Shown here in pieces: positions 1 to 64,000 of a stretch of DNA of 64,000 bases. The stretch lies in assembly GCA_943789465.1 (NCBI GenBank), contig CALSUF010000001.1, positions 1-64,000 of the forward strand, given 5' to 3'. Positions within the stretch are counted from its first letter, which is position 1, and every line of letters starts with the position of its first letter. The notes under the pieces are model-generated. The model ran no database searches. It had not been told where the DNA came from and saw only the letters and a program-made list of their open reading frames with translations. The stretch is from an uncultured Flavobacteriaceae bacterium (GTDB lineage: Bacteria; Bacteroidota; Bacteroidia; Flavobacteriales; Flavobacteriaceae). A program made the position numbers and the translations under genes.

Positions 1-38
1 ACAAAAAGTTAAACATTTATTATGATTTCTATCGCACT

Positions 39-67
39 AAAAAAGCCCAGTGGTCTCTGCCACGAGC
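39..67 (-). terminator. Intrinsic terminator after the YjbR/MmcQ gene
   Basis: Read on the minus strand, GCTCGTGG and CCACTGGGC pair around a CAGAGA loop, with one bulged T and one G-U pair, and a run of six T follows. It lies 10 bases past the stop codon of the minus-strand gene at 78-452. Nothing else is visible in bases 1-77. Confidence 0.6.
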
Positions 68-77
68 CCCTCATATT

Positions 78-452
78 TTAAGAAGTTGATTTAAGTTGAC
101 TCCTTAATTTTTTAGGCATATTTTTAACTACCATGGCATAGCTATGATCAATAAGTTCAAAAAGAAACTCAGGGGAAAATTGACAGTTGCTTAAATAAAC
201 TGTATTCCAATGCCTTTTATTAGCGTGAAATCCAGAGTGAACACACTCATAATCGCTGCGAAGTTCCTCGGCATAATCTGGGTTACATTTTAATGTAATA
301 GAGGGATTTCCTTGCTCCCATGCCTCTAGTGGGCATAGTGCATATATTTTCCCTAAAACCTTATACACTAAAGTGTGTTCATCAAAAGGAAATTCTTCAG
401 TGGTGTGTTCTTTCTTTAAACAAAAGGATTGAATGACATCAATTGAAATCAT
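78..452 (-). CDS. MmcQ/YjbR family DNA-binding-like protein
   Basis: A 124-residue protein with the length and pattern of the MmcQ/YjbR family (CyaY-like fold): an N-terminal segment with FPFDEHTLVYKV, a central strand rich in aromatic and charged residues (KCNPDYAEELR), the conserved HANKRHWNTV block, and a C-terminal helix with MPKKLRSQL. Members are small cytoplasmic proteins, some shown or proposed to bind DNA; no enzymatic role is established. The start codon shares one base with the stop codon of the upstream cyclase gene (TAATG), so the two are probably co-transcribed. Family assignment is firm, function is not. Confidence 0.82.
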   Translation of the reverse strand: MISIDVIQSFCLKKEHTTEEFPFDEHTLVYKVLGKIYALCPLEAWEQGNPSITLKCNPDYAEELRSDYECVHSGFHANKRHWNTVYLSNCQFSPEFLFELIDHSYAMVVKNMPKKLRSQLKSTS

Positions 453-1219
453 TAGGGTTTTTGGATTTCTTTGTCATATAATTTATATAAAATTGGTTTG
501 CTGGGAGAAGCGTCATTTTCAAATGGTGCAATTAAAATATTTAAAATATACTTTCCATCGAGTACTGAGTTAGGAACATAAACAAGCTCTGTGATCGTCG
601 CATCCATACACACATCTCCTTCTACATTCCAAAAGGCTTTGTGTGCTAAAAGCTGTCCGTCATCTTTTTCTTTATCGACACTTGGCGTATCGACCAACAA
701 GTGCTTCACCCCTTTTTCACGGAGGTAAATTGCGGCAGCTTCAGTAAGATAAGGTGGGTTTGTATGTGCGTATTGTCGGTTCAGCTTGTCTCTTGTATTG
801 GGAAGTGTTCGAATCACTACAGCTTCTCTTTTTTTGTTTCCTATGGCATAACGCAGTTGTTTTTCGGAAATAATGAAATCGCCATTTGAGGATTCTGGAA
901 CTACGGTAATAACCTCCGCTACAAACAAAAATTGGGTCAAACAGGCATTGATCGTATGGAGTTCTTTAGTAATATGCCCTACACATTCTGTGTGTGTTCC
1001 ATGTGCGTGTGGATTAAATTCAATCGTATTAAAATTAACGGCAGCCCCTTGCTTGACACTTCCAGTCCATTCTTTCACCTTAGCTGGGTATATTTTGGGG
1101 GGTGGTAGATACCAAGCATTGACATTCTCTTTAGAGGCGCGAAATGGAATTGAAATATCCAATGGTTGATCGATATAGATGGTATAGGTACGGCTGTTGG
1201 CTTGAATAATTGCTTTCAT
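452..1219 (-). CDS. Cyclase family protein (kynurenine formamidase-like metal hydrolase)
   Basis: A 255-residue protein of the cyclase/kynurenine formamidase superfamily, whose members are metal-dependent amide or lactone hydrolases. The signature HGTHTE lies at residues 73-78 inside HAHGTHTECVGH, matching the metal-binding HxGTHxD..H pattern, with Glu in place of the usual Asp. A second conserved block, LLVDTPSVD near residues 175-183, is also typical. No other tryptophan-degradation gene is nearby, so the kynurenine substrate is only one possibility. It is cytoplasmic, with no signal peptide. It is coupled to the downstream YjbR gene by a TAATG overlap. Confidence 0.82.
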   Translation of the reverse strand: MKAIIQANSRTYTIYIDQPLDISIPFRASKENVNAWYLPPPKIYPAKVKEWTGSVKQGAAVNFNTIEFNPHAHGTHTECVGHITKELHTINACLTQFLFVAEVITVVPESSNGDFIISEKQLRYAIGNKKREAVVIRTLPNTRDKLNRQYAHTNPPYLTEAAAIYLREKGVKHLLVDTPSVDKEKDDGQLLAHKAFWNVEGDVCMDATITELVYVPNSVLDGKYILNILIAPFENDASPSKPILYKLYDKEIQKP

Positions 1220-1256
1220 GAAAAAATTATGCTTTGCGTAAATTTAATAAATTTGA

Positions 1257-2381
1257 TTAAACTAAAAATAAATCGGAGGCAATTCCGTCCGAAAGAAATT
1301 TTCCAGTTCTTGTGATTTTTAAATGATTGTCTTCTAAAATAAGGGTCTTAGAAATTCTAAATTTTTTAGAATTTTCTAGCAATTGTGATTTGATGTCAGC
1401 ACCAAAATCAACTTCGATTTTATCTAATGAAATGCCCCAGATGGTTCGTAAGCCTGTCATGATATATTCATTAAACCTATTTTCTACGGATAACTCTTCC
1501 GACTCAAACGGCCTTACATTGGCTTCTAAGGATTTAATATACTTGGTGTTATTTGATGAGTTCCAACTTCGGTTTCTCCCATCAAACGAATGCGCAGAAG
1601 GCCCCACACCCATATAGGTTTTGCCCAACCAATAACTTGTATTGTGTCTTGAAAAATAGTTGGGATATCCAAAACTACAGGTCTCATAATGAGTCAACCC
1701 TTGAATTGAAGTTTCTTCAAGCAGTACCTCAAAATGTCTGGCTGATAATTCATCATCCATTGGGGGGTGACTTCCTTTATTTATAAAATGTTCCAGCGCA
1801 GTTTTTGGCTCAACGGTGAGGGCATAACAAGACAGGTGTTTGATACCAAATCCAAAAGCAGTTTGCAAATTTTGACGCCACTGCTCAATAGACATCGTGG
1901 GCATTCCAAACATTAAATCGATAGTGATATTATCAAAATAAGTCGTCGCAATTTCTAAACATTTCTTTGCATCGATAGCGTTGTGTGCTCTGTTCATGGA
2001 TATTAAATCAGACTCATGAAAAGACTGAATTCCAATACTTAATCGGTTAATTTTTGTGTTTGCAAGTCTTTTTATTTTTTCTAAATTGAGATCGTCTGGA
2101 TTGGCTTCTAGCGTAATTTCAGAAGTATCAGACACTTTGTAATGTTCATAAACCGTCTGAAGAATTGTATTTAGTTCCGAAACTTCTAGCACCGTTGGTG
2201 TACCACCTCCAAAATAAATCGATTGAATTTCTTCAGAGGTGTATTCTGATTTACGAAGCACCAGTTCATTACAAACGGCTTTGATAAATGCCGATTTGGA
2301 ATTTTGATTCGTCGAAAAGTGAAAATTACAGTAGTGACATGCTTTTTTACAAAATGGAATATGGATATAAATACCTGACAC
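1257..2381 (-). CDS. hemW: Radical SAM HemW-like protein (coproporphyrinogen III oxidase-like)
   Basis: A 374-residue radical SAM protein. The 4Fe-4S cysteines C11, C15 and C18 form CKKACHYC, followed by Asn-Phe as in HemW. The GGGTP motif that contacts S-adenosylmethionine lies near residues 58-62, and the HemN C-terminal domain covers the last 100 or so residues. HemW proteins bind haem and act as haem chaperones; most annotated 'oxygen-independent coproporphyrinogen oxidase' copies of this length lack that activity. Length and motifs fit HemW rather than the longer HemN (about 450 residues). It sits 17 bases downstream of the DinB gene on the same strand. Confidence 0.85.
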   Translation of the reverse strand: MSGIYIHIPFCKKACHYCNFHFSTNQNSKSAFIKAVCNELVLRKSEYTSEEIQSIYFGGGTPTVLEVSELNTILQTVYEHYKVSDTSEITLEANPDDLNLEKIKRLANTKINRLSIGIQSFHESDLISMNRAHNAIDAKKCLEIATTYFDNITIDLMFGMPTMSIEQWRQNLQTAFGFGIKHLSCYALTVEPKTALEHFINKGSHPPMDDELSARHFEVLLEETSIQGLTHYETCSFGYPNYFSRHNTSYWLGKTYMGVGPSAHSFDGRNRSWNSSNNTKYIKSLEANVRPFESEELSVENRFNEYIMTGLRTIWGISLDKIEVDFGADIKSQLLENSKKFRISKTLILEDNHLKITRTGKFLSDGIASDLFLV

Positions 2382-2398
2382 TAAAGTGGCGTTTTTTA

Positions 2399-2929
2399 TT
2401 AATATTTAAATGCTTTCGCATTGATAATGTGTTGTAAGTGATGGTTGCAATGCCAAGCGTATATTGCTAAGGCTTCCTGTAAAGAAATATGTTCATTACC
2501 GTCTGGATGTATATAGGTTCTCTGTAATTGTGAAGTTTCTAATTGCTCTAATAAAAATACCCACCGTTGATGGATTCCTGCCAAAAGCTGAGTCGAACTT
2601 TGAATGCTAAAATTCACGGTATCGGTTAGCGCTGCCCATTGCGCTTCTTGGTAAGGTTTAATGGTGGGGTTGTCCTCGGTCAATGTCAGTTTAAAACGAA
2701 TGATGCTGTTCATATGACTATCAATACAATGGCCAACTACTTGTTGAATGGTCCAACCCTCAGGACGGTATTTATAACAGAGTTCTTTAGCGGTAAGGTG
2801 TGTTACTTCTTTTGTTACGCGTGAAGGAAACTGACTTATCGACTGTATCCAGTCTTGAACATGGGTCGGTTCAATTACTGTAGGGATTGTAGGCTTCCCT
2901 ATTGGATATTTGAGCGTTTCTATATTCAT
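2399..2929 (-). CDS. DinB/YfiT family putative metal-dependent hydrolase or transferase
   Basis: A 176-residue DinB-superfamily four-helix-bundle protein of the YfiT type, which includes bacillithiol transferases and proteins annotated as metal hydrolases. Metal-binding histidines appear in GWTIQQVVGHCIDSHM (near residues 63-78) and in AWHCNHHLQHI near the C terminus, the usual three-His arrangement. The N-terminal block LKYPIGKP is typical of the YfiT subgroup. The sequence does not settle the substrate. It lies between ruvC (10 bases upstream) and hemW on the same strand, so it is probably in one transcription unit with them. Confidence 0.78.
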   Translation of the reverse strand: MNIETLKYPIGKPTIPTVIEPTHVQDWIQSISQFPSRVTKEVTHLTAKELCYKYRPEGWTIQQVVGHCIDSHMNSIIRFKLTLTEDNPTIKPYQEAQWAALTDTVNFSIQSSTQLLAGIHQRWVFLLEQLETSQLQRTYIHPDGNEHISLQEALAIYAWHCNHHLQHIINAKAFKY

Positions 2930-2939
2930 GGTGTTGATG

Positions 2940-3497
2940 TTATTTTTTAACTCGACTTTCGTTTTGCTTCACAAAAGCACTCCAACCTGTATAGCTTTTA
3001 CCACTAGTGATTTTTCCATAATTGTAAAAATGGCAAACAGCCGCTGCCAATCCATCTGTTGAGTCTAAATTTTTAGGTAGTTTTTTTATACCCAAAAGGC
3101 TTTGCAGCATTTTAGCTACTTGTTCTTTACTCGCATTTCCATTTCCTGTAATGGCCATCTTAATTTTTTTAGGAGAGTACTCTGTAATTGGTATTTCCCT
3201 AGAGAGTCCAGCAGCCATGGCCACCCCTTGAGCCCTTCCAAGCTTTAACATACTTTGTACGTTTTTGCCAAAAAACGGGGCTTCAATCGCAATTTCATCG
3301 GGATGAAATGTATCAATCAGCTCTATTGTACGCTCAAAAATAAGTTTGAGTTTCAAATAATGATCATCATATTTTTGAAGTAACAATTCATTCAATTGTA
3401 AAAACTCCATGGTTTTGCCCTTTACTTTTATCAATCCAAATCCCATAATAGTGGTGCCGGGATCTATCCCTAATATAATTTTTTCTTCCCCCATCAA
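2940..3497 (-). CDS. ruvC: Crossover junction endodeoxyribonuclease RuvC
   Basis: The Holliday junction resolvase, 185 residues, acting with RuvAB in recombinational repair. The RNase H-like fold starts with GIDPGTTIMGFG, which contributes the first catalytic Asp. Further acidic active-site residues occur in EAPFFGKN and in STDGLAAAVCH near residue 150. Either of the two initial Met codons could be the start. The gene overlaps the upstream lipoprotein gene by four bases (ATGA), which implies translational coupling. ruvA and ruvB are not in the window. Confidence 0.95.
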   Translation of the reverse strand: MMGEEKIILGIDPGTTIMGFGLIKVKGKTMEFLQLNELLLQKYDDHYLKLKLIFERTIELIDTFHPDEIAIEAPFFGKNVQSMLKLGRAQGVAMAAGLSREIPITEYSPKKIKMAITGNGNASKEQVAKMLQSLLGIKKLPKNLDSTDGLAAAVCHFYNYGKITSGKSYTGWSAFVKQNESRVKK

Positions 3498-3970
3498 TCT
3501 ACTCTTAAAATTATTGGCAATTGAAATACCGTTTGTACTTGCTGACTTCTTTTGATCGCTGGATACAATTTAGGAAGCCCCTCTAAACTACTTTTTAAAA
3601 TGGAATCTAACTCTGGAATTTGTTGTTTGGTCAATTCATGTGTTTGGGTTTGAAATATTTTAATTTCACCGGTTTTGGAGACCAATAAATCGATGAGAAT
3701 TGTATCACTCACGGTTTGTGTTACAATGATGTTTTGTGTACTAAAATATTTAGAAATATGGGTCGTAATGGTATGTTCAAAACAGTTCTTATTGTCTTGA
3801 AAGTTTATAGAATCCGTACAGTTTTCAAAATTAGGATAGCGATCGACTTCACTCCAATTGAACGTTTTTAATTCTTCCATTAAAATCGTATTAGAATTCA
3901 ATTTCTTTTTTTCATAATAATTACATGAATAAAAAGAACCGAAAAGTAAAACAAAAACTAAATATCTCAT
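3494..3970 (-). CDS. Hypothetical lipoprotein upstream of ruvC
   Basis: A 158-residue protein with a lipoprotein signal: a basic start, a hydrophobic stretch LVFVLLFGSF and a Cys at residue 16 (SFYSC). The mature part shows the pattern of a small TonB-C-like or energy-transducing fold: a strand-rich segment IIVTQTVSDTILIDLLVSKTGEIKIFQ, then a helix with ELDSILKSSLEGLPKLYPA and a final strand VQTVFQLPIILRV. That resemblance is only suggestive. Its 3' end overlaps ruvC by four bases. Confidence 0.6.
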   Translation of the reverse strand: MRYLVFVLLFGSFYSCNYYEKKKLNSNTILMEELKTFNWSEVDRYPNFENCTDSINFQDNKNCFEHTITTHISKYFSTQNIIVTQTVSDTILIDLLVSKTGEIKIFQTQTHELTKQQIPELDSILKSSLEGLPKLYPAIKRSQQVQTVFQLPIILRVD

Positions 3971-4034
3971 TGGTTCGTTGTGAACCCTAAAATTACAATT
4001 TTTTATTTTTTAAATAGATAAAAACCAAATTAGA

Positions 4035-5651
4035 TTAAACTTTTGGACCTCCATCCATAATTTCTTGGTTGGCATAGCTTTCAAATTTCTTGAAGTTAGT
4101 TTTAAAAGAGTTTGCTAGTTTATGAGCCGTTTTATAAAAGCCTTCATCATTTTTCCATGTTTTTCGAGGGCTTAAAAACTCTGTAGGGACGTTGGGACAT
4201 ACTCGTGGTTGAAGGACACCAAAAACAGAATGGATGTGGTAGTTGTCTTTGTTTGCAGCTTCTAAAGAACCATCCATTGCTGCATTGACCATTGCACGCG
4301 TATACTCTAATTTCATGCGCGTTCCAATCCCATAAGGCCCTCCAGTCCAGCCTGTATTGACCAACCAAACATTAACACCAGTGGCTTTCATCTTAGCACT
4401 TAACATTTCGGCGTATTTGGTGGGATGTAAGGGCATAAAAGGCGCTCCAAAACAGGCTGAGAAACTAGGAACGGGTTCCGTTATTCCCGCTTCAGTACCT
4501 GCAACTTTAGCAGTATAACCCGAAATAAAATGATAGGCCGCTTGTCCAGGTGTTAATTTAGAGATAGGAGGCAATACGCCAAAAGCATCGGCGGTAAGGA
4601 AAAATATATTTTTAGGGTTTCGACCTATAGATTTGGGCTGAATATTATCAATAAAATGAATGGGATAACTCACGCGTGTATTTTGTGTGATAGAGGTGTC
4701 GGAATAATCAACTTCTCCTTTGGCATCCATCATCACATTTTCTAGAATGGCACCCTTTTTTATGGCGTTGAAAATTTCTGGTTCTTTTACTTTTGACAGG
4801 TTAATAACTTTGGCATAACACCCACCTTCAAAGTTAAAGATCGTATTTTCACTGGTCCAGCCATGTTCGTCATCGCCTATCAAATGACGGTGGTGGTCGG
4901 TAGAAAGGGTTGTTTTTCCGGTACCAGAAAGTCCAAAAAAGATAGACGTATCACCTTCTTTTCCAACATTGGCACTGCAATGCATTGGTAAGGTATTTTT
5001 AAACACTGGAAGTATAAAGTTTAAAGCCGAAAATATACCTTTTTTTATTTCGCCTGTATATCCAGTACCTCCAATAAGGGCTGTTTTTTTGGTGAAATTT
5101 AAAATGGCAAAATTATGCTGACGGGTGCCGTCTTTGCTGGGATCGGCCATAAAACCTGGGGCATTAATGACCGTCCACTCTGGATCAAATTGTTTCAGTT
5201 CAGATTTCGTAGGTCTTAAAAACATATTATAGGCAAAGAGATTACTCCAAGGGTACTCGTTAATAACCCGGATATTGGTGCGGTAAGCAGGATCTGAACA
5301 AGCATAGCTATCGCGTACAAAAATTTCTTTATCAGAAAGGTAAGTAGTCACTTTATCATACAAAGCGTCAAAGTCGTCCGTTGCAAATGGAATGTTCACA
5401 TCTCCCCACCAAATGCGATCTTTTGTGATGGCGTCTTTAACGATAAATCGATCTTTTGGAGAGCGGCCTGTAAACTCGCCAGTCTGAATTGCCAAGGCAC
5501 CTGAACTGGTTTGAATTCCTTGTTTTTTTGAAATTGTTAGATCGTGAAGCTCCTTTGAGGATAGTTGATAATGTACTTTTGAACTCGTTATTCCGTAATT
5601 GTCTAACGAAATCGTTTTCGTAGAAGATTCTGGTTGTGTCATTATTATCAA
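4035..5651 (-). CDS. pckA: Phosphoenolpyruvate carboxykinase (ATP)
   Basis: The ATP-dependent PEP carboxykinase converts oxaloacetate plus ATP to phosphoenolpyruvate and CO2, the entry step of gluconeogenesis. At about 538 residues it has the normal length. It shows the kinase-1a P-loop GLSGTGKTT, the metal site GDDEHGW, the substrate loop FTGRSPKDRFIV near residues 59-70, and the adenine-binding YTRAMVNAA region near the C terminus. The second Met (base 5642) is as likely a start as the first. A TACTTTTG box lies 16-23 bases upstream. It is a monocistronic gene. Confidence 0.96.
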   Translation of the reverse strand: MIIMTQPESSTKTISLDNYGITSSKVHYQLSSKELHDLTISKKQGIQTSSGALAIQTGEFTGRSPKDRFIVKDAITKDRIWWGDVNIPFATDDFDALYDKVTTYLSDKEIFVRDSYACSDPAYRTNIRVINEYPWSNLFAYNMFLRPTKSELKQFDPEWTVINAPGFMADPSKDGTRQHNFAILNFTKKTALIGGTGYTGEIKKGIFSALNFILPVFKNTLPMHCSANVGKEGDTSIFFGLSGTGKTTLSTDHHRHLIGDDEHGWTSENTIFNFEGGCYAKVINLSKVKEPEIFNAIKKGAILENVMMDAKGEVDYSDTSITQNTRVSYPIHFIDNIQPKSIGRNPKNIFFLTADAFGVLPPISKLTPGQAAYHFISGYTAKVAGTEAGITEPVPSFSACFGAPFMPLHPTKYAEMLSAKMKATGVNVWLVNTGWTGGPYGIGTRMKLEYTRAMVNAAMDGSLEAANKDNYHIHSVFGVLQPRVCPNVPTEFLSPRKTWKNDEGFYKTAHKLANSFKTNFKKFESYANQEIMDGGPKV

Positions 5652-5666
5652 TATTATTTAATCATG

Positions 5667-5674
5667 CAAAAGTA
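5667..5674 (-). promoter_or_regulatory. Promoter -7 box of pckA
   Basis: TACTTTTG on the minus strand matches the Bacteroidetes -7 consensus TAnnTTTG just upstream of pckA. A TTTG lies about 25 bases further up, slightly further than usual for the -33 element. Confidence 0.55.
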
Positions 5675-5700
5675 TTAAATAATATTAAATGAAAAACAAA

Positions 5701-6087
5701 TTACTTCTTAATTCTAAAAAAATAGGTAAATAAGAGCATCCATGAAGCAATCAAAATCAGCCCGCCAACAGGTGTAATAAACCCAATAACTTTAAAATTA
5801 AAGGAGGTCAAATCATTGGTTGATAGTAGATATATAGAGCCCGAAAATAATAAAAGACCAGTAGAAATAAGTTTAGATAAAATCGATTTTTGTCTGGATT
5901 TAAGTGGTGTTGATCCACCTATAAAAAACAATAAAAATGCATGGTACATTTGATAACGTATTCCGGTATTAAAACTCTCAAATGCTGAAATATTAAGCAA
6001 CGGTTTCAAACCATGTGCCGCAAAGGCTCCCAACATAACTCCAAATCCCCCTGTAACACATGCTAATAAAAATATTTTTCTATTCAT
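5701..6087 (-). CDS. DUF423 family membrane protein
   Basis: A 128-residue integral inner-membrane protein of the DUF423 (YgdD) family. It shows the family start LLACVTGGFGVMLGAFAAHGLKP and four hydrophobic segments (about residues 5-22, 44-58, 70-86 and 98-122). A conserved block around residue 44 reads IRYQMYHAFLLF. Function is unknown across the family. It is transcribed divergently from the saccharopine-dehydrogenase-like gene; the 72-base gap contains an inverted repeat. Confidence 0.85.
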   Translation of the reverse strand: MNRKIFLLACVTGGFGVMLGAFAAHGLKPLLNISAFESFNTGIRYQMYHAFLLFFIGGSTPLKSRQKSILSKLISTGLLLFSGSIYLLSTNDLTSFNFKVIGFITPVGGLILIASWMLLFTYFFRIKK

Positions 6088-6109
6088 TTTGTTTTATAAA
6101 GTTTTGTAT

Positions 6110-6127
6110 TTACTACATTAGTAGCAA
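6110..6127. promoter_or_regulatory. Inverted repeat between divergent genes, possible operator
   Basis: TTACTAC-ATTA-GTAGCAA, with arms matching at six of seven positions, lies between the divergent starts at 6087 and 6160. An Lrp/AsnC regulator is encoded one gene away. Its use as an operator is an inference from position and symmetry only. Confidence 0.35.
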
Positions 6128-6159
6128 ACTAACCACAAAAGTAAGAATCTCACATCACT

Positions 6160-7524
6160 ATGCGAAACATTTTAATCATTGGAGCAGGCAAGTCTGCGTC
6201 TTACCTCATAAAATATTTTTTAGACAAATCTATTTCAGAAAATTTAAAAATTAGTATTGGAGATTTAGACACCTCAAATGCAATAAAGTGGATTGGAAAT
6301 CACCCCAATGCAAACGCACTTGAACTAGATATTTTTGACAAGACAGCAAGAGAACAAGCCGTTCAAAATGCCGATATAGTGGTTTCTATGTTGCCCGCTA
6401 GATTTCACATAGAGGTTGCAAAAGACTGCCTGACATACGGTAAACATCTAGTAACGGCTTCCTATGTCAGTGAAGAAATGAAGGCTCTGGACACACAAGC
6501 GAAAGCAAAAAAATTAGTGTTTTTAAATGAGATTGGATTGGATCCTGGAGTTGACCACATGAGTGCCATGCAGGTGATCGATCGCATTACAGCGGCTGGT
6601 GGAAAAATGCTACTTTTCGAATCTTTTACAGGGGGGCTGATGGCACCTGAAAGCGACACAAACCTTTGGAATTATAAGTTTACCTGGAACCCACGCAATG
6701 TAGTGTTGGCAGGACAAGGCGGGGCTGCAAAGTTCCTACAAGAAGGAAAATTCAAATACATCCCGTACCACCGCTTGTTTAGGCGTACAGAGTTTTTAGA
6801 AGTTGAAGGCTATGGACGTTTTGAAGCCTATGCCAATAGAGATTCTCTTAAATATCAAGAGGTTTATGGACTGGAAAATATCCAGACATTATATCGAGGA
6901 ACGATTCGAAGGGTGGGATTTAGCAGGGCTTGGCAAATTTTTGTACTGCTTGGAATGACCGATGACAGCTATACCATTGCAGATAGCGAAAACATGAGTT
7001 ATCGTAGTTTTGTGAATTCATTTTTACCGTACAGTCCAACAGATTCAGTAGAATTAAAATTAAGATATCAACTAAAAATTGATCAAGATGATATTGTATG
7101 GGGTAAACTTGAAGAACTTGATATCTTTAATGATGATAAAAAAGTGGAGTTGAAAAACGCCACGCCAGCACAAATTCTTCAAAAAATACTTTTAGACAGT
7201 TGGTCTTTGAGTCCAGAAGATAAAGACATGATCGTAATGTATCATAAGTTTGGCTATGAGTTGGATGGCAAAAAACATCAAATTGATGCAACTATGGTAT
7301 GTACTGGAGAGGATCAAACATTCACTGCAATGGCAAAAACCGTAGGTTTACCTGTAGCAATTGCCACTTTAGCTATCCTAAACAACAAAATACAAAGTTA
7401 TGGTGTTCAAGTTCCAACAAAAAAAGAACTATACACTCCTGTATTAAATGAATTAAAAGATTTTGGTGTCATATTTAATGAAAAAGAGATTGAATACTTA
7501 GGATACAACCCCTTAAATCAATAA
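6160..7524 (+). CDS. Saccharopine dehydrogenase family protein
   Basis: A 454-residue NAD(P)-dependent dehydrogenase. The N-terminal Rossmann fold opens with NILIIGAGKSASYLIKYF, followed by SMLPARFHIEVAKDCL, and the C-terminal catalytic domain begins near residue 125 (LNEIGLDPGVDHMSAM). This pattern fits saccharopine reductase or lysine-6-dehydrogenase-like enzymes that act on the lysine backbone. Whether it serves lysine breakdown or another pathway cannot be told. An Lrp/AsnC regulator follows 64 bases downstream on the same strand, consistent with amino acid metabolism. Confidence 0.85.
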   Translation: MRNILIIGAGKSASYLIKYFLDKSISENLKISIGDLDTSNAIKWIGNHPNANALELDIFDKTAREQAVQNADIVVSMLPARFHIEVAKDCLTYGKHLVTASYVSEEMKALDTQAKAKKLVFLNEIGLDPGVDHMSAMQVIDRITAAGGKMLLFESFTGGLMAPESDTNLWNYKFTWNPRNVVLAGQGGAAKFLQEGKFKYIPYHRLFRRTEFLEVEGYGRFEAYANRDSLKYQEVYGLENIQTLYRGTIRRVGFSRAWQIFVLLGMTDDSYTIADSENMSYRSFVNSFLPYSPTDSVELKLRYQLKIDQDDIVWGKLEELDIFNDDKKVELKNATPAQILQKILLDSWSLSPEDKDMIVMYHKFGYELDGKKHQIDATMVCTGEDQTFTAMAKTVGLPVAIATLAILNNKIQSYGVQVPTKKELYTPVLNELKDFGVIFNEKEIEYLGYNPLNQ

Positions 7525-7551
7525 TATAGTTATAAATTGAAATAATTTAAA

Positions 7552-7559
7552 TACTTTTG
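7552..7559 (+). promoter_or_regulatory. Promoter -7 box of the Lrp/AsnC gene
   Basis: TACTTTTG lies 29 bases before the start codon at 7589 and fits TAnnTTTG. A TTG lies 15 bases upstream, closer than the usual spacing, so the -33 element is weak. Confidence 0.5.
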
Positions 7560-7588
7560 CCTTATAAATCAGCAGGTTTTAATAAAAA

Positions 7589-8050
7589 ATGAATAAAATC
7601 ACAGAAATTGACGGTATTGACAAAACTATTCTAAGGGCTCTTATGAAAGATGCAAGAACTCCTGTGCTAGAAATCTCACGTTCTATTGGAATTTCTGGCG
7701 CAGCCATTCACCAACGTTTACGGAAATTAGAAAGCTCTGGATTGATAGCGGGCTCTAAGTTTGTAATAAACCCAAAAGCTTTGGGATATACAACAATGGC
7801 TTTTGTAGGTGTATTTTTGGATAAAGCAAAAAACAATTCAGATGCTGTGAAGCAACTCAAAAGAATTCCTGAAGTATTGGAATGCCATTACACGACTGGA
7901 AACTGGAGTGTGTTGATCAAAATTCTATGTAAGGACAATGAACATCTAATGTCGGTCTTAAACAAACAGATTCAACCTATTTCAGGTGTTTCAAGAACAG
8001 AAACGTTCATTTCATTAGACCAACAAATTGATCGACAAATTAAAATATAA
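7589..8050 (+). CDS. Lrp/AsnC family transcriptional regulator
   Basis: A 153-residue regulator. The N-terminal winged helix-turn-helix includes GIDKTILRALMKDARTPVLE and SIGISGAAIHQRLRKLESSG (residues 9-52). A RAM effector-binding domain follows, with AFVGVFLDKAK, VLECHYTTGNWSVLIKI and FISLDQQIDR. Members form octamers that sense amino acids. Its own gene neighbour, the saccharopine-dehydrogenase-like gene, is the likeliest target. The stop codon is immediately adjacent to the end of the convergent peptidase gene, with no spacer. Confidence 0.92.
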   Translation: MNKITEIDGIDKTILRALMKDARTPVLEISRSIGISGAAIHQRLRKLESSGLIAGSKFVINPKALGYTTMAFVGVFLDKAKNNSDAVKQLKRIPEVLECHYTTGNWSVLIKILCKDNEHLMSVLNKQIQPISGVSRTETFISLDQQIDRQIKI

Positions 8051-8743
8051 CTAGTCTCTACCAAAAATTTGAAAGCCCCAGTAAACCAAAGTGGCAAGCG
8101 ATCCCAATGCGGCTACTAAATAAGTGCGTGCTGCCCACTTAAGGGCGTCTTCGGCACCTTTATATTCTTGTTGAGACAACATGTGTTTATTTTTTAACCA
8201 TGCCAATGCACGGTTGCTAGCATCGTATTCTACAGGTAGGGTAACAAAACTAAATGCTGTAGCGACCGCCATCAAAACAAACCCTGAAACAACTACCCAA
8301 TAGCCTAAACCAACACCAGCTCCAACTCCTAAAATCAAACCTCCTATAATCAACCACATGGATAATTTTGAAGAGATATTCACAGCAGGCACTAGTGTTG
8401 AACGCAACTGCAACCAACTGTAGGCTTGTGCATGCTGTACCGCATGCCCACATTCGTGAGCCGCAACTGCTGCCGCAGCTGCATTTCGTTCGTTATAAAC
8501 CGCTTCACTTAAGTTCACTGTTTTATCTTTAGGATTGTAATGATCTGTAAGACGACCTGTTGTTGACACTACTTTTACGTCTTTTATACCATGGTCTAAA
8601 AGCATTTTTTCGGCAATTTCTGCACCACTCAATCCATTGCGCAAATGGATTTTTGAATAGGTGGCAAATTTGCGCTTTAGGGTTGAACTCACCAACCAGC
8701 TTACTAAACCGATGATTCCAAGAATAAGATAATAAGTTCCCAT
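8051..8743 (-). CDS. Zinc metallopeptidase, YugP type
   Basis: A 230-residue membrane-anchored protein of the neutral zinc metallopeptidase family 2 (YugP). The metal site HECGH lies near residue 97 in VAAHECGHAVQHA. It has an N-terminal hydrophobic helix and two more around residues 127-165, plus one near the C terminus. The conserved LPVEYDASNRALAWL block lies after the third helix. The physiological substrate is unknown. A well-spaced TTG and TACTTTTG promoter lies upstream. Confidence 0.87.
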   Translation of the reverse strand: MGTYYLILGIIGLVSWLVSSTLKRKFATYSKIHLRNGLSGAEIAEKMLLDHGIKDVKVVSTTGRLTDHYNPKDKTVNLSEAVYNERNAAAAAVAAHECGHAVQHAQAYSWLQLRSTLVPAVNISSKLSMWLIIGGLILGVGAGVGLGYWVVVSGFVLMAVATAFSFVTLPVEYDASNRALAWLKNKHMLSQQEYKGAEDALKWAARTYLVAALGSLATLVYWGFQIFGRD

Positions 8744-8771
8744 AAAAATTATTTTTAGATTTATATATACT

Positions 8772-8799
8772 CAAAAGTAGCACCAATTTTTAAAACCAA
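8772..8799 (-). promoter_or_regulatory. Promoter of the YugP-type peptidase gene
   Basis: On the minus strand a TTG at 8799-8797 is followed 20 bases later by TACTTTTG at 8779-8772, a good match in both elements and spacing to the Bacteroidetes promoter. Confidence 0.65.
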
Positions 8800-8816
8800 A
8801 AAATTGATACTAAATT

Positions 8817-9089
8817 TTAACGTTTTCTATACTTATAAATGAACACTAGCAGTGCAAATGACGACAGTACAGTAATTGAGTTTGCCAAGATCATTGACAG
8901 ACTCTCTTTTAGGATGCCATAGACCAACCAAAATACAATCCCTACAAAAAACAAAGAGAAAGTTGGTAGTGAAAATCCCGATACATCTTTGGTTTTCCAA
9001 GTTTTATAGACTTGAGGCAAAAATGCATAAGTCGTTAAGCAAGCTGCAATGAGTCCTATGACTTCGATATCATCTATATTATCCAACAA
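8817..9089 (-). CDS. SemiSWEET-type sugar transporter
   Basis: A 90-residue protein with three membrane helices, the size of a SemiSWEET half transporter. The PQ-loop motif is seen in TYAFLPQVYKTWKTKDVSGFS (residues 20-40), and a conserved Asn is present in ILANSITV in the third helix. SemiSWEETs dimerise to carry mono- or disaccharides by facilitated diffusion; the sugar cannot be predicted here. The start overlaps the leuS 3' end by 11 bases, so it is probably the last gene of the leuS transcript. Confidence 0.87.
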   Translation of the reverse strand: MLDNIDDIEVIGLIAACLTTYAFLPQVYKTWKTKDVSGFSLPTFSLFFVGIVFWLVYGILKESLSMILANSITVLSSFALLVFIYKYRKR

Positions 9090-11895
9090 TATTTACAATT
9101 TTACCAGGAACAACAATTACTTTTTTCGGCGTGCGCCCATCTAATTGCGCAAGCGTCTTTTCATCTCCCATCACAGCTGCTTCTATGTCCTCTTTACTTA
9201 AATCTAATGATAATTCGATTGTGAATCGCATTTTACCATTGAAAGAAATCGGATAAGCTTTTGTACTTTCAATCAGGTGACTGGCGTCAAATTCTGGAAA
9301 GTCAGCTGTTGTGATGGATTCATTACAACCTAATTGACTCCATAATTCCTCAGCAATATGTGGTGCATAAGGCGCAATCAATACCAATAACGGTTCTAAG
9401 ATTTTTCTGGAATCACACCCTTTGGCAGTCAATTCATTCACGGCAATCATGAAAGTAGAAACCGAGGTGTTAAATGAAAAATTCTCTATGTCTTCTGTGA
9501 CTTTTTTGATGGTTTTATGAAGGGTTTTTAAATCCTCTTTTGAAGGCTCTTCATCTGTAACTTTGAGCCCTTCTTGCCCAATGTATAGTTTCCATAGTTT
9601 TTTAAGAAAATTATGAACGCCTGTAATTCCAGAAGTGTTCCACGGCTTGTATTGCTCAAGTGGCCCTAAAAACATTTCGTATAAACGCAATGAATCGGCA
9701 CCATACTGTTCGCAAATTGCATCAGGGTTGACGACATTGTATTTGGATTTAGACATTTTTTCGACTTCTCTTTTCACTTTAAAAAGACCTTCGTTATCTG
9801 TAATAAACTCCGCATTTTTAAACTCTTCTCTCCAAGATTTAAAGGCTTCAATATCCAACTCATCGGATGCATTTACAAAAGATACATCGGCATGAATCCA
9901 CTGAATAGATTCCGTTGTAATTTGATTGACAGACACAAAAGTGTGCGTCCCTTCTACTCTTCCTACAAACGCACTCGTACCTAAAATCATCCCCTGATTG
10001 ATCAGTTTTTTAGCAAATTCATCTACAGGAACAACCCCTAAATCAAATAGGAATTTTTGCCAGAAACGTGCATAGAGTAAATGTCCTGTGGCATGCTCAC
10101 TTCCTCCTATGTATAAATCCACTTCTTTCCAATAATTCAAGGCTTCGGAGCTCGCAAATTCATTGGAATTGTGTGCATCCATATACCTGTTAAAATACCA
10201 AGAGCTTCCCGCCCAACCTGGCATTGTATTGAGTTCTAACGGAAATATAGTTTGATGGTCTATTTTAGAGTTTTCTACAACAGTATTCAAGCTGGTGTCC
10301 CATGCCCAAACCTCAGCGCGACCTAATGGCGGCTCGCCTTCTTCGGTTGGTAAATATTTTTCAACTTCCGGCAAACTGATTGGCAAATGTTCTGCTGCAA
10401 TCATTTGTGGCAATCCATTGACATAATATACAGGGAACGGTTCGCCCCAATAGCGTTGTCTGGAAAAAACAGCATCTCTTAATCTATAGTTTGTTTTTCC
10501 CAAACCATGTCCTTTTGATTCCAAGGTTTCAATGGCTTGTTTTGATGCCTCTTTATACGTTAATCCATCTAGAAAATCACTGTTAAAAATAATCGTATTG
10601 AGTTTGTCTGTATAAGCTTCATCACTAATATCAACACCTTCAAAAATATTTGGAATTTCTATGTTAAAGTGTTTTGCAAAATCATAATCGCGCTGGTCTC
10701 CACAAGGAACTGACATCACAGCACCTGTTCCGTAACCCGCCAAAACATAATCGCCCACCCAAACAGGAACGGGTTCTTTTGTAAAAGGGTGCTCGGCATA
10801 GGCTCCTGTAAACACCCCCGAAATAGTTTTTACATCTGCCATTCGATCGCGTTCACTACGTTTGGCTGTTGCCAAAACATAAGCATCTACTGCTGATTTT
10901 TGACTAGGGGTCGTAATTTGGTTCACTAATTCATGTTCAGGAGCAAGGGTCATAAAAGACACGCCATAAATCGTATCAGGTCGCGTGGTAAACACTTCAA
11001 TTGTAGCGTTGTGATCTTTAAGGTTAAAGACCACTGAAGCCCCTACAGATTTCCCTATCCAATTGCGTTGGCTTTCTTTTAAGGCATCTGTCCAATCAAT
11101 GGTATTTAGCCCTTGTAAAAGTCGCTCAGCATAGGCAGAAATTCGCATGCTCCACTGGGTCATTTTTTTTCGAATGACAGCAAAGCCTCCGCGTTCGGAA
11201 ACGCCGTTGACAATTTCATCATTTGCTAAAACGGTTCCCAATTCGGGACACCAATTCACTTCAGTTTCTGCTAAATATGTTAATCTGTATTGTAATAAAA
11301 TTTGTTGCTGACACTTCGAAGACATAGCATTCCATTCCTCTGCCGTGAACGCTTCAATGGTTTCATCGCAGATCGCATCTACAGTTGTATTTCCTTGGTT
11401 AGAAAACAGCTCCATAAGTTGGTCAATAGATTCTGCTTTATTGGAAGAATTATTATACCACGAATTAAACAATTGGATAAAAATCCATTGCGTCCATTTG
11501 TAATAATCAGGTGAGGATGTACGCACTTCTCTAGACCAATCAAACGAAAACCCCATTTGATCAAGTTGTCGGCGGTAGGTTTTTATATTCGCCTCTGTGG
11601 TAACCGCAGGGTGCTGCCCCGTTTGGATGGCATACTGTTCTGCAGGCAATCCAAAACTATCATATCCTTGAGGATGTAACACATTAAACCCTTTATGGCG
11701 TTTGTAGCGTGCATAAATATCAGCCGCAATATAACCAAGAGGATGTCCGACATGAAGGCCTGCCCCACTAGGGTAAGGAAACATATCTAAAACATAATAT
11801 TTGGGTTTCGGAGAATTATTATCAGCATGAAAGGTTTTATTTTCAGCCCAATATTTTTGCCACTTGGCTTCAATTTCATTGAAATTGTACATCAT
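9079..11895 (-). CDS. leuS: Leucyl-tRNA synthetase
   Basis: Class I aminoacyl-tRNA synthetase charging tRNA-Leu. The first signature appears as HVGH in PSGAGLHVGHPLG near residue 48, and the second as KMSKS in VEKMSKSKYN. The CP1 editing domain (TTRPDTIYG) lies between them. Two insertions lengthen the protein to about 938 residues: one around residues 140-185 and one just before KMSKS (with EGTHTFVSVN). Such insertions are usual in Bacteroidetes. The start at 11895 is chosen because alignment to the family begins at YNFNEIEAKWQKYW and a TAAATTTG promoter box lies only 21 bases upstream; the reading frame itself opens 75 bases earlier. Confidence 0.95.
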   Translation of the reverse strand: MMYNFNEIEAKWQKYWAENKTFHADNNSPKPKYYVLDMFPYPSGAGLHVGHPLGYIAADIYARYKRHKGFNVLHPQGYDSFGLPAEQYAIQTGQHPAVTTEANIKTYRRQLDQMGFSFDWSREVRTSSPDYYKWTQWIFIQLFNSWYNNSSNKAESIDQLMELFSNQGNTTVDAICDETIEAFTAEEWNAMSSKCQQQILLQYRLTYLAETEVNWCPELGTVLANDEIVNGVSERGGFAVIRKKMTQWSMRISAYAERLLQGLNTIDWTDALKESQRNWIGKSVGASVVFNLKDHNATIEVFTTRPDTIYGVSFMTLAPEHELVNQITTPSQKSAVDAYVLATAKRSERDRMADVKTISGVFTGAYAEHPFTKEPVPVWVGDYVLAGYGTGAVMSVPCGDQRDYDFAKHFNIEIPNIFEGVDISDEAYTDKLNTIIFNSDFLDGLTYKEASKQAIETLESKGHGLGKTNYRLRDAVFSRQRYWGEPFPVYYVNGLPQMIAAEHLPISLPEVEKYLPTEEGEPPLGRAEVWAWDTSLNTVVENSKIDHQTIFPLELNTMPGWAGSSWYFNRYMDAHNSNEFASSEALNYWKEVDLYIGGSEHATGHLLYARFWQKFLFDLGVVPVDEFAKKLINQGMILGTSAFVGRVEGTHTFVSVNQITTESIQWIHADVSFVNASDELDIEAFKSWREEFKNAEFITDNEGLFKVKREVEKMSKSKYNVVNPDAICEQYGADSLRLYEMFLGPLEQYKPWNTSGITGVHNFLKKLWKLYIGQEGLKVTDEEPSKEDLKTLHKTIKKVTEDIENFSFNTSVSTFMIAVNELTAKGCDSRKILEPLLVLIAPYAPHIAEELWSQLGCNESITTADFPEFDASHLIESTKAYPISFNGKMRFTIELSLDLSKEDIEAAVMGDEKTLAQLDGRTPKKVIVVPGKIVNIVG

Positions 11896-11915
11896 ATTAT
11901 CATCATTAATAGGGG

Positions 11916-11923
11916 CAAATTTA
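11916..11923 (-). promoter_or_regulatory. Promoter -7 box of leuS
   Basis: TAAATTTG on the minus strand would start transcription near 11910, downstream of the first in-frame Met at 11970. This supports the start codon at 11895. Confidence 0.5.
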
Positions 11924-12053
11924 CGGTTTATTTGGCAAGTAAAAAACTCTGCTCCACGAAACAACACCACAAGGAAATGTTAATTTGTTTTCAGGGAATT
12001 ACTAGCCATTTAAGTAAGTTTTTTTATACTTTTACATTCGTAAGACATTTGCT

Positions 12054-12932
12054 ATGAGTTCATCTTTTGAAAAACACCAAAAACGCCGTTTAATTTCGTC
12101 CTATTTTTCGGTCGTACTTAGTATTGCTTTGGTACTTTTTTTATTAGGGGTTTTAGGATTATTGGTGCTCAACGCGAAATCCGTATCCGATAATTTTAAA
12201 GAACAGGTGATTCTCACCATTTATTTAGAAGATACTTCTAAAGAAGTTGAAATTAAACAGCTCGAAAAAAGTTTGGCTCTTTCTGATTATGTAAAACAAA
12301 CTAAATTTATTTCTAAAGAGTCTGCAGCCGATTTTATGAAATTAGAATATGGTGAAGATTTCTTGGATGATGTTGGTTATAATCCTTTAAAAAATTCGAT
12401 TGAAGTCAATCTCAAAGCCGATTATGTGACCGCACGTCGTTTGGATAGCATCACAGATAGCACCATGAAAAAAAACTTTGTGGAAGACATAAAATATGAC
12501 AAGGATTTGGTGTCTCTAATGAACAGCAATGTAAAACGTCTAAGTTTATGGATTTTGATCATCAGTGGGATTTTTACGGGGATCGCAGTACTCTTAATAA
12601 ATAGTTCCATTCGATTGGCAGTGAATTCCAAACGGTTTTCAATCAAAACTATGCAAATGGTTGGGGCGACCAAAAAATTTATCCGCAGACCTTTTATTTG
12701 GCGCAGTATTAGACTTGGAATTATCGGCTCTCTTTTAGCTCTTATAGGCATGGGCGTAGTACTGTATTATGTAGACAAATCATTTCCTGAATTTGAATTG
12801 GCTCAGAATCAACTGTCTATTGGTGTATTATTTAGCTGCGTGTTTTTAATTGGAGTTTTTATTACTTGGTGGAGCACCTTTTTTGCAACCCAACGTTTTT
12901 TAAATTTAAAAACAGATCAACTTTATTATTAA
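12054..12932 (+). CDS. ftsX: Cell division ABC-transporter permease-like protein FtsX
   Basis: A 292-residue inner-membrane protein with one N-terminal helix (about residues 17-40), a large extracytoplasmic domain (to about residue 160), and three further helices, the FtsX topology. The conserved motif IKTMQMVGATKKFIRRPF, with Ala-Thr at the cytoplasmic coupling helix, is present. With the ATPase FtsE, FtsX controls peptidoglycan hydrolases at the division site. ftsE is not in this window. It leads the ftsX-DUF3098-uppP-truB group. Confidence 0.92.
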   Translation: MSSSFEKHQKRRLISSYFSVVLSIALVLFLLGVLGLLVLNAKSVSDNFKEQVILTIYLEDTSKEVEIKQLEKSLALSDYVKQTKFISKESAADFMKLEYGEDFLDDVGYNPLKNSIEVNLKADYVTARRLDSITDSTMKKNFVEDIKYDKDLVSLMNSNVKRLSLWILIISGIFTGIAVLLINSSIRLAVNSKRFSIKTMQMVGATKKFIRRPFIWRSIRLGIIGSLLALIGMGVVLYYVDKSFPEFELAQNQLSIGVLFSCVFLIGVFITWWSTFFATQRFLNLKTDQLYY

Positions 12933-13006
12933 TATACCCAGCTGCCAAAATCAATTGAAGCTATTTAGTTTTAATTAAAAAATACATTCACGAAATTTAA
13001 TTAATT

Positions 13007-13258
13007 ATGGGAGAACAAAAACGGAAAGAAACTAGAAAAACTAATTTTATTTTTGGAAGACAAAATTATAAATGGATGTTTATTGGGCTCGGACTGATAG
13101 CTCTAGGGTTTGTTTTAATGGCAGGCGGAGGTTCTGACGATCCCAATGTGTTTAATCCTGAAATATTTAACGCTCAAAGAATTCGATTGGCACCCACCCT
13201 CATTTTAATTGGGTTTGGAATTCAGATTTACGCCATTCTTAAAAATTTCAAAAAATAA
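13007..13258 (+). CDS. DUF3098 family small membrane protein
   Basis: An 83-residue protein with a basic N terminus, FIFGRQNYKWMFIGLGLIALG, and two membrane helices (about residues 23-41 and 63-78) flanking a polar loop with SDDPNVFNPEIFNAQR. This fits DUF3098, a Bacteroidetes family usually found between ftsX and uppP, as here. Its stop codon is followed directly by the uppP ATG. Function is unknown; the conserved context points to envelope biogenesis. Confidence 0.87.
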   Translation: MGEQKRKETRKTNFIFGRQNYKWMFIGLGLIALGFVLMAGGGSDDPNVFNPEIFNAQRIRLAPTLILIGFGIQIYAILKNFKK

Positions 13259-14047
13259 ATGGATGTTTTTGACAGCATTTTATTAGGAATTATACAAGGG
13301 TTGACCGAGTTTTTACCGGTGTCTTCTAGTGGTCATTTAGAAATTGGAAAAGCCATACTTGGCGATGATTCCATACCTGAAGACAGTTTGATTTTTACAG
13401 TGGTGCTTCACTTTGCAACTGCATTAAGTACCTTAATTATATTTAGAAAAGACATTGTCACAATAGCTGCTGCTTTATTTAAGTTTGAATGGAATGAGGA
13501 CACTCAGTTTATTGTGAAAATAATGATTTCTATGTTGCCCGCAGGATTTGTGGGCATTCTATTTGAGAAGGAATTGGAAGCGCTCTTTGGAAGCAATATC
13601 TTACTAGTGGGAATTATGTTGATTGTAACTGCTTTATTATTATTTATGGCGGATCGCGCTAAAACAACCGATAAAAAAGTTGGGTTTTGGGATGCTTTTA
13701 TTATTGGAATCTCACAAGCCATTGCGATGCTCCCAGGAATCTCACGCTCCGGCGCAACGATTTCAACCTCTGTATTATTGGGGAATGACAAATCAAAAGC
13801 AGCACGATTTTCATTTTTAATGGTGATTCCTCTCATTTTTGGGAAAATAGCTAAAGATATTTTGAGTGGAGATTTGAGTTATAATGTTGATAATTTTAGC
13901 AGTTTATCTGCGGGGTTTTTGGCCGCTTTTATCGCTGGACTTTTTGCGTGTACCTTAATGATTCGTTTGGTTAAAAACAGTCAATTAAAATACTTTGCAT
14001 ATTACTGTTGCATTGTCGGAGTTTTAGCTATCATCACAACACTTTAA
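13259..14047 (+). CDS. uppP: Undecaprenyl-diphosphatase UppP (BacA)
   Basis: A 262-residue polytopic membrane enzyme that dephosphorylates undecaprenyl pyrophosphate to recycle the lipid carrier of cell-wall synthesis; overproduction gives bacitracin resistance. Both family signatures are present: GLTEFLPVSSSGHLEI (residues 13-28) and LPGISRSGATIS near residue 160, with the conserved Arg and Ser residues. No base separates it from the DUF3098 stop, and truB follows after six bases, so co-transcription is likely. Confidence 0.95.
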   Translation: MDVFDSILLGIIQGLTEFLPVSSSGHLEIGKAILGDDSIPEDSLIFTVVLHFATALSTLIIFRKDIVTIAAALFKFEWNEDTQFIVKIMISMLPAGFVGILFEKELEALFGSNILLVGIMLIVTALLLFMADRAKTTDKKVGFWDAFIIGISQAIAMLPGISRSGATISTSVLLGNDKSKAARFSFLMVIPLIFGKIAKDILSGDLSYNVDNFSSLSAGFLAAFIAGLFACTLMIRLVKNSQLKYFAYYCCIVGVLAIITTL

Positions 14048-14053
14048 TTCAAA

Positions 14054-14743
14054 ATGAAAACGGATCAAGATTATTTAGACGGACAGCTATTGTTGATTGA
14101 CAAGCCTTTAGAATGGACCTCATTTCAGGTGGTGAATAAACTACGTTGGCACATTCGTCAAGCTTACAATATAAAAAAAATCAAAGTAGGTCATGCAGGT
14201 ACTTTAGATCCATTAGCGACGGGGCTTTTGGTTATTTGTACTGGTAAAATGACAAAGCAAATTGACACCTTTCAAGGACAAATCAAAACCTATACAGGTA
14301 CATTTACTTTAGGCAGCACAACACCTTCCTATGATCTTGAAACAGCAATCGATCAGGAGTTTTCAACAGCACATATTACCCCCGAATTAATTCATCAAAC
14401 TACAAATAAATTTATTGGAGAAATTGATCAATTACCACCTGTATTTTCTGCATTAAAAAAAGAAGGCAAACGCTTGTATGAATTTGCGCGTGCTGGAGAA
14501 ACTGTTAAAATTGACTCCCGGAAAATTACCATTAAGGAGTTTAAAATCACCAAAATAGAGGGCTTAAAAGTTGACTTTAGCGTCACTTGCAGCAAAGGGA
14601 CCTACATACGGTCTTTGGCTTATGATTTTGGAAAATCACTAGAATCAGGAGCGCATTTATCCGCACTCAGACGAACAAAAATTGGAGACTTTGATATAGA
14701 AAAAGCCATTTCAATTGACGAATTTATTTCTGAATTGAGTTAA
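14054..14743 (+). CDS. truB: tRNA pseudouridine(55) synthase TruB
   Basis: A 229-residue enzyme making pseudouridine at position 55 of the T-loop of tRNAs. The catalytic Asp is in GHAGTLDPLATGLL near residues 47-60. The KPLEWTSFQVVNKLR start, YTGTFTLG, QLPPVFSALKKEG and CSKGTYIRSLAYD blocks all match the family. There is no C-terminal PUA extension, as in short TruB proteins. It is the last gene of the ftsX-uppP group. Confidence 0.95.
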   Translation: MKTDQDYLDGQLLLIDKPLEWTSFQVVNKLRWHIRQAYNIKKIKVGHAGTLDPLATGLLVICTGKMTKQIDTFQGQIKTYTGTFTLGSTTPSYDLETAIDQEFSTAHITPELIHQTTNKFIGEIDQLPPVFSALKKEGKRLYEFARAGETVKIDSRKITIKEFKITKIEGLKVDFSVTCSKGTYIRSLAYDFGKSLESGAHLSALRRTKIGDFDIEKAISIDEFISELS

Positions 14744-14828
14744 GACTGAAAAAGTTTAGATTTCGAAAAAATAAAAATTAATTAGTTTTTCATTCCTTTT
14801 AAAAATGAGTTTTTTATAACTTGAGGGC

Positions 14829-15398
14829 ATGATAAATCAAAAACAACGCTGTGGATGGTGCGTGGGCGACCCGCTGTATGAAGCCTATCACGATGTGGAG
14901 TGGGGCGTTCCCGTATATGATGATTTAAAGTTGTTTGAATTTTTAATTTTAGAAACTTTTCAAGCGGGCTTAAGTTGGATTACAATTCTACGAAAACGTG
15001 AGAATTTTAGAGTTGCTTTTGATGCCTTTGACTATACAAAAATTGCACAATACGATACTACTAAATTTGAATCTTTAATAATTGACAAAGGGATTATTAG
15101 AAATAAATTAAAAATTAAAGCAGCGATTTCTAATGCTCAAGCCTTTATTGAGATCCAAAAAGAGTTTGACAGTTTCAGTAACTACATTTGGGCATTCGTA
15201 GACGGAAGTCCAATAAAAAATAAGGTTAAAGATTATAAAAAAGCACCTCCAAACACACTCTTGAGCGATCAAATAAGTAAAGACTTAAAAAATCGTGGGT
15301 TCAAATTTGTTGGCAGTACTGTTGTATATGCACACATGCAAGCTACAGGAATGGTCAATGATCATGAAACAAACTGCTTCCGATATAATGAAGTTTAG
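14829..15398 (+). CDS. tag: DNA-3-methyladenine glycosylase I
   Basis: A 189-residue base-excision repair enzyme removing 3-methyladenine. It starts with QRCGWCVGDPLYEAYHDVEWG, which holds a zinc-binding Cys and the catalytic Glu region, and has FQAGLSWITILRKRENFR and the C-terminal VGSTVVYAHMQATGMVNDH block with the other zinc ligands. Its stop codon overlaps the convergent ppk2 stop by four bases. Confidence 0.94.
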   Translation: MINQKQRCGWCVGDPLYEAYHDVEWGVPVYDDLKLFEFLILETFQAGLSWITILRKRENFRVAFDAFDYTKIAQYDTTKFESLIIDKGIIRNKLKIKAAISNAQAFIEIQKEFDSFSNYIWAFVDGSPIKNKVKDYKKAPPNTLLSDQISKDLKNRGFKFVGSTVVYAHMQATGMVNDHETNCFRYNEV

Positions 15399-16165
15399 TT
15401 ATTATAAGGGATAAGCTCTAATAACTTTTCGATAACTTCAACTCTAGCTTTACTTTTTTTATTGGCTCTTATAATGATCCAAGGAGCTATCTCAGTATTT
15501 GTTTTCTCAAACATTTTGGCCTTATAAGAAGTATAGTCATCCCAAAGTTTCAAAGCCGATTCATCTACCTTACTGAACTTCCATTTTTTAACAGGGCTCG
15601 ATTTGATGTCTTCAAAACGTCTTGATTGTTCGTCTTTAGAAATTGAAAAATAAAACTTGACCAACCGAATTCCAGACTCGATAATCATTTGCTCAAATTG
15701 ATTCACTTGATTCATAAACACTTCATACTCGTTTTGTGTACAAAATCCGTTTACAGGTTCTACAACTGCACGGTTGTACCAACTTCGATCAAAAAAAGTG
15801 ATTTGACCGTTACGGGGAAGATTTTTAATATAACGCTGAAAATACCATTGGTTTTTTTCTTCATCAGTTGGTTTTGAAAGGGCTACTACATTGAGTTCTC
15901 TTGGATTTAAATGTTGCGTAATTCGTCGAATTGCACCGCCTTTACCTGCTGCATCTCGACCTTCAAAAATAACAACTATTTTCTCTCCCTCAGATTCGAC
16001 CCATTGTTGAAGTTTTATCAATTCTTCTTGAAGACGCTCTAGTTTTGTCTCATGACTTAAAATACGTAACGCTTTAGCAACCGTCATGTCCTCTTCGCGA
16101 AGAAATAATTGAAGTCCTCGTTTGCTATTAAGTTTTTTTAAATTTTTCGTTGATAATTCTTCCAT
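15395..16165 (-). CDS. ppk2: Polyphosphate kinase 2 family protein, copy 1
   Basis: A 256-residue PPK2. PPK2 enzymes transfer phosphate between polyphosphate and nucleoside di- or monophosphates. The P-loop GRDAAGKGGAIRR, the lid-side FDRSWYNRAVVEPV, and the YFSISKDEQSRRFE and PWIIIRANKK blocks are complete. The length suits a single-domain class I-type enzyme. It follows the second ppk2 gene after two bases; the two proteins share every motif but differ at both ends, so this is an old duplication. Confidence 0.91.
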   Translation of the reverse strand: MEELSTKNLKKLNSKRGLQLFLREEDMTVAKALRILSHETKLERLQEELIKLQQWVESEGEKIVVIFEGRDAAGKGGAIRRITQHLNPRELNVVALSKPTDEEKNQWYFQRYIKNLPRNGQITFFDRSWYNRAVVEPVNGFCTQNEYEVFMNQVNQFEQMIIESGIRLVKFYFSISKDEQSRRFEDIKSSPVKKWKFSKVDESALKLWDDYTSYKAKMFEKTNTEIAPWIIIRANKKSKARVEVIEKLLELIPYNN

Positions 16166-16167
16166 AA

Positions 16168-17016
16168 CTAATCGATTTGAGTGATCATTCTGTGATAACG
16201 CTGAACAACGTTTGGATCTGGAAGTACTGTTGTTTTAGAGCTTCCTTTACGATCGTAATCAAATTGCGATAAAACATGTCGAATACTTTCTAATCGCGCT
16301 TGTTTTTTGTTGTTTGTTTTTATAATGATCCAGGGACTAATTGAGGTATGGGTTTTACTAAACATTTGCTCTTTGTAAAAGGTATATTTATCCCATCTAT
16401 TTTGCCCTTCTTTATCAACTGGACTAAATTTCCATTGCTTTAAAGGGTTTTTTAATCTAGAGTTGAAACGTCTTTCTTGTTCTTTTTTTGAAATGGAAAA
16501 CCAAAACTTGATAATAATCACACCATCTTCATAAAGCATGTGTTCAAATTCAGGGACTTGTAACATGAATTTTTTATACTGCTCTTCTCCACAAAAATCC
16601 ATCACTGGTTCTACCACAGCACGGTTGTACCAACTTCGATCAAAAAATACCAATTCACCAGGTTCTGGCAGTTCTTTGATATAACGTCTAAAATACCATT
16701 GTCCTTTTTCAATTTTTGTTGGTTTGGTAAGTGCTACCACACGCATAGACCTAGGGTTTAGGTGTTCCGTAAAACGACGTATCGCACCTCCTTTACCTGC
16801 AGCATCCCGACCTTCAAATAGCACACAAACACGTTTTTTATGTTTTGCAGTCCATTGTTGTAAGTCTACCAATTCAGCTTGTAGCTTTAACAATTCTGAC
16901 TCATAGTGGCTAGTTTCAATTAGCGACTCATAGTTTGAATTCGAAATCTTAGACTTCACGGTCTTTTTAAATGATTCTATTCCTGAATACGATTCAAAAT
17001 CTTCTTGAGTAAGCAT
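16168..17016 (-). CDS. ppk2: Polyphosphate kinase 2 family protein, copy 2
   Basis: A 282-residue PPK2 paralogue of the adjacent gene. It has GRDAAGKGGAIRR, FDRSWYNRAVVEPV, FWFSISKKEQERRF and PWIIIKTNNKK. An N-terminal extension with EDFESYSGIESFKKTVKS and a C-terminal tail with VLPDPNVVQRYHRMI set it apart from copy 1. The tail resembles that of class I PPK2 proteins. Both genes may use different nucleotides; the sequence does not show which. The upstream aat gene lies 17 bases away on the same strand. Confidence 0.91.
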   Translation of the reverse strand: MLTQEDFESYSGIESFKKTVKSKISNSNYESLIETSHYESELLKLQAELVDLQQWTAKHKKRVCVLFEGRDAAGKGGAIRRFTEHLNPRSMRVVALTKPTKIEKGQWYFRRYIKELPEPGELVFFDRSWYNRAVVEPVMDFCGEEQYKKFMLQVPEFEHMLYEDGVIIIKFWFSISKKEQERRFNSRLKNPLKQWKFSPVDKEGQNRWDKYTFYKEQMFSKTHTSISPWIIIKTNNKKQARLESIRHVLSQFDYDRKGSSKTTVLPDPNVVQRYHRMITQID

Positions 17017-17033
17017 GAGTAAATTAATTTTAA

Positions 17034-17681
17034 TTAGTTATTTAGTAATCTTTGTGGTTTTAAATATTTCATAAATTCTAATCTTGAAATAGGCTCTGCA
17101 CCCAAACTTTCAAGATGATTAGTGTGTAGCTGACAATCAATAAGTTTATACTTTGAGTTTTGAACAAAGGTTATAAACCCAATTTTACTAGCATTACTTA
17201 CATAACTAAACATACTTTCTCCACAAAAAATTGTGTCATTCAATTCAACTCCGTATAATCCGCCTACTAATTTCTTGTTTTGCCATACCTCAACAGATTT
17301 CGCAATCCCTCTTTGGTGTAAATCGCAGTACGTTTGAATCATTTCATCTGTAATCCATGTGCCCGATTGAGCATTCCGTTTGACGTTGGCACAGGCTGTA
17401 ATAACATCTTCAAAATTACGATTCATAGTAATTTCAAAGGAGTGATTTTTTAAAATGTGTTTTGTGCTTTTTGAAACCTTCAATTTATGAGGATACAACA
17501 CAAAACGAGGGTCAGGGGCCCACCACAGTATGGGTTGATCCGATTCATACCAAGGAAAGATTCCATTTTGGTAAGCGTACAAAACACGCTCTGGAGACAA
17601 ATCACCACCAACCGCCAAAAGGCCTTCAGAATTTGCTTCATCCAGTGGTGGAAATTCTATAGTTTCACTCAGCCACCTCAT
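17034..17681 (-). CDS. aat: Leucyl/phenylalanyl-tRNA--protein transferase
   Basis: A 215-residue enzyme that adds Leu or Phe from tRNA to N-terminal Arg or Lys of proteins, marking them for ClpAP degradation. The family signatures EGLLAVGGDLSPERVLYAY, NGIFPWYESDQPILWWAPDPR and GGLYGVELNDTIFCGESMFS are all present. Length is normal. It lies upstream of the two ppk2 genes on the same strand. Confidence 0.95.
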   Translation of the reverse strand: MRWLSETIEFPPLDEANSEGLLAVGGDLSPERVLYAYQNGIFPWYESDQPILWWAPDPRFVLYPHKLKVSKSTKHILKNHSFEITMNRNFEDVITACANVKRNAQSGTWITDEMIQTYCDLHQRGIAKSVEVWQNKKLVGGLYGVELNDTIFCGESMFSYVSNASKIGFITFVQNSKYKLIDCQLHTNHLESLGAEPISRLEFMKYLKPQRLLNN

Positions 17682-17716
17682 AGCTTTATATCAAAGGATG
17701 CTTGTTTTAACGAATG

Positions 17717-18091
17717 TTAAAACGGTAAATCATTTGGTTCGTCTGCCGTCAAATCAGTAGCAGGTTCAAAAGCTTGTGCTGGAGCTACAGGAGCCGCATT
17801 AGTAGGTGCCGCTTGTTGCAAGTTTTCTATACGCCATCCTTGGATTGCATTAAAATACTTTGCTTCACCTTGTGGGTTGATCCATTCTCTACCACGTAAA
17901 TTGATACCTACCTTAATTTGCTGCCCAACTTGGTAGTTATTTAAAAGATCTGTTTTGTCTTGAATAAACTCCACCATGATGTGTTGAGGATATTGTTCTT
18001 CTGTAGTCACAACCAATTCACGTTTTCTAAACCCATTAGAACCAATAGATTGTGTTTCTCCGATAAGTTTAATTTTTCCTTGTATTTCCAT
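17717..18091 (-). CDS. DUF3127 domain OB-fold protein
   Basis: A 124-residue protein with the DUF3127 pattern: GKIKLIGETQSIGSNGFRKR, VEFIQDKTDLLNNYQVGQ, and VGINLRGREWINPQGEAKYF (residues 3-92). A low-complexity Ala/Pro-rich linker and an acidic tail ending DEPNDLPF follow. The tail resembles the acidic DDxPF tip of single-stranded-DNA-binding proteins, which recruits partner proteins. It is therefore likely an SSB-like nucleic-acid-binding protein, though this is an inference from the shape of the sequence. Confidence 0.85.
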   Translation of the reverse strand: MEIQGKIKLIGETQSIGSNGFRKRELVVTTEEQYPQHIMVEFIQDKTDLLNNYQVGQQIKVGINLRGREWINPQGEAKYFNAIQGWRIENLQQAAPTNAAPVAPAQAFEPATDLTADEPNDLPF

Positions 18092-18140
18092 TTTTATTTT
18101 TAAAATTGACTATTAATGTATAAGTTTTTTTAAATATATA

Positions 18141-18148
18141 CAAATTTA
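18141..18148 (-). promoter_or_regulatory. Promoter -7 box of the DUF3127 gene
   Basis: TAAATTTG on the minus strand lies about 50 bases before the start codon at 18091 and fits TAnnTTTG. No clear -33 element is seen. Confidence 0.4.
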
Positions 18149-18243
18149 ACAAATTATGAGTCCAACTAAAAGTAGAAAGCAATAATATAAAACAATAAAT
18201 TCACCATAAATACATTATATTTAGAATTGAAAAACGTATACCA

Positions 18244-19395
18244 ATGAAAATTTCTTCAAAACAACATGTTTTACGCTGGATAATGATTGCAATTTCATTC
18301 TTAATTATCTCATTGATTTTATGGAATACTTATCGCTTTTTTCAAAAATTTAAACAGGAGGAACGTGTAAAGATGGAGAATTTTTCTCAAGCACAAATCG
18401 AACTTGGAAAAATTATTGATCTGAATGGAAATATTAGCGATTTTCCTCTAAAAATAATACAAAGCAATACTACAACTCCAATGATTATTGAAAACTCTGA
18501 AGGTGATTTTCAATCTAAAAATATTCAAAAACATTCAGATAACAATCAAGAATATCTCAAGAATTTGAGTTTAAAATTTAGTAATGAAAACACACCTATT
18601 GAGGTTATTTATGAAGAGAAAACGCTCTCAACAATCTACTACGGAAATTCCGATTTATTGAACAAACTAAAGTATTATCCTTTCGCCCTTGTCTTGATCT
18701 TTTTGTTATTCAGTGGAGTTGTCTATTTTTATTACAAGAGTTCCAGAACGGCTTCTCAAAATAAACTTTGGACAGGGATGGCCAAAGAAACTGCACATCA
18801 AATTGGAACGCCACTTTCCTCGCTTATTGGCTGGACAGAATTGTTGAAATCTGAAAATGTGAATCCAACTTATATTTCTGAAATTGAAAAAGACATTCAT
18901 CGTTTAGAAACTATTACTGAACGTTTTAGTAAAATTGGTTCGATTCCTATTTTAAAAACCACCAATGTTATAACGGCAACAAAAGAGTCTTTTGACTATT
19001 TAAAATCCAGAAGCAGTAAGTTGATTACATTTAAAATGAATGCTCCAGATGAAACTATTTTAGTGAACCTTAACCCAGAACTTTTCAGTTGGACTATTGA
19101 AAATTTAGTTAAAAATGGAATTGATGCCATGAAAGGTAAGGGTCACATAGCAATATCTATTCAGTCTACAGAGGCGTTGGTTTTTATAGATATTAGTGAT
19201 TCTGGAAAAGGGCTTTCAAAAAAATTATTTAATAAAATTTTTGAAACAGGATATACTTCTAAAAAGCGTGGTTGGGGATTAGGACTGTCTCTTTCCAAAC
19301 GAATTATTGAAGAATACCACAAAGGGAAGATTAAAGTTCTTCGGTCTGAAGCTAAACTAGGTACTACACTTCGAATTAGTTTGAAGCGCTTATAA
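18244..19395 (+). CDS. Membrane sensor histidine kinase, no adjacent response regulator
   Basis: A 383-residue kinase. Two membrane helices (about residues 12-30 and 142-162) enclose a periplasmic sensor region of about 110 residues with no recognised domain. The H-box is AKETAHQIGTPLSSLIGW, with the phospho-accepting His near residue 184. The ATPase domain has the N-box ENLVKNGIDAMKG, the G1 box DISDSGKGL and the G2 box GWGLGLSLSKRI. No HAMP domain is evident. No response regulator lies next to it, so it is an orphan kinase here. Confidence 0.9.
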   Translation: MKISSKQHVLRWIMIAISFLIISLILWNTYRFFQKFKQEERVKMENFSQAQIELGKIIDLNGNISDFPLKIIQSNTTTPMIIENSEGDFQSKNIQKHSDNNQEYLKNLSLKFSNENTPIEVIYEEKTLSTIYYGNSDLLNKLKYYPFALVLIFLLFSGVVYFYYKSSRTASQNKLWTGMAKETAHQIGTPLSSLIGWTELLKSENVNPTYISEIEKDIHRLETITERFSKIGSIPILKTTNVITATKESFDYLKSRSSKLITFKMNAPDETILVNLNPELFSWTIENLVKNGIDAMKGKGHIAISIQSTEALVFIDISDSGKGLSKKLFNKIFETGYTSKKRGWGLGLSLSKRIIEEYHKGKIKVLRSEAKLGTTLRISLKRL

Positions 19396-19779
19396 AAAGG
19401 AGGTGATTTTTTTCGCCAGTTTTTCAAATTCTTCAGGCAATAGTGTTTCTTTTTTAATGAATTGAGCATCTTCCATGGAGTTTAATGGAATCAAATGCAC
19501 GTGTACATGTGGCACTTCTAGCCCAATGACCGTCATCCCAACGCGTTTACAGTCTACTGCTTTTTCTATGGCTAAGGCAACTGTTCTTGAAAAATCCATC
19601 AATTCTAAATAAACAGGTGGATCTAAATCAAAAATTTTATTGACTTCTTTTTTTGGAATACACAGCGTATGGCCTTTAGCATTAGGATTGACATCCAAAA
19701 AGGCTAAAAAATTTGCTGTCTCAGCGACTTTATAACAAGGAATCTCTTTATTAACTATTTTAGTGAAAATTGATGACAT
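19390..19779 (-). CDS. HIT family hydrolase
   Basis: A 129-residue HIT protein of the HINT/protein-kinase-C-interactor group, which hydrolyses AMP-lysine or other nucleotide phosphoramidates. It shows IFTKIVNKEIPCYKV at the start, FLDVNPNAKGHTLCIPKKE in the middle and the histidine triad HVHVHLIPL at residues 90-98. It lies 21 bases downstream of greA on the same strand. Its 3' end overlaps the convergent kinase gene by six bases. Confidence 0.93.
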   Translation of the reverse strand: MSSIFTKIVNKEIPCYKVAETANFLAFLDVNPNAKGHTLCIPKKEVNKIFDLDPPVYLELMDFSRTVALAIEKAVDCKRVGMTVIGLEVPHVHVHLIPLNSMEDAQFIKKETLLPEEFEKLAKKITSFL

Positions 19780-19800
19780 GGGTTTATTTTAAGAATTAAG

Positions 19801-20274
19801 TTATCTAGAAATATGAATGATTTCAAATTTCAAAACTCCATTAGGTACTTGAATTTCGGCAATATCTCCAACACTTTTTCCTAACAACCCTTTTCCGATA
19901 GGAGAGTTTACAGAAATTTTTCCAGCTGCTAAATCTGCTTCACCGTCGGCAACAAGAAGGTAGTCTAATTCCATTCCATTAGACTGATTTTTTATTTTCA
20001 CTTTAGACAACACTAAAGCTTTGGAAGAATCAAGTTGAGATTCGTCTATCAATCGAGCACCTGCCAAAGTATCTTCAAGTTTTGAAATACGCATTTCTAA
20101 CATGCCTTGTGCTTCTTTAGCAGCATCGTATTCAGCATTTTCACTTAAATCGCCTTTATCCCTTGCTTCTGCTATTGCTCTTGAAGCTTTGATGCGCTCG
20201 ACATCTTTGAGTTGCTTTAACTCGCTTCTTAACTTTTTTAATCCTTCGGCCGTGTAATAAGATACATTGCTCAT
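19801..20274 (-). CDS. greA: Transcription elongation factor GreA
   Basis: A 157-residue Gre factor that stimulates RNA polymerase to cleave backtracked transcripts. The N-terminal coiled-coil hairpin includes the tip DLSENAEYDAAKEAQ with its paired acidic residues. The C-terminal FKBP-like domain ends with SVGDIAEIQVPNGVLKFEI. Length is normal. A hairpin sits at the probable 5' end of the transcript. Confidence 0.95.
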   Translation of the reverse strand: MSNVSYYTAEGLKKLRSELKQLKDVERIKASRAIAEARDKGDLSENAEYDAAKEAQGMLEMRISKLEDTLAGARLIDESQLDSSKALVLSKVKIKNQSNGMELDYLLVADGEADLAAGKISVNSPIGKGLLGKSVGDIAEIQVPNGVLKFEIIHISR

Positions 20275-20346
20275 AACTAATAATTTTTAAAGTAGTGGTT
20301 CATTTAGGTTTCTGAATAATCTAATTTTTTTTAGAACTAAACACAA

Positions 20347-20366
20347 AAATCTCGTTTTCACGAGAT
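20347..20366 (-). promoter_or_regulatory. GAAA-loop hairpin in the greA leader
   Basis: On the minus strand AATCTCGT-GAAA-ACGAGATT is a perfect 8-bp stem, followed by TTTG. It begins about seven bases after the TATATTTG box at 20380-20373, so it would form the very 5' end of the greA mRNA. It may stabilise the RNA, act as a weak attenuator, or end antisense transcription. Confidence 0.5.
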
Positions 20367-20372
20367 TGTAGT

Positions 20373-20380
20373 ACAAATAT
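20373..20380 (-). promoter_or_regulatory. Promoter -7 box of greA
   Basis: TATATTTG on the minus strand matches TAnnTTTG and lies about 100 bases before the greA start codon. Confidence 0.5.
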
Positions 20381-20433
20381 ACGAAATATTTATCTTACTG
20401 TGGTTTTTGTTGTAAATTGAACACTTAAATTCT

Positions 20434-20916
20434 ATGCACTTTAAACTTCGTCAAATGCCATGTCAATCTAAAAAAATAAATTGTAAAAAATTGAAATTAT
20501 ATGCGTTGTTACTTTTACTTTGCATGGGGTGTTCAAAAGATAATAATACCGATCCAAATTGTAATTTTTTAGTTAATTTTAATGTATCTACTTCATTAAA
20601 TCTTAGTCTTTCACAATACAATCAATTGACATTTCCTAACAACCCAGTCTATGTTCCTAATGAAGCAAATGGCGGCATCATTGTGAATAATACGGGCACT
20701 GGTTTTGTAGCTTTTGACGCTGCAGACCCCAATCATATTTTCAGTGATTGCTCAATTTTATCTATCAATGGACTTGAAGGAGTTTGTGGATGTGACGAAG
20801 CTAATAAATACAGCCTTTTTACGGGCCAACCCTTAGAAAATACTGAGTTGCGATGTGGACTTAAAGCTTATTTTGTAGAAAGTAGCAGCAATACACTTTA
20901 TATTTCTTCAAATTAA
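20434..20916 (+). CDS. Hypothetical lipoprotein
   Basis: A 160-residue protein whose N terminus has basic residues, the hydrophobic stretch LYALLLLL and a lipobox LCMGC at residues 29-33. The mature part contains six further Cys residues, including CGCDE, and resembles no family I can name. The pattern DPNCNFLVNFNVSTSLNLSLSQY suggests a beta-rich fold. An internal Met at base 20455 is an alternative start. It stands alone between divergent greA and the receptor gene, with a terminator hairpin just after its stop. Confidence 0.6.
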   Translation: MHFKLRQMPCQSKKINCKKLKLYALLLLLCMGCSKDNNTDPNCNFLVNFNVSTSLNLSLSQYNQLTFPNNPVYVPNEANGGIIVNNTGTGFVAFDAADPNHIFSDCSILSINGLEGVCGCDEANKYSLFTGQPLENTELRCGLKAYFVESSSNTLYISSN

Positions 20917-20945
20917 AAAAATAGCGTACCTAAATACGCTATTTT
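20917..20945. terminator. Bidirectional terminator hairpin
   Basis: AAAATAGCGTA and TACGCTATTTT pair perfectly over 11 bp around a seven-base loop. It lies between the stop codons of two convergent genes (20916 and 20962) and has A/T runs on both sides, so it can serve both strands. Confidence 0.75.
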
Positions 20946-20961
20946 AAATTTATTATCTTTT

Positions 20962-23124
20962 TTAAAACTTCAAGGTAAGCCCTACTAAAAAGTTTCGCGT
21001 GGCTTGCGGGTAATAGCCCGCCCCTTCAATTGTAGTCACCACACCTGGAGTTGACCAATCATCGTCATAGGTATAATAATAGCCGTTGGACACATATTCC
21101 TGATCAAGAATATTATTTACTAAAGCTGACACAACTACTGAGCTAAAAACTGATTTTGGATTCCATTGATAAGAAACATTAAAATCATTTACAAGGTAAC
21201 TGTCTAATTTTGAGGCTTCAGTATCTGTGTTGCCCATATATTGTTCTCCAACAAATTTGGTTAAAAGATTTAAGCTTAAATTTTTTATAGGATTATAAAT
21301 AAACATATTTGAGGCTACAATTTCAGGTGAAAAAGAAATATTAGTCGTTCCAAAATCTTTAAGACTACCATCTACTTGAGAAAAGGTTTGCTTGTTTTTA
21401 TTGGAACTCAATGTGACGTTTGGTTGCACCCTAAATTTTTCAGAAAAGGCATAAACAGCCTCGACTTCTAGACCAAGTCTGTAACTGTCGCCACTATTTT
21501 GTCTGACAGGCGCTCCTACGTCATCCAATGCACCTGTAAGAATCAACTGTTCGTTGTATTGCATGAAATAGGAATTGACATTTAATACCAATGCTCCCTT
21601 ATTGTAGCGCCAACCAATTTCAAAATCATTTAGCTCCTCTGCCTTGATATCTGGGTTGCTTTCAAAATCACTACGACTCGGTTCTCTATTGGCTCTTGCA
21701 TAAGAAGCATATATATTAGAATGAGCTGCCAATTGAAAAGTAACACCAACTTTGGGATTAAAGAAACTATAGGATTCATCAATCAACATATTGACCAAAT
21801 CAGATGTGAGACCCGAAGTTTTATAACCTACATTTCTTAGTTGCAAATCTCCAAAAATATCTATTTTAGAATTTAATGTATAAGTCGCCTTTGCAAACAC
21901 ACTAAAATCTGTTTTCTTTCCATTTCCAAAATAATATCGATCTCTAATCGAAGCGTTTTCAGCAAATTGTTTTGCCCAAATAACTTCTCCAAAATGATCG
22001 CCATCATAGGTACTAAAAGACCCCCCAAATATAAGATCTAGTTCCGCGTTTTTATAGGTTGCTGTCGCATTCATAACATAATAATCGTTGTCTAACCAGC
22101 GTCTTCTTATCAAATCAGTAACTGGTGTTCCATAAAAATCAACCCCCGTAGCATCAACAATTCCACCATAAGTACTCACATTGTCGTCTGTTCTAAATTG
22201 CTCAAAATAGCCACGACCGTATGTGTAATTTAACCCTAGATTAGTGGACCAGTTTTGATCTATTTTTTGATTCCAATGAAGCTGATAATGATCTTGTTTA
22301 TAGTTATCAATTTCATTGTCATACTTATATGGATTTTGACGACGATTTTCTTCTAATTGCTCTTGAGTCAAACCTTCCCAAGACTGGTATGTTTTTTCAT
22401 GTCCTCCAAAAACCAAAGCTTTCAGGAGCGTTCCATTACTATTGTACGTTCCTTGTAAAAAATAAGAATTAAGATCCGAAAAAGCGCGGTCTACATAACC
22501 GTCTGATTTTATTTGCGATAAACGTCCCGCAACTTCAAAAACATCGTTTATTTTTCCTGTACTAAACTTTACTGTATGCTTACGTGTATTATAACTTCCA
22601 AAAGCATTTGAAATTTCAGCAGATGATTTTTCAGATGAAGCATCGGTTAATATATTGATACTTGCTCCAAAAGCACCCGATCCATTTGTAGAGGTTCCAA
22701 CGCCTCTTTGTAGTTGCAAGCTTTCTACGGAAGATGAAAAATCAGGTAAATTGACCCAAAAGGTCCCCAATGACTCCGCATCGGTGTAAGGAATTCCATT
22801 AATGGTAATATTCGTCGATAATGGACTGACGCCTCGAACTCTAATTCCCGTGTATCCAATACCTGCACCTGCATCACTCGTTGTGACTACTGATGGTAAA
22901 TAATTTAATAAAATAGGAAGGTCTTGCCCTAAATTTCGAGGTTCTAATTCGGCCTTAGTTACATTCGAATGCGTAATTGGCGCATTGGGCTTTACTCTAA
23001 TAGCTTGTACTAAAACTTCATCTAGAGTTTGTGTTTTGGTAGAGTCAGATTCTACTTGATTTTGTTGTGCAGTCATCACAGATATTGTCAGTGAGAGTGC
23101 GACTAAAAGGATAGATTTTTTCAT
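20962..23124 (-). CDS. TonB-dependent receptor under a TPP riboswitch, probable thiamine transporter
   Basis: A 720-residue outer-membrane receptor. A signal peptide ends at about residue 19 (SVMTAQQ). The plug domain spans about residues 45-165, with IRVRGVSPLSTNITINGIPY and VESLQLQRGVGTSTNGSGAFG. The rest is a beta-barrel ending in Phe (NFLVGLTLKF). There is no carboxypeptidase-like N-terminal domain. By sequence alone the ligand could be a siderophore or vitamin. A TPP riboswitch in its 5' leader, and the thiamine-related operon upstream, identify thiamine or a precursor as the likely ligand. This is an inference from regulation, and a strong one. Confidence 0.88.
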   Translation of the reverse strand: MKKSILLVALSLTISVMTAQQNQVESDSTKTQTLDEVLVQAIRVKPNAPITHSNVTKAELEPRNLGQDLPILLNYLPSVVTTSDAGAGIGYTGIRVRGVSPLSTNITINGIPYTDAESLGTFWVNLPDFSSSVESLQLQRGVGTSTNGSGAFGASINILTDASSEKSSAEISNAFGSYNTRKHTVKFSTGKINDVFEVAGRLSQIKSDGYVDRAFSDLNSYFLQGTYNSNGTLLKALVFGGHEKTYQSWEGLTQEQLEENRRQNPYKYDNEIDNYKQDHYQLHWNQKIDQNWSTNLGLNYTYGRGYFEQFRTDDNVSTYGGIVDATGVDFYGTPVTDLIRRRWLDNDYYVMNATATYKNAELDLIFGGSFSTYDGDHFGEVIWAKQFAENASIRDRYYFGNGKKTDFSVFAKATYTLNSKIDIFGDLQLRNVGYKTSGLTSDLVNMLIDESYSFFNPKVGVTFQLAAHSNIYASYARANREPSRSDFESNPDIKAEELNDFEIGWRYNKGALVLNVNSYFMQYNEQLILTGALDDVGAPVRQNSGDSYRLGLEVEAVYAFSEKFRVQPNVTLSSNKNKQTFSQVDGSLKDFGTTNISFSPEIVASNMFIYNPIKNLSLNLLTKFVGEQYMGNTDTEASKLDSYLVNDFNVSYQWNPKSVFSSVVVSALVNNILDQEYVSNGYYYTYDDDWSTPGVVTTIEGAGYYPQATRNFLVGLTLKF

Positions 23125-23210
23125 ACGATAAAAATAATATCGAATAAAAAGAGGTGATTATTCTTTATAAATTGGTTAACAATATTTTGAAGCAAACGCT
23201 TCGTTAAAAC

Positions 23211-23237
23211 TTCAATTAAAACAAACGTTTAATTGAA
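23211..23237 (-). promoter_or_regulatory. Hairpin after the TPP riboswitch, probable expression platform
   Basis: TTCAATTAAA and TTTAATTGAA pair over 10 bp around a seven-base loop, directly after the riboswitch aptamer on the minus strand. A second small stem (23189-23202) follows. No long T run is seen, so control may be by another mechanism than intrinsic termination. Confidence 0.45.
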
Positions 23238-23238
23238 A

Positions 23239-23316
23239 CTCACATCCCTAAACAGCATTATCTGTTCTAGGTTCAATGGGTATGATCTCAGCCGATATCG
23301 GCACCCCTTTTTTGAG
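23239..23316 (-). promoter_or_regulatory. TPP riboswitch (THI element)
   Basis: Minus-strand sequence carries all conserved blocks of the thiamin pyrophosphate aptamer in order: GGGGTGCC, a GATATC-capped stem, GGCTGAGA, ATACCC, TTGAACCT, GATAATGC and AGGGATG. The outer stem pairs CTCA with TGAG. It lies between the TATATTTG promoter box (23331-23324) and the receptor start at 23124, leaving about 115 bases for an expression platform. TPP binding is expected to turn the receptor off. Confidence 0.95.
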
Positions 23317-23323
23317 AACAGTG

Positions 23324-23331
23324 CAAATATA
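23324..23331 (-). promoter_or_regulatory. Promoter -7 box of the thiamine receptor gene
   Basis: TATATTTG on the minus strand lies just outside the stop codon of the DUF4301 gene and about seven bases upstream of the riboswitch. The receptor thus has its own promoter, separate from the upstream operon. Confidence 0.6.
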
Positions 23332-23366
23332 GTTTAGATTTAAAAAATTGAAAAGATTTTTTTAAA

Positions 23367-24917
23367 TTATTTCACTTGATGGGTAAATTTTAAAAGATCA
23401 TTCACCGTTTTAACAGGGTTGAAAGTAATAATTGGAACTTCCACAAATATCGTATTCCAATCAGCCATACTACCGTTCCATAAACCGGGTCTTTCTAATG
23501 TTTTAAGCTTCTGACCATACTTTGTTTTAGTTGTTACAAAGTAAGTATTAGAGTCTATAAATTGTTCTAAATCGTAGGCTTCTCCTTTATAGTTTTTAAC
23601 ACCACAAACAATATCAACGGGATTAAAGTGCGTTGCATTTGTCATAATAGCTTTCTGATTTTTCAAACTCATATCCACTTGACTAGCTTCTACTATTTGT
23701 AATGATACTTCGCCATTGTCATGCTTTACCCAAAATGGTCCGCCGCCTGGTTCGCTTTCATTTTTTACCATACCACACACCCGAATTGGACGATTAATTT
23801 TAGATTTTAAATATTCTATTTTATGTTTACTTGCATATTTTTCGAATTGAGAGCTAATTACAATATTTAATTTTTCAGATAAGAACTTTGTAATTTCTTC
23901 TATTTTATCTTTAGATATCTCTTTAGACTCCAATGCTTTCGCATAGGCAAACGCCTGCCGCTGAATATTCAGTAACATGCCTGCAAGAGCCTTTTTATAG
24001 CGCACTATCTCATCCAAATATTTATTAACAACTACATTATCAATGTTTTTAATAAAAATAATATCTGCATCAATTTGATTTAAATTTTTTATCAAGGCGC
24101 CATGTCCCGACGGTCTGAATAACAATTTATTTTTCACCCTGAATGGTTGATTTTTCAAATCTACTGCTAACACATCAGTAGTCGATTCCTGATTGGAAAA
24201 TGTGATTTCGAATCTAGTGTTGGTTTTAGATTCTACCGATTTTTGGATGGCCACTAATTTACTTTCAAATTGTTTCAAGTGCGTTCTTGAAATTGTAAAA
24301 TGCAATAAAGCTTTCCCATTTACAGAAGCAAATTTTGCCGCTTCAAACAAATGCTCTTCAAATGCTGTAGAAATATGATTCTTATACTTGTGAAAAGGCA
24401 ATAGTCCTTTGGGAATATTTGAATAGTTTAAATATGATTCTTCTAAAATAGTTTTCACAAATAAAAGACGCTTTTGATCTAAATTGAGTAAATCATAGTC
24501 AGGGACCATCATTCGCATTTTAGCAACTGCTTCATCGTGAAATGGAAGTTTTTCGATGGTCACAAAAAATAAAAATAGTTCAGTGATTTTATTTTTATTT
24601 ATATAAGAATTGATGGATTCTTTCTGAGGATCATAATCAAACAAAAACTGATGTAACATTTTAAACATTCGAGAAGCTGCTCCAGAAGCTGGAGTAAATT
24701 TAACTACGGAAAGTAACATTTTCTGTTCTTCGTAATAGTTGATTAAGCCTTTTGTATCTGAATCCAAAAGTTTCACTATACCATTGCCTATGGTCGCCGA
24801 AGCTTTTATGTACACACGGGCTGGAGGCGATTTATAACGCTCTAATTGCTTATTTACTTGAGTCAAGCTTAGCCCCAGGCTTTCAATATGTTCTACATCA
24901 AAAGAAGAATAATTCAA
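23367..24917 (-). CDS. DUF4301 family protein
   Basis: A 516-residue cytoplasmic protein of the DUF4301 family. Conserved-looking blocks include VKFTPASGAASRMFKMLHQF (about residues 72-91), LLFRPSGHGALIKNLNQIDADIIFIKNIDNV (about residues 263-294), RVCGMVKNESEPGGGPFWVK and a C-terminal RPGLWNGSMADWNTIFVEVP. The RPSGHGALI and IKNIDNV stretches recall nucleotidyltransferases of the sugar-nucleotide type, but no function is established. Its start overlaps the kinase gene by four bases, so it belongs to the PnuC operon. Confidence 0.82.
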   Translation of the reverse strand: MNYSSFDVEHIESLGLSLTQVNKQLERYKSPPARVYIKASATIGNGIVKLLDSDTKGLINYYEEQKMLLSVVKFTPASGAASRMFKMLHQFLFDYDPQKESINSYINKNKITELFLFFVTIEKLPFHDEAVAKMRMMVPDYDLLNLDQKRLLFVKTILEESYLNYSNIPKGLLPFHKYKNHISTAFEEHLFEAAKFASVNGKALLHFTISRTHLKQFESKLVAIQKSVESKTNTRFEITFSNQESTTDVLAVDLKNQPFRVKNKLLFRPSGHGALIKNLNQIDADIIFIKNIDNVVVNKYLDEIVRYKKALAGMLLNIQRQAFAYAKALESKEISKDKIEEITKFLSEKLNIVISSQFEKYASKHKIEYLKSKINRPIRVCGMVKNESEPGGGPFWVKHDNGEVSLQIVEASQVDMSLKNQKAIMTNATHFNPVDIVCGVKNYKGEAYDLEQFIDSNTYFVTTKTKYGQKLKTLERPGLWNGSMADWNTIFVEVPIITFNPVKTVNDLLKFTHQVK

Positions 24918-25483
24918 ATTTTTGTGATTAAAAGTTGGTTAATATGGTAAATCGCATTTTTCAAACGTTCTGTTTCGGAACCACTTAAAATTTCATAAGA
25001 AAGGCCCTGTTTTTGCAAAGCTCTTTCAAATGTTAAAAACATTTTTTTTCGTTCATTGGGTTTATCTCTCAAATCATCTGCTACCCAAGGAACGTCAATA
25101 TCGCATAAAAAGTACAAATTATAATAATTTTTTTTTACATAATAATCAATTAAGGGGTCACAGTATCCGTTATAGTAAACTTCGGAATATACTTTTGTTT
25201 CCAAAAGATTGGTGTCACAAAACAGAAGTTCGTTTGTTTTGGCTGCAGTAGAATTCTCTAACTGCATTTGCCCAACTGCTATTGGTAATAAATCAGATGG
25301 CTCGCAGGTTTTTTGTTCTAAATCCCATTTGTTCTGAAGGTACTCACGCGCATATTCAGCAACCCAATGTGTGCCAAAATAATTTGCCAACGCTTTGGAT
25401 AAGGTTGTCTTTCCTGTAGATTCTGGACCAAACAAAACTACTTTTATGCAGTCTGAAGGCTGTTGACTAAGTGTTTTTTCCAT
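24914..25483 (-). CDS. NadR-like P-loop kinase, probable thiamine or nicotinamide riboside kinase
   Basis: A 189-residue ATPase resembling the ribosylnicotinamide-kinase half of NadR. Walker A is GPESTGKTTLSKAL (residues 19-32), then WVAEYAREYLQNKW, and an acidic block FLCDIDVPWVADDLRDKPNERK near residues 133-154. There is no adenylyltransferase domain and no DNA-binding domain, so it is not a full NadR. It overlaps the PnuC gene by 40 bases. PnuC-type channels work by trapping their substrate through phosphorylation. Next to a thiamine-binding protein gene and a TPP-controlled receptor, thiamine is the likelier substrate than nicotinamide riboside. Confidence 0.8.
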   Translation of the reverse strand: MEKTLSQQPSDCIKVVLFGPESTGKTTLSKALANYFGTHWVAEYAREYLQNKWDLEQKTCEPSDLLPIAVGQMQLENSTAAKTNELLFCDTNLLETKVYSEVYYNGYCDPLIDYYVKKNYYNLYFLCDIDVPWVADDLRDKPNERKKMFLTFERALQKQGLSYEILSGSETERLKNAIYHINQLLITKI

Positions 25484-26076
25484 GCTAAAAATCCAAATAT
25501 AGCTATAATTGTAAAACCTAAATATTGTAAACTTGAAAATGTAAACCCTTTATAAAAATATAAAGGCACCGAAATTATATCCGCTACAATCCAAAAAATC
25601 CAATTCTCTATTTTTCGTTTTGCCATCAACCACATCCCTACAAAAAACAAAGCAGTAGTAAAAGTATCAACATATGCAACCCAGCCATTCCACATATCAA
25701 AAAACTGATAAACTACAAACACAAATAATAAGGTTACTACGAATAAAACAACACCTATTAACTGCTCTTTTTTTGTAGTTTTTGATATTGGAGTAACGTG
25801 TTCTGAATCTACTTTCCGAGTCCAAATATACCATCCATATAAGCTCATTATAAAGTAATAGCCGTTAATCAGCATATCTCCGATCAACTGCCATTTAAAT
25901 AATAAATAAACAAATATAGAAGTACTAATCAAACCTGTTGGAAACACCAAAATATTGTTTCTTTTGGAATACCAGACTGAGGCAAATCCAAAGATTACGG
26001 CGGTTATTTCTAAATAAACATCTTTAGGGGCATAACTACTGTATTGTTCGAACAAAAAATTAAAAATGTGGTTCAT
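25444..26076 (-). CDS. PnuC family vitamin transporter, probable PnuT (thiamine)
   Basis: A 210-residue inner-membrane protein with about seven helices and the PnuC family pattern: VYLEITAVIFGFASVWYSKRNN, NILVFPTGLIST, NGYYFIMSLYGWYIWTRK and NWIFWIVADIISVPLYFYKG. PnuC proteins carry nicotinamide riboside, and PnuT carries thiamine. The two cannot be separated safely by eye. The neighbouring thiamine-binding protein gene and the riboswitch-controlled receptor favour thiamine. It overlaps both its upstream (17 bases) and downstream (40 bases) neighbours. Confidence 0.88.
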   Translation of the reverse strand: MNHIFNFLFEQYSSYAPKDVYLEITAVIFGFASVWYSKRNNILVFPTGLISTSIFVYLLFKWQLIGDMLINGYYFIMSLYGWYIWTRKVDSEHVTPISKTTKKEQLIGVVLFVVTLLFVFVVYQFFDMWNGWVAYVDTFTTALFFVGMWLMAKRKIENWIFWIVADIISVPLYFYKGFTFSSLQYLGFTIIAIFGFLAWKKHLVNSLQTA

Positions 26077-26320
26077 AATCGCTGCGGTCGCTTTTTACAA
26101 TTTTCATATTTAAAACTACATGTTCAATGTTGTCAAAAGACGCTTTAATGGTCGTTGTCAAAAAGAGCATTAGTGCATCATATTCTCCGAAAATCTGTGT
26201 GCTAAGTGGATTTTCAAGCACTCTAAATTTAGAAGCTCGTAACGCTTTAATGAAATTTATAATTTGAGGCTCAAAATCTGTTTGTAAAGGCATGAGGGTA
26301 AATTCTACTGAAATGTTCAT
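26060..26320 (-). CDS. Thiamine-binding protein (MTH1187/YkoF-type domain)
   Basis: An 86-residue single-domain protein of the MTH1187/YkoF thiamine-binding family. It starts with ISVEFTLMPLQTDFEPQIINFI, followed by LRASKFRVLENPLSTQIFGEYD and the C-terminal VVLNMKIVKSDRSD. Members bind thiamine or its precursor, in some cases as tetramers. It overlaps the PnuC gene by 17 bases and follows the phosphopantetheinyl transferase gene after 13 bases. It is the main protein-level hint that the operon handles thiamine. Confidence 0.85.
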   Translation of the reverse strand: MNISVEFTLMPLQTDFEPQIINFIKALRASKFRVLENPLSTQIFGEYDALMLFLTTTIKASFDNIEHVVLNMKIVKSDRSDYEPHF

Positions 26321-26333
26321 TTAAAAAAATATA

Positions 26334-26966
26334 TTAAAAATTAGGGCCTACTACTGCACATCCAAACCCTTCAAACTCCATGAAGACAGCTTTATATTTA
26401 GACCTATGGTTGTCATGAATAATCCAAGCAGACGTATTGTTGGACTCCGTTCCAAATGGCAAAACCAAAAAATGTTTTTTGAACACCATCCCTGAAGTTG
26501 CATATAGTTTATAAAGTGATTCTTTAATACACCAAATCCAAGTTAATTTATGAATCAATACAGGGTCATTTTCGCTTAAATAAGTAGTTTCATAGCCAAT
26601 GAATTTTGGAGCTATTTTAATAATTTTTTCACGTTGTTTTTCAATATCAACTCCTACTGCTCTAGAACTCACTACCACGGCTGAAAATGTGTAGGAATGA
26701 GTAATAGAAATGTACTTACCATCTTTCAAATGAGGTTTACCAAAAGTATCATATACCAAATCTTCATCTACATACCCAAATTCAGCAAGCAACATTCGAA
26801 CACTTAAAAATCCACGTTGATGCAACTCACTTTTCATGCCATTGACACGCTCTAAACTCTCAGGTTTCAACACAAGTTTATCAGAGAAAAAATCTTTGGA
26901 TTCTGTAATCTTCCAGATTTTAACAATAGTTTGTGAGTTTAAAACGAGTGATTTATAGAGCGGCAT
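26334..26966 (-). CDS. 4'-phosphopantetheinyl transferase superfamily protein
   Basis: A 210-residue Sfp-type phosphopantetheinyl transferase. It moves the phosphopantetheine arm of CoA onto a carrier-protein Ser. Motifs seen are GKPHLKDGKYISITHS (residues 76-91), AVGVDIEKQREKI with the Mg-binding Asp and Glu near residues 104-107, and WCIKESLYKLY near residues 144-154. Its carrier protein is not in the window. It is the first gene of the leftward run that contains the PnuC cluster. Confidence 0.9.
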   Translation of the reverse strand: MPLYKSLVLNSQTIVKIWKITESKDFFSDKLVLKPESLERVNGMKSELHQRGFLSVRMLLAEFGYVDEDLVYDTFGKPHLKDGKYISITHSYTFSAVVVSSRAVGVDIEKQREKIIKIAPKFIGYETTYLSENDPVLIHKLTWIWCIKESLYKLYATSGMVFKKHFLVLPFGTESNNTSAWIIHDNHRSKYKAVFMEFEGFGCAVVGPNF

Positions 26967-26989
26967 TTATTTTTTAAATAGTTAATAGT

Positions 26990-26997
26990 TATCTTTG
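26990..26997 (+). promoter_or_regulatory. Promoter -7 box of ahcY
   Basis: TATCTTTG fits TAnnTTTG and lies 79 bases before the chosen ahcY start at 27076. The leader between them shows no riboswitch pattern that I recognise. Confidence 0.5.
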
Positions 26998-27075
26998 CAC
27001 CGTATAACAATTCAAAAACGAAAATACGCTAATTTATACTTTAAAACCTAAATAGTGTATTTAAAAAACTGCCTT

Positions 27076-28392
27076 ATGAACGTAAAAACAATTCCCTACA
27101 CACCCTATAAAGTAAAAGATATGTCTCTTGCAGACTGGGGACGTAAAGAAATTGACCTTGCCGAAGCTGAAATGCCAGGCTTAATGAGTCTTCGAGAAGA
27201 ATACAAAGATAGCCAGCCTCTGAAAGGTGCTAGAATTGCAGGATGCTTACACATGACCATTCAAACTGCTGTTCTTATTGAGACCCTCGTAGCACTCGGT
27301 GCAGATGTAACTTGGAGTTCATGTAATATCTTTTCAACACAAGATCAGGCAGCAGCAGCAATTGCAGCAGCTGGAATTCCTGTGTATGCATGGAAAGGTT
27401 TAAATGAAGAAGAGTTTGATTGGTGTATTGAACAAACACTGTTTTTTGGTGAAGATCGAAAACCTTTAAATATGATTTTAGATGATGGTGGTGATTTGAC
27501 CAACTTAGTATTTGATCATTATCCAGAATTAATTGATGGCATTAATGGATTAAGTGAAGAAACGACTACAGGCGTACACCGTTTGTATGAGCGCATGAAA
27601 AACGGCACCCTATCAATGCCAGCTATCAACGTGAACGATTCAGTTACAAAAAGTAAATTTGACAATAAATATGGTTGTAAAGAAAGTGCCGTAGATGCTG
27701 TACGTCGCGCTACAGATACCATGCTCGCTGGAAAAAGAGTTATTGTTTGTGGCTATGGTGATGTTGGAAAAGGAACTGCTGCTTCTTTTCAAGGAGCTGG
27801 AAGTATTGTTACAGTAACAGAAATAGATCCTATTTGTGCGTTACAAGCCGCGATGGATGGATTTGAAGTAAAGAAATTAGAAACTGTATTACCTACAGCA
27901 GACATTGTAGTAACTGCAACAGGTAATAAAGATATTGTTCAAAGCATTCATTTTGAAGCAATGAAAGACAAAACCATCGTTTGTAATATTGGTCACTTTG
28001 ACAATGAAATTGACATGACTTGGCTAAATGATACACATGGAGCTACGAAAGTTGAAATCAAAGCACAAGTAGACAAATATACCATCGACGGCAATGATAT
28101 TATTGTATTAGCCGAGGGGCGTTTGGTTAATCTAGGATGTGCTACTGGACACCCTAGTTTTGTAATGAGTAACTCATTTACAAACCAAGTATTGGCTCAA
28201 ATTGAACTTTGGACCAATAGAGATGCCTATAGCAACGAAGTTTATATGTTGCCAAAACATTTAGATGAAAAAGTAGCCAAACTACACCTTGCTAAAATTG
28301 GTGTTGAGCTTACAGAGCTTCGATCTGAACAAGCAAGTTATATTGGTGTAGAAGTACAAGGTCCTTTTAAACCAGAATACTACCGCTACTAA
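27076..28392 (+). CDS. ahcY: Adenosylhomocysteinase
   Basis: Hydrolyses S-adenosylhomocysteine to adenosine and homocysteine, closing the methylation cycle. About 438 residues. The first domain has [21 protein letters not shown] and [22 protein letters not shown]. The NAD-binding Rossmann motif [13 protein letters not shown] lies near residue 225, and [10 protein letters not shown] and [20 protein letters not shown] follow. The start at the ATG of [17 protein letters not shown] is chosen over an upstream GTG because family alignment begins there. It is monocistronic, with its own promoter and terminator. Confidence 0.96.
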
Positions 28393-28410
28393 ACGATTTA
28401 TTTTTATATC

Positions 28411-28440
28411 TAAGCCAAAGTTTTTACTTTGGCTTTTTTT
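28411..28440 (+). terminator. Intrinsic terminator after ahcY
   Basis: AAGCCAAAG and CTTTGGCTT form a perfect 9-bp stem around TTTTTA, followed by a T run reaching into 28441. It lies 20 bases after the ahcY stop. Confidence 0.9.
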
Positions 28441-28472
28441 TGATTAAAATTTATCAAAAAACAACGTTAAAG

Positions 28473-28985
28473 ATGAAATTTCTAAGAGCAAAAAATAAAG
28501 ACCTACCTCATACACTACGAATTATTGAGGAAGCACAAGCCTATCTAGCTACTCAACATGTTGAGCAGTGGCAAAATGGATATCCTCACAAAAAAGTTAT
28601 CTTAAAGGATCTAGAAAACAAGGAGAGTTATATCGTAAAATCAAAAGATTCAATTCAAGTTGCGACAGCCATGTTTAGTACCAGAACAGAACCAACATAT
28701 ACGAATATTGAAGGACAATGGCTCACTAAAGAAAATGCCACATACGGAGTAATTCATCGCATGGCAGTTTCCGAAAAAAGTAGAGGAACTGGAATTGCAA
28801 AATTTATTTTTAACCAATGTGAATCCCTATTAAAACAAAACAGAATTAAATCGATGCGTATTGACACACACGAAGATAATCTAGGTATGCAAACGTTGCT
28901 CAAAAAATTGGGCTATGTGTTTTGTGGAGTGATTTACTTAGACAACAGCGATAAACGCTTGGCGTTTGAAAAGTTAATCTGCTAG
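28473..28985 (+). CDS. GNAT family N-acetyltransferase
   Basis: A 170-residue acetyl-CoA-dependent acetyltransferase. Motif A appears as VIHRMAVSEKSRGTGIAKFIFNQCE, with the Arg-x-x-Gly-x-Ala pyrophosphate loop near residues 109-113. The C-terminal MRIDTHEDNLGMQTLLKKLGYVFCG is typical of GNAT motif B. The substrate is not deducible. The start at MKFLRAKNKD is preferred; an upstream TTG would overlap the ahcY terminator. Confidence 0.85.
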   Translation: MKFLRAKNKDLPHTLRIIEEAQAYLATQHVEQWQNGYPHKKVILKDLENKESYIVKSKDSIQVATAMFSTRTEPTYTNIEGQWLTKENATYGVIHRMAVSEKSRGTGIAKFIFNQCESLLKQNRIKSMRIDTHEDNLGMQTLLKKLGYVFCGVIYLDNSDKRLAFEKLIC

Positions 28986-28996
28986 AATTCCGGCAT

Positions 28997-29027
28997 AAAA
29001 AAAAGCCTCGCAATGCGAAGCTTTTTT
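28997..29027. terminator. Bidirectional terminator between GNAT gene and rpmA
   Basis: AAAAAAGCCTCGCA and TGCGAAGCTTTTTT form a long stem with one C-A mismatch and poly-A/poly-T flanks. It lies between two convergent genes. The core is nearly the same as that of the hairpin at 59335-59364. Confidence 0.85.
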
Positions 29028-29044
29028 GTAAAATTTAATTGAAA

Positions 29045-29305
29045 TTATGCCTCAAAAGGAACAATAGACACATAGGACTTATTGTTTCTCTTTCTTGCAA
29101 ATTTCACTAGACCGTCCACTTTAGCGTGAAGGGTATGATCTTTTCCAGCATACACATTCTCACCAGGATTATGTGCAGTACCACGTTGTCTTACGATAAT
29201 ATTACCAGCGATTGCTGCTTGTCCACCAAAGATCTTTACGCCTAGACGTTTTGATTCTGATTCTCTACCGTTTTTCGAACTTCCGACTCCTTTTTTATGT
29301 GCCAT
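29045..29305 (-). CDS. rpmA: 50S ribosomal protein L27
   Basis: An 86-residue protein with the conserved start [22 protein letters not shown] and [24 protein letters not shown]27 reaches the peptidyl transferase centre of the large subunit. It follows rplU after 29 bases, the usual L21-L27 pair. Confidence 0.97.
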
Positions 29306-29334
29306 TTTATTTCGATTTTAGTGTGTTATATATG

Positions 29335-29871
29335 TTAACTTAAAGCTGAAATTAAATCTGATTTTTTCATTGCTGAAATTCCAGAAATTCCTTTAGCTTT
29401 TGCTAATTCTTTTAATTGTGCAACAGTCATTGCAGATAAATCTTGAGCAGCTTCGGCTTTTGGTGCTGCAGCTTTAGCAGCTGGCTTAGAAGCTTCTTTC
29501 TTTGCAGCTGGTTTTGCTTTTGGCGCAGCAGCTTTGGCTGGTGCAGCTTTTTTAGCTCCTGAAGCAGCAATGCTTTCGATTTGGATTTCAGTTAAAGCTT
29601 GGCGGTGGCCATTTTTAACTCTGTATCCTTTACGTCGTTTCTTTTTGAATACGATCACTTTATCACCTTTAAGGTGCTTCAAGACTTTTGCTCCTACTTG
29701 AGCGCCGTCTATAGCTGGGGCGCCAACAGTAACTTTGCTACCATCTGCTAAAAGAAGTACATTGTCAAAAGTGACCTTTTTTCCTTCTTCTGATTGCAAA
29801 CGGTGAACAAAGACCTTTTGGTCTTTTTCAACTTTGAATTGTTGCCCTGCTATCTCTACAATTGCGTACAT
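29335..29871 (-). CDS. rplU: 50S ribosomal protein L21 with a C-terminal extension
   Basis: The L21 core fills about residues 1-103: MYAIVEIAGQQFKVEKDQKVFV, VTVGAPAIDGAQVGAKVLKHLKG and KVIVFKKKRRKGYRVKNGHRQ. Standard L21 ends near residue 103. Here 75 more residues follow: a Lys/Ala/Pro-rich linker (about 107-143) and a short helical domain MTVAQLKELAKAKGISG with KKSDLISALS, resembling the Rho N-terminal or SAP-like fold that binds nucleic acids. The core call is firm; the tail domain is a pattern-based reading. Confidence 0.95.
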   Translation of the reverse strand: MYAIVEIAGQQFKVEKDQKVFVHRLQSEEGKKVTFDNVLLLADGSKVTVGAPAIDGAQVGAKVLKHLKGDKVIVFKKKRRKGYRVKNGHRQALTEIQIESIAASGAKKAAPAKAAAPKAKPAAKKEASKPAAKAAAPKAEAAQDLSAMTVAQLKELAKAKGISGISAMKKSDLISALS

Positions 29872-29899
29872 AGCGTAACGTTTTATTAAATTAGTTTTA

Positions 29900-29917
29900 C
29901 TATACCTAATAGTATAG
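29900..29917 (-). promoter_or_regulatory. Small hairpin in the rplU leader
   Basis: CTATAC and GTATAG pair over 6 bp around a six-base loop, seven bases after the promoter box and 28 bases before the L21 start codon. Position suits an autoregulatory site for a ribosomal protein, but no known leader motif was recognised. Confidence 0.3.
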
Positions 29918-29923
29918 CGGGTG

Positions 29924-29953
29924 CAAATATAATTCTATTATATTAATCTGCAA
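29924..29953 (-). promoter_or_regulatory. Promoter of rplU-rpmA
   Basis: On the minus strand TTTG (TTG at 29953-29951) and TATATTTG (29931-29924) are about 20 bases apart, a full Bacteroidetes promoter. Confidence 0.7.
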
Positions 29954-29993
29954 ATAATTTTCTACTTATCCTTCCTATTTAATTACTTTAAGA

Positions 29994-30022
29994 TTTGACT
30001 TTAAAAAAAAATGTTATTTTTG
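29994..30022 (+). promoter_or_regulatory. Promoter of the M16 peptidase pair
   Basis: TTTG at 29994-29997 and TATTTTTG at 30015-30022 have the usual spacing of the -33 and -7 elements. The start codon at 30090 leaves a leader of about 60 bases. Confidence 0.7.
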
Positions 30023-30089
30023 ACAATAAAATGTAACAAATTAAGACTTTAAACGTCTTATTTATTAATTATAAACTAAAAATGAACTC

Positions 30090-31409
30090 ATGAAAAAATG
30101 CTTATGTTCTTTAGCTGCTTTGCTTTTGATGACCTTAACAATCTCAGCACAAGAAGTTAAATTTGAAGAATACGATCTAAGTAACGGTATGCACGTTATT
30201 TTACATCAAGACAATTCAGCTCCTGTTGTAACCACCTCTGTGATGTACCATGTTGGTGCTAAAGACGAAAACCCAGAACGTACTGGGTTTGCTCACTTTT
30301 TTGAACATTTACTGTTTGAAGGAACTAAGAATATTCCAAAAGGAGAATGGTTTACAATCGTAACTTCTAATGGAGGAAGTAACAACGCCAACACTACCGA
30401 TGACCGAACTTATTATTATGAAGTGTTTCCTTCAAACAATGTAGAGTTAGGACTGTGGATGGAATCTGAGCGTTTACTACACCCAGTTATCAACCAAGAT
30501 GGTGTTGACACTCAAAATGAGGTTGTAAAAGAAGAAAAAAGATTAAGAGTTGACAATAGTCCTTATGGAAAATTTCTTGAGATGATCAAAGTTAATATGT
30601 TTAAAAAGCATCCATATAAAGGAACTACGATTGGAAAAATGGCGCATTTAGATGCAGCTACTCTTGAAGAGTTTCAAGCATTTAACAAAAAATTCTACAT
30701 CCCAAACAACGCTGTTTTAGTTGTTGCCGGTGACATTGATGTTACTGCAGTTAAAGGAATGATTGAAGATTATTTTGGCCCTATCCCAAGAGGAGAAGAC
30801 ATTGTAAGAGACTTCCCAAAAGAAGATCCAATTACAGAGCCAATGCGAGCGAAAGCATACGACTCGAACATTCAAATTCCAGCGGTGATGGCAGCATACA
30901 GAACGCCTTCATTTAAAGACAGAGATTCTTATGTATTGAGTATGATCTCAACTTATTTAAGTGACGGAAAAACATCCAAACTTTATAAGAAAATGGTTGA
31001 CGATAAGAAAATGGCCCTTCAGGTAGGTGCTCTTGATTTTAGTCAAGAAGATTATGGCACTTATATACTTTATGGATTGCCTTTAGGAGATGTTTCATTG
31101 GACGACCTTATTGTTGAAATGGATGAGGAAATTTTAAAACTTCAGAAAAACCTTATTTCAGAGAGAGACTACCAAAAAATTCAAAATAAATTTGAAAATA
31201 ACTTTGTAAGCTCAAACTCTAGTATTGAAGGAATTGCAAATTCATTAGCACGTTACTACATGTTGTACGGAGATGTTAATTTAATTAATAATGAGATAGA
31301 TATTTACCGCTCCATTACACGTGAAGAAATCAAAACGGTTGCTAACAAATACTTGAATGCAGACCAACGATTGATATTAGAATACTTACCAGAATCCGAT
31401 AAGGAATAA
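30090..31409 (+). CDS. M16 family zinc peptidase, catalytic subunit
   Basis: A 439-residue secreted insulinase-family peptidase. A signal peptide (residues 1-20) ends in ISAQ. The inverted zinc motif HFFEH occurs in GFAHFFEHLLFEGTKN near residue 69, with the third ligand Glu in NEVVKEEKR near residue 147, so the protein is predicted to be active. The C-terminal M16 domain lacks the motif, as usual. It is paired with an inactive homologue 18 bases downstream, as in two-subunit processing peptidases. Confidence 0.92.
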   Translation: MKKCLCSLAALLLMTLTISAQEVKFEEYDLSNGMHVILHQDNSAPVVTTSVMYHVGAKDENPERTGFAHFFEHLLFEGTKNIPKGEWFTIVTSNGGSNNANTTDDRTYYYEVFPSNNVELGLWMESERLLHPVINQDGVDTQNEVVKEEKRLRVDNSPYGKFLEMIKVNMFKKHPYKGTTIGKMAHLDAATLEEFQAFNKKFYIPNNAVLVVAGDIDVTAVKGMIEDYFGPIPRGEDIVRDFPKEDPITEPMRAKAYDSNIQIPAVMAAYRTPSFKDRDSYVLSMISTYLSDGKTSKLYKKMVDDKKMALQVGALDFSQEDYGTYILYGLPLGDVSLDDLIVEMDEEILKLQKNLISERDYQKIQNKFENNFVSSNSSIEGIANSLARYYMLYGDVNLINNEIDIYRSITREEIKTVANKYLNADQRLILEYLPESDKE

Positions 31410-31427
31410 CAACTAAAAGATTTAAAA

Positions 31428-33494
31428 ATGAAAACTAAATTATATGTATTAATTGCCGTGTTTTTTATGTCTCTAGGAGTGAATGCTCAGATTGACCGCT
31501 CACAGCAACCAAAAGCAGGGCCTGCTCCAAAGATTTCGTTGGAAAAGCCAGAAGAATTTGAATTAAAAAATGGACTTAAAATATTAGTCGTTGAAAACCA
31601 TAAACTGCCAAGAGTATCTTTCAATATCGCTTTTGATAGAGACCCTGTTTTAGAAGGTGAAAAAGCAGGCGTGACAGCACTTTTAGGAGCCATGCTAGCA
31701 AATGGAACTACAACTATTTCAAAAGACGATTTTAATGAAGAAATTGACTTTTTGGGAGCTCGGTTGAATTTTGGTTTTGGAGGAGGATCTGCAGGATCCA
31801 TAACAAAATATAGCAACCGTATGTTGGAGTTATTGGCAGATGCAGCGATGAACCCTTTACTAACCGAAGAAGAATTTCAAAAGGAAAAAGAAAAACTTAT
31901 TGAAGGGATCAAATCAGATGCCAAAAGTGTCGATGCCATTGCAGGACGTGTTGGCGGTGCATTAGCGTACGGAAAACAACACCCTTATGGAGAATTTATA
32001 ACTGAAGAGTCTGTTGAAGCAGTAACTCTTGCGGACGTGAAAACTTATTTCGATAAATACTTCACTCCTAACAATACGTACTTAGTAATTATTGGAGATG
32101 TAAATACAAAATCAATTGTGAAGCTTGTAAAAAAGTATTTCAAAAATTGGGAAAAAGCAGCTAGTACGACGACTGTGATTGTAGAACCAAACGCGAATCC
32201 TGAAACCTTAGAGATCGATTTTATTGACATGCCAAATGCTGTACAATCAAATATTTCATTGACGAGCAATGTAAAGCTAAAAATGAGTGACCCTGATTAC
32301 CATGCAGTTCTCATTGCTAATAAAATATTAGGTGGTGGATTTAATAGTTACTTAAACATGAACCTTCGTGAAGAGCATGGTTATACATATGGCGCACGTT
32401 CTTCTGTTGGAACAGACAAATACATCTCTCGTTTTAGAGCTGGAGCTGCCGTAAGAAATGCAGTCACAGATAGTGCTGTTGTTGAAACTATAAAAGAAAT
32501 CAAACGCTTTCAAACGGAGCCTGTAGAAGCTGAAGCCTTGGCAAACGCCAAAGCAAAGTATGTGGGTGATTTTGTACTAGCACTTGAAAGACCAAGTACA
32601 GTTGCTCAATATGCAATCAATACAAAAATAAACGAATTACCAGAAGATTTTTATGCAACTTATTTAGAAAAAATAAACGCAGTATCTATTGAAGACGTAA
32701 ACCGTGTAGCAAACCTCTATTTTACTGCAGACAATGCCCGAATTGTTGTAGTTGGTAAAGGAAGTGAAGTAATCACAAACCTTGAGAAAACAGGCATTCC
32801 AATCAATTACTTTGACACGTTTGCAAACCCTGTTGAAAAGCCAGAATTCACTAAACCAATTCCAACAGGTGTAACTGCTGCAACAGTGCTAGAAAGTTAT
32901 ATTGTAGCCATCGGAGGTCTTGAAGCTGTCAATGCGGTAAACTCTGTAATGACTGCATCAAATGTAACGATCGAAGGTATGCCATTCAAACCTACTGCTG
33001 TTATGAAAACAATGGCACCAAATATGTCTTCAATGGAAATGTCTATTGAAGGAATGGGAACCGTTATGAAACAAAAATTTGACGGCTCTGAAGGATATAC
33101 AGAACAGCAAGGGATGCAACAACCAATGTCTGACGACGAACTTGCTGAAAAAGAAGAAGAAAAAGGCTTATTTCCTGAAACTTATTTAGACGTTAATACA
33201 CTGACGTTAGTCAGCTTAACGGCAATTGAAGGTGTTGATGTTTATAAAATTAAGGTGAAAGAAGATTCTTATCGTTATTACAATGCCACTACAGGACTTT
33301 TAGTGAGAACTGAAAAATCTGAAGAAGCGCAAGGTCAAAAAATAACATCTGTTCAAGATCTATCTGACTATAGAGAAGTGAATGGAGTTTTGTTCCCATA
33401 CGCTCAGAAGATAACTGCTGGCCCACAAGTGATTGGGATGGCAGCAAGCGAAATTGTCGTTAATGACGGCGTTACTGCTGAAGATTTTAAATAA
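31428..33494 (+). CDS. M16 family protein, non-catalytic partner with C-terminal domain
   Basis: A 688-residue secreted protein with a signal peptide ending in GVNAQ. The M16 fold begins at EFELKNGLKILVVENHKLPRVSF. Where the active subunit has HxxEH, this one has AGVTALLGAML, so the zinc site is lost. The Tyr/Arg-containing substrate-binding motif LREEHGYTYGARSS is kept. After about residue 490 a 190-residue domain follows (VLESYIVAIGGLEAVNAVNSVM and onwards), resembling periplasmic outer-membrane lipoprotein-sorting-like domains. It probably forms a complex with the upstream catalytic subunit. Confidence 0.9.
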   Translation: MKTKLYVLIAVFFMSLGVNAQIDRSQQPKAGPAPKISLEKPEEFELKNGLKILVVENHKLPRVSFNIAFDRDPVLEGEKAGVTALLGAMLANGTTTISKDDFNEEIDFLGARLNFGFGGGSAGSITKYSNRMLELLADAAMNPLLTEEEFQKEKEKLIEGIKSDAKSVDAIAGRVGGALAYGKQHPYGEFITEESVEAVTLADVKTYFDKYFTPNNTYLVIIGDVNTKSIVKLVKKYFKNWEKAASTTTVIVEPNANPETLEIDFIDMPNAVQSNISLTSNVKLKMSDPDYHAVLIANKILGGGFNSYLNMNLREEHGYTYGARSSVGTDKYISRFRAGAAVRNAVTDSAVVETIKEIKRFQTEPVEAEALANAKAKYVGDFVLALERPSTVAQYAINTKINELPEDFYATYLEKINAVSIEDVNRVANLYFTADNARIVVVGKGSEVITNLEKTGIPINYFDTFANPVEKPEFTKPIPTGVTAATVLESYIVAIGGLEAVNAVNSVMTASNVTIEGMPFKPTAVMKTMAPNMSSMEMSIEGMGTVMKQKFDGSEGYTEQQGMQQPMSDDELAEKEEEKGLFPETYLDVNTLTLVSLTAIEGVDVYKIKVKEDSYRYYNATTGLLVRTEKSEEAQGQKITSVQDLSDYREVNGVLFPYAQKITAGPQVIGMAASEIVVNDGVTAEDFK

Positions 33495-33513
33495 TCTAAC
33501 TTTTATAAATTCT

Positions 33514-33548
33514 AAAAAAACCGAGGCATTAGCTTCGGTTTTTTTTTG
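33514..33548. terminator. Bidirectional terminator between M16 pair and EamA gene
   Basis: ACCGAGGC and GCTTCGGT pair (one G-T) around ATTA, with seven A before and nine T after. It overlaps the last codons of the minus-strand EamA gene, which ends at 33529, and lies 20 bases after the plus-strand stop. Confidence 0.85.
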
Positions 33549-34419
33549 CTTTTTTATTCGCTAAATAAATACCACATAAAATAAGTAAAGAAGCAAACCC
33601 TTGGTCTAAACCAAAAAGCTCTCCATCAATCAACCCCCAAAGCAGTGCTACTAGAGGCATTAAATAGGTGACAGAAGAAGCAAATACAGGGCTCGAAATC
33701 TGTATAAGATTATTGAAAATAATTTTCGCCATTACTGTTCCAAAGATTGCCAAGGTTGACACATACCCTATTGAAGCATAAACAGCTTCATTTTCAAAAG
33801 TCTGAACAGTAAAAAAATCAGAGAAAATCAACACCAATAAAGCAGGTATGAATATAGCGACGAAATTTCCTGTAGCAATGGCAATCGGCTTAACCTCCTG
33901 AAGGTAATGTTTAATAATATTCACATTAAAAGCATACATAACCGTTGCCAAGACTACAAATCCAGCATATAAATAATTCTGATCAGGGTTGAGTTCCATA
34001 CTATTAGAAATAAGCATTGAAGCTCCAATAAAGCCCAAAATCACACCTAATATTTGCATCTTTGTGGATGTAATTTTAAAAACCGCTAGACCTATTAAAA
34101 TTGCATTTAATGGTACTAAAGCGTTTAGAATAGACACCACGCCACTGTCAACCTCTGTTTCTGCAAATGCAAATAAAAAGGCTGGTAAAAAGGTGCCTAT
34201 AAAACCAGATAAAACAATCCATTTCCACTGATGACTAAGGATCGTTTTGAGCGACCTATAACCAATCATAAAAATAAAAAGAGACGAAATTACTGTTCTC
34301 ATACTCCCCAATTGCAATGGCGTCAAAGCAATTAAACCCTTTTTGATAAGAATAAAGGAACTTCCCCATACAATCGCTAGTGTAAACAAGTACACCCATT
34401 TTCTTTGTTCTTGATTCAT
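33529..34419 (-). CDS. EamA/DMT family transporter
   Basis: A 296-residue inner-membrane protein with about ten helices in two EamA repeats (residues 8-136 and 150-285). It starts with WVYLFTLAIVWGSSFILIKKGL and has the second-repeat signature SSPVFASSVTYLMPLVALLWGLIDGE. DMT proteins export metabolites or drugs; the substrate is not visible. The final residues NKKAKKNRS are encoded within the terminator hairpin. Confidence 0.88.
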   Translation of the reverse strand: MNQEQRKWVYLFTLAIVWGSSFILIKKGLIALTPLQLGSMRTVISSLFIFMIGYRSLKTILSHQWKWIVLSGFIGTFLPAFLFAFAETEVDSGVVSILNALVPLNAILIGLAVFKITSTKMQILGVILGFIGASMLISNSMELNPDQNYLYAGFVVLATVMYAFNVNIIKHYLQEVKPIAIATGNFVAIFIPALLVLIFSDFFTVQTFENEAVYASIGYVSTLAIFGTVMAKIIFNNLIQISSPVFASSVTYLMPLVALLWGLIDGELFGLDQGFASLLILCGIYLANKKAKKNRS

Positions 34420-34480
34420 TTAGAGATTATTAATTCTTCACAAAATTGAGCAATAAATTAGAATAACACTTAATTATTTT

Positions 34481-34488
34481 TAAATTTG
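34481..34488 (+). promoter_or_regulatory. Promoter -7 box of the heavy-metal lipoprotein gene
   Basis: TAAATTTG fits TAnnTTTG and lies 25 bases before the start codon at 34513. This supports that start over an upstream in-frame codon at 34486. Confidence 0.5.
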
Positions 34489-34512
34489 TTTAAATACCTA
34501 AATAACATACCT

Positions 34513-35010
34513 ATGAAACATTTCAAAATTATCTTAGCCTTCGCATTCCTATTTGTGTTCTTTTTAGCCTGTAAAAACGAACCTAAAACAGAAATAATAT
34601 CCGTAGAAACCAGCGAAGAAACAACCAAAAGTTTAGACCCTAATGCAATTTATTCCAAAGCAGAATTCAATATCAAAGGGATGACCTGCGAAATAGGATG
34701 TGCTAAAACCATTCAAAAAAAACTTGCGAATCTGGAAGGAGTAAAATCTGCAACCGTTGATTTTAAAACCGAAATGGCGATGGTCGAATACGACGTTGCA
34801 AAAGCAAATCCAATGAGCATTAGCAAAACGGTGACTTCTGTAGCAGACACCTACTCAGTAGAAAACATGAAAACTGTAGCGGAATTTTCAGGTGCTAAAA
34901 AATCATGTGAGAAAGAATGCAAAAAAGCATGCTGTAAAGACAAAACGAAAGCCGACAAAAAAGCTTGTGCTCAAAATTGTAAAAAAGAATGCTGCGCTAA
35001 AAAAGCTTAA
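34513..35010 (+). CDS. Heavy-metal-associated domain lipoprotein with Cys-rich tail
   Basis: A 165-residue protein. A lipoprotein signal ends in FFLAC (Cys near residue 17). An HMA ferredoxin-like domain follows (about residues 48-115) with FNIKGMTCEIGCAKTIQKKL: the metal site is CxxxC, one residue longer than the classical CxxC. After it comes a Lys/Cys tail with eight Cys, including KECKKACCKDK and CKKECCAKK. Together these suggest a periplasm-facing or surface metal-binding lipoprotein, probably for copper or another soft metal. The tail looks like a metallothionein-like sink. No metal ATPase lies nearby. Confidence 0.82.
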   Translation: MKHFKIILAFAFLFVFFLACKNEPKTEIISVETSEETTKSLDPNAIYSKAEFNIKGMTCEIGCAKTIQKKLANLEGVKSATVDFKTEMAMVEYDVAKANPMSISKTVTSVADTYSVENMKTVAEFSGAKKSCEKECKKACCKDKTKADKKACAQNCKKECCAKKA

Positions 35011-36302
35011 TTTTTCTGCATCAAAGTTTCTATTTCATCTACTTCAATAGGGATGTGTTGCATTAAATTTAAAGGTGGGCCTACGGCTTGAATGACAACA
35101 TCGTCTTCAAGTCGGATTCCCATTTTTTCATTAGGGATATAAATTCCAGGTTCCACTGTAAACACCATGTTTTCTGTCATAGGCGTTTTTAAAGGACCAA
35201 AATCATGCGTATCTAATCCCAAATGGTGTGACGTTCCATGCATAAAATATTTTTTATATGAAGGCCATTTTGAGTCTTCATTTTGGACATCAGCTTTATC
35301 AATTAACCCTAATTCCAAAAGCTCAGAGGTCATCATTTTTCCAACCTCAACATGATAGTCTTCCCAAATAGTTCCAGGAACTAACAACTTAGTAGCCTCA
35401 TTTTTAACATTTAAAACTGCTTGATAAACAGCTTTTTGGCGTGCCGTGAATCGTCCATTTACAGGGATTGTTCGAGTCATATCACTTGAGTAATTCGCAT
35501 ACTCTGCACCAACGTCCATAAGTAACATATCACCATCCTTACAAGCTTGATTATTTTCTATATAATGCAACACACAAGCGTGGTAGCCTGATCCAATGAT
35601 TGGAGTATAAGCAAATCCTTTCGAACGATTTTTGAGAAATTCATGAGCAAATTCTGCCTCAATTTCGTACTCCATAACGCCTGGTTTGATAAAGTCCAAT
35701 GCTCTTCTAAATCCTTTTTCTGTAATGTTACAAGCCGTCTGAATCAACGCAATTTCTTCAGGTTCTTTGATTCCACGAATCGCCTCCATGATTGGAAAGT
35801 TAGGGATCAGCTCAACGGAAGTATAGTTGGATTTGATCATTTTTAAAAAGCGATCATCCCGGGTTTCCATTTCAACTGCTTGACGGTAATGGTTGTTATT
35901 ATTAAAATAAAAAAGAGTTGCTTCTGCCATCAATTTTGGGAAAATCGAATCAAATTCTTTTAACCAATACACCGTTTGAATTCCCGATACAGCAGTTGCT
36001 TGGGATTTACTAAGCTTAGTACCTTCCCAAACAGCAATATGATCATTGGTTTCTTTTACAAATAAAATCTCTCTATGAGCTTTTTCTTTTGAACTAGGAA
36101 ATAAAATTAAAATACTTTCCTCTTGATCCACGCCACTGAGGTAAAAAATATTTCGGTGTTGTTCAAATGGAAGTGTGCTATCTGCACCCGTAGAAAAAAC
36201 ATCATTAGAATTAAACACAGCAATCGATTGAGAGCGCATTTGCTGTGAAAACTTGAATCTGTTTTTAATAAATAACTGAGAACTGATAGGTAGGTATTTC
36301 AT
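35007..36302 (-). CDS. Aminopeptidase P family protein (M24)
   Basis: A 431-residue Xaa-Pro aminopeptidase. The N-terminal domain (residues 1-150, with DVFSTGADSTLPFEQHRNIFYLSG) precedes the pita-bread fold. Metal ligands are visible in LLMDVGAEYANYSSDMTRTIP, HGTSHHLGLDTHDFG, FTVEPGIYIP and GIRLEDDVV. The start at MKYLPISSQLFIKNR is preferred; the open frame continues upstream to 36407 without family similarity. The 3' end overlaps the convergent HMA gene by four bases. Confidence 0.91.
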   Translation of the reverse strand: MKYLPISSQLFIKNRFKFSQQMRSQSIAVFNSNDVFSTGADSTLPFEQHRNIFYLSGVDQEESILILFPSSKEKAHREILFVKETNDHIAVWEGTKLSKSQATAVSGIQTVYWLKEFDSIFPKLMAEATLFYFNNNNHYRQAVEMETRDDRFLKMIKSNYTSVELIPNFPIMEAIRGIKEPEEIALIQTACNITEKGFRRALDFIKPGVMEYEIEAEFAHEFLKNRSKGFAYTPIIGSGYHACVLHYIENNQACKDGDMLLMDVGAEYANYSSDMTRTIPVNGRFTARQKAVYQAVLNVKNEATKLLVPGTIWEDYHVEVGKMMTSELLELGLIDKADVQNEDSKWPSYKKYFMHGTSHHLGLDTHDFGPLKTPMTENMVFTVEPGIYIPNEKMGIRLEDDVVIQAVGPPLNLMQHIPIEVDEIETLMQKN

Positions 36303-36521
36303 GAGTTTATATGTATTAGTTTTAACGTTTATACGTGACATCAATTTCATTATTTTTATTGACGTCAAGCATTTAATCGTGGGCGTTTCATTATCTAAAG
36401 AATACATTCCAAATTTAGAAAAAAAATTAGAATAATTAGCCGAATTTAAAATGTTAAAATTACTCCTAAAGAGTCTGTTAATTTAAAATAATTATAAATA
36501 AAAAAATTAACACTAATGTTA

Positions 36522-36552
36522 TTGTCTAAAACGTTGTCGTGGAGTACATTTG
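36522..36552 (+). promoter_or_regulatory. Promoter of sdhCAB
   Basis: TTG at 36522-36524 and TACATTTG at 36545-36552 lie 23 bases apart. Transcription would start near 36558, which excludes the GTG at 36539 and favours the ATG at 36578 as the sdhC start. Confidence 0.6.
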
Positions 36553-36577
36553 TGACGTTAAAAAACAGCATCTAATT

Positions 36578-37255
36578 ATGAGTGGATTTTTAAAGTCTTC
36601 AATCGGAAAAAAGATAGCCATGGCGCTCTCTGCATTTTTCCTTATGTTTTTCCTTTTACAACATTTTGCCATTAACATTCTATCCGTTATCAATCCAGAT
36701 ACTTTTAACGAAGTATCTCATTTTATGGGAACGAATCCATTGGTACAATATGTCCTGCAGCCTATTCTTATTTTTGGAGTGGTATTTCATTTTGTAATGG
36801 GATTTGTACTGGAATATAAAAATTACACATCTCGATCAGTTAGCTATGCCAAAAATAATGGCAATACAAACTCTAGTTGGATGAGCAGAAATATGATTTA
36901 TAGTGGGTTTGCTATTTTGGCATTCGTTGCACTACATTTCATTGATTTCTGGTTTCCAGAACTAAATACCAAATATATTATTGGAGACATGAGCGGTATG
37001 CACAACGGCGAGTTTAGGTATTATCATGAATTGGTTGAGAAATTTCATAACCCTTTGAGAGTAGGTGCTTATGTTGTTGCCTTTATATTTCTGGCATTAC
37101 ACCTTTTACACGGATTCAACTCCGCGTTCCAATCCGTTGGAGCAAATAATAAATACACCAAATCACTAAAAGGTTTTGGAAAAGCATACGCAATACTAAT
37201 CCCGTTAGGATTTATTGTCATCGCCCTATTCCACTTTTTTAATAATACACACTAA
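36578..37255 (+). CDS. sdhC: Succinate dehydrogenase cytochrome b subunit
   Basis: A 225-residue five-helix membrane anchor of the B-type succinate:quinone oxidoreductase, as in Bacteroidetes and the epsilon-proteobacterial fumarate reductases. It starts with [23 protein letters not shown]. Candidate haem-ligand His residues are in LLQHF, FHFVMGF, ALHFIDF and ALHLLHGF. It binds haem b and the quinone. It is followed by sdhA after 11 bases. Confidence 0.93.
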
Positions 37256-37266
37256 AACATAGGATT

Positions 37267-39264
37267 ATGGCTTTAGATTCAAAAATACCAGAAGGCCCAT
37301 TAGCTGATAAATGGACCAATCATAAGAATAACATCAACCTTGTAAACCCTGCCAACAAACGTCACATCGATGTAATCATTGTTGGAACTGGGCTCGCAGG
37401 CGGTTCTGCTGCTGCTACACTTGCTGAACTTGGATACAACGTGAAAGCGTTTTGTTTTCAAGATTCTCCGCGTCGTGCACACTCCATTGCTGCTCAAGGA
37501 GGCATCAATGCCGCTAAAAATTATCAAGGCGATGGCGATTCTACATATCGTTTGTTTTATGATACCGTCAAAGGAGGAGATTACCGATCACGTGAGGCCA
37601 ACGTACACCGTTTAGCAGAAGTATCCACCAATATTATTGATCAATGTGTTGCACAAGGTGTGCCTTTTGCAAGAGACTATGGTGGACTCTTAGATAACCG
37701 TTCATTTGGAGGTGTTTTAGTTTCCAGAACCTTTTATGCCAAGGGGCAAACAGGTCAACAATTATTACTAGGTGCTTACTCTGCAATGAACCGTCAAATT
37801 GGACGTGGAAAAATAAAGATGTATAACCGTCACGAAATGTTAGACGTAGTAATCGTTGGCGGAAAAGCTCGCGGAATTATTACTCGAAACTTAGTAACTG
37901 GAGAAATCGAACGCCATTCAGGACATGCGGTAGTTTTAGGAACTGGAGGTTATGGAAATGTATTTTACCTTTCTACGAATGCAATGGGAAGTAATGTAAC
38001 AGCTGCTTGGAAAGCCCATAAACGGGGTGCTTATTTTGCAAACCCTTGTTACACTCAAATTCACCCCACCTGTATTCCTGTTTCTGGAGATCACCAATCA
38101 AAATTAACCCTGATGTCCGAATCCCTAAGAAATGATGGACGTATATGGGTGCCGAAAAGATTAGAAGATGCCAAAGCGATTCAAAATAGAGATTTGAAAC
38201 CTACAGATCTTGCAGAGGATCAACGCGATTATTTCTTAGAAAGACGCTATCCAGCATTTGGAAATTTAGTCCCAAGAGATGTGGCTTCGCGAGCGGCTAA
38301 AGAACGTTGTGATGAAGGGTTTGGCGTGAATAAAACAGGTGAAGCAGTCTTTTTAGATTTCGCTTCTGCTATTATCCGATACGGAAAAGAACAAGCACAC
38401 ATCAAAGGACTAAATGAAGAAGATACTGCTCTTATACAAACTCTAGGGAAAGAAGTCGTTAAAAGTAAATACGGTAACTTATTCCAGATGTATGAGAAAA
38501 TTGTAGATGAAAATCCATACGAAACTCCTATGATGATTTATCCAGCGGTACACTATACAATGGGAGGTGTTTGGGTTGATTACAATTTACAAACCACTAT
38601 TCCTGGACTCTATGCCATTGGAGAAGCTAATTTTTCTGAACATGGTGCCAACCGTTTAGGAGCTTCTGCATTAATGCAAGGACTGGCAGATGGCTATTTT
38701 GTATTGCCTTACACCATTGGAAACTATTTATCCGACGACATTAGAACCGGTCCAATTCCAACAGATACTATCGAGTTTGAAGAAGCAGAAGCGAAAGTCA
38801 CTTCTGAAATTAATCACTTTGTCAACAATAAAGGAACCAAGCCTGTAGATTATTTCCACAAACGTCTTGGGAAAATAATGTGGAACAAATGTGGAATGGC
38901 TCGTAATGAAAAAGAGCTAAAAGAAGCCATTGAAGAAATATCCGCGCTTCGTGAGGAATTTTATAAAGATGTTCTTGTACCAGGTTCCGCTGATGAATTT
39001 AATGAGGAATTAGCAAAAGCAGGCCGAGTGGCAGATTTCCTTGAGCTAGGAGAACTGTTTGCAAAAGATGCCTTGGTTCGTGAAGAATCTGCTGGTGGAC
39101 ACTTTAGAGAAGAGTATCAAACGCCAGATGGAGAAGCTCAAAGAAGAAAAGAATTTCAGTTTGTATCTGCATGGGAGTACAAAGGTGCACCCAAAGATGC
39201 TGAGTTACATAAAGAAGCATTAGTTTACGAAAATATTGAAGTTAAAGAACGCTCATACAAATAA
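37267..39264 (+). CDS. sdhA: Succinate dehydrogenase flavoprotein subunit
   Basis: A 665-residue catalytic subunit oxidising succinate to fumarate in the TCA cycle. The FAD-binding motif is [20 protein letters not shown] (residues 36-55). The FAD-linking His is in [28 protein letters not shown] and the C-terminal [22 protein letters not shown] are the expected active-site and FAD blocks. Length fits the B-type enzyme. It sits between sdhC and sdhB. Confidence 0.97.
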
Positions 39265-39272
39265 AGACTGCT

Positions 39273-40019
39273 ATGAATTTAACATTACAAATATGGCGAC
39301 AAAAAAACGCCACTACTAAAGGAAAAATTGTAGAATATCCAATTCAAGATATTTCTCCAGACATGTCATTTCTTGAAATGTTGGATGTATTAAACAAACA
39401 ACTGATTACTATGGGTGACTCACCTGTAGCTTTTGATCACGACTGTAGAGAAGGTATTTGCGGATCATGTTCCTTATACATTAACGGAGAAGCGCACGGC
39501 CCAGATAGACTTGTTACTACCTGTCAATTACACATGCGGAAATTTAAAGATGGAGATACCATATTTATTGAACCTTTTAGAGCAGATGCGTTTCCTGTTA
39601 TTAAAGATTTAATTGTAGACCGATCGGCATTTGATAGAATACAACATGCAGGAGGTTTTATATCGGTTAATACTTCTGGAAACACACAAGACGGTAATTC
39701 CATTCCTATTTCAAAACACGATGCAGACGAGGCAATGGATGCCGCGACTTGTATTGGTTGTGGTGCTTGTGTAGCCACTTGTAAAAATTCTTCCGCAATG
39801 CTTTTTGTGGGCGCTAAAGTATCACAATATGCGTTGCTGCCCCAAGGTCAAATTGAAGCCACAGACCGTGTTCAAAACATGGTAGCTCAAATGGATTTAG
39901 AAGGGTTTGGAAACTGTACCAATACAGGTGCTTGTGAGGTAGAATGCCCAAAAGGTATTTCGTTAGAAAACATTGCGCGTATGAATCGTGAATTGATCAA
40001 AGCAAGTTTGAAGTCTTAA
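39273..40019 (+). CDS. sdhB: Succinate dehydrogenase iron-sulfur subunit
   Basis: A 248-residue subunit carrying three clusters: 2Fe-2S in [16 protein letters not shown], 4Fe-4S in [13 protein letters not shown], and 3Fe-4S with [15 protein letters not shown]. It passes electrons from FAD to the cytochrome b subunit. It follows sdhA after eight bases. Its stop codon overlaps the convergent Ig-like gene by four bases. Confidence 0.97.
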
Positions 40020-41617
40020 TCTTCTAAGATAAATTCTTCAATTGTATCCCAGCCTGCACGAACCTCAACAGACTCTAAAGCATAGCTCACTCGCTCAGGT
40101 TGGATTTTCTTTAAATAACCCCCTGAGTCATAAACTCCGTTTTGATTTGTGTCAAAAATAACTCTCAGGAAATAGATGCCTGGATTCACCTGATTGAAAT
40201 CTACTGGAGACACATCTTGAGACACATAGGATTCTACAACCTCCCCTTTTTCATCTGTGAGCTGTACAATTAAAGGATAGATTCCATTGCGAACTTTAAT
40301 ACGAACATCACCATAAGAGGATCCTAATTTAGTAGTCACTTTAAAACTTAAAGTATCATTTTGAGTACCATAAAAATCTGTGAAAGTTCCTGGAAGCATT
40401 TCAATAGAGTAGTTGTTATTTTCTGTTTTTTCAAAATCAAAGTCAACCGTATTAGCAAAGGAGTCCAAGACCATTGTTGGATTCTGAAATAACGAATCCT
40501 TATCCTTAATTCGCACTTTGGTTGCGTCTATAGAATCTAATGGAACCGTAGCGCTTAGCTTGTAAGTCTCTTTTAATTTGAGCGTAGAACTAAGGGACTT
40601 AAATATCAAAGAATCCGATTTAAAATCTTTGATTTTAACTACAGCTGTATCAACAGATTGTTTGTGTGTAATTTTAAAAATTAGAGAATCCTTTTCTAAT
40701 TTTGGACGAAACCAATAATTGAGAGTGTCTTTATCAGTTTCTTTTGTGACAATGGAAGCGTACCCTTGAAGAGTGTCAGAGAGCAGCTGAATATCCATTG
40801 TTTCACCATCACCTTCATATCCAAAAGCAAGCTTGCTGGACGACACTTGTTTGGCTCTTTTAAATTTGTAATCAACAGATTCTTTAAACATTTTTAAAAC
40901 ATAGGCAGTATCCGAAGGCACTGTTATAAACTGTTTTCTGTAACCAATTTTATCTGTTTTTGGTTGAAAGATATAATTAGGGTTTTCTTCATTGAGAGCT
41001 GCTAAAAAATAGGTGCCCTCTTTAATATTTTCTAAATTAAACCCAGAAACACTGTCTGTATTTACAATATATTTTGGTTTCTGTTTATAAACAATTGAAT
41101 CTGTAAAAGTGGAGTCTACTTCATATAACATGACAGCTATACGATCGTCAACTTTTTTATTCAAGGCATCCGTAACAACTCCAGAAACAGAGAGCGAATC
41201 GATATAATCCCCCGTAGAAAACACATATTTATAGTACGGAAATAAATTTCCTTCATTATTATCTGCAATACTTTCACCAAAATTAAATGCATAGGTTGTG
41301 TTTGCCTGAAGTGTATCCAGTATTTTAATCTTAATATACTTACTAGCACTTCCAACTGGGTTGATTTCTGGCTCAGGATCCATCAGCGGAGAAATGATAA
41401 GTTGCTTTTGCAAATCTTTCATTTTGATATATTCATCGAAATAGATAATGATTTCTTTTGAATCAAAATTGAGGGAAAAGTTTTCTGGAATCGATTTGAT
41501 AATCACTGGAGGTAATTCATCCTTTGGTCCACCAGCTGTTGTACCTTTATTGGCACACTGAGTGAAAATTAAACTGACTACCACTAAAAACCCTAAATTG
41601 GCTAGCTTATTACCCAT
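40016..41617 (-). CDS. Ig-like domain lipoprotein
   Basis: A 533-residue surface or periplasmic lipoprotein: a hydrophobic signal ends at FTQC (Cys near residue 21), followed by [21 protein letters not shown]. The first mature domain (about 35-140, with [23 protein letters not shown]) fits the bacterial Ig-like Big_5 type. Later regions are beta-rich, and the C-terminal part ([23 protein letters not shown]) resembles a small carboxypeptidase-regulatory-like fold. This family is common in Bacteroidetes, and its role is unknown. Confidence 0.8.
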
Positions 41618-41657
41618 TAATATTGCATTTTACGCAAAGTAACAACATATTTTAGTA

Positions 41658-42350
41658 CTAACGAAAAATGGAATGCGTAATTGCAATTGTTGCAACACTT
41701 AATCGAATCTTATTCTCTGGATTCAAAACCAAAGCACAAGCCTCCACAGTTGCTCCTGTTGTAATAATATCATCCACAAGTAATATATGTTGAGCGTCAA
41801 TGGTATTTAAATTTTGAGTGTAAAAACTATCTGCAACAGAGTGGAAACGTGCTTCCCGAGACTGAAAAACTTGAGTTTTAGTGTTGATAAATTTTAAAAG
41901 TACATCATCCACGTACGAAGCATTCAGTATTTTGGCAATTTGTTGTGCAAAAAGAGCCACTTGATTATACCCTCGTTGTTTTAGTTTTTTAGAATGTATG
42001 GGGACTGGAATTACAATATCAATTGATTCAAAATAAGGAGACTCTAAGATTTCAGCTCCCAACCAATTTCCAAAAACACGTCCAATTTCTTCTTTCCCTT
42101 TATATTTTAGATGGTGTAACAAGTGTTGAACTCTTCCACTTTTATGAAAATAAAAGAGTGCCGTTGCAGCTTCTAAGTGTACCCGACCATAAAAGATTTT
42201 TTTTACTGTTTCAGGGCGCTCAAAATGGTAATTTGTTAACGGTAATTCATGCCGACACCGCACACAAATATCCGTTTCATTATCTATTAAAATTGCATCA
42301 CAGGCATGGCAAGTTTTCGGAAAAAACAGATTAATTACAGCAGAGAGCAT
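41658..42350 (-). CDS. ComF family phosphoribosyltransferase-like protein
   Basis: A 230-residue protein with an N-terminal zinc-finger-like segment (CHACDAILIDNETDICVRCRHELP, residues 14-37) and a C-terminal phosphoribosyltransferase fold. The PRPP-binding motif is ILLVDDIITTGATVEAC near residues 180-196. ComF proteins are linked to DNA uptake in competent bacteria. Here no other competence gene is close, so transformability is not implied. Confidence 0.92.
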   Translation of the reverse strand: MLSAVINLFFPKTCHACDAILIDNETDICVRCRHELPLTNYHFERPETVKKIFYGRVHLEAATALFYFHKSGRVQHLLHHLKYKGKEEIGRVFGNWLGAEILESPYFESIDIVIPVPIHSKKLKQRGYNQVALFAQQIAKILNASYVDDVLLKFINTKTQVFQSREARFHSVADSFYTQNLNTIDAQHILLVDDIITTGATVEACALVLNPENKIRLSVATIAITHSIFR

Positions 42351-42433
42351 ACAAAGTACATTTAGGAGAAATAAAATTATAATATTATTTTATATTTCAT
42401 CCTAACTTTAAGTTTAATTTAAAAAGCGTTTTC

Positions 42434-42441
42434 TATTTTTG
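42434..42441 (+). promoter_or_regulatory. Promoter -7 box of glyS, very close to the start codon
   Basis: TATTTTTG ends four bases before the glyS ATG at 42446. If it is used, the transcript starts at or next to the AUG and is nearly leaderless. Confidence 0.5.
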
Positions 42442-42445
42442 TAAC

Positions 42446-43990
42446 ATGACAAATCAAGGGGAAAGTTTTAAGAAAGTTATATCACATGCCAAAGAATACG
42501 GATTTGTATTTCAGAGTAGTGAAATTTACGATGGCCTGAGTGCAATTTATGACTATGCACAAAATGGTGTAGAGTTAAAGAAAAACATTCGTGACTATTG
42601 GTGGAAAGCCATGGTTCAAATGAATGAAAACATTGTGGGGCTTGATGCTGCTATTTTTATGCACCCAACAACTTGGAAAGCTTCTGGTCATGTTGATGCT
42701 TTTAACGATCCATTGATTGACAATAAAGATTCTAAAAAACGTTATAGAGCCGATGTTCTTTTAGAAGATTATTGCGCTAAAATTGAAGGCAAAATTGAGA
42801 AAGAAGTTAAAAAAGCTGAAAAACGTTTTGGAGACAGTTTTGATAAAAGTGAGTTCATTTCAACAAACGGAAGAGTCGTTGGCTATCAAACTAAAATAAA
42901 TAATATCTTATCTCGACTAGCCAAATCTTTAGAAAATGAAGATTTAGCAGATGTTAAGGCACTTATTGAAGAACTTGAAATTGCAGACCCTTTAACTGGA
43001 AGTAAAAACTGGACGGATGTCAAGCAGTTCAACCTCATGTTTGGCACTAAACTAGGGGCTTCCGCAGAAAGTGCGATGGATTTATATTTACGACCTGAAA
43101 CAGCCCAAGGTATTTTTGTGAATTTTTTAAACGTTCAAAAATCGGGGCGCATGAAAATCCCTTTTGGAATTGCACAAACTGGAAAAGCCTTTAGAAACGA
43201 AATTGTAGCACGTCAATTTATTTTTAGAATGCGTGAGTTTGAACAAATGGAAATGCAGTATTTCATCAAGCCTGGAACTCAAAAACAATGGTACGAGCAT
43301 TGGAAAGAAGCCCGTATGAAATGGCATTTGTCTTTAGGAATGGGTGCTGACAATTACCGATTCCACGATCATGAAAAATTAGCACACTATGCAGATGCTG
43401 CTTCCGATATCGAATTTAAATTTCCTTTTGGATTCAAAGAATTGGAAGGTATTCACTCCCGAACTGACTTTGATTTAAGTCAACACGAAAAACATTCTGG
43501 GAAAAAACTACACTATTTTGACCACGAAGAAAATAAAAATTACACCCCCTACGTTTTAGAAACATCCATAGGGTTGGACCGTATGTTTTTGGCTGTATTT
43601 TCAAATGCATTGACCGAAGAAACCTTAGAAAACAACACCACTCGAACTGTATTAAAACTGCCCGCAGTCTTAGCCCCTATTAAAGCAGCGATTTTACCCT
43701 TGATAAAAAAGGATGGATTACCAGAAATTGCAAGAACGATTTTAGCTGATTTGCAATGGAATTTTAATGTGGTATACGATGAAAAAGACGCAGTTGGAAG
43801 ACGTTACCGCCGTCAAGATGCTTTAGGAACACCGTTTTGTATTACGGTGGATCACGATTCATTAGAAGACAATTGTGTCACCATAAGACATCGAGATTCT
43901 ATGGAGCAACAACGTGTGAAAATAGAAGATTTAAAAACAATTATTGAAAATCAAGTAGCCATGAAACACTGGCTAAAGAAAATCAATTAG
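42446..43990 (+). CDS. glyS: Glycyl-tRNA synthetase (homodimeric type)
   Basis: A 514-residue class II synthetase of the alpha2 type also found in eukaryotes. It opens with KKVISHAKEYGFVFQSSEIYDGLSA and has LYLRPETAQGIFVNF (motif 1-2 region), FGIAQTGKAFRNEI with RMREFEQMEMQYF, and VLETSIGLDRMFLA (motif 3). The C-terminal anticodon-binding domain begins around PAVLAPIKAAI. The adhesin gene follows after 17 bases. Confidence 0.96.
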   Translation: MTNQGESFKKVISHAKEYGFVFQSSEIYDGLSAIYDYAQNGVELKKNIRDYWWKAMVQMNENIVGLDAAIFMHPTTWKASGHVDAFNDPLIDNKDSKKRYRADVLLEDYCAKIEGKIEKEVKKAEKRFGDSFDKSEFISTNGRVVGYQTKINNILSRLAKSLENEDLADVKALIEELEIADPLTGSKNWTDVKQFNLMFGTKLGASAESAMDLYLRPETAQGIFVNFLNVQKSGRMKIPFGIAQTGKAFRNEIVARQFIFRMREFEQMEMQYFIKPGTQKQWYEHWKEARMKWHLSLGMGADNYRFHDHEKLAHYADAASDIEFKFPFGFKELEGIHSRTDFDLSQHEKHSGKKLHYFDHEENKNYTPYVLETSIGLDRMFLAVFSNALTEETLENNTTRTVLKLPAVLAPIKAAILPLIKKDGLPEIARTILADLQWNFNVVYDEKDAVGRRYRRQDALGTPFCITVDHDSLEDNCVTIRHRDSMEQQRVKIEDLKTIIENQVAMKHWLKKIN

Positions 43991-44007
43991 AAAAAATTTA
44001 ACCAAAT

Positions 44008-47000
44008 TTGAATTCCAATATAAAACATATTTTATGTGTAGTGTTATTTTTTAATAGCAACTATTTTTTTGGTCAAATCAATGATCCTCCTACAGTGACT
44101 GCCGTTGGAGATCAAATCTATTGTCCACAAAGTCAACAACGAGTAGTCACCTCTTTTAACATCGTCGATCCAGATGACACCTTCATACCAGCTTTTTACA
44201 TTCAAATTTCATCTGGTTATGTTGTAGGTCAAGATCAACTCTCTTTAATAGGGTCCCACCCCACTATAGCAGCCAATTGGAATGCAAATCAAGCTAAATT
44301 AACCTTAACAGGTGTCAGTGGCAGTTCTCCAACATATACAGAAATTATTGCAGCGGTTTATGATGTTGTTTTTAGTAGCACCAATATAAATGTGGGTACT
44401 AAAACCTTTTCATTAACTGCGGGATCTGCTAATTATTTAGCCTCCACAGATCATTATTACGACTATGTACCCTCAAATTTGATCACCTGGACGGATGCCA
44501 AAACGACTGCTGAATCGATGAATTATTTTGGATTACAAGGCTATTTAGCCACCTTAACCACCCCTGACGAAGGACAAATTGCTGGGGAATTATCGCCTGG
44601 AACAGGCTGGATTGGCGCCTCAGATGCAGCAAATGAAGGCGTCTGGAAATGGATGACAGGTCCTGAAGTAGGATTAACGTTCTGGAATGGTGATGTTGGA
44701 GGATCGGCCCCTACAGGAATATATTCGAACTGGAATAATGGCGAACCAAATAATGCTGGTAATGAAGATTATGCACACATTACAGATCTTAGCGTAACCA
44801 CCATTCCTGGGTCTTGGAATGATTTGCCTGAAAACACTGCTGGCCAACCCTCAAATTACCAAGCCAAAGGTTTTGTCATTGAATACGGAGGAATGCCAGG
44901 AGACCCTAGCTTAAGCATCTCTGCGTCCACAACTTTCAGTCCGCCACAAATTTTATCAACAAGCCCAACTGTAAGCTGTGAAAATGACCCTGCAAATTTG
45001 TCGGCGACTTCAAACACAACGGATGTTTTATGGTATGACAGTCAAAATGGAGGTACTCTTTTATTTACAGGAAACAATTATAACCCCATTTTAACCACAA
45101 ATACTACCTTTTGGGTTTTAGCGTCTAATAATGGCTGTACCACTGGAACCAGAACCGCCGTGACTGCCACGGTTAATTCCGCTCCAACAGTGGACACGCC
45201 AGCAAATGTATCTTCTTGTGATAGCTATAGCTTACCAGCACTGACCATTGGGAACTATTACACCGCCTCCAATGGCACTGGAACTCCACTTAATGGTGGA
45301 GATATCATTTCTACTTCCACTACCTTATTTGTGTATGCCGAATCGGGAACAACTCCTAATTGCTTCAATGAACATTCTTTTGATATTGTAATTAACGCAT
45401 CGCCTGCGGTAGATACTCCAACTAACGTTTCTGTTTGTGACAATTATACATTGCCAGCGCTTACCAATGGAAATTATTTCACAGCCTCTAATGGTGGCGG
45501 AACACCACTAAATGCGGGAGATATCATTTCTGCTTCCACTACCTTATTTGTGTATGCAGATACAGCCACAACACCTAATTGTAGCAATGAACATTCTTTT
45601 GATATTACGATTAATACAACGCCAACTGTAGATACTCCAACTAACGTTTCTGTTTGTGACAATTATACATTGCCAGCGCTTACCAACGGAAATTATTTCA
45701 CAGCCTCTAATGGTGGCGGAACACCACTAAATACGGGAGATATCATTTCTGCTTCCACTACCCTGTTTGTTTATGCAGATACAGCCACAACACCTAATTG
45801 TAGCAATGAACATTCTTTTGATATTACGATTAATACAACGCCAACTGTAAATACACCCGCAGACATTTCCGTGTGTGATAGCTATACACTGCCAGCACTT
45901 ACAAATGGGTCTTATTTTACAGCCTCAAATGGCGGTGGAACGCCTCTCAATGCAGGGGATGTAATCTCAACTTCCACTACCTTGTTTGTGTATGCAGAAA
46001 CTGCAACAACACCTAACTGTACTGATGAGCACTCTTTTGATGTCACTATTAATATTACTTCAAACGCTACATTTACACAAATATCACCTATTTGCGAAGG
46101 CGATTCATTAACACTCCCTACGACTTCCATTGAAGGCTTCACAGGAACATGGTCACCAGTTTTTGACAATACAGTTTCAGGCACTTACACCTTTACACCC
46201 GATGCAAATCAGTGTGCTATTGGCACGCCAATGTCCGTTACGGTAAATCCTGTTTTTTCTCCAACCTTTACACAAGTAGATACCATTTGTGTTGGCGATG
46301 TTTTATTAAATTTACCTACGGTTTCTAACAATGGTTTCAGTGGTACTTGGTCTCCAGCCATAAATAATACAGCCACTACAGAATATACGTTTACCCCTAC
46401 TCCAATCTCAGGGATTTGTTTCGAAGAAACTAAAATGACCATTGCGGTCTTAACGCAAACAATACCACTGTTCACGCAAATTGACCCTATTTGTATTGGT
46501 AGTGTATTGACTCCTTTACCAATAACTTCTAATGAAGGCATTACAGGTAATTGGAGTCCGGCTGTCAATAACTTCGCAACAACTACTTATACATTCACAC
46601 CAAACCCTTTGCAATGTGCAGACACCACTACCATGACCATAGTGGTAAATCCAATCAGTATTTTAACGATTACTGCTACAAATATTTCGGAAGATTTTGA
46701 GGCAAATCAAATTATTTCAGTATCTGCAACAGGGGGAAGTGGAACGTATGAATACCAATTAGATAGTGGGTCTTGGCAAAGCAGTCCAATTTTTGAATAT
46801 GTCATCGGATGTCAAGAACACACCGTGGCTGTACGTGATGCACTTGGGTGTAGTACACTAACTGAAGCTAGGATCATGATTATGGAATTCCCAAAATTCT
46901 TCACCCCAAATGGCGATAGCTATAACGATACTTGGAACATCAAATGTTTGAGAGATGACCCTTCGGCATTGATCTCAATTTTTGACCGTTTTGGAAAATT

Positions 47001-47151
47001 AGTGTTTCAATTTAGACCCGGTCGAAATGCATGGAACGGCATATTTAATGACTCCATGTTACCAGCAACCGATTATTGGTTTGTAGTCAACTACACCAAT
47101 AGTGACGGAGTGGAAACTCAGTACAGGTCTCATTTCTCTTTGAGACTATAA
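44008..47151 (+). CDS. Secreted lectin-domain adhesin with tandem repeats and a type IX secretion tail
   Basis: A 1047-residue cell-surface protein. After a signal peptide (to about residue 23, FFGQ) comes a beta-rich region. A C-type lectin-like domain follows at about 150-295 (WIGASDAANEGVWKWMTGPE, SNWNNGEPNNAGNEDYAH, GSWNDLPE). Then four 73-residue repeats run from about 393 to 684, and three further Ig/PKD-like repeats with 'PICxGxxLxLP' and 'GTWSPxxxNTxxxTYTFTP' run to about 880. The C-terminal PKFFTPNGDSYNDTWNIKC...FDRFGKLVF is the CHU_C/type B sorting domain of type IX secretion. The start is a TTG; no ATG occurs in frame before the signal peptide, so the true start is uncertain. Confidence 0.87.
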   Translation: MNSNIKHILCVVLFFNSNYFFGQINDPPTVTAVGDQIYCPQSQQRVVTSFNIVDPDDTFIPAFYIQISSGYVVGQDQLSLIGSHPTIAANWNANQAKLTLTGVSGSSPTYTEIIAAVYDVVFSSTNINVGTKTFSLTAGSANYLASTDHYYDYVPSNLITWTDAKTTAESMNYFGLQGYLATLTTPDEGQIAGELSPGTGWIGASDAANEGVWKWMTGPEVGLTFWNGDVGGSAPTGIYSNWNNGEPNNAGNEDYAHITDLSVTTIPGSWNDLPENTAGQPSNYQAKGFVIEYGGMPGDPSLSISASTTFSPPQILSTSPTVSCENDPANLSATSNTTDVLWYDSQNGGTLLFTGNNYNPILTTNTTFWVLASNNGCTTGTRTAVTATVNSAPTVDTPANVSSCDSYSLPALTIGNYYTASNGTGTPLNGGDIISTSTTLFVYAESGTTPNCFNEHSFDIVINASPAVDTPTNVSVCDNYTLPALTNGNYFTASNGGGTPLNAGDIISASTTLFVYADTATTPNCSNEHSFDITINTTPTVDTPTNVSVCDNYTLPALTNGNYFTASNGGGTPLNTGDIISASTTLFVYADTATTPNCSNEHSFDITINTTPTVNTPADISVCDSYTLPALTNGSYFTASNGGGTPLNAGDVISTSTTLFVYAETATTPNCTDEHSFDVTINITSNATFTQISPICEGDSLTLPTTSIEGFTGTWSPVFDNTVSGTYTFTPDANQCAIGTPMSVTVNPVFSPTFTQVDTICVGDVLLNLPTVSNNGFSGTWSPAINNTATTEYTFTPTPISGICFEETKMTIAVLTQTIPLFTQIDPICIGSVLTPLPITSNEGITGNWSPAVNNFATTTYTFTPNPLQCADTTTMTIVVNPISILTITATNISEDFEANQIISVSATGGSGTYEYQLDSGSWQSSPIFEYVIGCQEHTVAVRDALGCSTLTEARIMIMEFPKFFTPNGDSYNDTWNIKCLRDDPSALISIFDRFGKLVFQFRPGRNAWNGIFNDSMLPATDYWFVVNYTNSDGVETQYRSHFSLRL
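45184..46059 (+). repeat. Four tandem 219-bp repeats inside the adhesin gene
   Basis: Units begin at 45184, 45403, 45622 and 45841, each 219 bases (73 codons), each encoding a Ser/Thr-rich module with two or three Cys and the pattern TPxNVSxCDxYxLPAL. Units 2 and 3 are almost identical at DNA level; units 1 and 4 have diverged. The exact codon period keeps the frame whenever a unit is gained or lost. Confidence 0.93.
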
Positions 47152-47160
47152 ATCGGTTTA

Positions 47161-50100
47161 CTAAAAATACGCTTTCAACTGTACAGTCCCTGTATGAATA
47201 GTCCGACTGGTTTCACTCTTTCTTCCAAAATAATTTAGATTTAAATCTAAAAACTTCGTCAGTTTTTTTTGTGCAATTAGTGACCATGTAAAGTTAGTTC
47301 CAGGTTGTAAACCCTCCATCATTTGGTAAGCAACAGGCGTATTAGCATTTCCAAAAAAATCATTTGAAAAATAATTAAAATCTCCAGTAATCGCTGCCTT
47401 TTGATTTTGAGTAAGAATGAAAGAAACTCCATATTTTTCTTGCTTGAGCTGCTCCAAATCACCAATAGAATTGTCCTTTTTTTGATATTGATAATATACA
47501 TCAAACCGCTTGTTATCATCCAATAGGTATGATAATTTTGGATTCAAGAGCGTTTCGTTGAGTTGATAATTTTTTGAAGCAAAATTTTCGCTTTCGCTTC
47601 TATTTTTATCTAAGTTGGATTGCAAACTGAGCAGCCACTGTTCTTGGATTTTATGTGAAAAATTGATTTGATGACTGAACGTTTCCTGTTCGACATACCC
47701 AAATGAAAGCACATTACGGGAGTTAGATTTTGAATAGCTGTAGGACACTGTATAATATTGTTTGCCTCTATTGTAAAACAATTGATTTCTAAAATTAGAT
47801 TGGAGTGCCAACTGATCTTCCGCAGTTGAATGAAAAGGATTGAGACGAATAGATGAACTGTTATTTTTATCTTTTCGATCGATTAAAAAAGACGTTTGAT
47901 TGTAAAAATGAGACCAAAACCTTTTGGATACTTTTGGCGAATTGGCCCACTGAATTGGATTTAAAGTCAATGATTGACTCAGCTTATTTTGATGGGTTCT
48001 GATGTAAACTTGGTTGGGCAACAACACACGAACATAGGTCGCCTGATCTTGAAATTGAGCTATTTCAAATTCTTCTAACTCTTGAATACCATTCTCATTA
48101 TAGTCAAACCACACAAAACTCCCTTGACCGGGTTCTACCTCAACATAAGTAAAATCTTGTTGTGGTAAACGCCCTGCATTAGTTTCAAAAAGAGTGTTCA
48201 AATGGACTCCATTATTGGCTAACTTTTGACTGTATTGCAAACGTGAGTTAATCGATTTTTGGAGAGGTGTAGAGGTATTTATAGATTTTAAAACGCGGTA
48301 ATTTGCATAAAGACTCAAATTTGTATTTTGAGTTTGAATCCATTTAGAATCCAAATAATAGGTGTCTGATGCGTTTACTTTTACAAGTCGGTTATTTTGT
48401 AGACTGTCGTTCACCCGATGCCTATATCCTAGTTTCACAAATACTTTTGTGGAATCGCCAACAGCCGTAAACACTTCGTAAGCTTGAAACTTCTGACTGA
48501 CGGGATCTAACTGATTTAATTCAACCTCCTTTTTTTCGTTGTGTTCTGTTGAAAATTCAACACCTGACCAGCCTTTCTTATAACTATATTTCAAACGGTT
48601 ATCAGATCTGAAAAAAATAGAGTTCGTGTTTAGCCCGTCAGTTTTCAAAAAACTAGAGTTCGAGTAAATCTGAAAACGCTGTAAATTAAGTTTGGTAAAA
48701 AACACATGACGACTCCCTTCATAATTATCCTTAAAATTTAAATGCTGTAATTGATAATTTAAGTTGCCTTTTTCACGATGTAAAAGCTGGACTCCTCCAA
48801 CAGCAAAAATCTGGTCCCCAAGTTCGGAAGTAATTTGATTTCCTATGGGTGCTTCGATATTCCAATCCCGATTGAATTCTGGATTATATAACCCTTCAAT
48901 ATTTCTAAAATTATTTTGAATATAATCGATGTTGGAGTTTACATCCAAGCTCCAACCTTCAGCTGTTTTAAGTAACTCATGATTTAATGACAGTTGACTC
49001 GCTACCCCTGTATCATTCTCGTCATCAAGAGATGAATATAAATTTAAATCATTATGACTGGCTGCAAATTCAAACTCAATAGCTGTTTTTTTATTTGGCT
49101 TAAAAGCTCCATTAACAACAGCTACTTGTAATTTCACAGGTGCTACGAGTTGTACAATCGGTTCATAATCTCCTTGCTTAACCCCTGAAATGGGCGCTAT
49201 ATATTCATAAATATTTGAAATAGCATTGGAACTTGCAACCCTATAATTTCCTTGTTGAGATCCAACTGCCGTAAAATTAACAAGATACAACTCATCGTCA
49301 GGGTTTGTTGAAAATTCGAAAACCTCCACCCCATTATCTGTACTTTTTTTATATAAAATTCGGTTTTCGTTATATGCTTCTAGTGTTGCCGAAGGAGCCG
49401 CCATAAGTGTTTGGTCATCTCCAGCATTCGACAAAATGGCCACTTGTTCCGAATTAAGGGCTTGTTGAAGTGGTTGATTTTTCAGATCATTTTCATGGTA
49501 AACAGATACTCCAATCGTCCATTTTTCATTTTTGTAACGACTGCCTGCATAGCCTATAAATCGAGAATAATTACGCTCGCTGTATTGATAATCGACCGTG
49601 ATTCGCATTTCTGAAGTGATGGGATAAGTCGCATTAAAAATTAGTTCTCCTGCATTATAATCAATAATATAATCTTCAGTAGCGCCCCGTTTTAAAGGGA
49701 TTCCATTTACATATACCGTTTCACTCCCAGAAACAACTAAAACATACAACTCATTATTAGGCCCTTTTAGCTTATAGGGACCTTGATTGCCTTCTTGCCC
49801 TACAAATTGGCTAGTAGAAAATTGACCGCGAACTAAGGCTCCAGCTGCAAAAGCAGTAAACTCAGAATCTTCATTTTTAAAATTAGTAGTCAATGAAAGT
49901 CCTTGAACACGTTTAGAAAATTTGGAAAAATACGATTGTGAATCTTCTAAATCAATATCTCCAGCTCGGATCCCCCAGCGGTCACTAAAAACTTCTATAA
50001 AAACTTGATCAAACTCATCCAAACGTTGTGAATATCCACTTTCTTGTAAAGGAATATTTGAATCTTGAATGGACGCTCGTAAGGTTACTTTGTCATTTAA

Positions 50101-50646
50101 CTTACCGCTAATTTGTAAATCAAGTTCACTATTTAATACCGAATTTTGATTATTCCCTATTGTGACTCCTCTAGAGATACTTCCAGAAGACACCAAACCA
50201 TCAAATGGCACTACAACTCGTTTTGAGCTAGGTTGAGATAACTTATATAACTTTTCAAGATTTCCTGTGCTATTGACAATGATGCGCTCATCTAACTCCT
50301 GATATGTTTTGGTGATGAATCTAGGATAATTTAAATAAGTTACTTTAACGGAATCCGTATCAACAGTCGCATTAAATGTAAGCAATGCATTTTCAAAATC
50401 TATAGTATAGGATGAGGTGGGGATTGACTCATTTTTTAAATTTGAGACAAAAAATTTAGAGGGATTGATGCTCACACTATCAATTTGAATCGAATCTATC
50501 ACTGCTAATTTTTTTACCCTAAACAAAGATGACACCTCTTGAGACCAGGAATGTGTAAAGGATATAAAGATTAAAAAGTTAAAACAGTACTTCATCATGA
50601 CTCTTAAACTAAAAACAACCCAAAATATTTTGTTGATAGTTTTCAT
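47161..50646 (-). CDS. Large outer-membrane beta-barrel-like protein of unknown function
   Basis: An 1161-residue protein with a signal peptide; an alternative start at base 50598 or 50595 (MKYCFNFLIFISFTHSWSQ) gives a more typical signal. The first 350 residues contain a repeated pattern of extracellular-protein type (LVSSGSISRGVTIGNNQNSV, GSETVYVNGIPLKRGATEDYIIDYNAGELIF). The remaining 800 residues are rich in alternating aromatic and polar strands (YSYSKSNSRNVLSFGYVEQ and similar) and end in a hydrophobic strand VQLKAYF. This is the look of a 20-plus-strand outer-membrane barrel. It has no plug or TonB box that I can see. It faces the adhesin gene tail to tail. Confidence 0.7.
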   Translation of the reverse strand: MKTINKIFWVVFSLRVMMKYCFNFLIFISFTHSWSQEVSSLFRVKKLAVIDSIQIDSVSINPSKFFVSNLKNESIPTSSYTIDFENALLTFNATVDTDSVKVTYLNYPRFITKTYQELDERIIVNSTGNLEKLYKLSQPSSKRVVVPFDGLVSSGSISRGVTIGNNQNSVLNSELDLQISGKLNDKVTLRASIQDSNIPLQESGYSQRLDEFDQVFIEVFSDRWGIRAGDIDLEDSQSYFSKFSKRVQGLSLTTNFKNEDSEFTAFAAGALVRGQFSTSQFVGQEGNQGPYKLKGPNNELYVLVVSGSETVYVNGIPLKRGATEDYIIDYNAGELIFNATYPITSEMRITVDYQYSERNYSRFIGYAGSRYKNEKWTIGVSVYHENDLKNQPLQQALNSEQVAILSNAGDDQTLMAAPSATLEAYNENRILYKKSTDNGVEVFEFSTNPDDELYLVNFTAVGSQQGNYRVASSNAISNIYEYIAPISGVKQGDYEPIVQLVAPVKLQVAVVNGAFKPNKKTAIEFEFAASHNDLNLYSSLDDENDTGVASQLSLNHELLKTAEGWSLDVNSNIDYIQNNFRNIEGLYNPEFNRDWNIEAPIGNQITSELGDQIFAVGGVQLLHREKGNLNYQLQHLNFKDNYEGSRHVFFTKLNLQRFQIYSNSSFLKTDGLNTNSIFFRSDNRLKYSYKKGWSGVEFSTEHNEKKEVELNQLDPVSQKFQAYEVFTAVGDSTKVFVKLGYRHRVNDSLQNNRLVKVNASDTYYLDSKWIQTQNTNLSLYANYRVLKSINTSTPLQKSINSRLQYSQKLANNGVHLNTLFETNAGRLPQQDFTYVEVEPGQGSFVWFDYNENGIQELEEFEIAQFQDQATYVRVLLPNQVYIRTHQNKLSQSLTLNPIQWANSPKVSKRFWSHFYNQTSFLIDRKDKNNSSSIRLNPFHSTAEDQLALQSNFRNQLFYNRGKQYYTVSYSYSKSNSRNVLSFGYVEQETFSHQINFSHKIQEQWLLSLQSNLDKNRSESENFASKNYQLNETLLNPKLSYLLDDNKRFDVYYQYQKKDNSIGDLEQLKQEKYGVSFILTQNQKAAITGDFNYFSNDFFGNANTPVAYQMMEGLQPGTNFTWSLIAQKKLTKFLDLNLNYFGRKSETSRTIHTGTVQLKAYF

Positions 50647-50717
50647 TAAAACAAGACTAAATATTTAGGGTAAAAGTACTCTATTAATTATTTTAGCTAA
50701 AATTATTATCACAATAG

Positions 50718-51479
50718 ATGAAAATTATTTCTTATAACGTTAACGGAATTCGGGCTGCACTCAAAAAAGGATTTATAGATTGGTTGAAAAGCGCCAACCC
50801 AGACGTGATCTGTTTACAAGAAATAAAAGCGCAAGAAGACCAGCTCGATTTGAGTGTTTTTGAAGCTGCTGGCTATGCCTATAACTATTGGTTCAGTGCT
50901 CAAAAAAAAGGATATAGTGGAGTCGCTATTTTATCTAAAACCAAACCAAACAATGTAGTATTTGGAACTGGAATTGAGTCAATGGATTTTGAAGGACGCA
51001 ACATTCGAGTGGATTTTGACGGTGTTTCAGTGATGAGTCTATACCTTCCATCCGGGACAAACCTAGCCCGATTAGAACACAAGATAGAGTATATGGATTT
51101 GTTTCAAGACTATATAAATACCCTAAAAAAAGAAGTGCCGAATCTTATTATTTGTGGTGATTATAATATTTGTCACGAAGCAATTGACATTCATGATCCC
51201 GTGAGAAATAAGAATGTTTCTGGGTTTTTACCTGAAGAACGTGCTTGGATGACTGAATTTTTAAAAAATGGATTTGTAGATGCATTTCGAGAATTTAATA
51301 CAGAACCTCATAATTATAGTTGGTGGAGTTACCGTGCAAATTCACGTGCCAACAACAAAGGATGGCGTTTGGATTACACATTAATTGCAAAACCCTTACA
51401 AGAAAAATTAAAAAGAGCCGTTATCCTTTCTGAAGCAGTGCACAGTGACCACTGTCCTGTTTTGGTTGAAATACAATAA
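50718..51479 (+). CDS. xth: Exodeoxyribonuclease III / AP endonuclease
   Basis: A 253-residue endonuclease/exonuclease/phosphatase-fold enzyme that cleaves DNA at abasic sites. Motifs: ISYNVNGIRAALKKGF at the N terminus, CLQEIKAQ with the metal-binding Glu, ICGDYNICHEAIDIHDP, GWRLDYTLIAKPL and the C-terminal SDHCPVLVEI with the catalytic Asp-His. Length is normal. It is the first of three plus-strand genes. Confidence 0.95.
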   Translation: MKIISYNVNGIRAALKKGFIDWLKSANPDVICLQEIKAQEDQLDLSVFEAAGYAYNYWFSAQKKGYSGVAILSKTKPNNVVFGTGIESMDFEGRNIRVDFDGVSVMSLYLPSGTNLARLEHKIEYMDLFQDYINTLKKEVPNLIICGDYNICHEAIDIHDPVRNKNVSGFLPEERAWMTEFLKNGFVDAFREFNTEPHNYSWWSYRANSRANNKGWRLDYTLIAKPLQEKLKRAVILSEAVHSDHCPVLVEIQ

Positions 51480-51503
51480 AAATAATTTTTAAATTGACAT
51501 ACA

Positions 51504-52463
51504 ATGATTAAAAGACTTTTAATTCTAACACTTGTTATTTTCACTTCTACCTCTTGTGTATCTTCTAAACTATACAAAGATTTAGAAGGTAAATACACAA
51601 ATCTCAAAAACGATTATGACAACTTAAATGCGGATAGTGATCGTATTTTAAATGACAAAAACACACTTCAAAATCAATTTGAAAAATTACAAAAAGAGTA
51701 TGATGCAACGCTTTTAGAACGCAATCAATTACAACAAGATGTGACTGCGCTCCAGAAAAAATACGATACACTAAATGATTCTTATACCGCTTTGGAACAA
51801 AACAGCTCAAAAGCTATTGCTGACAATGTGCAAAAAAATAGAGAACTTTTAGCTCAGTTAAACGCCAAAGAAATGGCCTTAGTGGCAGAAAATAACCGTC
51901 TTTTAAAATTAGAAGCCGATATGCTAGAGCGCTCACAACGTATTGCAGAATTAGAAGCTTTAATCGCATCGAAAGATCAAGCAATGCGCGATTTGAAAGA
52001 TGCCATTTCAAATGCTCTTACCGCTTTTGAAGGCAAAGGACTGACCGTCGAACAACGTGATGGAAAAGTCTATGTGTCCATGGAGAATAAATTACTTTTC
52101 AAATCCGGTAGTTGGGCTATTGGATCTGAAGGTCGTACTGCAATCGAACAGTTAGGAACCGTTTTAGCGAACAATCCTGATATTGCAGTACTCATTGAAG
52201 GTCATACCGATAACGATCCCTTTTCTAGTGGTGGACAAATTGCTAACAACTGGGATTTATCAACGAAACGTGCTACAGCAATCGTTCAAATTTTAAATGA
52301 AAATGAAATTATCAACCCCGAAAGTTTAACAGCTGCTGGGCGTGGCGAATTTGCTCCAATTGCATCTAATGAAACAGTTGAAGGCAAAGCCAAAAACAGA
52401 CGTATTGAAGTGGTTTTGACACCAAAATTAGATGAAATATCAAAGCTACTAAACAACGACTAA
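51504..52463 (+). CDS. OmpA family lipoprotein with coiled coil
   Basis: A 319-residue lipoprotein: a signal ends at TSTSC (Cys near residue 15). A long coiled coil (about residues 25-165, with LQNQFEKLQKEYDATLLERNQLQQ) spans the periplasm. The C-terminal OmpA peptidoglycan-binding domain includes VLIEGHTDNDPFSSGGQ, NWDLSTKRATAIVQIL and AKNRRIEVVLTP. It probably ties the outer membrane to peptidoglycan. Its stop codon shares a base with the next start (TAATG). Confidence 0.91.
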   Translation: MIKRLLILTLVIFTSTSCVSSKLYKDLEGKYTNLKNDYDNLNADSDRILNDKNTLQNQFEKLQKEYDATLLERNQLQQDVTALQKKYDTLNDSYTALEQNSSKAIADNVQKNRELLAQLNAKEMALVAENNRLLKLEADMLERSQRIAELEALIASKDQAMRDLKDAISNALTAFEGKGLTVEQRDGKVYVSMENKLLFKSGSWAIGSEGRTAIEQLGTVLANNPDIAVLIEGHTDNDPFSSGGQIANNWDLSTKRATAIVQILNENEIINPESLTAAGRGEFAPIASNETVEGKAKNRRIEVVLTPKLDEISKLLNND

Positions 52464-53500
52464 TGAAATACACCAAACTTCCGAGTACAGATATTAAAGT
52501 AAGTAAAATATGCCTCGGGTCTATGACTTGGGGAAATCAAAATACAGAGGCTGAGGGTCATGCTCAAATGGACTATGCCTTAGATCGCGGAGTTAATTTT
52601 ATTGATACTGCTGAATTATATCCTGTACCAGCCACTGCAGAAACTCAAGGTCGAACGAGTAGATTTATTGGGACTTGGCTTAAAAAAAATAACACAAGAG
52701 ACAAGGTTGTTATTGCTAGTAAAATTGCTGGGCCTGGAGACTACACTGCTCATATTAGAACATCGGGCTTTGGTGCCGACTCCATCAAAGAAGCATTAGA
52801 TCTAGAGCTAACACGCTTGCAAACAGATTATATTGATTTGTATCAATTACATTGGCCAGAACGTCAAACCAATACGTTTGGCGTACGCGATTTTAAACCG
52901 AGTCCAAACGACCCATGGGTCGATAATTTTAATGAAGTTTTACACACTTTAAAATCTTTTGTGGATGCGGGTAAAATCAGAGCAATTGGACTCTCGAATG
53001 AAAAAGCTTGGGGTGCAATGCGCTGTGCAGAAGAAATTCGAAAAGACAATTTAGTTCCGATTAGTACCACACAAAACGCTTATTCAATGTTAAATAGAGT
53101 GTTTGAAGGTGATTTGGCAGAAGTGTCCTTGAGAGAAGATATTGGACTTCTAGCCTACTCGCCTTTAGCGTTTGGAGTACTTTCTGGAAAATATATTGAA
53201 GGGACCGCAGCAGACAATGCACGACTGAAGTTATTCCCACGTTTTGCACGCTATAGCAGTGAGCAATCCACTGAAGCCACAAAACAGTATTTACAGCTCG
53301 CAAAAGAGTTAGGCATTAGCCTTACTACACTTTCATTGGCATTTGTGAACCAAAGACCTTTTGTGACCAGTAATATTATTGGGGCAACAAATTTGGAACA
53401 GTTAAAAGAAAATATAGAAAGTATTGATACCGAACTGTCACAGGAAACTTTAGATCGAATCGAAGCAATTCATGCAGTTATCCCAAACCCAGCTCCTTAA
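52463..53500 (+). CDS. Aldo/keto reductase (Tas-like)
   Basis: A 345-residue NADPH-dependent oxidoreductase with a TIM-barrel fold. The catalytic tetrad is recognisable: Asp and Tyr in FIDTAELYPVPA, Lys in VIASKIAGPGDY, and His in YQLHWPERQTN. The cofactor-binding C-terminal FVTSNIIGATNLEQLKENI is present. The long N-terminal pattern LPSTDIKVSKICLGSMTWGNQN resembles Tas. The substrate is unknown. It is translationally coupled to the OmpA gene. Confidence 0.91.
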   Translation: MKYTKLPSTDIKVSKICLGSMTWGNQNTEAEGHAQMDYALDRGVNFIDTAELYPVPATAETQGRTSRFIGTWLKKNNTRDKVVIASKIAGPGDYTAHIRTSGFGADSIKEALDLELTRLQTDYIDLYQLHWPERQTNTFGVRDFKPSPNDPWVDNFNEVLHTLKSFVDAGKIRAIGLSNEKAWGAMRCAEEIRKDNLVPISTTQNAYSMLNRVFEGDLAEVSLREDIGLLAYSPLAFGVLSGKYIEGTAADNARLKLFPRFARYSSEQSTEATKQYLQLAKELGISLTTLSLAFVNQRPFVTSNIIGATNLEQLKENIESIDTELSQETLDRIEAIHAVIPNPAP

Positions 53501-53519
53501 GAAATTTTAAAGATTTTTT

Positions 53520-54560
53520 TTAAGCCTTATTGGCAAGTTGTCCACAAGCGGCATCAATATCTTTACCACGTGAACGACGAACAGTAACCGTAATGTTTTT
53601 AGCTTCCAACATGGAAACATACAAGTCGATTGCGGCTGTACTGGCCTGTTGAAAGACCCCGTCATCAATGGGGTTGTATTCTATAAGGTTGACTTTACTA
53701 GGAGCAAATTGACAAAATTTTATCAGTGCCTCAATATCTGTTTTAGTATCATTGATTCCTTCCCAAACCACATATTCATAAGTGATGATTCGGTTGGTAG
53801 CCGCATACCAATGTTGAAGTGCTTCGCGTAAATCTTTCAAAGGAAAGGTTTCATTAAAAGGCATGATCGAAGTACGAACGCTATCAATGGCTGAATGGAG
53901 TGAAACAGCTAAGTTAAACTTCACCTGATCGTCTGCCATTTTTTTGATCATTTTTGGAACTCCAGATGTAGACACAACAATCCGCTTTGGAGACATTCCT
54001 AATCCTTCTTTAGAAGTAATTTTATCAATCGCTTTGAGGACATTGTTGTAATTCATTAACGGCTCCCCCATTCCCATAAACACAATATTAGAAAGGGGAC
54101 GGTTATGGTATAATTTACTTTGTTTATCTATAGCAACAACCTGGTCATATATTTCATCTGGATTGAGATTCCGCATCCGTTTCAGGCGTGAAGTCGCACA
54201 AAATTTACAGTCAAGACTACAACCAACTTGAGACGACACACATGCCGTAGAGCGTTTGGCAGTTGGAATTAGTACCGATTCTACAATCATTCCATCGTGA
54301 AGTCGTATGCCATTTTTAATGGTTCCATCTGAGCTTCGCTGCATTGAATCTACTTCGATATGATTAATACTAAAATTTTCATCCAACATTTGACGAGTGT
54401 CCTTTGATAAATTAGTCATATCCTCGAAATGATGCGCCCCTTTTTGCCAAAGCCACTCGTAAACCTGAGTGCCTCTAAAAGCTTGATCTCCTTGCGAGGC
54501 AAAAAAGGCTCTTAACTCCTCTTTTGATAATGCGCGTATGTCTTTTTTAGTAGAAGTCAT
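53520..54560 (-). CDS. rlmN: Dual-specificity 23S rRNA/tRNA adenine-C2 methyltransferase RlmN
   Basis: A 346-residue radical SAM methyltransferase for A2503 of 23S rRNA and A37 of tRNA. The Fe-S cysteines lie in CSLDCKFC near residue 115. MGMGEPLMNYNNV is the SAM-contacting GEP motif. A second catalytic Cys region, ACGQLANK, lies near the C terminus. The start at MTSTKKDIRAL is chosen over an upstream TTG. It lies downstream of queA and its terminator. Confidence 0.95.
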   Translation of the reverse strand: MTSTKKDIRALSKEELRAFFASQGDQAFRGTQVYEWLWQKGAHHFEDMTNLSKDTRQMLDENFSINHIEVDSMQRSSDGTIKNGIRLHDGMIVESVLIPTAKRSTACVSSQVGCSLDCKFCATSRLKRMRNLNPDEIYDQVVAIDKQSKLYHNRPLSNIVFMGMGEPLMNYNNVLKAIDKITSKEGLGMSPKRIVVSTSGVPKMIKKMADDQVKFNLAVSLHSAIDSVRTSIMPFNETFPLKDLREALQHWYAATNRIITYEYVVWEGINDTKTDIEALIKFCQFAPSKVNLIEYNPIDDGVFQQASTAAIDLYVSMLEAKNITVTVRRSRGKDIDAACGQLANKA

Positions 54561-54583
54561 ATTGAACAAAACAATTGATACAT

Positions 54584-54609
54584 AAAAAAAGCCTCTTTGA
54601 GGAGGCTTT
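54584..54609 (-). terminator. Intrinsic terminator after queA
   Basis: On the minus strand AAAGCCTC and GAGGCTTT form an 8-bp stem around CTCAAA, and seven T follow. It lies 11 bases past the queA stop and ahead of rlmN. Confidence 0.85.
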
Positions 54610-54619
54610 ATAATTTTGA

Positions 54620-55669
54620 TTAAATAATTAGCATGGCGTCTCCATAGCTATAAAATTTATATTTTTCTTTCACTGCTTCTTCGTATGCTTTCTTTACAAA
54701 GTCATGACCTCCAAAGGCAGCTGTCATCATTAAAAGTGTTGATTTTGGTGTATGAAAATTTGTAATCATACAGTTTGCAATTGAAAAATCGAAAGGTGGA
54801 AAGATAAATTTATTTGTCCATCCAGCAAATTCATTCAAATTTCCTTTAGAAGACACAGAGCTTTCAATAGCACGCATAGCGGTTGTTCCAACAGCACAAA
54901 TACGGCGTTTTTCTACCAATGCTTTATTAATGGTTGTTGCGGTTTGAGTAGGGATAATAATTTCTTCACTGTCCATTTTATGCTTTGACAAATCTTCCAC
55001 TTCAACAGGGTTAAAAGTTCCTAGCCCAACGTGAAGTGTGATTTCCGCAAAGTTAATTCCTTTGATTTCTAAACGTTTTAAAAGATGCTTAGAAAAGTGA
55101 AGCCCTGCGGTTGGTGCTGCAACAGCACCTTCATTTTTAGCGTAAATTGTTTGGTAACGCTCTTCATCTTCTGGCTCAACTTCTCTGTTGATATACTTGG
55201 GCAAAGGCGTTTGACCGAGTTGCGTTAATTTTTTTCTAAACTCTTCATAAGATCCATCATACAGAAAACGAAGTGTACGACCTCTTGAAGTTGTATTGTC
55301 AATAACCTCAGCAACTAAGGTTTCATCTTCTCCAAAATAGAGCTTATTTCCTATTCTAATTTTTCGAGCAGGATCTACTAACACATCCCATAGACGTTGT
55401 TCTGCATTGAGTTCTCTAAGAAGAAAAACTTCTATTCGAGCGCCTGTTTTTTCTTTATTTCCAAACAAACGTGCTGGAAAAACTTTGGTGTCATTGAGAA
55501 TCATGACATCATCTTCATCGAAATAATCAATTAAGTCTTTAAACATTTTATGTTCGATGGTTTGTTCTTTCCTGTTCAAGACCATGAGTCTCGACTCATC
55601 TCTATTTTCGGCAGGATATTCTGCTAATAATTCGTCTGGTAATTCAAAGTTAAAATGCGATAATTTCAT
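54620..55669 (-). CDS. queA: S-adenosylmethionine:tRNA ribosyltransferase-isomerase
   Basis: A 349-residue enzyme making epoxyqueuosine in tRNA from preQ1 and S-adenosylmethionine. It opens with [46 protein letters not shown] and [23 protein letters not shown] are the typical active-site blocks. Length is normal. It lies 67 bases downstream of aroA on the same strand. Confidence 0.96.
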
Positions 55670-55736
55670 GCTTGGTTTTTATTGTCAAGCTGCGAATATA
55701 CGATCTCAAAATAGGCGTTGTCAAGTATTTGAACCT

Positions 55737-56973
55737 TTATTTTTTGGATTCGAAGGTATTGAAACCTAATTCTACTAAATTATCCCAAAAATCAGGGAAG
55801 GATTTTGAAACTACTTCAGCCTCTCTTATAGAAAATGATGTTTTAAGCGCCAAGGGTGCAAATGCCATGGCCATGCGATGATCGTTATAGGTTTCTATAT
55901 CTGCCCCCGATTTTAAGGGCTTGTGGTTAGAGAGATGTAAGCTATCGTCCGTAATATCAATGGCCGTTCCAAATTTATAAATTTCATTTTTCAACGCTTC
56001 CAAACGGTCGGTCTCTTTAATTTTAAGGGTGTGCAAACCTGTAAGGTTACACTTTATTTGAAGTCCCAAACAAGTCACTACAATAGTTTGTGCGATGTCA
56101 GGCGCATTCGCTAAATCTAAATCTCAAACTTTTTGGTAAGTCTGAATTGATTTTTTTTAAGTTGATTTTAGACCCTTCAAAAGTTGTTTGAACACCCAAA
56201 TGTGCATAAATTTCTTGCAGTACTGCATCGCCTTGTAAGCTGTCTTTTTTGTAGGTGCTTCAAATTTATTTGAGTCCCCACTGAGCTTCAAGGCTACAAT
56301 GCTATAAAAATAGGAAGCTGACGACCAGTCGGACTCCACAGTAAACGTTTTTGAAACGGTGTCTAAATAGGGTTTTACTTGAATCACTTGACCTTCAAAA
56401 CTGGTTTCAACTCCGAGTTGATTTAATAATGAAAGCGTCATTTTGATGTAGGGAACCGAGGTTATTTTTCCTTCAAGGTGTAATGTCAATCCATTTTTAA
56501 GCTTAGTCGCCATTAGTAGTAATGCGGAGATATACTGACTACTCACATTCGCTTTCATGCGGACTTCGTCCTTGAGTAAGGTTTTTCCTGTAATTCGCAA
56601 AGGTGGATAGCCTTCTTCTTTGTCATATTCAATGTCTGCACCTAGTTCTCTTAAGTGTATCGACTAGAATTTTGATGGGACGTTCTTGCATTCTTTTCGA
56701 CCCTGTTAGTAAGGTCGTTTTGCCTTCTAAAGTCGCGAAATAGGCGGTCAAAAAACGCATGGCTGTACCCGCATGATGAATGTCAACAGTAGAGCTGTCA
56801 GAATTCAATGCTTTGAGCATGTACTGACTGTCATCAGAATTAGAAACATTCTGAATTTCTAAATTTTTAAAAAGTGCTTTTAGTAATAAGAGTCGGTTCG
56901 ACTCACTTTTGGACCCTGTAATCGTGATATCAGTACTTGGGTTGATGGTTGAATTTTGAAGGAAAAGATGCAA
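55737..56973 (-). pseudogene. aroA: 3-phosphoshikimate 1-carboxyvinyltransferase, broken by three frameshifts
   Basis: The gene for EPSP synthase, sixth step of the shikimate pathway, is present over its full length (1237 bases; about 411 codons after repair), but the frame shifts three times. Frame 1 (56973 to about 56652) carries TGSKSESNRLLLL and MQERPIKIL, then fails through an extra base near 56650-56654; the next frame continues RELGADIEYDKEEGYPP. That frame carries VSSQYISALLL and runs to about 56237, where six A replace the seven needed. The frame then returns to frame 1, reading SLQGDAVLQEIYAHLGVQ. A further extra base near 56120-56130 restores frame 2, which carries KETDRLEALKN and DHRMAMAFAPLAL. 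All active-site blocks survive, so the damage is recent or due to sequencing. Confidence 0.87.
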
Positions 56974-56976
56974 AAT

Positions 56977-57303
56977 CTATTTTAATTTTTCGTTGCTATG
57001 ATGACGGTTATGATCCCGTTTGGTTTTTATGTCTAGCTTTTTGTCAAAAGCGTCTTGCAAATTTACACCAGTTTGATTGGCTAAACAAAGAACAACGAAT
57101 AAAACATCGGCTAATTCTTCACCCAAATCTTTATTTTTATCGCTTTCCTTTTCGCTTTGCTCTCCGTATCGTCTTGAAATGATTCGTGCCACTTCACCCA
57201 CTTCTTCTGTGAGTTGCGCCATATTGGTGAGTTCATTAAAATAGCGAACCCCATGTGCTTTGATCCAATTATCGACAGTTTTTTGTGCGTGTTGAAGTTC
57301 CAT
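56977..57303 (-). CDS. MazG-like nucleotide pyrophosphohydrolase
   Basis: A 108-residue single-domain MazG-type enzyme that hydrolyses nucleoside triphosphates to monophosphates. Acidic metal-binding residues appear in LTEEVGEVARII and in KDLGEELADVLFVVLCLANQTG (the EExxE and ExxD pattern). The start MELQHAQKTVDNWI is chosen because the preceding 14 codons do not fit. It lies three bases upstream of aroA. Confidence 0.91.
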   Translation of the reverse strand: MELQHAQKTVDNWIKAHGVRYFNELTNMAQLTEEVGEVARIISRRYGEQSEKESDKNKDLGEELADVLFVVLCLANQTGVNLQDAFDKKLDIKTKRDHNRHHSNEKLK

Positions 57304-57393
57304 TTTATGAGAAATTATTGAACTACTAAAATAGTTAATGTTCAAAAGAAATCAAATTATATTCACTAAAATAACGACTCAACAAGCAACACC

Positions 57394-57846
57394 TTATTCC
57401 CGCGCTTTTGAATCTATAATAATCGTTACAGGACCATCATTCAAAAGTGCAACTTTCATATCAGCACCAAAGACTCCGGTTTGGACGGTTTGTTCTAAAT
57501 CCTTTTCAAATTGACGGACAAATTGCTCGTAAAGAGGCTGTGCAATTTCAGGTTTGGCAGCTTTGATATAACTGGGGCGGTTGCCCTTTTTTGTTTGTGC
57601 GTATAATGTAAATTGACTTACCACAAGAGCCGATCCGTTGCTGTCTTTTAGGGATGTATTCATGACTCCATCGGCATCGTTAAAAATACGGAGGTTGGTC
57701 AGTTTGTTGCTCAGCCACTGAATATCTTCGACGGTATCTGTGTCAATAACTCCTAAAAGCACTAATAATCCAGAAGCAATATTGGCCACTTTGTTTCCCT
57801 CTATAGTTACGCTTGCTTGGGAGACCCTTTGAATGACTGCTCTCAT
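57394..57846 (-). CDS. dtd: D-aminoacyl-tRNA deacylase
   Basis: A 150-residue Dtd that removes D-amino acids (and Gly) mischarged to tRNA. It opens with MRAVIQRVSQASVTI, has SQFTLYAQTKKGNRPSY (the SQFTL motif) and the cross-subunit Gly-Pro motif in LLNDGPVTIIID. Length is normal. The start overlaps the rsgA gene's end by four bases, implying coupled translation. Confidence 0.95.
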   Translation of the reverse strand: MRAVIQRVSQASVTIEGNKVANIASGLLVLLGVIDTDTVEDIQWLSNKLTNLRIFNDADGVMNTSLKDSNGSALVVSQFTLYAQTKKGNRPSYIKAAKPEIAQPLYEQFVRQFEKDLEQTVQTGVFGADMKVALLNDGPVTIIIDSKARE

Positions 57847-58793
57847 TTTGGATCGTAGTTATCTGTTCGGTAATGTTCGTCATCACCTTCCAGAATTTGT
57901 GTATAGCTTTTATAACGCGAGGGTGCAATTTGATTTTGTTCGAGGGCTAATTTGACCGCACATTGGGGTTCGTGTAAATGCAGGCAATTATTAAATTTAC
58001 AGGATTGTTTCAGGGCAAATAACTCTGGGAAATAGTTATCGACTTCTGCAGGCTCCATATCTACGACACCAAACCCTTTAATGCCGGGTGTGTCTATAAT
58101 TTGGGCATCAAAGCTCAAATCAAACATTTCTGCAAAGGTGGTGGTGTGTTGTCCTTGTTTGTGCTGCTCTGAAATTTCTTTGGTCTTGATATTCAATCCT
58201 GGTTCAATAGAGTTTACCAACGTTGATTTACCTACACCTGAATGTCCCGCAAACATGCTAGACTTTCCGGTCATTAAGGTTTTAACCGCTTCAATATTCT
58301 CGCCGGTTTTAGCAGAAATACTTAAACACTGGTATCCAATACTCTGATAAAGTGTTGATAATTCTTCAACAATTTTTTGAGTGGCTTCGTCATTAACATC
58401 CACCTTGTTAAAGAGCAAAATTGCTTTAATAGCATAGGCTTCAGTAGTTGCTAAAAAACGATCTATAAAACTCGTGAATGTAGGAGGGCTATCGATAGTG
58501 ATTAGTAAAAATACTTGATCGATATTACTCGCAATAATATGTGTTTGCTTAGAGAGGTTCACCGATTTGCGAACAATGTAGTTTGTACGTGGATGAATTG
58601 TTGTAATAACACCCGTTTCGGTGTTGTTACTCGTTTCTAAATCAAAATCTACACGATCTCCAACCGCTAATGGGTTGGTGCTTTTAATTCCTTTGATTCG
58701 GAATTTCCCTTTAATTCGGCACTCATAGAACACCCCTTCTTGGGATTTAATAGAGTACCAACTTCCTGTAGATTTATATACTATTCCTGTCAT
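57843..58793 (-). CDS. rsgA: Ribosome small-subunit GTPase RsgA
   Basis: A 316-residue circularly permuted GTPase that helps mature the 30S subunit. It has an N-terminal OB fold (VYKSTGSWYSIKSQEG), then G4 (LFNKVD), G1 (AGHSGVGKSTLVN) and G3 (DTPGIKGFG) in permuted order. The C-terminal zinc knuckle follows as C-x-x-x-x-C-x-H-x-x-x-x-x-C. The start at MTGIVYKSTG is chosen over a Met eight codons upstream. Confidence 0.94.
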   Translation of the reverse strand: MTGIVYKSTGSWYSIKSQEGVFYECRIKGKFRIKGIKSTNPLAVGDRVDFDLETSNNTETGVITTIHPRTNYIVRKSVNLSKQTHIIASNIDQVFLLITIDSPPTFTSFIDRFLATTEAYAIKAILLFNKVDVNDEATQKIVEELSTLYQSIGYQCLSISAKTGENIEAVKTLMTGKSSMFAGHSGVGKSTLVNSIEPGLNIKTKEISEQHKQGQHTTTFAEMFDLSFDAQIIDTPGIKGFGVVDMEPAEVDNYFPELFALKQSCKFNNCLHLHEPQCAVKLALEQNQIAPSRYKSYTQILEGDDEHYRTDNYDPK

Positions 58794-58843
58794 TCTTGAT
58801 TTTAAATATCTAAACAAAGAAACAAATAATAAGCTAGAAATAT

Positions 58844-58851
58844 TATATTTG
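58844..58851 (+). promoter_or_regulatory. Promoter -7 box of the secreted-protein gene
   Basis: TATATTTG matches TAnnTTTG and lies 29 bases before the start codon at 58881. Confidence 0.55.
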
Positions 58852-58880
58852 CGTTTTAATTAATACTCAAAACAATACCT

Positions 58881-59333
58881 ATGAAAAAATTATTTGCAAT
58901 TACATGCCTACTTTTATTATTATCAACTGAATCTGTAAGCTCTCAAACGGAATACAAAGTTATCACTAGTGTTGAGTCTATTGTTCCTAGTGGGCTTGGA
59001 AGATCAAGAATAATCAGTGCAAACGAAACGAAAAATTACAAAGATTATACATCAACCCAATCTGCTGATGATAAATCTAGGAATAAATCAGACAGAGGAG
59101 ATATAAGAGTAAAAGGGTTTGATGAAACCAAGCTTTTAAATTTTTATAACATCGCTGGAATACGTTTTCAGAACATTGCTGCAAATGATGCCTTAATTAC
59201 TTCAAAAATCAATACAATGATTGAAGAAGGATGGGATCTAGCATTTGTAACTAGTGCTGTAGAAAGCAAAGGAGACAAAACAGATAAACAAGGCATTTTT
59301 ATAACTCGTTATATTTTCAAACGAAACAAGTAA
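58881..59333 (+). CDS. Secreted protein of unknown function
   Basis: A 150-residue protein with a clear signal peptide (residues 1-22, ending SVSSQ). The mature part begins TEYKVITSVESIVPSGLGRSR, has a charged middle (SADDKSRNKSDRGDIRVKG), and a C-terminal segment INTMIEEGWDLAFVTSAVES ending in FITRYIFKRNK. The last part recalls small domains with a 'GWxL' core (DUF4177-like), but I cannot assign a family. It has its own promoter and a terminator, so it is a single-gene unit. Confidence 0.7.
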   Translation: MKKLFAITCLLLLLSTESVSSQTEYKVITSVESIVPSGLGRSRIISANETKNYKDYTSTQSADDKSRNKSDRGDIRVKGFDETKLLNFYNIAGIRFQNIAANDALITSKINTMIEEGWDLAFVTSAVESKGDKTDKQGIFITRYIFKRNK

Positions 59334-59334
59334 T

Positions 59335-59364
59335 AAAAAAAGCCTCGCATTGCGAGGCTTTTTT
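59335..59364. terminator. Bidirectional terminator between secreted-protein gene and aroG operon
   Basis: AAAAAAGCCTCGC and GCGAGGCTTTTTT form a perfect stem around ATT, with A and T runs for both strands. It lies two bases after the plus-strand stop and four before the end of the minus-strand gene. Confidence 0.92.
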
Positions 59365-59367
59365 GTT

Positions 59368-60450
59368 TTATTTATTCAAGATCAATTCTTGATGGTTGAT
59401 CGATTCCTGGTGCACTGCTTTAAACAGTTTAAGAATAAACTCTTCACTCAAGTTGTGTTGTTCGCCTTCTAAGACCATTTTACCTAAAATCTCATTCCAA
59501 CGTTTACTTTGTAAAACAGCAACGTTTTCTTGTTTTTTAAGAGTTCCAATCCCTTCAGCCACTTTCATTCGCTTACCTAAAGTCTCCAGCAATTGGTTGT
59601 CCATCACATCGATTTGAGCTCGTAAATTTTTAAGCTGATTGTTGTAAGCAACTTCAGGAGTTGATTCTTTTCTGATTTTTAAATCTTTCATGATTTGAAT
59701 CAAAGACGCAGGTGTTACTTGTTGTGCCGCATCACTCCAGGCATTGTCAGGATCAAAATGTGTTTCAATCATCAATCCATCAAAATTCAAATCTAATGCG
59801 GTTTGAGATACATCAAAAATCATATCGCGTTTTCCTGTAATATGAGAAGGGTCATTGATTAATGGAAGGTCTGGAAACTTTGTTTGCAGTTCAATTGCCA
59901 TTTGCCATTCTGGCGTATTTCTATATTTTGTTTTTTCATAAGATGAAAATCCTCTATGAATCACCCCTAAGTTTTTAATGTCTGCTGTTGCCAAACGCTC
60001 AATTGCTCCTAACCATAAGGCTAGGTCTGGATTCACAGGATTTTTAACCAAGACTACTTTATCAGTCCCTTGTAAAGCATCTGCAATTTCTTGTACAATA
60101 AATGGACTCACTGTAGAACGAGCACCAATCCACAATAGATCAATGTCGTGTTCTAAAGCCAATTCAACATGGGCTCTATTGGCAACTTCGGTAGCCGTTT
60201 TTAAACCGGTTTCCGCCTTTACTTTTTGAAGCCATTTGAGGCCCAATGCACCAACGCCTTCAAAATTTCCTGGGCGTGTTCGAGGTTTCCAAATTCCTGC
60301 ACGGTAATAGCTTACGTCTGTATCTTTTAGTTCGTGGGCAATTCTTAATACTTGTTCTTCGGTCTCGGCACTACAAGGGCCAGCGATTACTAAAGGGTGG
60401 TCGAGATTCAATTCGTTCAACCAATTTCCTAGTTCTTTTTTGTTTTCCAT
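59368..60450 (-). CDS. Bifunctional DAHP synthase / chorismate mutase type II
   Basis: A 360-residue fusion. The N-terminal part (to about residue 260) is DAHP synthase, first step of the shikimate pathway: LVIAGPCSAETEEQVLRIA, AGIWKPRTRPGNFEGVG, LLWIGARSTVSPF and PLINDPSHITGKRDMI. The C-terminal part (about 268-355) is a helical AroQ-type chorismate mutase: LRAQIDVMDNQLLETLGKRMKVAEGIG and RWNEILGKMV. The fusion joins the first pathway step to the branch towards prephenate, a Bacteroidetes arrangement. It is the last gene of the pheA operon, 12 bases after the tyrA remnant. It appears intact. Confidence 0.94.
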   Translation of the reverse strand: MENKKELGNWLNELNLDHPLVIAGPCSAETEEQVLRIAHELKDTDVSYYRAGIWKPRTRPGNFEGVGALGLKWLQKVKAETGLKTATEVANRAHVELALEHDIDLLWIGARSTVSPFIVQEIADALQGTDKVVLVKNPVNPDLALWLGAIERLATADIKNLGVIHRGFSSYEKTKYRNTPEWQMAIELQTKFPDLPLINDPSHITGKRDMIFDVSQTALDLNFDGLMIETHFDPDNAWSDAAQQVTPASLIQIMKDLKIRKESTPEVAYNNQLKNLRAQIDVMDNQLLETLGKRMKVAEGIGTLKKQENVAVLQSKRWNEILGKMVLEGEQHNLSEEFILKLFKAVHQESINHQELILNK

Positions 60451-60462
60451 TTTTTGTTATTA

Positions 60463-61315
60463 TTAAGCAATTCCTTTTAATATTTGTTTTATATGATTTG
60501 TGTTTTTCATTTCGTTGTGTACTGCATCAAAATCGTCTTTCTCCATATAGGCTTTAAATTGATTCAAATTTTGAATGTACTCAGTAAGCGTTTCTATAAC
60601 ATTGACTTTATTTTGTTCGAAAATTGGAGCCCACATATCGGGCGAACTTTTGGCCAATCGTACTGTAGATTCAAATCCACTACCTGCCATATCGAAGATA
60701 TCCCGCTCATTTTTTTCTTTTTCAATGACTGTTTTTCCCAACATAAAGGAGCTGATGTGTGATAAATGAGATACATAAGCAATGTGTTTATCGTGATCAT
60801 TTGCAGGCATAAAACGCAAGTGCATTCCCATTGTTTTGAAAAGGGTTAAAACCAATTCCCCTAAAACTGGCAAGGTTTTCTCGACCTCACAAATGATATT
60901 CGTTTTATTTCTTAAACAACCCATGAATTGCTGCTGAAGGGCCAGAAAATTCAGTACCTGCAATGGGGTGTGTTGCTAAAAACTGAGGACGTCTTGGATG
61001 GGTTGAAACGGCTTTACAAATGGCTTCTTTGGTAGAACCCATGTCTATCACCACCGCTTTGTCTGAAATAAAATTTAAAACTTGTGGCAGTACCTCTAGG
61101 GCTGCATTAACGGGAATTGCCAATACAACTAGATCTGCATTCTCAAGAGATTTCAAGTCCCCTGTTTGATCTATAATTCCGAGCTTCATTGCTTCCGTTA
61201 AATGGGTTTTATTTTGATCTATTCCAGTGATCTGAACTTCTGGAATGTAGTGTTTTAAATCCAACGCAAAACTTCCGCCAATTAATCCAATCCCTATAAT
61301 GCTTACCTGTTTCAT
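60463..61315 (-). pseudogene. tyrA: Prephenate dehydrogenase, broken by one frameshift
   Basis: Converts prephenate to 4-hydroxyphenylpyruvate for tyrosine. The N-terminal half (61315 to about 60910) has the NAD fold VSIIGIGLIGGSFALDL and the catalytic-region ATHPIAGTEFSGP. It then stops at TAA after GLFKK because of one extra A near 60908-60910. In the next frame the protein continues NKTNIICEVEKTLPVLGELV, AYVSHLSHISSFML and AGSGFESTVRLAKSSP to 60463. Total length is 853 bases, 283 codons plus one base. The start overlaps the aminotransferase stop by four bases (ATGA). No other lesion is visible. Confidence 0.87.
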
Positions 61316-62454
61316 GAGACTCGATTTATAGCGGATTGAATACTTTCTTTTGGGGCACACAATGAGAATCGAATATAGCCTTCGCCATTACTCCCAAATA
61401 TAGTGCCTGGCGCAATAAATATATGATGCTCATGAAGCAAAGAATCAATAAATAGTTCTGATTTCAATCCAGCTGGTAATTTGGCCCATACAAACATTCC
61501 TGAAGTTGTTGTTTCAAACTTGCAATTGAGAGTGGTGGCTAGTTCCCATACGAGCGCACGTCGTTCGGTATAAATTTTATTTAAATCTTTGAACCATTTT
61601 TTAGAACTATTTAGAGCTTCAATAGCCCCTTTTTGAATGCCATAAAACATTCCCGAATCCATATTGCTTTTAACTTTAATCACATTTTGTAAATGCTCCG
61701 CTGACCCCGTTAACATTCCTACACGCCATCCGGCCATATTGAAAGTTTTACTCAAAGAGTTCAACTCTAAACAAACTTCTTTTGCACCTTCAATATTAAA
61801 AATACTAGAAGGGTCTTCATTTAAAATAAAACTATAAGGGTTGTCATTAATGAGTAAAATAGAATGTTTTTTAGCGAATGCAACCAATGCTTTCAATACT
61901 GTTTGATTCCCTAAAGTTCCTGTTGGCATGTGTGGGTAATTAACCCACATGATCTTGACCTTAGACAGGTTCATCGTTTCTAAAGCTTCTAAATCTGGCT
62001 GCCAATTGGAGTTTGCTTTTAGATCATAAAAGATAGGGTCTGCACCAACAAGTTTAGTAACAGAGGTATAGGTTGGATAACCAGGATTTGGAATTAAAAC
62101 AGCATCGCCTTCATTTAGGTATGCCATAGAAATATGCATAATCCCTTCTTTACTTCCAATCAATGGTAAGACTTCATTTTCAGGGTTCAGACTTACATTA
62201 TAATTGGTTTGATAAAAGTCTGCCATGGCTGACCGAAGTTCTAGTAGCCCTTGATAGCTCTGGTATTTGTGTGCTGAAGCATCCATCAAACTGTTAGTGA
62301 TCGCAGAAATGACGGTTTTTGGTGGTGCCAAATCAGGACTTCCGATGCCTAAATTGATGATGGGCGCACCGGCAGCTTTCATGGCATTGACTTCTCTTAA
62401 TTTTTTAGAAAAGTAGTATTCTTCAACGGTATGTAATCGATTGGCAGTGACCAT
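61312..62454 (-). CDS. PLP-dependent aminotransferase, probably aromatic
   Basis: A 380-residue class I aminotransferase. The PLP Lys is in LNSLSKTFNMAGWRVGML, with NPGYPTY, MWVNYPHMPTG and the C-terminal GEGYIRFSLC bearing the carboxylate-binding Arg. Its place between pheA and tyrA suggests the final transamination to Phe and Tyr, though the sequence alone would also fit other substrates such as LL-diaminopimelate. Both ends overlap neighbours (TAATG and ATGA). Confidence 0.91.
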   Translation of the reverse strand: MVTANRLHTVEEYYFSKKLREVNAMKAAGAPIINLGIGSPDLAPPKTVISAITNSLMDASAHKYQSYQGLLELRSAMADFYQTNYNVSLNPENEVLPLIGSKEGIMHISMAYLNEGDAVLIPNPGYPTYTSVTKLVGADPIFYDLKANSNWQPDLEALETMNLSKVKIMWVNYPHMPTGTLGNQTVLKALVAFAKKHSILLINDNPYSFILNEDPSSIFNIEGAKEVCLELNSLSKTFNMAGWRVGMLTGSAEHLQNVIKVKSNMDSGMFYGIQKGAIEALNSSKKWFKDLNKIYTERRALVWELATTLNCKFETTTSGMFVWAKLPAGLKSELFIDSLLHEHHIFIAPGTIFGSNGEGYIRFSLCAPKESIQSAINRVS

Positions 62455-63281
62455 TATTTTTTTGCGTTTTTATATTCCCCTAATATTTTAAATTCTTCAG
62501 CCATAAGTTTCATAATGGCTTTCCCCTTTTCGTAATCGGAGAATTTCTCAAAAGTAATGTCCACAAAAAAGGCATATTTCCAAGGGGTATCAATTTTTGG
62601 TAAGGATTGTATTTTAGTTAAATTCAAATTACAATCACTCATCACATTGAGCATTGCTGCTAAACTCCCGCGTTTGTGATCTAATAGAAATTTAACTGAG
62701 GCTTTATTAATTATGGCTTTGTTGTGTGTTGATGGGGTTCGTTCTACAACGACAAATCGAGTTTCATTGTGTTTGATTGTTTGAATACTTTTTGCAAAAA
62801 TTTCCAAATCGAATAATTGAGCGGCTTGTACACTAGCAATTGCAGCGACGCCTTGAAGTTGATTTTCAGAAATTCGTTTGGCAACCTCAGCAGTGTCGGT
62901 ATCCTCGATTAATTTTATATGAGGGTATTGTTTGAAAAATTCTTTACACTGTAATAACGCCATGGGATGCGAAAACACTTCTTTTATATCTTGAACGGAT
63001 TGCCCTTTGAGTGCCATCAGGTTGTGTTGAATTTCTAAAAAATACTCACCAGTAATGTGTAAATCCTGATCATTGATATGTGCATAATTAGGAATGATAG
63101 AACCCGCAATAGAATTCTCTAAAGCCATAATAGCCACGTCCGAGTTGTTAGACATTAGGCTCTCCACAACTTCGCTAAATGAAAGGTAAGGTTGCACCAC
63201 AACAGCTTCCTCAAAATATGTTTGAGAAACGATGTGATGGAACGATCCTTCAATTCCTTGTATGGCTACTTTCTTTGTCAT
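62454..63281 (-). CDS. pheA: Prephenate dehydratase
   Basis: A 275-residue enzyme turning prephenate into phenylpyruvate. It opens with VAIQGIEGSFHHIVSQTYF, has ALENSIAGSIIPNY and the catalytic Thr-Arg-Phe in HNETRFVVVERTP near residue 170. A C-terminal ACT domain follows (DHKRGSLAAMLNVMSDCNLNLTKIQSLP). The Phe-sensing ESRP motif of many ACT domains reads QSLP here. There is no fused chorismate mutase; that activity sits on the DAHP synthase. It heads the operon and is preceded without a gap by the attenuator's T run. Confidence 0.95.
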   Translation of the reverse strand: MTKKVAIQGIEGSFHHIVSQTYFEEAVVVQPYLSFSEVVESLMSNNSDVAIMALENSIAGSIIPNYAHINDQDLHITGEYFLEIQHNLMALKGQSVQDIKEVFSHPMALLQCKEFFKQYPHIKLIEDTDTAEVAKRISENQLQGVAAIASVQAAQLFDLEIFAKSIQTIKHNETRFVVVERTPSTHNKAIINKASVKFLLDHKRGSLAAMLNVMSDCNLNLTKIQSLPKIDTPWKYAFFVDITFEKFSDYEKGKAIMKLMAEEFKILGEYKNAKK

Positions 63282-63310
63282 AAAAAAAAATCCCGATGTT
63301 TACATCGAGA
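63282..63310 (-). terminator. Attenuator terminator in the pheA leader
   Basis: On the minus strand TCTCGATG and CATCGGGA pair over 8 bp (one G-T) around TAAA, followed by nine T. The last T touches the pheA ATG at 63281. It is a strong intrinsic terminator placed inside the leader, before the first structural gene, so it must be regulated. Confidence 0.92.
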
Positions 63311-63358
63311 CTTATATTTAAAATTTATATTGATAAATTACATACACAGTGCCTCGAT
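63304..63358 (-). promoter_or_regulatory. Antiterminator pairing of the pheA attenuator
   Basis: ATCGAGGC (63358-63351, codons 20-22 of the leader peptide) can pair over all 8 bases (one G-U) with GTCTCGAT (63311-63304), the 5' arm of the terminator. The two structures exclude each other. A ribosome stalled on the upstream Phe/Tyr codons leaves this arm free; a ribosome at the stop codon (63340-63338) covers it. Confidence 0.8.
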
Positions 63359-63415
63359 TTCTTTTCTAAAAAAGAAATAATAAAAGCTATAAAAAATATA
63401 ATTTACTGTTGTCAT
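63338..63415 (-). CDS. Phe/Tyr-rich leader peptide of the pheA operon
   Basis: A 25-codon frame too short for usual gene finding: ATG at 63415, TAA ending at 63338. Residues 6-16 read YIFYSFYYFFF, with five Phe and four Tyr among eleven. The rest is RKEIEALCM. The block lies just before the antiterminator arm. Such runs of regulatory codons are the mark of ribosome-mediated attenuation: scarcity of charged tRNA-Phe or tRNA-Tyr stalls the ribosome and turns on pheA and the genes behind it. The start codon lies about 12 bases after the predicted transcription start. Confidence 0.9.
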   Translation of the reverse strand: MTTVNYIFYSFYYFFFRKEIEALCM

Positions 63416-63432
63416 AGATTTGTAATTGGAAG

Positions 63433-63456
63433 CTAAAGTATATATATTTTCAACAA
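63433..63456 (-). promoter_or_regulatory. Promoter of the pheA operon
   Basis: On the minus strand TTGTTG (63456-63451) precedes TACTTTAG (63440-63433), close to TAnnTTTG. It would start transcription near 63427, giving a leader of about 145 bases before pheA. Between 63457 and 63591 only AT-rich sequence is seen. Confidence 0.45.
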
Positions 63457-63591
63457 AAAAAAACTTAATTTCTTTTTTTTATGACTTGCATAGGAAATTT
63501 GTAGATAATGCAATAAAAATAGCTCATAAATTGATAAATTATATTTTTAAGAGCTTATTTTGGTAAATTAATTTAGGGGGGCATTATTCAG

Positions 63592-63614
63592 AATCAGCTT
63601 AAAATGTGCTGATT
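63592..63614 (-). terminator. Inverted repeat after the GIN-domain gene, weak terminator candidate
   Basis: AATCAGC and GCTGATT pair over 7 bp around a nine-base loop, 13 bases past the stop codon at 63627. There is no T run, so termination strength is doubtful. Confidence 0.35.
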
Positions 63615-63626
63615 AGTGAATTCTTG

Positions 63627-64000
63627 TCAATCCAAAAACAGCAATCGACCGGTATAGTACTCCTCAACCTCAACCAAGGGAGGTGTATGCATACTAATCA
63701 CATTGCCTACACTTCTAATATCAACTTTTAAAGATTGTTGTGGATTTACTGTGATATCATGACTGCTTCTTTGAAATATAGTGACGCCTTGCGCTGTAAG
63801 ATTCGCTCCTTTAAAGGTACACAAACCGGCATAAAACCCCACCGTTAGTGTTTCAGTGGATCCTGAAATTGTGAATCCTGAAAGGTTATTCGCTACTACT
63901 CTAAGGTTTTGAGTATTTACAGTCATATTAAAATCTCCTGAGCTTATATAACCCGAATTATAATTCTCTGAAATAAGGGATAGATCTTCAAAAGTTAAAA
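63627..64000 (-). CDS. GIN-domain (DUF2807) protein, 5' end cut by the window
   Basis: The frame is open from the window edge (64000) to the stop at 63627, 123 codons of the C-terminal part. It shows the GIN/DUF2807 beta-helix pattern: NSGYISSGDFNMTVNTQNLRV, NNLSGFTISGSTETLTVGFY and LTAQGVTIFQRSSHDITVNPQQSLKV, ending EVEEYYTGRLLFLD. Such proteins are putative secreted or lipid-anchored adhesins of Bacteroidetes. The Met at 63926 is internal, not the start. Confidence 0.72.
   Translation of the reverse strand, partial: LTFEDLSLISENYNSGYISSGDFNMTVNTQNLRVVANNLSGFTISGSTETLTVGFYAGLCTFKGANLTAQGVTIFQRSSHDITVNPQQSLKVDIRSVGNVISMHTPPLVEVEEYYTGRLLFLD

Follow-up and report, generated by a model that had tools for sequence, protein, structure and literature searches.

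A predicted phenylalanine and tyrosine leader-peptide attenuator upstream of pheA in a marine flavobacterium

The enterobacterial pheL-pheA system combines a Phe-rich leader open reading frame (ORF), an antiterminator that overlaps the leader, an intrinsic terminator before pheA, and a 1:2 hairpin. Before their own Firmicutes case, Naville and Gautheret wrote in 2010, leader peptide systems were known only in Proteobacteria and Actinobacteria (PMC2965389). A 2019 survey listed two candidate upstream ORFs (uORFs) rich in Phe or Tyr codons at shikimate genes of other bacteria (PMC6429828). According to the main text of a 2021 study by Guérin et al., a conserved 5' element precedes pheA in Flavobacterium psychrophilum, and there are signs that leader peptides attenuate amino acid operons, hisG being named as well (PMC9723704). 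Going by that text, such leaders are better documented in Flavobacteria than the original prediction for our locus, which called them little described, had assumed. Here we analyze the pheA element of a marine flavobacterium within a 64,000-nucleotide stretch of DNA (the window), taken from a fragmentary assembly that is 84.9% complete.

The element precedes an operon of four genes on the minus strand.

62454 to 63281, minus strand: pheA, prephenate dehydratase, first gene of the operon (Pfam PDT, 1e-53)
61312 to 62454, minus strand: class I/II aminotransferase (Pfam Aminotran_1_2, 5.8e-62)
60463 to 61360, minus strand: tyrA, prephenate dehydrogenase, in two overlapping frames (PDH_N and PDH_C)
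59368 to 60450, minus strand: fusion of DAHP synthase and chorismate mutase (DAHP_synth_1 and CM_2)

By scanning named genome contigs, we collected 80 close pheA loci with protein identities of 65 to 96%, almost all labelled as Flavobacteriaceae or its genera. The order pheA, aminotransferase, tyrA, and DAHP synthase-chorismate mutase is conserved in all 80 of these relatives. From its gene content, the operon serves Phe and Tyr synthesis and also governs entry to the whole aromatic pathway. The window's tyrA is split between the frames 60905-61360 and 60463-60963 (minus strand, overlapping at about 60900-60965) and is a single frame in 80/80 relatives; the split is due to an error of assembly or to a recent frameshift.

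The intergenic region before pheA is 345 nt long, with a GC content of 23%, and holds the leader frame.

63338 to 63415, minus strand: leader peptide ORF, MTTVNYIFYSFYYFFFRKEIEALCM followed by TAA (direct reading; conserved in the 80 nearest relatives)
63368 to 63400, minus strand: sensor codons, residues 6 to 16, with Phe or Tyr at 9 of 11 (direct reading)

Read on the minus strand from 63415 to 63338, the predicted frame has 25 codons and a stop: ATG ACA ACA GTA AAT TAT ATT TTT TAT AGC TTT TAT TAT TTC TTT TTT AGA AAA GAA ATC GAG GCA CTG TGT ATG TAA. As originally predicted, Phe or Tyr occupies nine of residues 6 to 16, where TAT, TTT, and TTC codons are interrupted by one ATT and one AGC. 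The frame and its conservation thus give the element a candidate short ORF with many codons for the amino acids that the operon makes. Across both strands of the window, it is the sole ATG frame of 12 to 45 codons with at least 7 aromatic residues in 11; five frames in the window reach at least 6 in 11, and the leader alone has a terminator within 110 nt. A U-rich intergenic stretch might spell Phe and Tyr by chance and happen to lie next to the terminator of the upstream gene, with no link between the two, and the 23% GC content does make Phe codons cheap. However, none of 3,000 dinucleotide shuffles of the 345-nt stretch gave an ATG frame with 9 aromatic residues in 11, with a terminator or without. 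Conservation of the element in 80/80 relatives and compensatory changes farther out refute this reading, to which we give practically no credence.

The terminator begins 24 nt past the end of the leader and reads AAGTCTCGATG-TAAA-CATCGGGATTT, followed by nine T up to the pheA ATG.

63351 to 63358, minus strand: segment 2, antiterminator strand ATCGAGGC in codons 20 to 22 (pairs with 63304-63311; compensatory changes in relatives)
63303 to 63313, minus strand: segment 3, terminator 5' arm AAGTCTCGATG, with its core GTCTCGAT at 63304-63311 (terminator scan, minimum free energy [MFE] fold)
63288 to 63298, minus strand: segment 4, terminator 3' arm CATCGGGATTT (terminator scan, MFE and consensus folds)
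63282 to 63290, minus strand: U-run of nine T, directly followed by the pheA start codon (scan and direct reading)

The original prediction was right that the terminator is of the intrinsic type and that its nine T adjoin the pheA ATG (63281). The terminator scan finds a stem of 11 pairs at 63313-63288 (4 of the 11 being G-C) rather than 8 bp, the earlier count having left out the A-U and wobble ends of the stem. Likewise, the complementarity between codons 20 to 22 and the terminator 5' arm does extend over 8 nt, but "perfect" overstated it: ATCGAGGC (63358-63351) and GTCTCGAT (63311-63304) form 8 pairs, of which 7 are Watson-Crick and one is G·U. The leader as a whole folds better than 200/200 shuffles (z = -3.84, MFE). 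A putative intrinsic terminator (63313-63282) therefore lies between the leader and the first structural gene, as it does in the 80 relatives.

A further helix is predicted upstream of the antiterminator.

63351 to 63387, minus strand: 1:2 hairpin with a 9-bp inner and a 5-bp outer helix (MFE fold, consensus fold)

In the MFE fold, this hairpin joins the Phe/Tyr codons to codons 17 to 22. The consensus fold has an equivalent hairpin, with 97.6% of cells paired, compared with 42 to 69% in slid controls (two helices together). The switch had been pictured as a minimal two-state one lacking an extra pause hairpin, a description that is not confirmed, a 1:2 hairpin being predicted and conserved; as folded, the element is modeled as an ordinary four-segment attenuator. 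The 1:2 hairpin is more weakly supported than the 2:3 and 3:4 pairings, since few of its pairs vary in both strands and Phe codons, being U-rich, readily pair with A-rich Lys, Arg, and Glu codons. In free, untranslated RNA of the window, our pairing model still predicts the 2:3 pairing (8.5 pairs) despite the 1:2 hairpin, which is therefore not clearly able to impose termination when the leader goes untranslated. The hairpin probably acts as a polymerase pause or as a shield of segment 2 when the leader is untranslated.

Bacteroidetes promoters are of a -33/-7 type, and a motif of this kind precedes the leader.

63433 to 63440, minus strand: Bacteroidetes-type -7 box TACTTTAG (consensus TAnnTTTG), 17 nt upstream of the leader ATG

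Among 79 leaders of the close set, 74 have TAnnTT[TA]G 8 to 35 nt before the leader ATG (expected, 0.03 per locus), and in 58/79 the -7 box is preceded by TTTG at a spacing of exactly 18 nt. The window itself has TTTT at the -33 position, a degenerate box. The pair of motifs fits the Bacteroidetes promoter type, so that a promoter upstream of the leader ORF may be inferred on motif grounds; from the box at 63440-63433, the predicted transcription start is about 10 nt upstream of the leader ATG.

Leader and terminator were retained upstream of pheA in all 80 closest loci (one leader is cut by a contig edge); none of these loci lacks both the aromatic run and the terminator, the outcome that the original prediction had named as fatal to it. 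We located leader and terminator directly in 78 of the 80. In L071, the leader lies farther upstream, at -539, and the contig of L024 starts inside the leader, whose end is present together with the terminator. The final four positions of the run are Phe or Tyr only in 79/79 leaders, the last being aromatic by construction of the alignment anchor, and TTT/TTC, TAT/TAC, and Phe/Tyr exchanges occur there with no other residue. Trp is common two positions upstream (TGG in 40/79 at -6 and in 10/79 at -5). The expected mixture of Phe and Tyr codons thus holds for the window's own clade, which has no Trp in the run (SFYYFFF), whereas most relatives outside the clade (L002 to L081) have NWFYFFF and combine Phe, Tyr, and Trp.

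The same pattern bears on whether the leader is a small-molecule riboswitch or is bound by a protein, as PyrR-like leaders are, with the ORF a by-product of a U-rich structure. PyrR was indeed the best Rfam match, at 26.7 bits. This score is below the 54-bit cutoff, and a generic hairpin with a terminator accounts for it; no leader family (Phe, Trp, or His leaders, T-box, PyrR) matched at the curated threshold, and no family of Rfam 15 other than PyrR gave a match at all. There is no conserved aptamer core; conservation instead follows codons (TTT/TTC and Phe/Tyr interchange), and the leader segment lies in frame with a conserved start and stop. We therefore regard a ligand- or protein-binding leader as very improbable.

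The position of the hairpin suggests another role. The stem might hide the initiation region of pheA until stalling on the leader opens it, giving translational attenuation in place of, or together with, transcriptional attenuation. Flavobacterial initiation relies little on Shine-Dalgarno sequences and favors unstructured starts, a preference that suits such occlusion; the window's stem stops 6 nt short of the pheA ATG, and the stem is within 11 nt of the pheA start in 46/79 close loci. In the remaining 33/79 relatives, however, pheA starts 19 to 177 nt farther on while hairpin and U-run are unchanged, and a long U-run kept intact is characteristic of terminators, which argues against a purely translational role. 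Given this spacer, translational occlusion cannot be the shared function, though it is possible in the 46 loci; we consider it unlikely as the explanation of the element, and transcription attenuation remains the preferred reading.

Within the close set, the GTCTCG core of the terminator 5' arm is invariant (74-sequence alignment), and segments 2 and 4 vary mostly in wobble-compatible ways. An invariant segment 3 fits a strand that would need to pair with two partners. Counts of 2:3 or 1:2 pairs in the close relatives alone showed no covariation, as segment 3 does not vary there, and wider sampling was needed. We searched a covariance model in 392 and 296 genomes, with E values that are rough owing to a short calibration. 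The model finds the element before pheA in other families, and 32 of the 45 loci fetched lie upstream of pheA with an aromatic-rich leader.

In these distant loci, the anatomy is kept and both alternative helices co-vary. The terminator core occurs as GTCTCG, GTCCCG, ATCCCG, or ATCCTG, and as GTCCCA in L165, a locus from the model-free sample described below, and the leader segment tracks it (CGAGAC, CGGGAC, CGGGAT, CAGGAT, and so on), as does the 3' arm. At core position 1, G changes to A together with C to T in both partners (segments 2 and 4); at position 4, T to C accompanies A to G in the leader; and at position 5, C to T goes with G to A in both partners. Cognate 2:3 duplexes average -13.5 kcal/mol, compared with -7.9 kcal/mol with arms of other classes. 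The observed sum of cognate pairing was reached by 0/19,995 class permutations, a count that overstates independent events because loci that share an arm class are related. For L118 and L179, the cognate arm gave no better pairing than the other arms did. Co-variation and cognate pairing are the strongest sequence evidence that both 2:3 and 3:4 are selected, and the three-way compensatory changes bear out a mutually exclusive antiterminator in which part of the leader pairs with the 5' arm of the terminator. Aromatic codons conserved in relatives (79/79 leaders) and compensatory stem changes (in distant Bacteroidota), the two signs that the original prediction had put forward as its check, were thus both found.

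In a model-free sample of 70 pheA loci across the phylum, 8 had an aromatic leader and a terminator: 4/4 in family f1, 2/2 in f3, 1/1 in f4, and 1/3 in f20. None was seen in this sample in f2 (0/5), f8, or other families, and the covariance model separately found one element in f8 (L100). Most sampled pheA loci outside the same class had no such element. The element thus appears, by sequence, to occur in several Bacteroidota families. Model matches without a nearby pheA (L093, L099, L102, L106 to L111, L120, and L126) resemble ordinary terminators near unrelated genes and were rejected, as was L125, where pheA is on the opposite strand and there is no leader. At L103, in a genome of the same family, an Ile-rich leader MKNLNNIIITITIIAIQQ and a terminator precede an ilvA-like gene (from about position 1481 onward), likely another attenuator.

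We consider it very likely that a Yanofsky-type ribosome-mediated transcription attenuator controls the operon from pheA through the aminotransferase and tyrA to DAHP synthase-chorismate mutase. Ribosome-mediated attenuation, as first proposed for this locus, is strongly supported, with leader codons, terminator, and antiterminator conserved in relatives and co-varying across the phylum. In the mechanism that we infer, transcription would initiate about 10 nt upstream of the leader ATG. When charged tRNA-Phe or tRNA-Tyr is scarce, the ribosome would stall in the aromatic run and leave codons 20 to 22 exposed. Once RNA polymerase has made segment 3, these codons would pair with it as the 2:3 antiterminator, segment 4 would be left without a partner, and polymerase would read through into pheA. 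With plentiful aromatic amino acids, the ribosome would reach the stop codon and cover codons 20 to 22; segments 3 and 4 would then form the terminator, and transcription in vivo would halt just before pheA. In the pairing model, the antiterminator forms with a mean of 7.7 pairs in the stalled-ribosome state, with the RNA ending at segment 3, and with about 0.1 pairs when the ribosome is at the stop codon. This contrast holds in 79/79 close and 35/35 distant loci (114 in total). More tentatively, and with rather less than even confidence, the element may belong to an old Bacteroidota attenuator family that senses Phe, Tyr, and often Trp jointly, and a terminator abutting the pheA start may also block initiation, giving double control. 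Joint sensing would follow from the DAHP synthase of the operon, which feeds all three aromatic pathways.

We also looked at other genes of the same genome. A likely attenuator of its own precedes hisG (G000:C2, about 286759-286930, plus strand; locus L197, about 1210-1380), with the leader MKSYIVIHHHLLTGCQAR and the terminator GGACCCGTTTGA-GCAA-TCAAGCGGGTCTTTTTTT, and TCAAGCG in this leader can pair with the terminator arm CGTTTGA. Upstream of two chorismate-binding genes and ilvD, we found no clear leader. In one chorismate-binding gene (isochorismate or anthranilate synthase-like; G000:C2:220032-220829, L200 and L201), the first match contains six in-frame stops and another fragment follows downstream; the gene is likely decayed or badly assembled.

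The pheA attenuator is thus real and well supported, a known type of control already noticed in outline, and it leaves the principle of attenuation unchanged. What it offers is an attenuator from Bacteroidota with its layout given in full and with phylogenetic support, together with a covariance model that would aid the annotation of amino acid regulation in a large and poorly studied phylum. Named cultured relatives (Psychroserpens, Olleya, Gelidibacter, Lacinutrix, and others) carry the element, making it directly testable.

The window's element is probably the F. psychrophilum pheA element of Guérin et al., as described in their main text: position, conservation in Flavobacteriaceae, and the lack of an Rfam match agree, and the pairing of pheA with hisG in that text is matched here by a His leader before hisG (PMC9723704). 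The main text of that paper gives no leader sequence, pairing model, or co-variation (PMC9723704). The Corynebacterium ilvB attenuator is similarly built, with a uORF rich in the regulated amino acids, an antiterminator strand in the first stem, and an intrinsic terminator as the second, but it differs in phylum, amino acids, and sequence, and no homology is implied (PMC11109978). With enterobacterial pheL-pheA, the element shares the target gene, a Phe-rich ORF, an antiterminator within the leader, a terminator before pheA, and, by prediction, a 1:2 hairpin. The two have no sequence or covariance relationship (no match to the Rfam Phe leader), and, unlike pheL-pheA, the flavobacterial leader combines Phe with Tyr (and with Trp in many relatives), its operon includes tyrA and DAHP synthase, its promoter appears to be of the Bacteroidetes type, and its terminator here abuts the start codon.
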